From contig JAUHXT010000015.1 of assembly GCA_030426925.1 (NCBI GenBank), positions 1 to 34,902 of the forward strand: DNA of 34,902 nt, read 5' to 3'. The notes under the pieces are model-generated. The model ran no database searches. It had not been told where the DNA came from and was given only the letters and a program-made list of their open reading frames with translations. Shown here piece by piece: positions 1 through 34,902 of the stretch. This stretch comes from Alphaproteobacteria bacterium. Lineage in GTDB: Bacteria > Pseudomonadota > Alphaproteobacteria > Micavibrionales > Micavibrionaceae. The translations under genes were made by a program, and so were the position numbers. Position 1 is the stretch's first letter. The number at the start of each line of letters is the position of its first letter.

Positions 1-1
1 C

Positions 2-52
2 GGTGACCACGCTCCGGTCTCGTGCGTCGGTGAAAGCAAGGGGTGCAAATAA
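2..52 (+). CDS. C-terminal tail of an unidentified protein (5' truncated by window edge)
   Basis: One frame is open from the window edge to a TAA at 50-52, encoding 16 residues that end ...SKGCK. It is followed by a short perfect hairpin (47-53 with 57-63) and then a strong rho-independent terminator at 70-100, which is what the 3' end of a plus-strand gene would look like. The family cannot be recognised from so few residues. An RNA gene ending at the same terminator is an alternative. Confidence 0.35.
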   Translation, partial: GDHAPVSCVGESKGCK

Positions 53-69
53 CGCTGTTATTTATAGAA

Positions 70-100
70 GGGCGGAATACTGAGGTGTTCCGCCCTTTTT
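70..100 (+). terminator. Rho-independent terminator
   Basis: GGGCGGAA (70-77) pairs perfectly with TTCCGCCC (88-95) across a 10-nt loop and runs straight into five T residues (96-100). It closes whatever transcript enters the window from the left on the plus strand. A second small palindrome, AAATAAC/GTTATTT, lies just upstream at 47-63. Confidence 0.85.
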
Positions 101-165
101 CGTTCTCGTCACCCAGGCAATGCACAGTGTTCGAGGCGGAGCGCTCGAGAGGCGTTGAGAGGTGC

Positions 166-188
166 TAAGACGGGAACAATGCGTCTTA
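166..188. other. Small inverted repeat in the non-coding stretch between terminator and helicase remnant
   Basis: TAAGACG (166-172) and CGTCTTA (182-188) form a perfect 7-bp stem with a 9-nt loop. The surrounding 101-199 stretch contains no credible gene. There is no T-run, so it is not an obvious terminator. It may be debris from the deletion that truncated the adjacent SUV3 fragment, but that is inference. Confidence 0.35.
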
Positions 189-199
189 ACCTTGGCAAG

Positions 200-460
200 C
201 TAGTTAGAGGCGCCATCGAAATCTAGCTGTCGCCATGCCTCATAGGTCACCAGCGCCGCCGCATTTTTTCCGGCTTTCAGCACCGCCCGGTCATAATTTT
301 CCCGCGCAAGCAAACGCAACGGAAACCCCATCACACCGTTTTCATGCGACAGCATTTCCTCAAACGCGTAATGTGTTTTCCCGGTATTGGTAGGTCCCAG
401 CACGGCCGTAACCCTGCCAGCCCTCTTAACCGCCATATTCGAAACATCCATAAAAATCAT
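200..460 (-). pseudogene. N-terminal fragment of a SUV3-like ATP-dependent RNA helicase
   Basis: The 86-residue reading frame contains a Walker-A-type stretch GPTNTGKTHYAFEEML (about residues 22-37) and the block GFPLRLLARENYDRAV (about 45-60). These are characteristic of the N-terminus of SUV3/mitochondrial-degradosome-type helicases, which in alphaproteobacteria are large proteins of many hundreds of residues. Similarity persists to about residue 72 (ALVT), then the frame changes character and stops within 15 residues, so motifs II-VI and the whole C-terminal half are missing. No further helicase sequence follows downstream on the minus strand, where the next element is the 166-188 palindrome and then the opposing terminator. 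I read this as a gene remnant left by a deletion or rearrangement, with the intact helicase presumably elsewhere. A functional short P-loop protein cannot be excluded. Confidence 0.6.
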
Positions 461-571
461 GTAAACTAATATTTGTTGTTTTCAAAGCCCGCTTGCAGGG
501 TGGTGAAAACGCCTTTTTTTTGCTAAACCGAACAAGACACCAATGACATGACCGCACAAGGACCCTATCCC

Positions 572-2116
572 ATGATCCGTTTCTTTAATGTTTTCAGCAC
601 ATTCGCCCTGATTATCGCTCTGTCGTCACCGGCGCAGGCCGCAGTCGATGCGCAAGGGGCACAAAAGCTTAAAACCCTATTTAAAAACATGATTGAACGG
701 CAAAAGGACGCCTCCACGATTTCCGGTTCCGAATTCCGTACGACTGGTGACGTCATTGTGGAACCGGCTGGCAATTACTATGCGGTAACATTACCGAACA
801 TCACCACGGTCGATGAAAAAGGCAGCCGCGCCGAACTCGGCATGATCGCGATTAACGCCATTCCGGGCGATGAAGACGGTCAATGGAAAATGTCTGTTGC
901 ATGGCCGTCTCCGGTCACTTTCATCAATAAGGAAGGCAAGCCGGAAATGAAAATCGACATCGGTGCCCAGCGTATGGCCGGCCTGTTTGATGAAAGCATG
1001 GAAAATTTCACCAAACTGGATGCCGCATACCAGAACATCCGGATTGAGCATTACGAAAAGGACAACATCGTCACTATTCCCAAAATCACGCTGAAATATA
1101 ATCTGGAAGAAAAACAGCCCGGCGTTTTCTCCGGTCCGATGACCGGTACAGCTGAAAAAATCAAAATCAACGACGGCGCGCAAAACGAACTCCTGTTCAT
1201 TGAAAACGGCAATTTCAAAATTGATGTTGCGGAAATTACCGCCGCCGATAACAAGGCCATGCAAGAAGAATTCGAAGACCTCGCCGACCGTGCCAAAGAC
1301 AGCAACGGCAACATAAGCGCAGACGACAAAAAAGCGGTCTTCAGCGTCATGGCAAAAACCTTTGAATCCCTTGGTAACGGTTTTACAAGTCAGTACAACC
1401 TGAACGGCATCCGCCTTGGCATGCCGGAAAACAAGGGAACGAACGGCCCGACAAAAGTGGAACTGTCAAAAGTCGGTTTTGGTTTTGATATGCAGGGTTT
1501 CAGGGAAAATAATGTCACGCTCAGCCTGCGCATGGGATATGAAGGCCTGCAAATGACCCCGGAACCACCTTCATTCCAGGATGTAGGCCCACAAACGATG
1601 AGCTTTGATCTTAGCCTGAAAGACATCCCCTTCCAGGAATTGTCCGACCTCGCGGAAAACTCCCTCGAAACGTCCCTGCAAAACCCTGCCGCCGCGCAAA
1701 TGGCAAAGGTTCAGGCAATGATGGCTTTACCGCAATTGTTAACGGCGTCTGGAACAAACCTCACAATCAACAGCGCAACATTCAAAAGCAAAATCGCACA
1801 GGCCGAACTGTCCGGCAAAATCAAGGCTGACACAACGGCCGTATCGGGCGGCACCGGGTTCATCAACGCCACCATGTATGGGCTGGATGAATTGATGAGC
1901 ATCGCACAAAAAGCCGCGATTGAATCAAAAGACAAAGAGGAAAAAACAAACATGGCGAAAATTTTCCCTGCACTGGTCTTACTGCGGGGAACAGCCGAAC
2001 AGGACAAAGATGAAAGCGGCAAAACCTTCTATAAATTCCGCATGACATTGGATGAAGAAGGCCAGGCGATGATTAACTCGACCGAATTAAACGCCCTGAA
2101 AAAGGCGGTGGAATAA
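572..2116 (+). CDS. Exported protein of unknown function (514 aa)
   Basis: I do not recognise the family. The start at 572 is preferred over an in-frame ATG at 548 because AAGGA at 558-562 sits 9 nt before it and the protein then begins directly with a signal peptide. That peptide has basic R3, a hydrophobic core at about 6-18 and an AQA-A type cleavage site near residue 23. The mature part is polar, rich in Lys, Asp, Glu, Asn and Thr, with alternating hydrophobic residues suggesting extended beta structure and no further membrane segment. The pattern fits a periplasmic or outer-membrane-associated protein. It stands alone on the plus strand, converging on hemW only 2 nt beyond its stop. No terminator is evident between them. 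Function is unassigned. Confidence 0.88.
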   Translation: MIRFFNVFSTFALIIALSSPAQAAVDAQGAQKLKTLFKNMIERQKDASTISGSEFRTTGDVIVEPAGNYYAVTLPNITTVDEKGSRAELGMIAINAIPGDEDGQWKMSVAWPSPVTFINKEGKPEMKIDIGAQRMAGLFDESMENFTKLDAAYQNIRIEHYEKDNIVTIPKITLKYNLEEKQPGVFSGPMTGTAEKIKINDGAQNELLFIENGNFKIDVAEITAADNKAMQEEFEDLADRAKDSNGNISADDKKAVFSVMAKTFESLGNGFTSQYNLNGIRLGMPENKGTNGPTKVELSKVGFGFDMQGFRENNVTLSLRMGYEGLQMTPEPPSFQDVGPQTMSFDLSLKDIPFQELSDLAENSLETSLQNPAAAQMAKVQAMMALPQLLTASGTNLTINSATFKSKIAQAELSGKIKADTTAVSGGTGFINATMYGLDELMSIAQKAAIESKDKEEKTNMAKIFPALVLLRGTAEQDKDESGKTFYKFRMTLDEEGQAMINSTELNALKKAVE

Positions 2117-2118
2117 AT

Positions 2119-3243
2119 CTACAACAGGTAATTCAAAATACCGTTCAAACGCTGCAATCCTTTCACGGTAGGTTGCAGCGTTTGCCCGTTCAGGGTAACA
2201 AGCCCCTCACCCTCCAGCGCATGAATACGCCCCATATCAAACCGCTCTTCATACCCGGTGATTGACACACCGTCGCGCAAACGCAAACCCATCATCATTG
2301 CTTCTTCAAACAACTGGTCGTCTGTAATAACTTCAAAATCGTGAGAACCGTGGCCGTTCTCTTTCACGCGGCCCATCCACACATCCGGCGCCTTATGCGC
2401 GCGTGTCGCCTGTTTTTGACCGTTCATCGTAATACGCCCGTGCGCACCGGGGCCAATACCGACATAATCGCCATACCGCCAGTATGTCATGTTGTGTAAG
2501 GATTCCTGCCCCGCCGCCGCATGGTTGGAAACCTCATAAGCCGGCAAGCCCGCCTCTTCCATCACTTCCTGCGTCGCCTCATATAACGCACCGCCGTCAT
2601 CTTCGTCCGGAACCTCAAAATCCTTGCGCTGGTACATGGTATGGAACGCCGTCCCCGGTTCAATGGTCAACTGGTATAATGACAAATGCCCGTCGGCATA
2701 GCGTAGCGCGTCCTGCAACTCCGCCCGCCAGTCCGTAACACTTTGCTCCGGTCGCGCATAAATCAGGTCGAACGAATACCGCTCGAACGTATCTCGCGCG
2801 ATTGTAATCGCTTTAATCGCTTCCGCCGCTGTATGTTGCCGCCCTAAAAACTTCAGCTCATCATCCCGCATTGACTGCACACCCAGCGACACCCGGTTCA
2901 CTCCTGCGCTTTTAAAATCTCTGAATTTTCCGGCTTCCACAGATGTCGGGTTTGCTTCCAGCGTGATTTCCGCATCACGCGCAACGCTCCAGTTTTCGGC
3001 AATCGTATCCAGAACATGCGCCGTCGTTTCCGGTTGCATCAATGATGGCGTCCCGCCGCCAAAAAATACGGACGTCACAACCCGCCCCTTCAATAACGAA
3101 GCATAATATTCTATTTCCCGCCGATACGCGTCCCGCCACGCATGGTGATCGATGTTACTCGCTACATGGGAATTGAAATCGCAATACGGGCACTTGGACG
3201 CACAAAACGGCCAGTGAATATAAACGCCGAACAACTCACTCAT
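2119..3243 (-). CDS. hemW: Radical SAM heme chaperone HemW (coproporphyrinogen III oxidase-like)
   Basis: HemW-type proteins are radical SAM enzymes that bind heme and deliver it to acceptor proteins, and they are often misannotated as HemN. The 374-residue protein begins near IHWPFCASKCPYCDFN, giving a CxxxCxxC [4Fe-4S] motif at C14, C18 and C21. The residue two after C21 is Phe where genuine HemN has a fourth Cys, which favours HemW over the oxidase. An FFGGGTPSL glycine-rich SAM-binding block follows at about residue 60. Its ATG overlaps the TGA of the upstream small membrane protein by one base, so translation is probably coupled. Being downstream of rph and rdgB is common in alphaproteobacteria. 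Length matches the family. Confidence 0.93.
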   Translation of the reverse strand: MSELFGVYIHWPFCASKCPYCDFNSHVASNIDHHAWRDAYRREIEYYASLLKGRVVTSVFFGGGTPSLMQPETTAHVLDTIAENWSVARDAEITLEANPTSVEAGKFRDFKSAGVNRVSLGVQSMRDDELKFLGRQHTAAEAIKAITIARDTFERYSFDLIYARPEQSVTDWRAELQDALRYADGHLSLYQLTIEPGTAFHTMYQRKDFEVPDEDDGGALYEATQEVMEEAGLPAYEVSNHAAAGQESLHNMTYWRYGDYVGIGPGAHGRITMNGQKQATRAHKAPDVWMGRVKENGHGSHDFEVITDDQLFEEAMMMGLRLRDGVSITGYEERFDMGRIHALEGEGLVTLNGQTLQPTVKGLQRLNGILNYLL

Positions 3244-3629
3244 CAGTTAAACAAAACAGGTTGCAGGCTCGGCTGGTTCACACCTGCGCCAACACCGATT
3301 GTATTGCGCATGGCTTCAATAACGATAGGCAGGGAAAACAACGCACCACCGGACGCAAGTCGTATCGCCCCTTCCTGCAATTTCGCATTGGACGGGTTCT
3401 CGACATGGTCCTTGATTTTCAGGATACCCGTCGTGCCGTACAAAAGCCCCAGCATATACGCAAGACCGGTCAGCAGTTTCGGCAAGTCCTGAATAGACGT
3501 GATGATATTTTCGGAAATATCGCTGAAATCCTGCCCGGCAAACGCCTGCCCGGCGATCAATACCATCAGGAAAACTGCGATATGCGCCGGATAAATATGT
3601 AAAGTGCTATTGCTGTTTCTACCAGTCAT
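3243..3629 (-). CDS. Small membrane protein resembling Dot/Icm IcmD/DotP
   Basis: The 128-residue protein has an N-terminal hydrophobic segment ending in AGQAFAG (about 16-32), which could be a signal peptide or anchor. A second hydrophobic segment lies at about 50-70 and a third at about 91-108. Between the last two is a K-x-K-x-H-x-x-N-P motif (K71, K73, H75, N78, P79). This spacing and motif resemble IcmD/DotP, a small inner-membrane component of the Dot/Icm type IVB secretion system, and more loosely VirB2/TrbC-like pilins. No other secretion genes are in the window, so it is an orphan here. It overlaps hemW by one base (TGATG). The existence of the gene is well supported by coupling and composition. 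The family assignment is from memory of the motif and is moderate. Confidence 0.65.
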   Translation of the reverse strand: MTGRNSNSTLHIYPAHIAVFLMVLIAGQAFAGQDFSDISENIITSIQDLPKLLTGLAYMLGLLYGTTGILKIKDHVENPSNAKLQEGAIRLASGGALFSLPIVIEAMRNTIGVGAGVNQPSLQPVLFN

Positions 3630-3673
3630 GGCAAATATATTATTCTGGCATCGAAAAATTTCCAGTATTTAGT

Positions 3674-3779
3674 TTAGAGCAAACAGCGTTTTATTTTGGG
3701 CAGGCGCAAGAAGCGAAGTGTACACGAGTACATGAGCGACGCAGCAACGAACCCCAAAATCAAACGATGGAAGCTCTAA
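3674..3779. repeat. Structured intergenic hairpin repeat, copy 1
   Basis: The terminal stem TTAGAGC (3674-3680) pairs with GCTCTAA (3773-3779). An internal loop (AAACAG opposite ATGGAA) follows, then a stem CGTTTTATTTTGGG (3687-3700) against the complementary stretch 3752-3767. A larger internal loop contains GGCAGGCGC on the left and GACGCAGCAACGAA on the right. An apical stem TGTAC (3719-3723)/GTACA (3728-3732) with a 4-nt loop closes the structure. The right end includes the rdgB stop codon. Four further elements with the same layout are in the window. Confidence 0.8.
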
Positions 3780-4369
3780 GCCGCTTTTGCCTTCAGATAA
3801 CCGACAAACTGCTGCACGGCCAGCGCACGGTGTGATATCTTGTGCTTCTCCGCGCTCTCCATTTCCCCGAACGTCATATTGTACCCGCTGGGCACAAACA
3901 TCGGGTCGTAACCGAACCCCTTGTTCCCGCGTGGCGGCCACACGGCCAACCCGTCAATACGTCCTTCAAAAATCTCTTCCCGGCCATCGGGATAGACCAG
4001 CGCTAATACGGCCACAAAATACGCGCTGCGGTCTTCTGCTTCGCCCAATTCCTCGTTCACACGCACCATGGCGGCATTAAAATCGCGTCCCGCTTCCGTT
4101 TCCGCCCAGCGCGCGGAATAAATACCCGGCCTCCCCATTAAGGAGGTCACGCAAAACCCGCTATCATCGGCCAGCGTCGGCAGGCCTGTAGCTTCACACC
4201 CTGCTTTTGCTTTCAACAATGCATTATCGGTAAAGGTCGTCCCCGTTTCTTCCGGCTCCGGCAGGTCAAAATCCGCTGCAGATTTCAGCGTAATGCCCAG
4301 TTGCGCTAACATCTCTTCAAACTCCCGCACCTTGCCGGTATTGTGGGTGGCGATTAATAACGTATCCAT
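3776..4369 (-). CDS. rdgB: RdgB/HAM1 non-canonical purine NTP pyrophosphatase (XTP/dITPase)
   Basis: This enzyme hydrolyses dITP, ITP and XTP to the monophosphate plus pyrophosphate, keeping deaminated purines out of nucleic acids. The 197-residue protein opens with [12 protein letters not shown], the family (S/T)xxNxxK substrate motif (T8, N10, K13). ADDSGFCV with the catalytic/metal acidic residues is at about 66-73. [11 protein letters not shown] and the EKHKISHRA block near the C-terminus recognise the base and phosphates. Length is typical. The start lies 3 nt after the mscS stop, so both are probably on one transcript from rph. Its TAG stop lies inside the right end of hairpin repeat copy 1, so the mRNA would carry that hairpin immediately after the coding sequence. 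Confidence 0.95.
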
Positions 4370-4372
4370 GAA

Positions 4373-5440
4373 TTAAGCGGCCTTGTCCTTTGTCTCATTG
4401 TCCACCTGCAACTCCCCACGCATACGCGGCAGTTTATCAGCATGGTTTTTCTGAATGTAATGTATAAGTTTTTCGCGCACATCGCACCGCAAATCCCACG
4501 CGGTCGGCGCGTTTTTCGCACTGACCAGCACCCGCACGACAATGGTCGTTTCTTTCGTATCAATCACCTGCACGACCTTCACATTGCCGTTCCACAAATG
4601 ATTGTTCTCCAGAATACGGTCCAGCTCAGCGCGCAGCTCATCAATCGGCATGGTGTAATCAAGGTACAATGTCACATCGCCAATGATACTCGCCGACGTC
4701 CGCGTCCAGTTCTGGAACGGGTGTTCGACAAAATACGAAATCGGTAAAATCAGCCGCCGCAAATCCCATATCTTTACGACAACGTACGTCAGGTTGATTT
4801 CCTCAATCCACCCCCACTCGCCCTCCACAACGACCGAGTCATCAATACGGATGGGTTGCGTAATCGCGATTTGAAGTCCGGTAAAGAAATTCCCGATTGT
4901 TTTCTGCGCGGCAAACCCGATAACAATACCGGCCACCCCGGCAGATGCCAGCAAACTGACACCCAGCGAGCGTATTTCCTCGAACGTCATCAACGCCGCC
5001 GCAATGGCAAGGATAATAATAATCGACGTCACAATCCGGCGCATCACCCGCACCTGCGTATATACCGTCCGTGCACGCAAATTATCTTCCGTGCTGATAT
5101 CAAACCGCCGCAACAACTGCTCGCTGGCAAAGCGCAGCAAATTAATACCCAGCCACGCAACACTCAGGATCATAAGAATCGTATAACCTTTATGGATCCA
5201 CGGATAATCGTCCGTATTCAGGCCGAATTGCTGAATGACCGTATAGACAACAGAAATAAAGAAAAACGCCTGTACCGGCCGGATAACAGCGGCATACAGG
5301 CGACGAAACAAACTCTCTCTTTTTTCTTCTGCCTTGTGTTTCAAAAAACGCTCAAGCACAAGGTAGAAGATAACAACAGCGGCGGTTAAACCGGCCTTGA
5401 TGATAAAGTCTTCGCTTGTGAAGTTGTCGATCCAGTCCAT
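4373..5440 (-). CDS. MscS-family mechanosensitive ion channel
   Basis: MscS-type channels open under membrane tension and release solutes during hypo-osmotic shock. The 355-residue protein has N-terminal membrane segments at about 10-30, 50-70, 85-105 and 130-150. The pore-lining helix follows, with the small-residue pattern SLLASAGVAGIVIGFAAQKT, and then the beta-domain sequence around RIDDSVVVEGEWGWIEEI. A soluble alpha/beta C-terminal vestibule follows. It is longer than E. coli MscS, with extra N-terminal helices, as in many YnaI/YbdG-like relatives. Its ATG overlaps the rph TAA by one base (TAATG), implying translational coupling. Its place between rph and rdgB is an insertion into a commonly conserved pair. 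Substrate selectivity cannot be read. Confidence 0.92.
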   Translation of the reverse strand: MDWIDNFTSEDFIIKAGLTAAVVIFYLVLERFLKHKAEEKRESLFRRLYAAVIRPVQAFFFISVVYTVIQQFGLNTDDYPWIHKGYTILMILSVAWLGINLLRFASEQLLRRFDISTEDNLRARTVYTQVRVMRRIVTSIIIILAIAAALMTFEEIRSLGVSLLASAGVAGIVIGFAAQKTIGNFFTGLQIAITQPIRIDDSVVVEGEWGWIEEINLTYVVVKIWDLRRLILPISYFVEHPFQNWTRTSASIIGDVTLYLDYTMPIDELRAELDRILENNHLWNGNVKVVQVIDTKETTIVVRVLVSAKNAPTAWDLRCDVREKLIHYIQKNHADKLPRMRGELQVDNETKDKAA

Positions 5441-6162
5441 TACGTATCAGTCAGTGCCTTTTTCTGCGCGTCTACCAATTCCCCGCACCCTTTTTTCGCA
5501 AGACCCAGCAACGTTTGAAACTCATCTTCGCTGAACGGGTCTTTTTCCGCCGTTCCCTGGATCTCGACAATGCCGCCCTTGCCCGTAATCACGAAATTCG
5601 CGTCCGTCTCGGCATCGCTGTCTTCCGCGTAATCAAGGTCCAGCACAGGCGTGCCCTTATAAATCCCGCACGATATCGCCGATACGGTATCTTTTAGCGG
5701 CATGCTCTCCAGAATTTTAATATCCACCATGTATTGTAACGCGGCATGCAGCGCGACATAAGCGCCGGTAACGGACGCTGTGCGCGTTCCGCCATCCGCC
5801 TGTATGACATCACAATCAATTTTCACCTGCCGTTCGCCCAGCGCACGCATATCGACAACGGCGCGTAACGCCCGTCCAATGAGCCGCTGGATTTCCTGTG
5901 TCCGGCCTGATTGCCTTCCGCGCGCCGCTTCCCGGTCCATGCGCTGCCCGGTCGAACGCGGCAGCATACCGTATTCAGCCGTCACCCATCCCTTGCCCGT
6001 TCCGCGCATCCATCCCGGCACGCTGTTTTCAACGCTGGCGGTACACAGCACATGCGTATCACCGAATTTTGCCATACATGATCCTTCCGCATGTTTGGCA
6101 TATCCCGGTATCAGTTCAATGGTGCGTAAAGCGTCGGCAGCGCGGCCCGATGGTCGTGACAT
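5440..6162 (-). CDS. rph: Ribonuclease PH
   Basis: RNase PH is a phosphate-dependent 3'-5' exoribonuclease that trims the 3' tails of pre-tRNAs. The 240-residue protein matches family length. It opens with [17 protein letters not shown], carries the [16 protein letters not shown] block (about 57-72), and then the basic stretch [20 protein letters not shown] (about 85-104) that lines the phosphate and RNA site. VDIDV-like catalytic acids appear as [20 protein letters not shown]. It is the first gene of the rph-mscS-rdgB-icmD-like-hemW run and starts 28 nt downstream of the nth stop. In many alphaproteobacteria rph lies next to hrcA, but here the two are about 10 kb apart. Confidence 0.95.
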
Positions 6163-6190
6163 AAATATTCCTTTCTATTACTCTTTTGGC

Positions 6191-6823
6191 TTATAAAGCT
6201 TTTTCCTTGAAAGCGCAAAGGTCCGAAACCACACAATCCCCGCATTCCGGTTTGCGCGCCTTGCACACATAACGCCCATGCAGGATAAGCCAGTGATGGC
6301 AATGCAGCTTGAATTCATCCGGCACAACGCGCTCCAGTTCCTTTTCCACCGCATCCGGCGTCTTCCCCGGCGCCAGACCGGTACGGTTGGACACGCGGAA
6401 AATATGCGTATCGACCGCAATGGTCGGCTGCCCGAACGCCATGTTCACCACAACGTTCGCCGTTTTACGCCCAACGCCCGGCAGCTTCACAAGTTCCTCG
6501 CGGTCTTGCGGGACAACCCCGCCATACTCTTTCACCAGAATTTCGGACAGCGCCTTGACGTTCTTCGCCTTGCCCTTATACAGGCCGATGGTTTTGATCT
6601 TGTCTTCTATCTGCTCGACACTCAGCGCTGCCATCTTCTCCGGCGTATCGGCCAACGCAAACAAACCCGGCGTCGCCTTGTTCACGCCCTTGTCCGTCGC
6701 TTGTGCCGATAACACGACGGCTACCAGCAACGTATACGGGTCTTTATGCTTCAGCTCTCCTTTTGGCTCCGGGTTCTGCGCCCGCAAGCGGCTAAAGAAT
6801 TCGGTGATGTCCGCGCGTTTCAT
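6191..6823 (-). CDS. nth: Endonuclease III
   Basis: This is a bifunctional DNA glycosylase/AP lyase for oxidised pyrimidines in base-excision repair. The 210-residue protein has the helix-hairpin-helix LPGVGRKTAN, with catalytic Lys120 and Asp138 (VDTH) at exactly the positions they hold in the E. coli enzyme. The [4Fe-4S] cysteines C187, C194, C197 and C203 (C-x6-C-x2-C-x5-C) also match. Everything needed for activity is present. The start is 14 nt from the divergently transcribed DUF2244 gene, an arrangement that leaves almost no room for two separate promoters. nth beside a DUF2244 gene is a recurrent alphaproteobacterial neighbourhood. Confidence 0.97.
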   Translation of the reverse strand: MKRADITEFFSRLRAQNPEPKGELKHKDPYTLLVAVVLSAQATDKGVNKATPGLFALADTPEKMAALSVEQIEDKIKTIGLYKGKAKNVKALSEILVKEYGGVVPQDREELVKLPGVGRKTANVVVNMAFGQPTIAVDTHIFRVSNRTGLAPGKTPDAVEKELERVVPDEFKLHCHHWLILHGRYVCKARKPECGDCVVSDLCAFKEKAL

Positions 6824-6837
6824 GCTATCCTGACTAT

Positions 6838-7371
6838 ATGAATATAGAGAAAACTGTCACCCAAGCTGGCGCGGTTACAAAAGAAAATCAAGGCATTCCT
6901 GTAAAAGATGCCGACGATGTGCTTTTCCACGCCGTCCTCTATCCGCACCGCTCGCTGGACAAAAAAGGCTTCATCATCTTTATGGCCGTCCTGCTCGGCA
7001 TGAATACGCTCATCAGCTTGTTTTTCTACAGCAAGGGCGCATGGCCGGTGGTTGGCTTCATGGGACTGGAAATCCTGATGGTCTGGTTTATGTTCCGCGC
7101 CAGTTATTTAAGCGCGCATGACTACGAAACCGTGACCCTGACCCGCGATGAACTGGTCGTTGAAGACCATACAAGAAACCGCCCCTACGCCCGCTGGACG
7201 TTCAATCCCGCATGGGTGCAGGTTGTCATGGACGATCCCGCGCACCATGAAAGCGAACTGACCATCCTGTCGCACGGCAAAGGCGTTGTCATCGGCGGAT
7301 TCCTCAGCCCGGAAGAAAGGCTTGATCTCGCGAAGAATCTGCGCGAACATGTAAACAAAACCAGAACATAG
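6838..7371 (+). CDS. DUF2244 family membrane protein
   Basis: The 177-residue protein carries the family-typical block LYPHRSLDKKGFIIFM. Two closely spaced transmembrane segments follow at about 47-65 and 68-88. A cytoplasmic domain comes next with LTRDELVVEDHT and a PARWTF-like segment (YARWTFNPAWVQV). DUF2244 proteins are small integral membrane proteins of unknown biochemical function, common in alphaproteobacteria and often near nth or cytochrome genes. It starts 14 nt from the divergent nth start, and ogt follows after 13 nt on the same strand. The N-terminal ~30 residues are polar and less typical, so a slightly later start is conceivable. Confidence 0.85.
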   Translation: MNIEKTVTQAGAVTKENQGIPVKDADDVLFHAVLYPHRSLDKKGFIIFMAVLLGMNTLISLFFYSKGAWPVVGFMGLEILMVWFMFRASYLSAHDYETVTLTRDELVVEDHTRNRPYARWTFNPAWVQVVMDDPAHHESELTILSHGKGVVIGGFLSPEERLDLAKNLREHVNKTRT

Positions 7372-7384
7372 CAAAGGGACGCCC

Positions 7385-7915
7385 ATGCAACCCGTCATCA
7401 CTTACGGAATCTTTGATACCGAAATAGGCTCCATCGTCATTGGCGAAAGCGTAAAAGGCCTATGCTGGCTCGGATGGATGACACAAGGGTACAAAGGCAA
7501 CGGCCTCGACCGTATGAAAGAACACTTCTCCGGCTCAACCTTTATTCAGGACGATAAAAAAATGAAGCCAGCCATGACCGCCATTCTGGATGCCTGGAAA
7601 AATGACGACCTGTCCGCCATCAAAATGGATATTCACGGCACGGACTTTCAAAAAATAGTCTGGAACGCGTTGCTGGACATACCGAAAGGCACGGTCTGCA
7701 GCTACGGCGATATTGCCAATGCGATTAAAAAGCCGAAAGCATTCCGTGCCGTTGGCTCTGCCGTTGGTGAAAACCCGATTTCCCTGCTGATCCCCTGTCA
7801 CCGCGTGGTTCAGTCAACCGGCAAGCTTGGCAATTACGGCTGGGGCGTCGATGTGAAGGAAAATCTTTTGAAATTAGAGGCCAAGAACGTCGCGCATACT
7901 GTAAAGGCCGCTTGA
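7385..7915 (+). CDS. ogt: Methylated-DNA--protein-cysteine S-methyltransferase
   Basis: This suicide repair protein transfers a methyl or alkyl group from O6-alkylguanine (and O4-alkylthymine) to its own cysteine. The 176-residue protein ends with the methyltransferase domain: PKGTVCSYGDIA (about 100-111), AFRAVGSAVGENP (about 119-131), and the active-site IPCHRVV with nucleophile Cys138. There is an N-terminal ribonuclease-like domain but no Ada zinc domain, so it is the Ogt/Ada-C type. AAGGGACG precedes the ATG by about 6 nt. The last 42 nt overlap the end of dapB on the opposite strand, so the two genes share their 3' ends. Co-direction with the DUF2244 gene suggests a two-gene unit. Confidence 0.94.
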   Translation: MQPVITYGIFDTEIGSIVIGESVKGLCWLGWMTQGYKGNGLDRMKEHFSGSTFIQDDKKMKPAMTAILDAWKNDDLSAIKMDIHGTDFQKIVWNALLDIPKGTVCSYGDIANAIKKPKAFRAVGSAVGENPISLLIPCHRVVQSTGKLGNYGWGVDVKENLLKLEAKNVAHTVKAA

Positions 7916-8602
7916 TTTTCCAGCCACCCACTGTGCGGCGCGGATTGCCCCTTGCGCGTATAAGGCGCGGTTGGATGCCTGCTGCTTAATCTCGATGCGC
8001 TCGCCCTCCCCAAACAGGATAACGGTATGTTCACCCACCGCGTCACCGCCGCGAATGGTAGAAAACCCGATCTCGCCCGTCTTGCGTGCGCCGACCTGCC
8101 CTTCACGGGACAAAACGGCCACATCGTCAAACATCTCACCACGTGCGGCCGCCGCAGTCTTGCCTAACGTCAACGCCGTTCCGGAAGGCGCGTCCACTTT
8201 CTTGTTATGATGCGCTTCAATAATCTCGATATCATAATCGGGCAGGTATTTGGCCGCCTGCTCCGTCAGCGCAAACAAAACATTCACCGCCAAACTGGTA
8301 TTGGATGCATACACAACCGCCGTCTTTTTTGCCGATTCTTCCAAAACCGCTTCCTGCTCCCTACTCAAACCAGTTGTACAGGCAACAAGCGCCGTACCCG
8401 TTTCTGCCGCCAACTTGGCATGCATTTCCGTAGCACTCGGGGCAGTAAAATCAATCACAACATCCGCCGCATCAAATACCGGCTTTGGATCATCCCCGGC
8501 ATCAAACGCCCCGGCCAGTTCCATCTCCAGACTCGTTTTGATATTCTGCACCAGAATCTGGCCAACCCGGCCATTCGCCCCCGCAACCCCTATTTTAATC
8601 AT
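7874..8602 (-). CDS. dapB: 4-hydroxy-tetrahydrodipicolinate reductase
   Basis: DapB reduces 4-hydroxy-tetrahydrodipicolinate with NAD(P)H in the lysine/diaminopimelate pathway. The 242-residue protein begins with a Rossmann GxxGxxG (GANGRVG, 8-14). It has the substrate-domain signature IIEAHHNKKVDAPSGTAL with catalytic H131/H132 and K135, and ends in the typical GLYSMRDVLGL. It is shorter than E. coli DapB (273 aa) but within the family range. Its start overlaps the end of the thioesterase gene by 8 nt. It is the last gene of the minus-strand chaperone block; dapB following dnaJ is seen in other alphaproteobacteria. The 3' end overlaps ogt by 42 nt. Confidence 0.96.
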   Translation of the reverse strand: MIKIGVAGANGRVGQILVQNIKTSLEMELAGAFDAGDDPKPVFDAADVVIDFTAPSATEMHAKLAAETGTALVACTTGLSREQEAVLEESAKKTAVVYASNTSLAVNVLFALTEQAAKYLPDYDIEIIEAHHNKKVDAPSGTALTLGKTAAAARGEMFDDVAVLSREGQVGARKTGEIGFSTIRGGDAVGEHTVILFGEGERIEIKQQASNRALYAQGAIRAAQWVAGKSSGLYSMRDVLGL

Positions 8603-9026
8603 CCTTCCTATCCTTCACCAAAACGGTTAAACGCGAAATACAAACGCGCTTTCCTTCGTCATCCGCCATGTCGATTTCCCATACATGCGTTGAACGGCCT
8701 ATATGCAATGGTTTCGCCTTGCCAATCACTTCACCTTCTGTCATCGACCGCACGTGATTGGCGTTGATATCCAATCCGACAACAAAATATTTGGCCGGAT
8801 CAATCACCATCCACGCGGCAACACTGCCCAGCGTTTCCGCAAGAACACACGATGCGCCGCCGTGCAAAATCCCAAACGGCTGGGTTGTTCTGTGGTCAAC
8901 CGGCATCGCCCCTTCCAGGTAATCGTCACCCACTGCCGTAAAATGAATGCCCAACGCATCGCCCATATTCTTATTGCGAAACCCGTTCAGCTGTTCGGTC
9001 GTATATTCTTCAAACCAAATAGACAT
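8595..9026 (-). CDS. Hotdog-fold acyl-CoA thioesterase (PaaI/YdiI-like)
   Basis: The protein is 143 residues from the preferred start at 9026, where GGAG lies 6-7 nt upstream and the gap to the dnaJ stop is 2 nt. An in-frame ATG at 9050 inside dnaJ is less likely. The hotdog signature GILHGGASCVLAETLGS includes H55-G-G and the catalytic acid E64, the arrangement of EntH/YdiI/PaaI thioesterases that hydrolyse aromatic or acyl-CoA and acyl-carrier thioesters. HVRSMTEGEVIGKA in the second half is also typical. The substrate cannot be inferred. Tight packing between dnaJ and dapB suggests co-transcription rather than a shared pathway. Confidence 0.88.
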   Translation of the reverse strand: MSIWFEEYTTEQLNGFRNKNMGDALGIHFTAVGDDYLEGAMPVDHRTTQPFGILHGGASCVLAETLGSVAAWMVIDPAKYFVVGLDINANHVRSMTEGEVIGKAKPLHIGRSTHVWEIDMADDEGKRVCISRLTVLVKDRKDD

Positions 9027-9028
9027 GC

Positions 9029-10195
9029 TTACTCCGTCAGGTCGCTCCACAATTCTTTCATTTTACTAACAAATCCACTGGATTCCGGTGAATGCTTCTT
9101 CGCCGCTTTGCCGCCAATTTGTTCCTCCAGCTTTTTAATCATGTCCTGTTCCTTGCGATTCAGGTTCACAGGGACTTCCACAAAAATCTCGATATACATG
9201 TCGCCATAGGAATCCGATCGCACAAGACTCATCCCTTTTTCTTTCAGGCGCATTTGTTGCCCTGTCTGTGTACCGGACGGGATTTTGACTTTGCTGCGCG
9301 ATCCGCTGATTGTCGGCACTTCGATATCTCCGCCCAACACAGCTGTCGTCATCGGAATCGGTACGCGGCAGCGCAAATTCGCGCCATCGCGCTTGAAAAA
9401 TTTATGCGGCTTCACGGCAATCAACACATACAAATCACCTGCGGGGCCACCACGTACGCCCGCTTCCCCTTCACCGGCCAGCCGGATACGCTGCCCATCG
9501 TCAATGCCTTTGGGAATATTGACCTTCAGCGTTTTTTCACGGTGAACGCGCCCCGTGCCGCGGCACTTCTTACACGGGTTACTGATAACCTTTCCTGCTC
9601 CGCCGCAAGTGGAACAGGTGCGCTCGATCGTAAAGAACCCCTGCTGCATCCGCACGCGCCCGATACCATCGCATGTCGGGCAGTTTTCTGATGATGTTCC
9701 CGGCTCTGATCCGCTCCCCTCACAGGAATCACATACATCGTTCAGCGGCACTTTAATAGTTGTTTCCGTGCCCTTGTATGCTTCCTCAAGCGTGATTTCC
9801 ATGGTGTATTGCAGGTCTGAACCGCGGCGCGCCTGGTTCCGCCCACCGCCACGCATACCCCCGCCCATGAAGTCGCCGAACATGTCTTCGAATATGTCGG
9901 AAAAATTGCCGCCACCGAAACCGCCGCCGCCAAAGCCTCCCGGCCCACCGGCTCCGCCCATGGATCCGTCAAAGGCCGCCGCGCCAAACCGGTCATACGC
10001 CGCGCGCTTGTCATCGTCCTTCAAAACATCATACGCTTCGTTCACTTCCTTGAACTTGGCTTCCGCTGTTTTGTCGTCCTTGTTCTGGTCGGGGTGATAT
10101 TTCATCGCCAGCTTGCGGTAAGCCTTCTTGATTTCATCCGCATCCGCATCACGTGATACACCCAGTACATCGTAATAATCTTTACTCATGGCCAT
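9029..10195 (-). CDS. dnaJ: Chaperone protein DnaJ
   Basis: DnaJ delivers unfolded clients to DnaK and stimulates its ATPase. The 388-residue protein is a complete type I J-protein: J-domain (about 5-70) with HPD at 34-36, a Gly/Phe-rich linker (about 75-120), and four CxxCxGxG zinc repeats ([32 protein letters not shown], about 145-220). Two C-terminal beta-domains follow. The start at 10195 is supported by AGGGAAAGA just upstream; an alternative ATG lies two codons later. The first 14 nt overlap the preceding small J-domain gene, implying translational coupling. dnaK is further upstream on the same strand. Confidence 0.97.
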
Positions 10196-10583
10196 TCTTT
10201 CCCTGCTTGCCGGACATCAGCAAAAAACGCCCCAGATTATGCCACCCCACAGCAGCCAGTTCACCCCACGGGAACGGCTTAACGTCTTTCTGACTGTCAT
10301 TGATTGGCTGCATGGATGACATACTGACCGACCATGCATTCCCGCGCGCCATCAGGCTGTCATTATACCGTTTCCGGCTCATCGGGGATTTCAGTGCGTC
10401 ATACGCTTCATTCAACACCTGCAACCTGTTTTCCGCCGCTGATTTATGCGCGGGGTTACGGTCCGGGTGGTATAACTTTGCCAACCGGTAATAGGCGCGC
10501 TTGATCTCGTCGATCGAAGCATCGGGCGATACCTGCAAAACATCATAATACGATGAAAACATTTTCCGCTTTTTGTCCGGCAT
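10182..10583 (-). CDS. Small J-domain protein
   Basis: The protein is 133 residues from the start at 10583. An N-terminal J-domain (about 10-75) is complete, with the invariant HPD at 39-41 and the [14 protein letters not shown] helix II. It is followed by about 55 residues with no Gly/Phe linker and no zinc repeats, so this is a type III (J-domain only) co-chaperone. The open frame extends further to 10622, but that extension is encoded by repeat-like sequence (10595-10619). An alternative start at 10562 is possible; no strong ribosome site distinguishes them. It lies between dnaK and dnaJ and overlaps dnaJ by 14 nt. It probably directs DnaK to a particular client, which cannot be named. Confidence 0.85.
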
Positions 10584-10594
10584 AGATTGTATGT

Positions 10595-10619
10595 ACCACA
10601 GAGTTCGGAAGACACGGAG
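10595..10619. repeat. Fragment resembling a common interspersed ACCACAGAG/ACACGGAG pattern
   Basis: ACCACAGAG (10595-10603) and ACACGGAG (10612-10619) recall the accacagagacacggag-type intergenic repeats seen in many bacterial genomes. It lies just upstream of the small J-domain gene. The assignment is from pattern memory only. Confidence 0.3.
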
Positions 10620-10630
10620 CATTAAAAATC

Positions 10631-10652
10631 AAAAAGGCCCGGCGCTCCCGCC
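10631..10652 (-). terminator. Weak terminator candidate after dnaK
   Basis: Reading the minus strand, GGCG-GGAG-CGCC (10652-10641) forms a 4-bp GC hairpin. Five more G/C bases and then five T residues (10635-10631) follow. The distance between stem and T-run is poor, so partial read-through into the J-protein genes is likely. Confidence 0.35.
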
Positions 10653-10667
10653 CCCTGTGGTTAAATG

Positions 10668-12596
10668 TTAGGATTTTTTGTCGTCGTCATCGACTTCTGT
10701 AAATTCAGCATCCATGATGTCCGGTTCGTCTGCCTCACCGGCTTCATCCGGAGCATCCTCAGACGAAGCACCGGATTCCGCGGCTTCTTCCTGTGCCTTG
10801 CGGTACGCCATCTCTCCCATTTTCATGGAAGCTTGCATCAAGGCGTTGGTTTTTTCCTTGATATCTTCGGCATCATCGCCGTCCAGCGCGGATTTCAAAT
10901 CGACAATCGCGTCTTCAATCGCCTTTTTGTCCTCATCCGGCACCTGGTCTTTCAATTCTTCCAGCGATTTTTCCGTCTGGTTGATCATGCCTTCCGCCTG
11001 GTTACGGGCTTCAACCGATTCACGGCGCTTTTTATCGCTTTCCGCATTGGCTTCCGCGTCCTTGACCATGCTTTCGATATCATCGTCGGACAATCCGCCG
11101 GATGCCTGGATACGGATTTGTTGTTCCTTGCCGGTCGCTTTGTCTTTCGCCGACACGTTCACAATACCGTTGGCATCAATATCGAATGTCACTTCAATCT
11201 GCGGTACGCCGCGCGGTGCTGGTGGAATGCCGACAAGATCAAATTGTCCCAAGGCCTTGTTGTCCGCGGCCATTTCGCGTTCGCCCTGGAACACGCGGAT
11301 GGTCACAGCTGTCTGGTTGTCTTCGGCTGTTGAAAATGTCTGCGATTTCTTGGTCGGGATTGTTGTGTTCCGGTCAATCAAACGTGTAAACACACCGCCC
11401 AGCGTTTCAATCCCAAGTGACAGCGGCGTCACGTCCAGCAGCAAGACGTCTTTGACGTCCCCTTGCAAAACACCGCCCTGAATGGCCGCACCATCGGCAA
11501 CCACTTCATCCGGGTTCACCCCTTTGTGCGGCTCCTTGCCAAAGAAATCTTTCACCGTTTCGATGATTTTCGGCATACGCGTCATACCGCCGACCATCAC
11601 GACATCGTCAATGTCGGACGCTTTTAAGCCTGCATCTTTCAGCGCGGCTTTTAAGGGCTCGATAGAACGCTTCACCAGATCATCGACAAGGCTTTCCAGT
11701 TTCGCACGGGTCAGCTTAATGTTGAGGTGTTTCGGGCCGGACGCATCCGCTGTAATAAACGGCAGGTTCACATCTGTCTGCTGCGCCGAAGACAGCTCGA
11801 TCTTTGCTTTCTCTGCCGCTTCTTTCAGGCGTTGCAGCGCCAGCTTGTCACTGCGCAGGTCAATGCCCTGCTCTTTTTTGAATTCATCGGCAAGATAATC
11901 AATAATGCGCAGATCAAAGTCTTCCCCGCCAAGGAACGTATCCCCGTTCGTGGATTTCACTTCAAACACGCCATCGCCGATTTCAAGGATGGAAATATCG
12001 AACGTACCGCCACCAAGGTCGTATACGGCTATTGTTCCGGTCGCTTTTTTATCAAGGCCGTAGGCCAGCGCGGCCGCTGTCGGCTCGTTGATAATCCGCA
12101 AAACCTCAAGGCCCGCGATTTTACCGGCGTCTTTCGTTGCCTGACGCTGTGAATCGTTAAAGTAAGCCGGAACGGTAATAACCGCCTGATCGACCTTTTC
12201 ACCAAGAAAGGCCTCGGCCGTTTCCTTCATTTTCTGCAACACCATGGCTGAAATCTGTGATGGCGCATATGTTTCGCCGTCCACTTCCACCCATGCGTCG
12301 CCATTGTCGCCTTTGACAATCTTGAACGGCGCTTTCGATGCCATGTCCTTGACCTGCGCATCGTCGAAACGGCGCCCGATCAGGCGTTTGATTGCATATA
12401 AGGTTGCTTCCGGGTTCGTAACCGCCTGGCGCTTTGCCGGCTGTCCGACAAGACGCTCACCATCTTTGGTAAAGGCAATCATGGAAGGGGTGGTCCGTGC
12501 GCCTTCTGCGTTTTCAATAACGCGTGGCTCTTTTCCATCCATCACGGCGACACAGGAATTGGTAGTACCGAGGTCGATACCGATAACTTTGCTCAT
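10668..12596 (-). CDS. dnaK: Chaperone protein DnaK (Hsp70)
   Basis: DnaK is the ATP-driven Hsp70 that binds exposed hydrophobic segments. The 642-residue protein is full length. The nucleotide-binding domain starts with [16 protein letters not shown] and contains the [17 protein letters not shown] and [13 protein letters not shown] blocks. The substrate-binding domain begins near [14 protein letters not shown]. The helical lid ends in an acidic tail finishing [12 protein letters not shown], the usual alphaproteobacterial form. GGAG lies 8 nt before the ATG. A promoter candidate is at 12664-12696 and no CIRCE inverted repeat is visible, so control is more likely by a heat-shock sigma factor than by HrcA. 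It is separated from grpE by a chemoreceptor gene. Confidence 0.98.
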
Positions 12597-12663
12597 CGTA
12601 TAGTCTCCTTAATTAAGCAAGATATAATGTCCAAAGCCCGTTTTGCACAGCACTTTGTTTAAT

Positions 12664-12696
12664 ATTTATATATAAATCCTGAGGTAAAAGGCAAGG
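12664..12696 (-). promoter_or_regulatory. Candidate dnaK promoter
   Basis: On the minus strand CCTTGCC (12696-12690) is followed after about 14-17 nt by TTATATATAA (12675-12666), about 70 nt before the dnaK ATG. The CTTG core resembles both a sigma-70 -35 and the alphaproteobacterial RpoH -35. The AT-rich -10 does not discriminate. The assignment to heat shock is inference. Confidence 0.4.
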
Positions 12697-12705
12697 TTTT
12701 GGCGC

Positions 12706-12740
12706 AAAAAAGCCCTTCCCGGTATCGAAAAGGGCTTTTT
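12706..12740 (-). terminator. Terminator of the chemoreceptor gene (bidirectional shape)
   Basis: AAAAAAGCCCTT (12706-12717) pairs with AAGGGCTTTTT (12730-12740) around a 12-nt loop. Read on the minus strand it is a GC stem followed by a T-run, 20 nt after the chemoreceptor stop and just upstream of the dnaK promoter. It therefore isolates dnaK from the chemoreceptor transcript. Confidence 0.85.
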
Positions 12741-12759
12741 GAACTCTGTGGCGGATGCC

Positions 12760-14295
12760 TTACATAGCGCGAACCTGTGACAGGAAGTCATCCACGCCCT
12801 TCTGCAACTCTTCAGAGCGTTGTGACAGGTCTTGCGCAACCTGCAGAACGTTGGCGGAAGATTCTCCGGTTTCGGACGCCGCGCGCTGCACCCCGATAAT
12901 GTTGGAGGACACTTCGCTGGTCGCCGCTGACTGCTCTTCCACCGCACCGGAAATCGACGTACTGATCTGGCTGATTTCGCCGATCACGCGTGTAATTTCC
13001 TGAATAGCGGTTGCCGTAGACTGTGAAATCTGCTGAATACCGGAAATCTGACTTTCAATCTCTTCCGTTGCCTTGGCTGTTTCTGCGGCAAGGCTCTTCA
13101 CTTCCGATGCCACAACCGCGAAGCCTTTACCAGCTTCCCCGGCACGGGCTGCTTCGATTGTTGCGTTCAGAGCAAGCAGGTTGGTCTGGTCTGCGATTTC
13201 AGAAATAATCGCTGTCACTTCGCCAATCTTACCGGCTGCTTCGATAAGGCCAGATACCGATGCTTCGGATCTCTTGGCCTCTTCTACCGCCTGATCGATA
13301 ATTTTGTTGGAATGGGTCACCTGGCTGGAAATTTCATTCACAGATGCCGACAATTCTTCCGCAGCAACCGCAACAGTATTCGACTGGCTGCTTGTTTCTT
13401 CCGCAGCAGCAGCCAGCGTTTGCGCCGTCGCCTCCATTTCGGATGATGAACTGGCAACAATCTGCACCAGTGACTTCACATTGTTTTCGAAATCATCGGC
13501 CAGCGCCTTGTTTTCTTCTTTTCTGGCCGTCAGGTCAGTTGCAAACTTGGTGATCTTGAAAACACGGCCGTTCAGGTCGAAAATCGGGTTATAGGATGCT
13601 TCGATCCAGACTTCTTTCCCGCCTTTGCCAAGCCTTTTATACTGTGCCGCCTGAAATTCACCGCGCCGCAACGCTTCCCAAAAATCTTTATATTCCTGGC
13701 TGGCGGCAAATTCCGGTTCGGCAAACATGCTGTGGTGTTTGCCCTTCACTTCATCCAGCGTATATCCCATAACACTCAGGAAGTTTTCATTGGCCTCAAT
13801 AATTGTTCCATCCGGTTCAAAATGGATAACCGCCTGCGACCGGTTGATCGCGTCGACCTGCCCGGCATTGTCCAGCGCCTCAGCATTCGCCCACTCAACA
13901 ACCGTTCCAATGCGGTTACCCGCACTGTCGCGCAACGGGTTCGCAGTCAAACCGAAAACACGTCCGCCAACTTTAATGCTCGTTTGGTAACCTTCCGGCA
14001 GATTGGCCAGCATGCCGCGCTGGTGCTGCGGGTTTTTGTGGAAAATATCAATATTTTGCCCGACAAGGTTCGCTGTGTTGAAATTCGGTAGATCTTTTTG
14101 AATGTCGCGCTCAGCTTCTTTCAGAAAGCTCATAACCGAGTCATTCATAAAAACGATATTCAGGTCGACATCAGCCACCATCACATTCGCAGAAATAATT
14201 TTCAGTGCAGCAAGCTGAATTTCAAGATCACCTGAAATCTTTTGCGACTTGGATCCAAACGAAAACACACTTCCTCCGGTTCTATCTTTAGGCAT
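12760..14295 (-). CDS. Soluble PAS-PAS methyl-accepting chemotaxis protein
   Basis: The 511-residue protein has two PAS domains (about 25-140 and 150-265) followed by a coiled-coil MCP signalling domain (about 270-505). The hairpin tip [20 protein letters not shown] is canonical and contacts CheA/CheW. There is no hydrophobic membrane segment and no HAMP domain, so this is a cytoplasmic receptor that probably senses redox, oxygen or a bound cofactor, as aerotaxis-type PAS receptors do. The ligand cannot be assigned. It lacks a C-terminal NWETF-type CheR-binding tail. A strong AGGAGAGGG ribosome site precedes the ATG. It has its own terminator at 12706-12740 and interrupts grpE and dnaK, so it is a passenger in the chaperone block. 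Confidence 0.93.
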
Positions 14296-14401
14296 TGATT
14301 TTCCCTCTCCTAATTTAAGACTGACGTGTATTAAAGAGACACTCTCCCTGAACGGGAATTAACTTAGGTTAATATTGTAATGGATAAACAGTTAAGACTT
14401 C

Positions 14402-14423
14402 AGAATACAACCAAAGGTATTCT
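14402..14423. other. Inverted repeat in the chemoreceptor-grpE interval
   Basis: AGAATAC (14402-14408) pairs perfectly with GTATTCT (14417-14423). It lies in the 165-nt gap after the grpE stop. There is no T-run on the minus strand, so at best it is a weak grpE terminator or an operator. The rest of 14296-14460 shows only the chemoreceptor ribosome site and AT-rich sequence. Confidence 0.4.
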
Positions 14424-14460
14424 AACTTATTCACATTTTTCTTCAATGCGTATTTTAAAT

Positions 14461-15087
14461 TTATGCTTTTGTATCAATTGTGTGGCCGGTCTCGGGACTT
14501 CCGCCGGATACATCATCAGAAGCCTTCGCAATACCCACGCGTGCAGGACGCAACAACCTGTCGTGCAAAACGTAACCCGGCTCAATGACCTCTATGATAA
14601 TTCCTGCGGGTTTACCCGGCACCGGCGCTTCAAACATGACTTCATGAAAATTAGGATTGAACGGTTCATCAATCGGGACGATCTTCTTGATTTTGTTTTT
14701 TTCGAACACGGACAGCAGTTCGCGCTCCATGGCCTCCAGTCCGGAAAACACGTTTTGCATGCGCACATCGTCACTGCCCCTGACATCTTCGGGAATGGCT
14801 TCCAGCGCGCGGCGGAAATTGTCGGAAAAATCCAGCAAATCCCTGGCGAATCCGGAAGCGGCGAACTTGATCGCATCTTCCCGGTCTTTCAGGGCGCGTT
14901 TTCGCGTGTTTTCCGCTTCGGCCAGCGCCCGCATCATGCGGTCTTTTTGGTCGGCGATCTCCTGTTTTAACGCGGCAATCTGGACCTCCGCATCAAAACC
15001 CTCCGGCTGGTCCGTTTGCTTGGATTCGTCTGTGTTCTCGTTATTATCGTCCGGAGCCTGTTCCGGTTGTGCGTCTGTATTACTCAT
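14461..15087 (-). CDS. grpE: Nucleotide exchange factor GrpE
   Basis: GrpE releases ADP from DnaK and acts as a thermosensor. The 208-residue protein has a disordered acidic/Gln-rich N-terminus (about 1-30) and a long coiled coil (about 31-85, including ADQKDRMMRALAEAENTRKR). The beta-wing domain carries the signature FNPNFHEVMFEAPVPGKPAG and ends with the family-typical GYVLHDRLLRPARVGIAK. All features are complete and the length is normal. The start lies 18 nt after the stop of the unknown periplasmic-protein gene, and hrcA is upstream of that. In many alphaproteobacteria hrcA and grpE are directly adjacent; here one gene is inserted. Confidence 0.96.
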   Translation of the reverse strand: MSNTDAQPEQAPDDNNENTDESKQTDQPEGFDAEVQIAALKQEIADQKDRMMRALAEAENTRKRALKDREDAIKFAASGFARDLLDFSDNFRRALEAIPEDVRGSDDVRMQNVFSGLEAMERELLSVFEKNKIKKIVPIDEPFNPNFHEVMFEAPVPGKPAGIIIEVIEPGYVLHDRLLRPARVGIAKASDDVSGGSPETGHTIDTKA

Positions 15088-15105
15088 GCATAGATATGTA
15101 GCGCG

Positions 15106-16005
15106 TTATAGCGGCTTTGCAAAGACCGTTAGTGAAATTGATGTATCCTGTATCCCGTTTTCACCGCGCACCTGCCGTGTAACCGGAATAGCACCGACTT
15201 CCTGCACCTTGGTGTCCTTCAGGCTGCGCGCCAGTCCGCCGCTGCGATCCTCAACCACGATAATGTTTTTCGGGTCCTGTACGGATTGCTTGCCCATATC
15301 GACGGGCATCAGCCCGCGCATCTGTGCAAATTGTTCCAGCGCCATAATCAAATCGTCTTCGCTGCGCGCCATTGGTACATAAAGCTGCACTTTTTTGTGC
15401 TGCTCCATGTCATAGGTCATGTCCTGCGTCAGCCGGTCAATCTCTGCCTTAAACACCACCATGCTCTGCGGCTTTAACGTTACCTTGTGCCCCTCAAGGT
15501 CAAGGTCGTAAAACTCCGTAATCGATTCCGTCTGGAACCGTATCTGTTTTGTTCCGCGTGTCATCAAATCGCGCTTGCTGAGCGGAATCATCGCCTCCGC
15601 CCGGCTGTAAGTGCCGGGACAGTCCAGGTGCGGCTGGTTGCTCTCAATCAAATCGCGGCGGTAATGTTTAACACGAATATCCAGGTAATACGGGTCGATA
15701 AAACTGGCTTCGTATTCCAGCGGTGATAATTCGTAACATCCGGCAATAACATCGGGAACAGACAGGCGGATAGCAAACTGGTCGTCCGGCTTCATATAAT
15801 CAGCCTGGAATAACGATACATGAATTTCCCGTGGCTTGATCTCACCACGCTCATGCATGCTAAGCTCTTTCAGCAGGCGGTCAAGCTCCGCCGCCTCGTT
15901 CACGAAATCGGTGCCATGGTGAAAAAACTGCGTTTCCGTTTTCTGCTGGGCAAATGCCGGAACGGAAGCAAGTAAACAGGTTGATATAATAAGAAAGCGG
16001 CGCAT
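15106..16005 (-). CDS. Exported protein of unknown function between hrcA and grpE
   Basis: I do not recognise this 299-residue protein. The start at 16005 is chosen because GGAG lies about 9 nt upstream and the protein then begins with a clean signal peptide, MRRFLIISTCLLASVPAFA, with predicted cleavage near residue 19. The open frame upstream of that lacks support. The mature part has no membrane segment, two cysteines, many charged residues and short beta-like stretches, consistent with a soluble periplasmic protein. It starts about 76 nt after the hrcA stop and ends 18 nt before grpE, so it is probably co-transcribed with both. A role in envelope stress would fit the location but is inference. 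Confidence 0.85.
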   Translation of the reverse strand: MRRFLIISTCLLASVPAFAQQKTETQFFHHGTDFVNEAAELDRLLKELSMHERGEIKPREIHVSLFQADYMKPDDQFAIRLSVPDVIAGCYELSPLEYEASFIDPYYLDIRVKHYRRDLIESNQPHLDCPGTYSRAEAMIPLSKRDLMTRGTKQIRFQTESITEFYDLDLEGHKVTLKPQSMVVFKAEIDRLTQDMTYDMEQHKKVQLYVPMARSEDDLIMALEQFAQMRGLMPVDMGKQSVQDPKNIIVVEDRSGGLARSLKDTKVQEVGAIPVTRQVRGENGIQDTSISLTVFAKPL

Positions 16006-16081
16006 AAGAAAAAGCTCCGGAAAAGAATAATGTCCTTTGACAAGGATACCGCCATTCACCGCCAAGTGCAAACACCGAACT

Positions 16082-17119
16082 TTACGGGGTGCGGGTTATC
16101 AACTGTCCCATCAAGCGCGCCGTGTAATCCACCATCGGAATAACCTTGCGGTAATTAAGCCGCGTCGGCCCGATAACACCCGTTGCGCCGACGATACGTT
16201 TGTTTTCATCCCTGTATGCCGACACCACCATCGAAAGGTTACTGTTCTGGATGACGTTGTTTTCCGAACCGATATAGATTTGCACGCCTTCTCCGGCTTC
16301 CGTTTCCCGCAATAACTGTGTGGCGGTTTCCTGCTTTTCCAGCACATCGAACAACCGCTGGATACTGGCAACATCTTCAATCGCCGCCCCTTGCAGTATA
16401 TTCGCCGCCCCTTGGAATATCAGCAAATCGGAATGATCGTCCGGCTTGATGGCAAGGCCGGCCTCAACCACGCGCCCCTGCAATTCGCCAAGTTCCTTGC
16501 GGCATTGGGTGATCAGCCTCTCAACATCGCTCTGCATTTCCGCCAGCGTCTTTCCGTGCATCATATGTTGCAGGTAATTGCTCGCCTCTTTCAATTCCCC
16601 CGGAACAATCTCGCGCGGAACGTCAATCAGCCTGTTTTCAACCGTCCCGTCATGCAGCACCATAACCGCCAGCGCCCGTCCCGGCTCTAATGACACGAAC
16701 TCGATATGCCGCAACGGCGCTTCCCGCTTGGGAACAAGCACAAGCCCGGCGCAGGATGAAAGGCCGGATAATGTCCGGCTCGTCCGCTCGAACATTTCCT
16801 GCACCGTCAGCCCGGCGCTGGCGCATTCCTGTTCTAACCGCTCCTTGTCGGTAACGGACAGTGCGCTATCCCCCATCAATGTATCGACATAAAAACGAAG
16901 CCCCCGCTCCGTCGGCAGCCGCCCGCCCGATGTATGCGGTGAATACAGCAGGTCCATTTCCTGCAAATCCGCCATAACATTGCGGATGGTGGCAGGCGAT
17001 AGCCGGGTACTCAAACGCGTTGAAATCGTGCGTGATCCTTGCGGGTCACCGCTTTCCAGGTAGGAATCGACAATCTCGCGAAAGATTTCCTGTGCGCGTT
17101 CGTTAAGGTCTAAACTCAT
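16082..17119 (-). CDS. hrcA: Heat-inducible transcription repressor HrcA
   Basis: HrcA represses class I heat-shock genes by binding CIRCE inverted repeats and is kept active by GroEL. The 345-residue protein has the N-terminal winged-helix domain, with SRTISTRLSTRLSPATIRNV (about 29-48) and the conserved SPHTSGGRLPTERGLRFYV block (about 60-78). The GAF-like and dimerisation regions follow, ending with a GPTRLNY(R)KVIPMVDYT segment. Length is standard. No CIRCE-like repeat (TTAGCACTC-N9-GAGTGCTAA) is visible anywhere in the window, so its targets (typically groESL) must lie elsewhere. Hairpin repeat copy 2 lies upstream of its start. Confidence 0.96.
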   Translation of the reverse strand: MSLDLNERAQEIFREIVDSYLESGDPQGSRTISTRLSTRLSPATIRNVMADLQEMDLLYSPHTSGGRLPTERGLRFYVDTLMGDSALSVTDKERLEQECASAGLTVQEMFERTSRTLSGLSSCAGLVLVPKREAPLRHIEFVSLEPGRALAVMVLHDGTVENRLIDVPREIVPGELKEASNYLQHMMHGKTLAEMQSDVERLITQCRKELGELQGRVVEAGLAIKPDDHSDLLIFQGAANILQGAAIEDVASIQRLFDVLEKQETATQLLRETEAGEGVQIYIGSENNVIQNSNLSMVVSAYRDENKRIVGATGVIGPTRLNYRKVIPMVDYTARLMGQLITRTP

Positions 17120-17186
17120 CCGGGAAATATAGGGTGCATCCGCCCTAAATACAAGCTGGGCCTCACCTCAGCCCTGCCTTAGTAAG

Positions 17187-17294
17187 TTAAAGCAAACAGC
17201 GTTTTTCTTCGGCTAGGAAAATGAGGCGACGTGTACAAATCGTACACGAGCCGATATTTGACGACGTCCGAAGGAGAACGATGGCAGCTTTTTA
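17187..17294. repeat. Structured intergenic hairpin repeat, copy 2
   Basis: AAAGC (17189-17193) pairs with GCTTT (17287-17291). The internal loop AAACAG/ATGGCA is followed by CGTTTTTCTTCGG (17199-17211) pairing with CCGAAGGAGAACG (17268-17280), where two C-to-T-type differences are absorbed as G-U pairs. The apical stem CGTGTAC (17230-17236)/GTACACG (17242-17248) is perfect. The inner arms (CTAGGAAAATGAGGCGACG and a TTTGACGACGT segment) are like copy 4 and unlike copies 1, 3 and 5. The right end touches the TAA of the neighbouring lipoprotein gene. Confidence 0.8.
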
Positions 17295-17858
17295 TTGAAC
17301 GGAAGCGAAGATTTCGTTGAAACTGGCTTCGATAACTTTCTGGCGTTCTTGATACAGGCTTTGCAGGCAGTTCCAGCTCGGCGCATCACCGCCATTGGCG
17401 TGGGTAATAACCCCGCGCTCACGGATTTCGTAATGCTGGATCTGGGAATCGTCCAGCGCCGCATCATTGGCCGCCGTGTAATAAACGTCCAGCACACAGC
17501 TGTCGGACCGGTACTGCCAGGCAACACCTGGGTAATCCTTGCGCTCCAGATCAGGGCGCGCCAGCATTAAGGTCAGGTCACGGGCCGTCATCTTGTAAAA
17601 ACTGTCCGGGTTTTCGGCCGCTGCGTTTTGCAGGTCATAGGCATGACGGATCAACTGTCCCTTGGACAGGTCGGCATAGTCCCTGTGTTTGCTGTTCAGC
17701 ACCTTTGCGGATTCTGTCGCGGCGTTATTACAGGACCCCACAAGCAGCAGGGACAGCACAACACACGCACCGATTACCGCAAATCGCGCATTGAAAAACA
17801 CAGGAAAACCAGACGCCAGCGCCTGGTTTTCGAAACCTTTTATCAGGTTGGATAACAT
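17292..17858 (-). CDS. Putative lipoprotein of unknown function
   Basis: The 188-residue protein has an N-terminal hydrophobic stretch (about 25-42) ending in LLLVGSCNN, a plausible lipobox with Cys43 as the lipidation site. The N-region before it is unusually long, so a single-pass anchor is the alternative. The remainder is polar and contains two further cysteines (SDSCVLDVYY and SWNCLQSLYQ) that could form a disulphide outside the cytoplasm. A SFYKMTARDLTLMLARPDLE segment is helical. I do not recognise the family. It starts 45 nt after the bactofilin stop on the same strand, suggesting co-transcription. Hairpin repeat copy 2 abuts its stop codon. Confidence 0.85.
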   Translation of the reverse strand: MLSNLIKGFENQALASGFPVFFNARFAVIGACVVLSLLLVGSCNNAATESAKVLNSKHRDYADLSKGQLIRHAYDLQNAAAENPDSFYKMTARDLTLMLARPDLERKDYPGVAWQYRSDSCVLDVYYTAANDAALDDSQIQHYEIRERGVITHANGGDAPSWNCLQSLYQERQKVIEASFNEIFASVQ

Positions 17859-17903
17859 GTATTTTCAGCCGGTTCCTTGACGGTTATGGACCGGACTTTC
17901 CTC

Positions 17904-18758
17904 CTACTCGGCGGCGTTTACCGCTGCTTTGTCGGAGAAAGGCAGCTCGTTTTCAGCGCGGGAAGCATTAGCTTCCTTTCTTGCCTTTCCCCTTCCGAAG
18001 TTTCCCTCCGTCACCCGCGCTTCGCCTTTGGCGTCGATCGGTGTGAGCTTTCCGTCGAGGGTGGCGCCGACTTCAACAGCCAGCTCCTTGTATGCAATCG
18101 TGCCTGTAATAGACCCGGATGCTTCGATTGTCAAACGTCCTTTTACTGTCAGGTCGCCTTCGAAACGGCCTGCGATTCGGGCTTCGTCGATTTCAACCGT
18201 ACCGTAGAAAGCACCGCTTTCGGCAATCTCAAGTACGCTGGCACCTTTCAGGGCCGCTTCAACGGTTCCTTCAACATACAGGTATTCACAGTCTTCAATC
18301 TCACCGGACAGCGTAATGCCAGGTCCTATTTGCAGTTTCTTGTCGACATTGCCGCGCTCGTTGGCAGCAGCAGGTGTCGGGCTGTAAGAAGAAGAACCGC
18401 TTGGAGAACCCGGGTATGACGGTGCGCTGCCTCTTGCAACGGCCGGTGAAGAAACCGGACGTGCGCCCGGAATATCCATACGGGACGGCGCCTGTGCCGG
18501 CGTCGGCTGGTATGCGCCTTGTGCTCCTTGTGATTTGTTATCTGGGCTGTCAGCATTCATGACTTGTGTGTCCTTCCGTTGTTGGTTTGCTGTTGTATTA
18601 TTCATTGGCTCTCTTGAAGGCCTTTCTCCGGCAGGATTTTGGCTTTTTGGTGCCTCCTGCTGCTGGCCTGACTGACCGGAGGTGTCCGGTGCTTTAGATT
18701 CCTGATTTTCCTGAGATTTGCTAGCCTCAGCGGCTTGTTGCGATACGCGGTGAAACAT
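17904..18758 (-). CDS. Bactofilin (polymer-forming cytoskeletal protein)
   Basis: Bactofilins self-assemble without nucleotide into filaments or sheets that organise cell-wall synthesis, stalks or chromosome segregation. The 284-residue protein has a long disordered N-terminus (about 1-135) rich in Gln, Ser, Pro, Ala and Asn. The bactofilin beta-helix domain follows (about 136-240): LQIGPGITLSGEIEDCEYLY, GTVEAALKG, GRFEGDLTVKGRLTIEASGS and GTIAYKELAVEVGATLDGKL, with regularly spaced Gly and hydrophobic residues. A basic then acidic tail closes it. The N-terminal extension is longer than in minimal bactofilins and may carry a membrane or partner interaction. GGGG precedes the ATG by about 7 nt. 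A lipoprotein gene follows it. Confidence 0.92.
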   Translation of the reverse strand: MFHRVSQQAAEASKSQENQESKAPDTSGQSGQQQEAPKSQNPAGERPSREPMNNTTANQQRKDTQVMNADSPDNKSQGAQGAYQPTPAQAPSRMDIPGARPVSSPAVARGSAPSYPGSPSGSSSYSPTPAAANERGNVDKKLQIGPGITLSGEIEDCEYLYVEGTVEAALKGASVLEIAESGAFYGTVEIDEARIAGRFEGDLTVKGRLTIEASGSITGTIAYKELAVEVGATLDGKLTPIDAKGEARVTEGNFGRGKARKEANASRAENELPFSDKAAVNAAE

Positions 18759-19021
18759 ATATATCCCCTTTAAAATACTCTAGGACAGCCCGTCACTAAC
18801 GAAACGATACGTTCGCTAATGAGACTGGGTATTACCATCGAAACAAAAAATCCTTATCACTGTGACAGGCTCGGCGCAAGCCCCTTACGCATATTTTCTT
18901 TGGACAAACCTGTGGGCTTTTTTTCAGTATTTTGAATTTACTGGCTTTTTTATTTCATTTTTTGTTTAATGCGTTCTCACATCTGACGTCTACTTTTTCG
19001 AAACGCTAAGGACTCTTATCC
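18759..19021. other. Intergenic region between divergent bactofilin and DUF389 genes
   Basis: This 263-nt interval must hold the promoters for both divergent genes. A loose palindrome CGAAACG/CGTTCG lies near 18800. AAGCCC (about 18891) can pair distantly with GGGCTT (about 18927) before a T-run. Neither is convincing. AAGGA at about 19009 is the ribosome site for the plus-strand gene. Confidence 0.4.
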
Positions 19022-20062
19022 ATGTCATTGAGAATCATAGAAATTTCGGCTCCGGACACATCGCTTGATAAAATCCAGACACTGGCAGAAAAATACGAAG
19101 CCATAGACGTCGGGCAAACCAACCGCAAAAGCTGGTTTCAAAAATCCGGGACCGAACGCATAACCACCCGCATCCTCGTCGATGTTCAAAACCAGCAGGA
19201 CATGATCGACGCGCTTCAACGCGCCGTATCGCGTGAAGACGACTGGCGTATCACCCTCATCCCTGTGGAAGCGACCATCCCAAAACCGAAGGAAAAGGAA
19301 CGTGAAAACGGTGACGCCGCAAACGGCAAAAAAACCAAAAAAATCCTCGGCGGCTCTATCACCCGTGAAGAGCTGCAGGAGGATATGGAAGCCGGAAGCC
19401 GCCTCAACTTTGATTTCGTTGTGATGGTCGTACTCGCCGCACTGGTGGCCGGAATCGGCCTGATCGAAAGCAACGTTGCCGTGATTATCGGTGCCATGGT
19501 CATCGCCCCGCTGCTGGGCCCGAACCTTGCTCTTGCGTTTGGAACAACGCTTGGCGACCGCGATATGATTTTTGCCGCAATAAAAACCAACGCCGCCGGT
19601 CTCGGCATCACCTTGCTCATCAGTTTCATAGCTGGCCTGCTCATCCCCGTCGAAACAATAACGGCCAGTTCCGAGCTAATGGACCGCACGGGCGTCAATT
19701 TTGCCGGTATCGTCCTCGCTCTGGCCTCCGGCGCGGCGGCCGTCCTGTCCATCACGGCCGGAACATCCAGCGCGCTGGTCGGGGTTATGGTCGCCGTAGC
19801 ATTAATGCCGCCTGCCGTTACACTGGGGCTGGCTTTGGGTGAATTCCGCTATGACCTGGCCTACGGCGCGGCCCTTCTCCTCGCCGCAAACATAGTCAGC
19901 GTTAATCTGGCGGCCCAGGCCGTGTTTGTCATCAAGGGTATACGCCCACGCACATGGTACGAGGAAAAGAAGTCAAAAGAGGCCATTTTGCTCCACAATG
20001 TTATATGGATGTCTGCGCTCGCCCTGCTCTGCGCTTTGATATGGCTCAAAACCGCGAATTAA
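19022..20062 (+). CDS. DUF389 (TIGR00341-type) multi-pass membrane protein
   Basis: The 346-residue protein has a soluble N-terminal domain (about 1-95) and a charged Lys/Glu linker (about 82-110). The family-defining membrane block follows: RLNFDFVVMVVLAALVAGIG, then ESNVAVIIGAMVIAPLLGPN and ALAFGTTLGD. About seven to eight hydrophobic helices reach to residue 340. DUF389 proteins are conserved inner-membrane proteins of unknown transport or sensing function. The start at 19022 has AAGGA 9 nt upstream. It is divergent from the bactofilin gene and is followed by a hairpin plus T-run at 20067. No partner gene indicates its substrate. Confidence 0.9.
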   Translation: MSLRIIEISAPDTSLDKIQTLAEKYEAIDVGQTNRKSWFQKSGTERITTRILVDVQNQQDMIDALQRAVSREDDWRITLIPVEATIPKPKEKERENGDAANGKKTKKILGGSITREELQEDMEAGSRLNFDFVVMVVLAALVAGIGLIESNVAVIIGAMVIAPLLGPNLALAFGTTLGDRDMIFAAIKTNAAGLGITLLISFIAGLLIPVETITASSELMDRTGVNFAGIVLALASGAAAVLSITAGTSSALVGVMVAVALMPPAVTLGLALGEFRYDLAYGAALLLAANIVSVNLAAQAVFVIKGIRPRTWYEEKKSKEAILLHNVIWMSALALLCALIWLKTAN

Positions 20063-20066
20063 AGGG

Positions 20067-20096
20067 CGATTTTTCCCATAAATATCGATTTTTTTT
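20067..20096 (+). terminator. Terminator after the DUF389 gene
   Basis: CGATTTTT (20067-20074) pairs with AAATATCG (20080-20087) with one mismatch, then eight T residues follow at 20089-20096. The stem is AT-rich, but position (5 nt after the stop) and tail fit a rho-independent terminator. Confidence 0.5.
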
Positions 20097-20102
20097 CCTC
20101 TC

Positions 20103-20126
20103 CCTTAAAGCAACATTTCTTTAAGG
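20103..20126. promoter_or_regulatory. Perfect inverted repeat upstream of the sigma-54 promoter
   Basis: CCTTAAAG (20103-20110) and CTTTAAGG (20119-20126) form a perfect 8-bp palindrome with an 8-nt spacer, CAACATTT. The spacer is repeated at 20141-20148. Its centre is about 60 nt upstream of the expected start site. It could bind an enhancer-binding or repressor protein; it could also be a second terminator for the DUF389 gene. Confidence 0.55.
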
Positions 20127-20150
20127 TACTGTTTTTATTGCAACATTTTC

Positions 20151-20166
20151 TGGCACAGCGGTTGCA
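20151..20166 (+). promoter_or_regulatory. Sigma-54 (RpoN) -24/-12 promoter
   Basis: The 16-nt site matches the consensus TGGCACR-N4-TTGCW at every fixed position, with the invariant GG (20152-20153) and GC (20164-20165) separated by exactly 10 nt. Transcription would start near 20176, about 57 nt before the ATG of the small membrane protein. Sigma-54 promoters need an activator ATPase. Confidence 0.75.
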
Positions 20167-20232
20167 GATTATAGAAACAGGGTATGGAAATTTTTATTTT
20201 CATAAGTTCACACCTTATACTGGAGGGGCAAC

Positions 20233-20505
20233 ATGACCTTTGACCTGAATACACTACCCGAAGATCCGGGCGCCTTGAGCGAAGCCGAAATGCTCGCCTT
20301 CGCGCAACAACTCAATGATATTGAACCAAGCAATCATGCGCTGGATATGATCGTCCAGCAACCGGACGCTGCTGGCCTGACTGCCGCGATACTGATTTTG
20401 CTTTACCTTGCCGGTATCGCGATTATTCAGGGCCGCATGCTCCTGCCGGCAATGGCGCAAACGAAACACGCGCTGTCGTCGCTGCTCCACCGCTACGCGT
20501 CGTGA
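20233..20505 (+). CDS. Small single-pass membrane protein under sigma-54 control
   Basis: The 90-residue protein has an acidic N-terminal half (about 1-46), one hydrophobic segment (about 48-66, TAAILILLYLAGIAIIQ) and a short basic C-terminal tail. That charge pattern would place the N-terminus outside and the C-terminus inside. I do not recognise a family. Reality is supported by a strong GGAGGGG ribosome site 6-7 nt before the ATG and by the consensus sigma-54 promoter upstream. A small AT hairpin (20183-20190 with 20197-20204) lies in the leader. Its last 13 nt overlap the 3' end of uvrC on the other strand. Sigma-54 control suggests a role tied to nitrogen, motility or envelope response, but which one cannot be told. 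Confidence 0.75.
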   Translation: MTFDLNTLPEDPGALSEAEMLAFAQQLNDIEPSNHALDMIVQQPDAAGLTAAILILLYLAGIAIIQGRMLLPAMAQTKHALSSLLHRYAS

Positions 20506-22346
20506 AAATAATCGTATATTTTCTGCGCTGTGGATTTTGATATACCGTCGACATTCTGCAGGTCTTCGACACTCGCCCCCGACACCGCCTGCCCCGAACC
20601 GAAATGCAGCAACAACGCGCGCTTGCGCTTCGCGCCGATACCCGGCACACCATCCAGCGGTGATTTGCTGATATCTCCTTTACGGCGTGTCCTGTGCGCG
20701 CCAATGGCAAACCGGTGCGCTTCATCGCGCAGACGCTGCAGGTAATGCAAAACCGGATCGTTTACGGGCAACTGGAACTGCTTCTTCCCCGTCATAAAAA
20801 ACTGCTCCCGCCCCGCATTCCTGTCCGGCCCCTTGGCAATCGCCACCAGCGTCACATCATCGAGGATCCCCAGCTCTTCCAGAACCTCATACACGGCCGA
20901 TAGCTGCCCCTTCCCCCCGTCAATAAGCAACAGGTCTGGCCACTCCTCTCCCTCCTTGTCGACTTCCTCTTTCAAAAGCCGGGTAAAGCGCCGCGACAAT
21001 ACCTCGCGCATCATCCCGTAATCATCGGCTGCTTCTGCTGTCTTGATATTGAACTTGCGGTAAGCGCTTTTGCGAAATCCTTCCGGCCCCGCGACAATCA
21101 TCCCGCCCACCATATTGGTGCCGGATATGTGGGAGTTATCGTACACTTCAATTCGCTGCGGCGGCTCGTCCATGTCGAACAGCTCCGCAACACCCTCCAG
21201 GAATTTCGCTTCCGATGCCTGCTCTAACAAGTGACGCTCCATCGCGTGCTGCGCGTTGTTCTGCACAAAATCCATCAGCCGCTTGCGCACGCCACGCGAC
21301 GGTTTTGAAATCGCCACCTTGCGTTTCAGCTTTTGTGACAAGGCTTCTTCCAGCAAGTCTTTATCGTCGGGAATGTTGGACACAATCACCTCCGGCGGCA
21401 CCGGCTTGCTCTCGTAAAATTGTGCAAGAAACGCGCCCAGGATCGCACCGTCTTCTTCTTCATTCTGGTGACGCGGGAAATATGCGCGGTTGCCGAAATT
21501 CTGCCCTCCGCGGAAAAAGAAAACCTGCACGCATGACTTCCCCTGCCTGCGGTATAACCCGACCACGTCCGCATCCTTGATACCGGATACGTTGATATCC
21601 TGCCGCGCCTGTATCGCGCTCAACGCCCGGATACGGTCGCGGTATTTTGCGGCTTCCTCGTAATCCTGCTCCGCCGATGCCGCCTGCATCTGCTTGGCGT
21701 ATTTTTCCTGTATCTCGCGCGACTTGCCGGACAGGAACGCGCGCGCCTCGTCCACCTGCTGCGCATATTCCTCCTTGCTCACCTTGTCGACGCACGGCGC
21801 GGTGCACCGCTTGATATGGTATTGCAGGCACGGTCGCGCCCGCTGGGCGAAATAACTGTCCGTGCAATTGCGCAACAGGAACGCCCGCTGCATGACGTTC
21901 AGCGTCTGGTTCACCGCCCCCGCCGACGCAAACGGGCCAAAATATTCTCCCTTGGTTTTCTGCGCCCCCCGGTGCTTCATCACGCGCGGATAGTCATGGT
22001 CGAACGGGATCAGGATGTACGGAAACGACTTGTCGTCGCGCAAAAGGATATTATACCGCGGCTTCAGCTTCTTGATCATGTTGGATTCAAGCAGCAGCGC
22101 CTCGACCTCAGTGCCGGTATTCACCACCTCCATCGTGTCGGTTTCCGCCACCATGCGCTTCAACCGCTCCGGATGCCGGTTGATGTTCGTGTACGACATC
22201 ACCCGTTTTTTCAGGCTTTTGGCCTTACCGACATACAAAACGTCCCCGCCAGCATTCAACATCCGGTACACACCGGGGCTTTCGGGCAGTTTATTGGCAA
22301 ATTCGCGGATAATCTCCGCCCCGCGCTGCAGGGAAATTTCACTCAT
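20493..22346 (-). CDS. uvrC: Excinuclease ABC subunit C
   Basis: UvrC makes both incisions in nucleotide-excision repair. From the preferred start at 22346 the protein is 617 residues. The GIY-YIG nuclease domain is at the N-terminus (SPGVYRML ... VLYVGKAKSLKKRV). Next come a cysteine-containing linker and the UVR motif (EQDYEEAAKYRDRIRAL, about 200-216) that contacts UvrB. The RNase-H-like nuclease has EVYDNSHISGT and LLLIDGGKGQLSA. Tandem C-terminal helix-hairpin-helix motifs include PGIGAKRKRALLLHFGS. An in-frame ATG at 22418 would add 24 residues without domain support; neither start has a good ribosome site. The gene stands alone on the minus strand between the small sigma-54 gene and repeat copy 3. 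Confidence 0.95.
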   Translation of the reverse strand: MSEISLQRGAEIIREFANKLPESPGVYRMLNAGGDVLYVGKAKSLKKRVMSYTNINRHPERLKRMVAETDTMEVVNTGTEVEALLLESNMIKKLKPRYNILLRDDKSFPYILIPFDHDYPRVMKHRGAQKTKGEYFGPFASAGAVNQTLNVMQRAFLLRNCTDSYFAQRARPCLQYHIKRCTAPCVDKVSKEEYAQQVDEARAFLSGKSREIQEKYAKQMQAASAEQDYEEAAKYRDRIRALSAIQARQDINVSGIKDADVVGLYRRQGKSCVQVFFFRGGQNFGNRAYFPRHQNEEEDGAILGAFLAQFYESKPVPPEVIVSNIPDDKDLLEEALSQKLKRKVAISKPSRGVRKRLMDFVQNNAQHAMERHLLEQASEAKFLEGVAELFDMDEPPQRIEVYDNSHISGTNMVGGMIVAGPEGFRKSAYRKFNIKTAEAADDYGMMREVLSRRFTRLLKEEVDKEGEEWPDLLLIDGGKGQLSAVYEVLEELGILDDVTLVAIAKGPDRNAGREQFFMTGKKQFQLPVNDPVLHYLQRLRDEAHRFAIGAHRTRRKGDISKSPLDGVPGIGAKRKRALLLHFGSGQAVSGASVEDLQNVDGISKSTAQKIYDYFHDA

Positions 22347-22438
22347 GGGGATGTAATCTAAGCCAGTGCATGAATTTTTCAAAGAGCCTTGAAATTCTGC
22401 CCCCAACCGACTACTCATAACTGTCTTTTTTAAAAAGA

Positions 22439-22469
22439 TTTTTGTTTGTGGGCAGGCGCATTAAGCGCC
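22439..22469. repeat. Truncated left arm of the hairpin repeat, beside copy 3
   Basis: The 21 bases at 22439-22459 are identical to 22500-22520, the left arm of copy 3. They continue into a local hairpin GGCGC (22455-22459)/GCGCC (22465-22469). The right half of the element is missing, so this is a partial duplicate 61 nt upstream. Confidence 0.75.
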
Positions 22470-22495
22470 GTATAATAGAAAGCCCAGTATAAGAA

Positions 22496-22579
22496 TTTAT
22501 TTTTGTTTGTGGGCAGGCGCTAGGAGTGACGTGTACAAACGTACACGAACGACGCAGCAACGAACCCACAAATAAAAAG
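22496..22579. repeat. Structured intergenic hairpin repeat, copy 3
   Basis: The outer arm TTTGTTTGTGGG (about 22502-22513) pairs with CCCACAAATAAA (22565-22576). The inner arms GGCAGGCGC and GACGCAGCAACGAA match copy 1. The apical stem CGTGTAC (22530-22536)/GTACACG (22541-22547) with an AAAC loop is perfect. The terminal GC-AAACAG-CG motif of copies 1, 2 and 4 is absent. It ends 2 nt before tRNA-Leu. Confidence 0.8.
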
Positions 22580-22581
22580 AG

Positions 22582-22667
22582 GCGCCCGTGGCGGAATCGG
22601 TAGACGCTGCGGACTTAAAATCCGTTTCCCTTTGGGAGTGGGGGTTCAAGTCCCCCCGGGCGCACCA
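22582..22667 (+). tRNA. tRNA-Leu (anticodon UAA)
   Basis: The acceptor stem GCGCCCG (22582-22588) pairs with CGGGCGC (22657-22663), followed by discriminator A and a genome-encoded CCA (22665-22667). The anticodon loop CTTAAAA contains TAA. A long class II variable arm (around TTTCCCTTTGGGAGT) and a T-arm with GTTCAAG are present. The 86-nt length fits leucine tRNA. Hairpin repeat copy 3 ends 2 nt upstream, so any promoter lies within or before that element. Confidence 0.96.
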
Positions 22668-22687
22668 ATTTTTTTTAAGGAATTGCG

Positions 22688-23242
22688 ATGCACGAAAGTA
22701 ACAAACATGTTCGGATTATGCCTGCGAGCCGGTTGCTGCAGGCTTTCGTCGGTACGGGCAAGTTCAGGGAAGAAAACATTGAAAAGGCGCAGGCGATCAT
22801 CGACCGTGTGCAGGGCAATCTCGATATTTCGGATTTAGCACAGCAACACATGCAGGAAATGTCCGAAGTCATCAGCGATATCAAGGCGGGCAAGGACGCG
22901 AACGATATTATCAAAAAGGCCACACATTCGCTGGTTGATTTCAAATCCAATGCCGGGATGTTTGATGAGGGGAAATACATCAACCTGCCGATCTTGTTGT
23001 TCCAGTGGATGGAAAGCATCGAAACGATCGATCAGGATTCAACGGATATTATTGAATGGTACTTCCTGATTATGAGCAAGATCCTGATTGAAAAACAGAT
23101 CAGCGACGATCAGGTAGACCCGATCACGAAGGAAATGGCTGAAGCCTGCAAGCGTTACTACGCCAAGCACCCCGAAATCGAACAGGCCCGTATCATCGAC
23201 AATGTTGATACGCTGTTCGGGGACGAAGAGCAAACCACCTGA
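22688..23242 (+). CDS. Hypothetical cytoplasmic helical protein
   Basis: The 184-residue protein has no signal peptide or membrane segment and looks almost entirely alpha-helical, with charged amphipathic stretches (IEKAQAIIDRVQGNLDISDL, QMSEVISDIKAG-like) and an acidic C-terminus. I do not recognise a family. AAGGA about 6 nt before the ATG and a start 20 nt after the tRNA CCA end support expression, possibly by read-through from the tRNA promoter. The antiporter gene follows after 15 nt on the same strand, so the two probably form an operon. The open frame extends upstream into the tRNA but has no support there. Confidence 0.85.
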   Translation: MHESNKHVRIMPASRLLQAFVGTGKFREENIEKAQAIIDRVQGNLDISDLAQQHMQEMSEVISDIKAGKDANDIIKKATHSLVDFKSNAGMFDEGKYINLPILLFQWMESIETIDQDSTDIIEWYFLIMSKILIEKQISDDQVDPITKEMAEACKRYYAKHPEIEQARIIDNVDTLFGDEEQTT

Positions 23243-23257
23243 CGATAGGCTAACATC

Positions 23258-24505
23258 ATGGAAGACCATCATACCCTCACCCAGCTTGCAACCGTGCTCG
23301 CTGCGGCATTTCTTGGTGGCGCCGTATTCCGAAAGCTCAAACAACCGGTACTGGTTGGCTATATCATCGTCGGCCTTATTCTCGGCCCGTCCGTTTTAGG
23401 AATAGTTGAAGGACAGAAGGAAATTTCCCTGCTGGCCGAACTTGGTATCTTGCTGCTGTTGTTTATTGTCGGCATGGAAATGGATCTGAAGTCCTTCCGC
23501 TCTGTTTCAAAAATCGCACTCATCACCTGCGGGGTACAAATTGGTGCGGGCTTGATTACAATGGCCGCGCTCGGTTATTTCATGGAATGGCCGATGAACC
23601 GCACCATACTGCTTGGATTTGCTGTGGCGTTAAGCTCCACTGCGGTAGCCTTGAAAATCCTCGAAGATATGGGCCTGCGTAACAGCAAACTGGGGCGCGC
23701 AAGCGTCGGCGTATTGGTCGCGCAGGATCTGGCGTTCATCCCGATGGTGCTGATTATCGGGGCATTGAACACTGGCGAAGGGTTTAACTATACTGGTCTG
23801 GCGCGCCTTGGCGTCGCCGTCCTGCTCCTTGCGGGGCTGATGGTTTTGCTCACCAAGCGCCCGAAAATCTTTCAGACAATATGGGGTAAATTTGAACATG
23901 TGAAAGCCGGCGCAATGAAGGGGCAGGTCGCCATCACGGCCCTCGCCTTTTGTTTCAGCGCTGCGGCCATCGCTGGTGTTATGGGGCTGTCAGCCGCCTA
24001 CGGCTCCTTCCTCGCCGGGATCGCGCTTGGCAACACGGCAAAAAGCAAGGAACTGGAAGAACAGACAAAACCCATCTTCGACATCACGATCATGGTGTTC
24101 TTCTTGTCGATCGGCCTGTTGATTGATCTGGCCTTCCTTTGGAAAAATATCGGCGTTGTGCTCTTGCTGCTGGTCATCACCATGACGCTAAAGACCATCG
24201 TCAATTTCTTCGTCCTGCGCTGGCAGGGCATGACAAAGGACGAAGCATATGTCGCGGGAGCATCACTGGCGCAGGTCGGGGAATTTTCTTTCATTCTCGC
24301 CGCCATCGGCCTGAGCGCAGGTACAATTCAATATGACGGCTACCGTTACGTTGTCGCCATCATATCGTTAAGCCTGCTGGCAACGCCCTTGTGGCTGTTT
24401 GTGGTTGAAAAAACGCAGGCATTGGCGAATGTGAACCTTGCCCGCGCTCTGCGCCGCCGCGGCAAAAAAGATGACCCCGCACAAAACAACGAAAAAGCGG
24501 CTTAA
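23258..24505 (+). CDS. CPA2-family cation:proton antiporter (KefB/YbaL-like membrane domain)
   Basis: This is a multi-pass inner-membrane antiporter exchanging K+ or Na+ for H+. The 415-residue protein contains about 12-13 hydrophobic segments. It has the CPA2 blocks GYIIVGLILGPSVLG (about 32-46), LAELGILLLLFIVGMEMDL (about 60-78), VALSSTAVALKIL, and the ion-site region SVGVLVAQDLAFIPMVL with an Asp in helix 5. It ends after the membrane domain with a short Arg/Lys-rich tail, so the C-terminal TrkA-N (KTN) regulatory domain of KefB/KefC/YbaL is absent. Regulation by NAD(H) or glutathione through that domain is thus unlikely. It follows the 184-aa gene and overlaps the cinA-like gene by 4 nt convergently. 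Confidence 0.92.
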   Translation: MEDHHTLTQLATVLAAAFLGGAVFRKLKQPVLVGYIIVGLILGPSVLGIVEGQKEISLLAELGILLLLFIVGMEMDLKSFRSVSKIALITCGVQIGAGLITMAALGYFMEWPMNRTILLGFAVALSSTAVALKILEDMGLRNSKLGRASVGVLVAQDLAFIPMVLIIGALNTGEGFNYTGLARLGVAVLLLAGLMVLLTKRPKIFQTIWGKFEHVKAGAMKGQVAITALAFCFSAAAIAGVMGLSAAYGSFLAGIALGNTAKSKELEEQTKPIFDITIMVFFLSIGLLIDLAFLWKNIGVVLLLLVITMTLKTIVNFFVLRWQGMTKDEAYVAGASLAQVGEFSFILAAIGLSAGTIQYDGYRYVVAIISLSLLATPLWLFVVEKTQALANVNLARALRRRGKKDDPAQNNEKAA

Positions 24506-25263
24506 TCCAGGTGCGTGACCGCGCTCGGCTCCACGCCCAACGACTGCATAAGGTTGATGACTTCTTTCCCCGCCGCTTTGACGGATGCCACATCAATGGA
24601 ACGCACGACAATGCTGACGCCCGCCTCGCCCCCGCGAAAATTGGGATAGGACCCGATATCTACATCCGCAAAACGCCCCTGGATGGACGCCAGTCCTTCC
24701 GAAATCTGGCTTTCCTGCAGGCTGCACGTAATGCTCTGCGAAATAATCGGCACGCCTTCGGCCAGCGTATGGACAAACCCATCGAACATTCCCTGCATAA
24801 TGCGCGGAACACCGGCCATGACATACACATTACCAATCAGAAAGCCGGGCGCACCGGATACCGGATTGTCAATCAGCGACGCTCCGTCCGGGATCATCGC
24901 CATTTTCTTACGCGCGTCGGTTACTTCCGCCGGGTCGCCGTAATGGTCGATCAGCGCCTGAAGCGCGCGCTCGTTTAACTCCAGATCTACGCCAAAGGCC
25001 TTTGCGATGCTGGCCGCCGTAATATCGTCATGCGTCGGGCCGATCCCCCCGGTGGTAAAAACATATGTTTCCTGTGCCCGCAAGGCGTTGACAGTATTGA
25101 CAATCACTTCCTCTATATCCGGGATAATCCGCACCTCCCGCAGGGAAATCCCCCGCTCCGACAGCTTTTCGGCCAGCCAGCTTGTATTCCTGTCCTGCGT
25201 CCGTCCGCTCAGGATTTCGTTCCCGATAATCACCAGCGCGGCGCTGTAACTCGTTTTTTGCAT
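24502..25263 (-). CDS. CinA N-terminal (MoaB/MogA-like) domain protein
   Basis: The 253-residue protein consists of the molybdopterin-binding-like fold found at the N-terminus of CinA. SAALVIIGNEILSGRTQDRN opens it (about 6-25), and TTGGIGPTHDDIT (about 90-102) is the family signature. NPVSGAPGFLIGNVYVMAGVP follows. The C-terminal nicotinamide-nucleotide amidase (PncC) domain of full CinA is missing, as is usual for the stand-alone alphaproteobacterial form. Such proteins may have pyrophosphatase activity on ADP-ribose or related compounds, but the substrate here is unproven. It converges on the antiporter gene (4-nt overlap) and is divergent from map with about 40 nt between them. Confidence 0.9.
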   Translation of the reverse strand: MQKTSYSAALVIIGNEILSGRTQDRNTSWLAEKLSERGISLREVRIIPDIEEVIVNTVNALRAQETYVFTTGGIGPTHDDITAASIAKAFGVDLELNERALQALIDHYGDPAEVTDARKKMAMIPDGASLIDNPVSGAPGFLIGNVYVMAGVPRIMQGMFDGFVHTLAEGVPIISQSITCSLQESQISEGLASIQGRFADVDIGSYPNFRGGEAGVSIVVRSIDVASVKAAGKEVINLMQSLGVEPSAVTHLD

Positions 25264-25304
25264 TTCCCTATCTATTCTTTATAATTTGAAAACCAGCCTA
25301 TAAT

Positions 25305-26141
25305 ATGGTTCAAAGACGTATGAAAAACAATACAGCACAGCAAGGTCACTATAATCAGGACGGCATCCTGATCCACGACCAATCCGGCTATGACGGCATG
25401 CGCAAGGCCGGGCAATTGGCTGCGCAGACGCTGGATATGATTACCGACCATGTCCGTCCCGGCGTCACGACGGAGGAGCTGGACACCCTGTGCCATAATT
25501 TCATTATCGAACATGATGCCATCCCTGCCCCGCTGAATTACAAGGGCTTCCCGAAATCTATCTGCACGTCGATCAACCACGTCGTCTGCCACGGCATCCC
25601 AGGTGAGCGCGAATTGATCGAAGGCGACATCGTGAACATCGACGTCACCTGTATCGTCGATGGCTGGCACGGCGATACGTCGCGCATGTATTTCGTCGGC
25701 GATAAAATCCCGGTGAAGGCGCGTAAATTATGCGACGTTACATACGATGCTATGATGGCGGGGATTGAAGCCGTGAAGCCGGGCGCGACTTTGGGCGATG
25801 TCGGTTACGCTATTCAGAAAGTGGCCGAAGCCAACCGTTTTTCAATCGTACAGGATTTCTGCGGCCATGGCCTGGGACAGGTCTTTCACATGCCGCCGTC
25901 GGTCATGCATTTTGGCATACCGCACCAGGGGCCGATCCTCGAACCCGGCATGTTCTTCACCATCGAACCCATGGTCAACGCCGGAAAGTACCAGACAAAG
26001 GTGCTGGAGGACGGCTGGACAGCCGTGACCCGTGACCGCTCCCTGTCCGCGCAATACGAACATTCGCTCGCCGTCACCGATGACGGGTTTGAAATCTTCA
26101 CCCTTTCACCCGCCGGCCATACAAAAGCGCCATATTCCTGA
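25305..26141 (+). CDS. map: Methionine aminopeptidase, type I
   Basis: Map removes the initiator methionine from nascent proteins. The 278-residue protein has all five dimetal ligands: D113 (NIDVT), D124 (GDTSRM), H188 (FCGHGLG), E221 (FTIEPM) and E252 (YEHS). The substrate His is in the NHVVCHGIPG block. The N-terminal ~20 residues before the conserved start of the fold are variable; an ATG at 25320 is an alternative start, and neither has a clear ribosome site. The stop is immediately followed by the left arm of the 26142-26281 inverted repeat. radC lies downstream on the same strand, a pairing seen in other alphaproteobacteria. Confidence 0.96.
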   Translation: MVQRRMKNNTAQQGHYNQDGILIHDQSGYDGMRKAGQLAAQTLDMITDHVRPGVTTEELDTLCHNFIIEHDAIPAPLNYKGFPKSICTSINHVVCHGIPGERELIEGDIVNIDVTCIVDGWHGDTSRMYFVGDKIPVKARKLCDVTYDAMMAGIEAVKPGATLGDVGYAIQKVAEANRFSIVQDFCGHGLGQVFHMPPSVMHFGIPHQGPILEPGMFFTIEPMVNAGKYQTKVLEDGWTAVTRDRSLSAQYEHSLAVTDDGFEIFTLSPAGHTKAPYS

Positions 26142-26281
26142 CCGCAGATAAACACGAATAGACACGGATAAAACGCAAACTGTAAAAAGTTACTTTTACG
26201 CGCCAAAGGCGCGCAATATCTATTCCCGGCAACCCCCAGTGTTTATTCAAATAATCAGTGTTCATTTGTGTTCATCTGTGG
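26142..26281. repeat. Long inverted repeat between map and radC
   Basis: A 28-bp arm at 26142-26169 (starting CCGCAGATAAACAC) is matched by the reverse complement of 26254-26281 (ending TCATCTGTGG), with six or so mostly transition differences that leave G-U pairs in RNA. Inside lie smaller hairpins GTAAAA/TTTTAC (26182-26199) and GCGCC/GGCGC (26200-26212). The arms resemble the cacagatgaacac-type pattern seen between genes in many bacteria. It fills the whole map-radC gap. Confidence 0.75.
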
Positions 26282-26293
26282 TTAAAAGAAATC

Positions 26294-26989
26294 ATGACGA
26301 ATGTGATCGAAAAGGACGACAAACCGCATTATACCGGCCACCGCGACCGCCTGCGCGCACGCTTCCTCGCCGCGCCCGATACGTTGCCGGATTACGAACT
26401 CCTCGAACTCATTCTCTTTATGGCTATCCCGCGGCGGGATGTAAAACCGATCGCCAAACAACTCATCTCCCGTTTCGGCTCCTTTAACGGCGTGGTCAAC
26501 GCTTCGCCCGCCGACCTTGCGGGCGTCAGCGGAATCTCCGAAACCACCGCAATCGCGATTAAGGCCGTGCAGGCCGCCGCCCACCGCCTGATGAAACAGG
26601 ACGTCATTGGCCGCCCGGTATTAAACAGCTGGCAACGGTTGATGGACTACCTCCACGCCACCATGGCGCATGAACAGCGCGAACATTTCCGCCTGTTATT
26701 CCTCAATAAAAAGAATGAACTGATCGCCGATGAAATTCAGCAAAGCGGAACGGTCGACCACACCCCCGCTTACCCGCGGGAAATTATGAAGCGCGCGCTG
26801 GAATTATCCGCCACCGCCATAATACTTGTCCATAACCACCCGTCCGGCGACCCGACACCATCGCAAGCCGACGTTGACATGACCAACGCAATCATAAACG
26901 CGGCCAAACCCTTCAACATCGTCATCCACGACCACCTGATCGTTTCCAAAAACGACATCACCTCGTTCAAAACAATGGGATTGATTTAG
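26294..26989 (+). CDS. radC: RadC/YeeS-family JAB-domain protein
   Basis: The protein is 231 residues from the start at 26294. An open frame back to 26258 is encoded by the right arm of the inverted repeat and is not credited. The N-terminal half (about 20-100) has the RadC helix-hairpin-helix-like region ([20 protein letters not shown], about 61-80). The C-terminal JAB/MPN domain has the metal motif HNHPSGD (H180, H182, D186) and an upstream Glu in [10 protein letters not shown]-like context. RadC proteins were long linked to DNA repair, but their biochemical role is unresolved. It follows map, separated by the inverted repeat, so it may depend on read-through from map. Confidence 0.92.
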
Positions 26990-27008
26990 GATTTTAAATC
27001 GGAAATCC

Positions 27009-27037
27009 TTGACAAAAGCTGCCTTACCCACTAATAA
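27009..27037 (+). promoter_or_regulatory. Strong sigma-70-type promoter for the SPFH gene
   Basis: TTGACA (27009-27014) and TAATAA (27032-27037) are separated by the optimal 17 nt. The next plus-strand gene with a convincing product starts at 27315, giving a leader of about 270 nt. Confidence 0.75.
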
Positions 27038-27080
27038 GAAAACTATAAAAAACAAAAATAAATTAACAGGGAGTATTCTA

Positions 27081-27098
27081 ATGAGCGCCTTCACTTAA
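27081..27098 (+). CDS. Possible five-codon leader peptide (MSAFT)
   Basis: An ATG at 27081 follows GGGAG with about 7-nt spacing, as good a ribosome site as any gene in the window. It is closed by TAA after five codons, just upstream of three leader hairpins. It could be a true regulatory uORF, the start of a decayed gene, or chance. No regulatory codon run (for example repeated rare or amino-acid-specific codons) is present. Confidence 0.35.
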   Translation: MSAFT

Positions 27099-27129
27099 TA
27101 AGCGTAAACCTCAGCATATAAATGCCTAA

Positions 27130-27276
27130 CAGGAAGTGTTTTGCACTTTCCTGAAGCGATTTCTATTCCCAAACTCACTGCCTTTGCACCTTGAAAACGT
27201 ATTGCCAGCGTTTTGGGAGAGGGAAAGCTATGCCAACTATTTCACTAAAGCGGAAGCAACAATAAAGCTGCTTCCG
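27130..27276 (+). ncRNA. Structured 5' leader of the SPFH mRNA (three hairpins)
   Basis: Three successive hairpins lie between promoter and gene: CAGGAAGTG/CACTTTCCTG (27130-27153), AAAACG/CGTTTT (27194-27214), and a perfect CGGAAGCA/TGCTTCCG (27251-27258 with 27269-27276). None has a terminator-type T-run. The last lies about 38 nt before the start codon. I do not recognise a known riboswitch class, and regulation is inference from structure and leader length. Confidence 0.45.
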
Positions 27277-27314
27277 AACAATAAACTCAACCAAATTTTA
27301 CAGGGAAAAAACCA

Positions 27315-28244
27315 ATGTTAAATTTTTTTAAAAACAAAAATGGAGATCTAAGCGCAACCAAAATCGGAACAACGACCCTGGCGGGGTTATTCACCGCCGC
27401 ATCGTTATGGTCCGGCATTTATATTAACGAAGCACGACAGGTATCGTTGGAAGTTCGTTTCGGGGACGTGGTCGATACGGTAACGGAATCCGGTCTGAAA
27501 ACAAAAGTGCCGTTCCTGACATCCCGTTACGCTTATTCGCTGGCACGGCAAACAACTGAAATCGGGCAGGGAACAGCATTACGTACAAGTGATGATGTAC
27601 GCCTGACGAACCCGTTCACCATCGAATATGAAATCGACAAAAATGCAGACCTGAAAAACCTGTATTTTCAATTAAAGGGGTCTGGTGAAGATCTGCAGGA
27701 CGTTATTCAAAAACTGGCACGTGATGTCGGTGTACGTGTCTTCGAAGGACTGCAGGTAACCGACTTGGCCGAAGAAGGTATCACCGATAAAATCAAAACG
27801 GAGATGAAGACAAAACTGCAGGCAGATTTGCAAGCAAAAGGATGGCCGGTAACAATTGTTGATGTCTTGTCCGATGGCTTTCAATTGTCACCTGAATCCG
27901 AAGATGTGCTGGAACGTATCATTGACATTCGTCAGGAAAAAGCACGTCTGGAACTTCGTGAAGAAAATGCCATTAAAGCACAGGAAACATTGGAAGCAGA
28001 GGCCGAAGCTTACGTGAAGTATGCAGACGTGCTCCGTGCTGCTGGCTTGCCGGACGAAGACATTCGCTGTGCCATCCACGACAAAATGGCGCAGGATGCT
28101 GGCAAAATCATGACACCGTTTGCGCAGGTCTGCGGCACGGCAACTGGTGGCTTTGCAAATGATATCGCTGTCGCCGTTGATCCGGCAAACGTCACAATGC
28201 CCCCGGTAAAGGGTGGCGCAGCGCCTGCCCCCATCACACCGTAA
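27315..28244 (+). CDS. SPFH/band-7 domain protein
   Basis: The 309-residue protein has a single N-terminal membrane segment (about 17-37, TTTLAGLFTAASLWSGIYI). An SPFH domain follows (about 40-200): EARQVSLEVRFGDVVDTVTE, LKTKVPFL and TSDDVRLTNPFTIEYEID, with the late segment VTIVDVLSDGFQLSPESEDV. A coiled-coil region rich in Glu/Ala/Arg comes next (about 205-245, EKARLELREENAIKAQETLE), and the tail is Pro/Ala-rich. SPFH proteins form membrane-bound oligomeric cages or microdomains that scaffold or restrain proteases and other enzymes. HflK/HflC would normally be paired, but no partner gene is here. Ribosome site CAGGGAAA precedes the ATG. It is followed by a GC hairpin at 28272. Confidence 0.85.
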   Translation: MLNFFKNKNGDLSATKIGTTTLAGLFTAASLWSGIYINEARQVSLEVRFGDVVDTVTESGLKTKVPFLTSRYAYSLARQTTEIGQGTALRTSDDVRLTNPFTIEYEIDKNADLKNLYFQLKGSGEDLQDVIQKLARDVGVRVFEGLQVTDLAEEGITDKIKTEMKTKLQADLQAKGWPVTIVDVLSDGFQLSPESEDVLERIIDIRQEKARLELREENAIKAQETLEAEAEAYVKYADVLRAAGLPDEDIRCAIHDKMAQDAGKIMTPFAQVCGTATGGFANDIAVAVDPANVTMPPVKGGAAPAPITP

Positions 28245-28271
28245 TTATTTTATTGTTAACCAAAAAGGCCA

Positions 28272-28296
28272 GGGCGCGGATACCTTCCCCGCGCCC
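28272..28296 (+). terminator. GC-rich hairpin after the SPFH gene
   Basis: GGGCGCGG (28272-28279) pairs perfectly with CCGCGCCC (28289-28296) 28 nt after the stop. The following TTGCGACC is a poor U-tract, so termination may be partial or rho-assisted. Confidence 0.55.
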
Positions 28297-28376
28297 TTGC
28301 GACCACCTTGTATTGACATAACAAATAATCTGATTTAACTGCTACTATTATGCATTCTTTGTAATGAGAGGGCGAC

Positions 28377-28760
28377 ATGACCAATCCAGAAATCATCACC
28401 GACCCGGATATGGAAGTCATCAGCATTGGCGACTTCGTGCAACTGGCATCGCAGGACCCTGACGAACCCGGCGTTTTTCAGGGGATTTTTGCCGGCGCGG
28501 TAATGGGCAATCGTCCTGTAGCGTTCGTTATGGACATTTCACCGTTGCCCGACGCGCCGCGCGTCATACAAATCGACACGCGTCAAACAGGGCTCAAAAA
28601 AGTGCCTGCAGACGTAAACTTATCGGAATATCCGGCTGTCACGCGCACTTTGTCGCAACACCGCCGGGCCTTCCTCGCGATAGCGCAGCCTAAGAAAACG
28701 GGTACACCCGCCCGACCGCCAACACATCGCCCGACCGATCACGGAATGCACATTCATTAA
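28377..28760 (+). CDS. Hypothetical protein (127 aa)
   Basis: I do not recognise a family. The protein has no signal peptide or membrane segment. Residues about 1-95 look folded (a beta-rich start MEVISIGDFVQLAS, then VFQGIFAGAVMGNRPVAFVM). The C-terminal ~25 residues are a basic, Pro/His/Thr-rich tail (ARPPTHRPTDHGMHIH) that could bind metal or nucleic acid or simply be disordered. GAGAGGG about 5 nt before the ATG supports the start. An AT-rich stretch with TTGACA at about 28313 lies upstream, but a matching -10 at proper spacing is not clear. It stands alone, before a 500-nt non-coding stretch. Confidence 0.7.
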   Translation: MTNPEIITDPDMEVISIGDFVQLASQDPDEPGVFQGIFAGAVMGNRPVAFVMDISPLPDAPRVIQIDTRQTGLKKVPADVNLSEYPAVTRTLSQHRRAFLAIAQPKKTGTPARPPTHRPTDHGMHIH

Positions 28761-28784
28761 GGTTAGAAACACGTTGCATACAGT

Positions 28785-28839
28785 CTCACCTCTCCCTAAA
28801 GGAAGAGGTCGCTCAGACGTTAAAGTCTGAGCGGGTGAG
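28785..28839. repeat. Palindromic repeat with three-way-junction shape
   Basis: The outer stem CTCACC (28785-28790) pairs with GGTGAG (28834-28839). Inside, CTCTCC/GGAAGAG forms a hairpin (about 28791-28807) and CGCTCAGAC/GTCTGAGCG a perfect 9-bp hairpin (28810-28818 with 28825-28833, loop GTTAAA). The sequence resembles the CCTCTCCC...GAGCGGGTGAGGG intergenic repeats common in proteobacteria. It lies in the 28761-29263 non-coding stretch. Confidence 0.7.
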
Positions 28840-28921
28840 GGACAAAAATATTCCATACATCCCGCGTATATGATAATATTCCTATCGTCGTGAGCGGTCT
28901 ACGGTAAATGCTGACCGCCCG

Positions 28922-29021
28922 GAGCAAACAGCGTTTTGACGTGGTTAGGAAGATAAGCCGACGTTTAATGAACCTAAACGAGGCGCAATCTGACGCATTC
29001 CACGGCGAAACGGGGAAGCTC
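28922..29021. repeat. Structured intergenic hairpin repeat, copy 4
   Basis: GAGC (28922-28925) pairs with GCTC (29018-29021). The internal loop AAACAG/GGGAA is followed by CGTTTTGACGTGG (28932-28944) against CCACGGCGAAACG (29000-29012), with one G-U pair and one mismatch. The apical stem CGTTTA (28962-28967)/TAAACG (28975-28980) has a different sequence from copies 1-3 but is fully paired. The inner arms TTAGGAAGATAAGCCGACG and CAATCTGACGCATTCC resemble copy 2. Confidence 0.78.
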
Positions 29022-29027
29022 TTAAGG

Positions 29028-29115
29028 AAACGAACTATTTGTTTGGCACCTCTAACGCCTTGAAAAACAATAAACAGCCCCCCTGGCGCTGCCCCGCACC
29101 CCAAAACGAACTATT
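29028..29115. repeat. 12-bp direct repeats flanking a 64-bp block
   Basis: AAACGAACTATT occurs at 29028-29039 and again at 29104-29115. The 64 bp between them include a GC-rich patch (about 29077-29102) unlike the AT-rich surroundings. The arrangement could be a target-site duplication around a small insertion or a recombination scar. No coding content is recognisable. Confidence 0.5.
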
Positions 29116-29158
29116 AAGTCTTGGTCTGTACACAAATTTCATGCTAAGCACCTTGTAT

Positions 29159-29258
29159 CGTTGCTTGATTTTGTTTTTTCAGCAGGCGCAAGCGACGACG
29201 AATAGTTGACCTATTTTAGGAGTGCGGCAACGCACTGAAAAAGCAAAAGAAAGCAACG
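29159..29258. repeat. Structured intergenic hairpin repeat, copy 5
   Basis: The outer arm CGTTGCTTGATTTTG (starting 29159) continues through TTTTTTCAG and pairs over about 24 bp with the stretch from CTGAAAAAG to GCAACG (about 29235-29258), with two mismatches and one G-U. The inner left arm GCAGGCGCAAGCGACGACG matches copy 1. The apical stem AATAG (29201-29205)/CTATT (29211-29215) is again different but paired. It ends 5 nt before the purB ATG. Confidence 0.78.
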
Positions 29259-29263
29259 AGAGT

Positions 29264-30577
29264 ATGATCCCAAGATACTCCAGAGCCGAAATGGCCGACA
29301 TTTTCGAACAGGAAAACAAATTCCGCATCTGGCTGGAAGTTGAAACCCTTGCGCTGGAGCAGATGGCGAACCTCGGCATCGTACCGGAAAGCGCGGCGAA
29401 GGCTCTGCGCGACAAGGGCGATTTCGATGTTGATCGCATCAATGAAATCGAAGCCGAAGTCAAACACGACGTCATCGCCTTCCTGACCTCCGTTGCCGAA
29501 TATGTGGGCGAAGACAGCCGCTACGTGCATCAGGGCATGACCTCCTCCGACGTGGTCGACACCTCCTTCGCCGTGATGTTGACGCAGGCGGCGGACCTGC
29601 TGATCGCCGATCTGGATAAAGTTCTGAACGCGCTGAAAAAGCAGATCGACGCGCATGAGAAGACACTGTGCATCGGGCGCAGTCACGGCATCCACGGTGA
29701 ACCGACGACCTTCGGCCTGAAAATGGCCGGTCACTTTGCGGCCTTTAAGCGCGCGAAACGCCGCATGATCGCCGCGAAGGACGAAGTATCAACCATCACA
29801 ATTTCCGGCGCTGTCGGTACATATGCAACCCTCGATCCGTCGATTGAGGAATATGTCGCAGACAAACTCGGCTTGCGCCCCGAAACCGTGGCAACGCAGG
29901 TCATCCCGCGCGACCGTCATGCCATGTTCTTTGCTACGCTTGGCATTATCGCCTCCTCCATCGAAAACCTGTCCGTGGAAATCCGCCACCTGCAACGCAC
30001 TGAAGTAAGGGAAGCCGAGGAATATTTCTCCCCCACGCAAAAGGGGTCGTCGGCCATGCCGCACAAGCGCAACCCCATCTCGTCCGAAAATTTAACGGGC
30101 CAAGCCCGCATCATCCGCGCCGCCGTCACACCTGCACTCGAAAACGTCGCGCTGTGGCATGAACGTGATATTTCCCATTCATCAGTGGAACGCACCATCC
30201 TGCCCGATGCCTGCATCAGCGCCGATTACGCCCTGAACCGCCTGGCGAACGTCGTCGAAAACCTGCTGGTGTATCCTGAACGTATGCAACACAACCTCGA
30301 AATGACCGGAGGGCTGGTCTTCTCCCAACGCGTCCTTCTCGCCCTCACCCAGGCCGGCATCTCCCGCGAAGACGCCTACCGCATCGTTCAGCGCAATGCC
30401 ATGAAGGTCTGGGAAGACCGCAGCTCCGGCAAAGGCTCCCTGTCCCTGCGCGAAGCGCTGGAAGCGGACAAGGACGTCACGGACAAGCTGGATACCGCCG
30501 CCCTCGACGGCATTTTCGATTACAGCCACTACACAAAGCACATCCCGGATATCATCGCCCGCGCCTTAAAATCCTAA
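29264..30577 (+). CDS. purB: Adenylosuccinate lyase
   Basis: PurB cleaves fumarate from SAICAR and from adenylosuccinate in purine synthesis. From the ATG at 29264 the protein is 437 residues, the usual bacterial length. It begins MIPRYSRAEMADIFEQENKF. It carries TSSDVVDTSFAV, GRSHGIHGEPTTFGLKMAGH with the catalytic His, and the fumarase/aspartase-superfamily signature GSSAMPHKRNPISSEN with the flexible catalytic Ser loop. An in-frame GTG at 29222 would translate the right arm of hairpin repeat copy 5 and is rejected. The bases just before the ATG (ACGAGAGT) are a poor ribosome site and partly belong to the hairpin. Confidence 0.96.
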   Translation: MIPRYSRAEMADIFEQENKFRIWLEVETLALEQMANLGIVPESAAKALRDKGDFDVDRINEIEAEVKHDVIAFLTSVAEYVGEDSRYVHQGMTSSDVVDTSFAVMLTQAADLLIADLDKVLNALKKQIDAHEKTLCIGRSHGIHGEPTTFGLKMAGHFAAFKRAKRRMIAAKDEVSTITISGAVGTYATLDPSIEEYVADKLGLRPETVATQVIPRDRHAMFFATLGIIASSIENLSVEIRHLQRTEVREAEEYFSPTQKGSSAMPHKRNPISSENLTGQARIIRAAVTPALENVALWHERDISHSSVERTILPDACISADYALNRLANVVENLLVYPERMQHNLEMTGGLVFSQRVLLALTQAGISREDAYRIVQRNAMKVWEDRSSGKGSLSLREALEADKDVTDKLDTAALDGIFDYSHYTKHIPDIIARALKS

Positions 30578-30660
30578 CACACCGCAACATTACGAAAAAT
30601 TCTGGACAGACCGGAAAACCTGTTCTATAACCCTATATCCATAATAAAAAAGAGGGTGTT

Positions 30661-31176
30661 ATGAGTGAAATAACTTTAGAGCGAGCCAGATCTTTCATCA
30701 ATTCAGCAGACATAGCAATTGTCGGCATTCTGGCAAGATATGAGGCAAGATCGGCTGAACTCTCGCAAAACTCCGCAAAATTTCTAACAGACCTTGTAGC
30801 CAAAACATTAAGCGATTGCCCGCAGGAAATGATGATCGCAACGCTGGAACGCTTAGATCTGTCAGAAAAGCAGCCAAGCATCACCGAACAAGATTTCATC
30901 TCTTTGGCTACGGCCCTCCGTCAGCGCTTCGACGCAGCAGTCTTTATCGCCCTAGCAAAAGAAGTGGAAGGCCGGACAACATCTTACGATGAACCAAGAC
31001 ATACAGCCGTTCTGGATGCCAATCAGAATCGTGCCAAAAAAGATGGCGCCGACGACCAAATGGTTCGCGATATTTTTGCCAATGCCATCATGGCAAACCT
31101 TGTTAAATATCAAGATCAATATTTGCAACACGGCACAGGCCCTATCGCATGGCAAGTGATGAAATTGGCTGCCTGA
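30661..31176 (+). CDS. Chorismate-mutase-like (AroQ-fold) protein
   Basis: The 171-residue protein begins with ERARSFINSADIAIVGILARYEARSAEL, the spacing and residues of AroQ helix 1 (I-D-x2-I-x2-L-x-x-R). It ends with a stretch (about 112-160) resembling AroQ helices 2 and 3: Pro-Arg-x2-A-V-L, later DDQMVRDIFANAIMANLVKYQ (compare xxxVxxIFxxIIxxSxxxQ). Between them are about 70 extra residues, and several catalytic Lys/Arg positions cannot be matched confidently. It may be a divergent or inactive mutase, or an AroQ-fold protein with another ligand. AGGGTG precedes the ATG. It follows purB by 83 nt and precedes bfr. The family call is moderate. Confidence 0.6.
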   Translation: MSEITLERARSFINSADIAIVGILARYEARSAELSQNSAKFLTDLVAKTLSDCPQEMMIATLERLDLSEKQPSITEQDFISLATALRQRFDAAVFIALAKEVEGRTTSYDEPRHTAVLDANQNRAKKDGADDQMVRDIFANAIMANLVKYQDQYLQHGTGPIAWQVMKLAA

Positions 31177-31190
31177 TTTCAAATCCCCTC

Positions 31191-31218
31191 TTGAAACCTT
31201 TGGCGTAAGCTTTATTCT
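31191..31218 (+). promoter_or_regulatory. Candidate bfr promoter
   Basis: TTGAAA (31191-31196) and TATTCT (31213-31218) are separated by 16 nt, about 30 nt before the bfr ATG, which has an AAGGAG ribosome site. No clear iron-regulator operator overlaps it. Confidence 0.45.
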
Positions 31219-31248
31219 CTTTACAGGATTAAAAAAGGAGTTACAGCC

Positions 31249-31746
31249 ATGAAGGGCGACAAGAAAGTCATTGAATATCTCAACGCGGCGCTGAAAAAGG
31301 AACTGGGCGCGATCAACCAGTATTTCCTGCACGCGCGCATGCTGGAGGACTGGGGTGTCACCAAGCTTGGCCGTCACGAATACAATGAATCGATTGAGGA
31401 AATGCGCCATGCGGATGAACTCATCAAACGCATCCTGTTCCTCGGCGGCCTGCCGAACCTTCAGGAAGTCGCAAAGCTCCACATCGGCGAAACGGTCAAA
31501 GAAGTGCTGGAATGTGACCTGAAAATCGAAATTGACGGCGTCCAGAACTACAAGGAGGCCATCAAATACAGCCGCGAAGCAGGCGATTACGTATCCGAAG
31601 ACCTGTTCAAAACCATCCTGCATGACGAAGAAGGGTACGTTGATTACCTGGAAACCCAGCTGGATCTTCTGAACAGGATCGGCGAACAGAACTACATCCA
31701 GCTGAATTCAGAAAGCCCGCTCGACACACCCGCCGAAGGCGCATAA
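31249..31746 (+). CDS. bfr: Bacterioferritin (ferroxidase ligand His130 replaced by Tyr)
   Basis: Bacterioferritin forms a 24-subunit shell that oxidises Fe(II), stores the mineral and binds heme at subunit interfaces. The 165-residue protein aligns without gaps to E. coli Bfr through residue ~150. The heme ligand Met52 and the ferroxidase ligands E18, E51, H54, E94 and E127 are all in place. The sixth usual ligand, His130, is Tyr here ([11 protein letters not shown]). The change may alter iron binding at site B. The C-terminus is slightly longer than in E. coli. It has its own promoter candidate and terminator, and bfd follows 174 nt downstream. Confidence 0.96.
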
Positions 31747-31778
31747 GCAGGCTAATCCATTAGAAATAAATGATAAAA

Positions 31779-31806
31779 GGGGCCGGCTTTGGCCTCTTCT
31801 TTTACC
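31779..31806 (+). terminator. Terminator after bfr
   Basis: GGGGCC (31779-31784) pairs with GGCCTC (31791-31796) with one G-U, followed by TTCTTTTAC. The stem is short, but the location between bfr and the bfd promoter fits. Confidence 0.55.
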
Positions 31807-31843
31807 TCTATCCCCCTTTCCTGTGTAACGTTTCTTTTTTTAC

Positions 31844-31872
31844 TTGCGAATAGTTATCAGAAGCAATAGTAT
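31844..31872 (+). promoter_or_regulatory. Candidate bfd promoter
   Basis: TTGCGA (31844-31849) and TAGTAT (31867-31872) are 17 nt apart. The spacer holds AATAGTTATCAGAAGCAAT, an AT-rich, loosely dyad sequence where an iron regulator (Fur, Irr or RirA) might bind, but it does not match a consensus well enough to name one. Confidence 0.4.
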
Positions 31873-31920
31873 TGGTTTTAAAGCACATTATCTTGTGCCC
31901 TTATCAGGAGAAAACGCTAA

Positions 31921-32094
31921 ATGTATGTATGCCTGTGCAATCCATTTACAGACAAGGACGTGCAAAACGCCCTGAGCGATGCTTCTGTCAAAAAATCCCC
32001 GGCACAAATTTACAAAGCCTGTTCCGGCGGTGAGCAGCCCTGCTGCGGCACATGCCTGTGCATGATCCGCGAAATGGTTGGCGACGCCGCGTAA
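31921..32094 (+). CDS. bfd: Bacterioferritin-associated ferredoxin
   Basis: Bfd is a small [2Fe-2S] protein that docks on bacterioferritin and passes electrons through the heme to release stored iron. The 57-residue frame begins MYVCLCNPFTD and gives the CxC pair C4/C6. The second pair comes from the CCGTC segment (C42 and C45, with extra cysteines C34, C41 and C47). The order CxC then C-x2-C is the family pattern. GGAG lies 10 nt before the ATG. Its position immediately after bfr, under a separate promoter candidate, supports the assignment: storage and mobilisation of iron are paired but can be regulated apart. The extra cysteines are more than in E. coli Bfd. Confidence 0.88.
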   Translation: MYVCLCNPFTDKDVQNALSDASVKKSPAQIYKACSGGEQPCCGTCLCMIREMVGDAA

Positions 32095-32189
32095 AGCTTA
32101 GGATTTCTGTTTCCTTCCCCTTGCAATCCTGCGGCCACTATGGCACGACTCATACCTACATCATGTTTTATATGCCAAGGAGCACTTGA

Positions 32190-32912
32190 ATGTTCAAAAC
32201 CCTCACCCTTTTAGCCGGGAGCTTATTACTTATGTCTACCTCAGCCCAGGCCGCAGATGCCGAAAACACGTTATATCTGGATTTGAAAGATGGACGTGTC
32301 ACGATTGAATTATATCCTGATAAAGCGCCCAAACATGTGGAGCGCGTAAAAACTCTAACCCGCGAAGGTTTTTATGACGGCGTTGTATGGCACCGTGTGA
32401 TTGACGGTTTCATGGCGCAGACAGGCGACCCGACCGGAACAGGTACAGGCGGTTCCGACAAGCCGGACCTGCAGGCCGAATTCAACGACATTAACTTCGG
32501 TCGCGGTACAATTGGTGCGGCCCGCACACAAGACCCGAACTCCGCTAACTCTCAATGGTTCATCTGTTTTGAAGACTGCTCGTTCCTGAACGGTCAGTAC
32601 ACTGTCTGGGGACAGGTCATTGACGGAATGGAACATGTTGACGCCATCACACGTGGTGAGCCACCGGCCAATCCGGACAAAGTCATCAAAATAACCGTTG
32701 CAGCCGATGAAAGCGCAGCAGCAACAACCGCTCCGGCTGCCGGTGCTATTGAAGATGCTGCCGAAGAAGCTGCGGACGACGCAGACGAAGCCGCCGAAAA
32801 AACCATGAACGCAGCGGGCGATTCCTCGGAAGAAATTCTGAACACCGCTCCGGCTTCTACCACCTCTCCGGAAGAAGGATTTGAAGTCGAAAACGGCGTA
32901 TCATTTGAATAA
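32190..32912 (+). CDS. Exported cyclophilin-type peptidyl-prolyl isomerase
   Basis: The 240-residue protein has a signal peptide (about 1-22, hydrophobic core LTLLAGSLLLM, cleavage near AQA-A). The cyclophilin domain follows (about 25-172): VWHRVIDGFMAQTGDPTGTG includes the catalytic Arg, and SQWFICFEDCSFLNGQYTVW includes the Phe/Trp substrate pocket and VWGQVIDGME. A ~65-residue Ala/Asp/Glu/Thr-rich disordered tail ends it. It should assist proline isomerisation of exported proteins in the periplasm. Two cysteines six apart (FICFEDC) are unusual for a periplasmic cyclophilin and could form a disulphide. AAGGAG is upstream and a strong terminator follows. Confidence 0.93.
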   Translation: MFKTLTLLAGSLLLMSTSAQAADAENTLYLDLKDGRVTIELYPDKAPKHVERVKTLTREGFYDGVVWHRVIDGFMAQTGDPTGTGTGGSDKPDLQAEFNDINFGRGTIGAARTQDPNSANSQWFICFEDCSFLNGQYTVWGQVIDGMEHVDAITRGEPPANPDKVIKITVAADESAAATTAPAAGAIEDAAEEAADDADEAAEKTMNAAGDSSEEILNTAPASTTSPEEGFEVENGVSFE

Positions 32913-32943
32913 AGCGCATACCGCACTATATAAATAGAAGAGC

Positions 32944-32974
32944 ATCCCCGCCCTGTGCGGGGATCTTTTTTTTT
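32944..32974 (+). terminator. Strong rho-independent terminator
   Basis: ATCCCCGC (32944-32951) pairs perfectly with GCGGGGAT (32957-32964) around a 5-nt loop, then C and nine T residues (32966-32974). It ends the cyclophilin transcript. The phzF ATG begins only 16 nt after the T-run, leaving no room for a normal promoter between. Confidence 0.92.
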
Positions 32975-32989
32975 CAAAAAGGACAAGAC

Positions 32990-33787
32990 ATGGAACTACC
33001 GATATATCAAGTCGACGCATTTACCGACAATGTTTTTACCGGCAACCCGGCTGCTGTTGTGCCGCTGGATAGTTGGCCGGACGATGAAACGCTGCTGAAA
33101 ATTGCCGCGGAAAATAATTTGTCCGAAACAGCTTTTTTCGTACCAAAAGATGGCGGATACCATATACGGTGGTTTACCCCCACAACAGAAGTTGATTTAT
33201 GCGGTCACGCCACCCTTGCCAGCGCCCATATCCTGTACACTGAACTTGGATACAAGGAAGACGCGATATACTTTCACAGCATGTCCGGAAAACTGATTGT
33301 CGCGAGAACAAACAGCGGATATGAACTGGATTTCCCTGTCTGGCCGTCCGAAAAATCGGACCCTCCTGTCGACGCGCGATTGAAAGAAGCTTTTGGAACA
33401 GAATGCAGTGAACTGTACAAAGGGAAAAAATGGGTTTGTGTATTTGAAAACCCGGCCTTCATCCGCGCCGCAGTGCCAGACATAAACGCAATTGCCAAAA
33501 TCACAGAATGCCAGGGCGTTATTATTACGGCGAAAGGAGACAACGGCTATGACTGTGTCTCACGGTATTTTGGCCCACAGATTGGCATAGACGAAGATCC
33601 GGTGACCGGTTCTGCCCACTGTCTGCTCGCCCCCATATGGGCGGACAAGCTGGGCAAAAACACCATACGCGCCTATCAGGCCTCCGCCCGCGGCGGGGAA
33701 TTGCTATGCACCCTTGAAAACGACCGCGTAAAAATCGGCGGGCAGGCTGCGCTCTATTTAAAAGGAAAGATATTTATACCGGATTAG
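32990..33787 (+). CDS. PhzF-family isomerase/epimerase
   Basis: The 265-residue protein has the diaminopimelate-epimerase-like fold of PhzF. It opens PIYQVDAFTDNVFTGNPAAVV. It has NNLSETAF with the catalytic Glu46, IRWFTPTTEVDLCGHATLA, and the second-half signature DEDPVTGSAHC. No phenazine genes are nearby, so this is a stand-alone PhzF homologue of unknown substrate, as in most bacteria. AAGGAC lies 6-7 nt before the ATG. The gene begins directly after a strong terminator; its promoter must overlap that hairpin, or expression relies on read-through. The last 4 nt overlap the opposing hypothetical gene. Confidence 0.93.
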   Translation: MELPIYQVDAFTDNVFTGNPAAVVPLDSWPDDETLLKIAAENNLSETAFFVPKDGGYHIRWFTPTTEVDLCGHATLASAHILYTELGYKEDAIYFHSMSGKLIVARTNSGYELDFPVWPSEKSDPPVDARLKEAFGTECSELYKGKKWVCVFENPAFIRAAVPDINAIAKITECQGVIITAKGDNGYDCVSRYFGPQIGIDEDPVTGSAHCLLAPIWADKLGKNTIRAYQASARGGELLCTLENDRVKIGGQAALYLKGKIFIPD

Positions 33788-34449
33788 GAAGAATGTTTTT
33801 GTTTTATCGCCTTGCGTTCTTCATCTGTCACCATCAGCCCTTCCGCATGGCGGATCAGAAAATTGATGACTTTTTCGGCCTTCGCCGTTTCTTGTATTGG
33901 GTCGGGCGTTTCGACACGGACAATCGCCTCATTATCATCATGCAAAATAACGACCTCAGCGTTTTTTACACCAAGAATTGCGACCAGGTGTTTTAAGCGG
34001 TTTTCATTGAAATATTCTTCGGCCAGTATCGGGTTACTGGTAAAAAAGTAGTATTTGTCTTTGTCCCATAAATCGGATGACAGGATATGGGGCTTTAACG
34101 CACTCAGCGTCTGCAAAAACGGAATCATGTCCTTCGTACCGGCCGCCGAAGATCCTACAAGCCCGTCCGGCAGTTTGATTTCAATAACACTGACGGCGCG
34201 GCGCGCCTTTACATCGTCCGGATCGCGCGTGGCCCCGAAACAGGACACACCGAATTTCCCAATCATCCCGGTAACGGTCGGTGACTCCATAAACCTGCCG
34301 CTGTCATATTGTAACTTGTACTTTTCGGCCAGCACTTCCCACGACCGCTTTTGCTTTTGCAAAATAACGACCGACCACACAAAAGCCCCCAAAATGATGG
34401 AAGACAAACCAAACCAAAGTAATAGCCAGACCCAAGTCATGTCATTCAT
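33784..34449 (-). CDS. Membrane-anchored hypothetical protein
   Basis: The protein is 221 residues from the ATG at 34449; a TTG at 34458 and an ATG at 34440 are alternatives and none has a clear ribosome site. One N-terminal membrane segment (about 4-28, WVWLLLWFGLSSIILGAFVW) is followed by a soluble domain of about 190 residues with mixed alpha/beta character (for example GKFGVSCFGATRDP, HLVAILGVKNAEVVILHDD). The C-terminus is basic (EERKAIKQKHSS). I do not recognise a family. The domain is probably cytoplasmic given the positive residues after the helix. It is convergent with phzF (4-nt overlap). Confidence 0.82.
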   Translation of the reverse strand: MNDMTWVWLLLWFGLSSIILGAFVWSVVILQKQKRSWEVLAEKYKLQYDSGRFMESPTVTGMIGKFGVSCFGATRDPDDVKARRAVSVIEIKLPDGLVGSSAAGTKDMIPFLQTLSALKPHILSSDLWDKDKYYFFTSNPILAEEYFNENRLKHLVAILGVKNAEVVILHDDNEAIVRVETPDPIQETAKAEKVINFLIRHAEGLMVTDEERKAIKQKHSS

Positions 34450-34535
34450 ATTAAACAAAAAAATTAAACCCGACTATCATTTTAAAGGGTTTATCCGCGG
34501 CTTGTCACTTTTTAACGGTTTGCCCAAAAGCAAGA

Positions 34536-34552
34536 CCCCGCAAAATGCGGGG
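34536..34552 (-). terminator. Hairpin terminator after the edge gene
   Basis: CCCCGC (34536-34541) and GCGGGG (34547-34552) form a perfect 6-bp GC stem with a 5-nt loop. On the minus strand it is followed by TCTTGCTTTT, an interrupted U-tract, 30 nt after the stop of the edge gene. Confidence 0.65.
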
Positions 34553-34583
34553 CCTCACCTCAAGAGCACAGACAACTATCATC

Positions 34584-34902
34584 TTAATGGTAGGTTACCT
34601 CCCGGGAAGCGGCGTCGCCCCCACGGAAATAGGAAGACAGGAGCTTGGATAACCCTTCGCTCTTGCCTTTGGGCGCTCCGTTAGGGGCGTCCAGCACGGG
34701 CTGCTCGGCAGGTTCTTCGCTCTGCGTTGCCGCCAAAAAGTTCATGTTGCCTAATACATCCATATCAGGCACAAAATCGCTGTCAGCTGTCAAAAGGTCC
34801 ATATTTTCCGGCAAAAGCGGCTTTTCCTCTTCGACCGGCTGTTCTTCGGCCTTGATTTCAACAGAAGACGTTTTTTGCTCCAGGTTGTGAATGGCATCGG
34901 CA
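34584..34902 (-). CDS. C-terminal part of an acidic protein (5' truncated by window edge)
   Basis: The frame is open from the window edge to a stop at 34584-34586, giving about 105 residues. It is rich in Glu, Pro, Asp and Ala (KAEEQPVEEEKPLLPENM, then SDFVPDMDVLGNMNFLAATQ). It ends with SKLLSSYFRGGDAASREVTYH, a more conserved-looking basic tail. The first visible TTG/ATG codons lie within the frame and are unlikely starts, since coding character continues to the edge. The low-complexity acidic composition suggests a disordered linker. The family cannot be named from this part. Confidence 0.75.
   Translation of the reverse strand, partial: ADAIHNLEQKTSSVEIKAEEQPVEEEKPLLPENMDLLTADSDFVPDMDVLGNMNFLAATQSEEPAEQPVLDAPNGAPKGKSEGLSKLLSSYFRGGDAASREVTYH

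Follow-up and report, generated by a model that had tools for sequence, protein, structure and literature searches.

The sequence comparisons presented here point to a credible sigma-54 promoter directly upstream of the gene for an orphan 90-aa single-pass membrane protein, in a window of 34,902 nucleotides (the whole stretch of DNA analysed) from a genome of the Micavibrionaceae, and we consider it plausible that this promoter works. Our preferred reading, which we hold tentatively and at slightly less than even chances, is that the promoter acts in concert with an FlbD-like activator and that the 90-aa protein serves the flagellum or the swimming-cell envelope as a lineage-specific accessory. 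The mechanism is of a known kind. Direct support exists for the motifs, for the presence of RpoN and of an FlbD-like activator, for the coding signal and for the pattern seen across the family.

A candidate sigma-54 promoter and its place among family sites

The -24/-12 element TGGCACAGCGGTTGCA lies at 20151-20166 on the forward strand and, as the earlier note on this DNA had reported, agrees exactly with TGGCACR-N4-TTGCW: its GG is at 20152-20153 and its GC at 20164-20165, the gap between them is exactly 10 nt (GG-N10-GC), and the TGGCAC and TTGCW contexts are both present around it. It is the single exact match to TGGCACNNNNNTTGCW within the window. The element is intergenic, on the same strand as the 90-aa gene and 66 nt before its start, and the usual spacing to the -12 predicts a transcription start at about 20176-20177.

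Judged by counts in its own genome the element does not rise above chance, as the exact motif is found at 2 forward and 2 reversed-control sites, TGGCACR-N4-TTGCW at 1 site with 1 reversed control, and the motif with one mismatch allowed at 21 sites against 19 controls. It does look real, modestly, when judged by position: 6 of the 21 near-consensus sites (the one at 20151 included) lie outside ORFs, with a same-strand ORF of 80 aa or more starting no further than 250 bp downstream, compared with 0 of 19 controls (Fisher P = 0.02, or 0.047 without the 20151 site). A further site before a flgF-like gene looks real by eye and is uncounted in this test, since an over-long ORF covers it. The same impression is gained across the family, where exact TGGCACR-N4-TTGCW occurs at 92 sites in 33 of 37 genomes against 26 reversed controls. 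Of these 92 sites, 49 fall outside ORFs of at least 80 aa. We detected rpoN in 36 of these 37 genomes; G061, in which it was not found, still has 2 exact sites, and four rpoN-bearing genomes have none, so that the motif is neither fully specific nor complete. The earlier note had proposed looking elsewhere in the genome for the promoter together with its upstream dyad; no other place in the genome closely matches the dyad (see below).

An orphan membrane protein

The 90-aa ORF occupies 20233-20505 of the forward strand behind a GGAGGGG ribosome binding site, read from the sequence at 20222-20228, and no other co-directional gene lies between it and uvrC, which is convergent (20493-22418, reverse strand) and overlaps the ORF by 13 bp. 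This agrees with the earlier description, in which the sole downstream gene has a strong ribosome site and encodes a membrane protein of 90 aa with a single pass. The protein has an acidic N-terminal tail, a hydrophobic segment at about residues 47-65 and a basic C-terminal tail; the tail before the segment carries nine acidic and no basic residues, with the basic residues following the segment, a distribution that by the positive-inside rule suggests that the acidic N-terminus is probably outside. By codon usage the ORF looks coding, as its score was reached by 5 of 380 windows read in a wrong frame and equals or exceeds that of 20 among 76 coding windows, which were themselves drawn from the training genes. 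Single-sequence structure prediction was poor (pLDDT 59.6).

As far as sequence searches can place it, the protein is an orphan, found so far in one bacterial genome only. No homologue was found in 57 relatives, the genome contigs, viral contigs, plasmids or phages, and in 142 genomes of the order the sole credible match was the protein itself. The best match among solved structures had an E-value of 0.49 and that in PHROGs 0.18, and in Pfam and NCBIfam the protein fell below every cut-off. Four weak order-level matches (E 0.02-0.08) were rejected as 37 to 56-residue pieces that lie in other open frames or, at locus L195, run across stops; the one at L193 lies inside an 873-aa open frame. Membership of the TrbC/VirB2 pilin family (PF04956) was likewise tried and rejected, the weak match at residues 21-75 (E 0.047) scoring 14.3 bits against a cut-off of 27.9. 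For a protein that homology cannot place, the promoter thus provides a likely expression context.

RpoN, activators and the sigma-54 regulon

The genome itself encodes RpoN (G000 C42) with all three Sigma54 domains. It also yields eight Sigma54_activat matches, of which three have both an AAA and a Fis-type HTH domain and so count as full activators, and two of these three keep the GAFTGA motif as read from their sequences. One of the two is FlbD-like, matching NF050807 with an E-value of 2.6e-215 and 715.5 bits (just below the curated cut-off of 750) over model positions 1-449 of 454, and its gene lies downstream of fliF and fliG, clustered with them. The other is a receiver-AAA-HTH protein (L092:4942-6336) that we leave unclassified; by eye, kinase-like and receiver-domain proteins are densely clustered around it (L092:403-10098). 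The third full activator scores above the NtrX cut-off (604.2 versus 600) and is without GAFTGA.

Recognisable targets of sigma-54 sites in the genome are flgI, flgK, a flgF-like rod gene (named from its position before a flgG-like gene) and an SLT lytic transglycosylase. Homologues of this transglycosylase (L025:576-1493, SLT domain) are found behind 19 of the 92 family sites, and homologues of a second protein of the genome (L101:1616-2344) behind 18 (for example at L189, L183 and L120); in the genome itself, both of these genes carry near-consensus sites (L025 and L027). The L101 protein had no Pfam or NCBIfam match at the limits used, and many members of its family carry motifs like HDRMAGSVPVW and FGFGDLIDMINPLHHIPVV. 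All 92 family sites were examined, and word patterns placed 41 of them in six classes with 51 unclassified. Two further targets of the genome, L014 and L021 (judged by eye to be lipoprotein-like and a repeat protein, respectively), are not known to be linked to the flagellum, and their products had no match among the family sigma-54 targets. The recognisable part of the sigma-54 regulon is flagellar and cell-wall. Since the FlbD-like protein is in addition one of only two GAFTGA activators, we favour FlbD-type flagellar control over the nitrogen or envelope-stress response that had been suggested earlier. The family-wide set of flagellar, lytic transglycosylase and unnamed-family genes is more useful than the single gene, and is directly testable in any cultivated relative.

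Under flagellar control, sigma-54 RNA polymerase would bind the -24/-12 element at 20151-20166 and opening would require an AAA+ activator, most likely the FlbD-like protein from the fliF-fliG region. The transcript from about 20176 would carry a single gene, that of the 90-aa protein with its one predicted membrane-spanning helix, which would be co-expressed with the cell-wall transglycosylase and with flagellar genes of the middle and late classes, consistent with the accessory role proposed above. In Caulobacter, ftr sites are described as the elements by which FlbD activates the middle and late genes of the flagellum (PMC3930126). Similar to the FlbD/FliX regulon of Caulobacter crescentus, we observe rpoN, an FlbD-like activator and -24/-12 sites before hook and ring genes; unlike that regulon, no ftr-like site was identified here and the 90-aa orphan gene lies outside the flagellar clusters. 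No FlbD binding motif was established from the classified family promoters by k-mers, gapped words or dyads, and it is solely the company kept by the promoter class that points to FlbD control of the 90-aa gene. The best gapped words reached z 7.1, compared with at most 5.4 in 10 shuffles, and some shared upstream signal may exist in these promoters; the five over-represented gapped words are all absent from the 20151 promoter. Gapped words such as CAG-N9-CTC are over-represented in the 41 classified promoters and are commonest before transglycosylase genes (11 of 18); they could reflect either the binding site of an activator or the conservation of coding sequence nearby.

Small membrane proteins encoded behind sigma-54 sites

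Sigma-54 control of so small a membrane protein had been called unusual, a view that gains no support here. In E. coli, the gene of the small membrane protein PspG is transcribed on its own. The likeness of the 90-aa gene to pspG, in that each would be a gene for a small membrane protein under sigma-54, is a parallel by description. The pspG gene is described as a member of the PspF regulon that lies outside pspABCDE (PMC2763126), and PspF as a sigma-54 enhancer binding protein (PMC6003685). Within the family, small membrane ORFs (30-100 aa, ATG start, ribosome site, membrane segment) stand behind 3 of the 92 sites, that is the 90-aa gene and two others, compared with 57 of 20,000 random positions, a lenient control in that these positions include coding DNA. 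A fourth case is found at another site of the same genome (L011), and small membrane genes thus appear repeatedly, if infrequently, behind the sigma-54 sites of the family.

At this last locus (L011:1501-1700; G000 C6:35526) a near-consensus sigma-54 site is followed by a good ribosome site and the gene for a 40-aa protein that putatively crosses the membrane once; this protein was unmatched among those called behind family sites. In two genera (L121 and L182), similar-looking 39-aa ORFs (MVNYMYGA...MMPF and MGNYIYAV...MLPF) directly follow exact sigma-54 sites; both failed the fixed small-membrane-ORF criteria given above. Kinship of the 40-aa protein with two 39-aa proteins of relatives was considered and rejected, the alignment being unconvincing.

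Alternative explanations

The same promoter might instead be driven by the second GAFTGA activator, with the 90-aa protein answering an environmental signal rather than flagellar assembly. This we think rather unlikely: the activator's receiver, AAA and Fis-type HTH domains and its GAFTGA motif, its setting among receiver-domain and kinase-like proteins, and the location of the 90-aa gene away from any flagellar cluster all speak for such control, but nothing ties the targets of this activator to the 90-aa locus, and the palindrome described below, a possible site for it, is not closely matched anywhere else in the genome. We are similarly doubtful that the sigma-54 match is a chance occurrence, with the 90-aa gene expressed as part of the DUF389 transcript or from some other promoter that escaped recognition. 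The equality of exact matches and reversed controls in the genome is what chance would give, the family control taken at face value makes about 28% of the exact sites chance (26 versus 92), and G061 has its two sites though rpoN was not found there. However, the 20151 site is intergenic, on the correct strand and a short distance upstream of a gene whose ribosome site is strong, and near-consensus sites occupy promoter-like positions where controls do not. Moreover, a scan of 19900-20700 restricted to sigma-70-like sites found none, where 0.9 would be expected by chance.

A separate proposal concerns the palindrome CCTTAAAG-N8-CTTTAAGG at 20103-20126, which the earlier note had paired with the promoter as a control element. 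The palindrome is present as that note had it, with spacer caacattt and arms that are perfect over 8+8 nt and reach 11 nt with one mismatch, and so is the recurrence of CAACATTT from its spacer at 20141, there part of an imperfect 14-nt direct repeat on the forward strand (TTAAAGCAACATTT at 20105-20118 and TTATTGCAACATTT at 20135-20148, spacing 30, 86% identical). The palindrome could be the operator of a regulator, bound by a repressor or, at an unusually short distance (about -61), by an activator, and this would be compatible with either sigma-54 reading. When the 170-bp gap was shuffled 4000 times, an equally good palindrome arose 128 times (3.2%), and 10 of 205 window tiles carry one. The half-site CCTTAA is also among the commonest of 90 same-composition words before the 91 other sigma-54 sites, with 13 occurrences within 100 bp of the sites, where it ties for first place (the words average 3.8), 9 within 60 bp, where it ranks first, and 21 within 200 bp, where it ranks second. 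Against this, two other such words also reach 13, the lead at 60 bp is one (the next word has 8), the positions are scattered, and the word was first noticed in a k-mer list, so that the later count is not an independent test. The genome contains only 2 palindromic places within 2 mismatches (the one at 20103 and a weaker one), compared with 5 per strand in the control; the GCAACATTT repeat is found at 0 of the 91 other sites, and the direct repeat was not significant against shuffles (767 of 4000). There is thus no clear sign of a shared control site, and the pairing with the promoter gains no support. Because the palindrome begins 40 nt past the DUF389 stop codon and its predicted hairpin (-7.5 kcal/mol) is followed by T-rich sequence, it may be a weak terminator of the DUF389 gene, a reading no less likely than that of an operator, and we judge the operator proposal to be distinctly improbable. 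A leader hairpin at 20183-20204 was unexceptional against shuffles, and Rfam gave one sub-threshold match (16.4 bits versus 50).

Neighbourhood and synteny

Upstream of the 90-aa gene lies the gene of a DUF389 membrane protein (19022-20062, forward strand; PF04087, TIGR00341), a family present in 8 of 38 genomes, while uvrC is present in 37 of the 38, with the genome under study included in both counts. Among the 30 uvrC loci examined (those returned of 37, some of which end at contig ends), a sigma-54-like site (TGGC[AG][CT]-N5-TTGC[AT]) downstream of uvrC was seen in this genome only. In relative G010, DUF389 likewise adjoins uvrC, but the slot holds a different, unrelated 166-aa ORF, and no sigma-54 site was seen there. 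In 14 of 29 relatives' loci, uvrC has downstream of it a same-strand ORF that opens with MFHR, as the bactofilin of this genome does. In the window, DUF389 and the 90-aa ORF (18759-20492; compare L035 and L065) are inserted between bactofilin (PF04519) and uvrC, two genes that adjoin each other in many relatives; in G010 the insertion consists of DUF389 and the 166-aa ORF. The slot between bactofilin and uvrC may collect lineage-specific genes.

The 13-bp overlap with the 3' end of uvrC, together with the finding of no terminator-like site on the ORF strand from its stop codon to 20700, led us to consider a dual use of the sigma-54 transcript, which would both encode an orphan protein adapting the envelope of the swimming cell and run antisense into uvrC. 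This we regard as highly improbable; if true, it would tie DNA-repair expression to the flagellar programme. Further along the window, a 184-aa ORF at 22688-23242 lies beside a CPA2-type antiporter gene and has no meaningful match in Pfam or NCBIfam.
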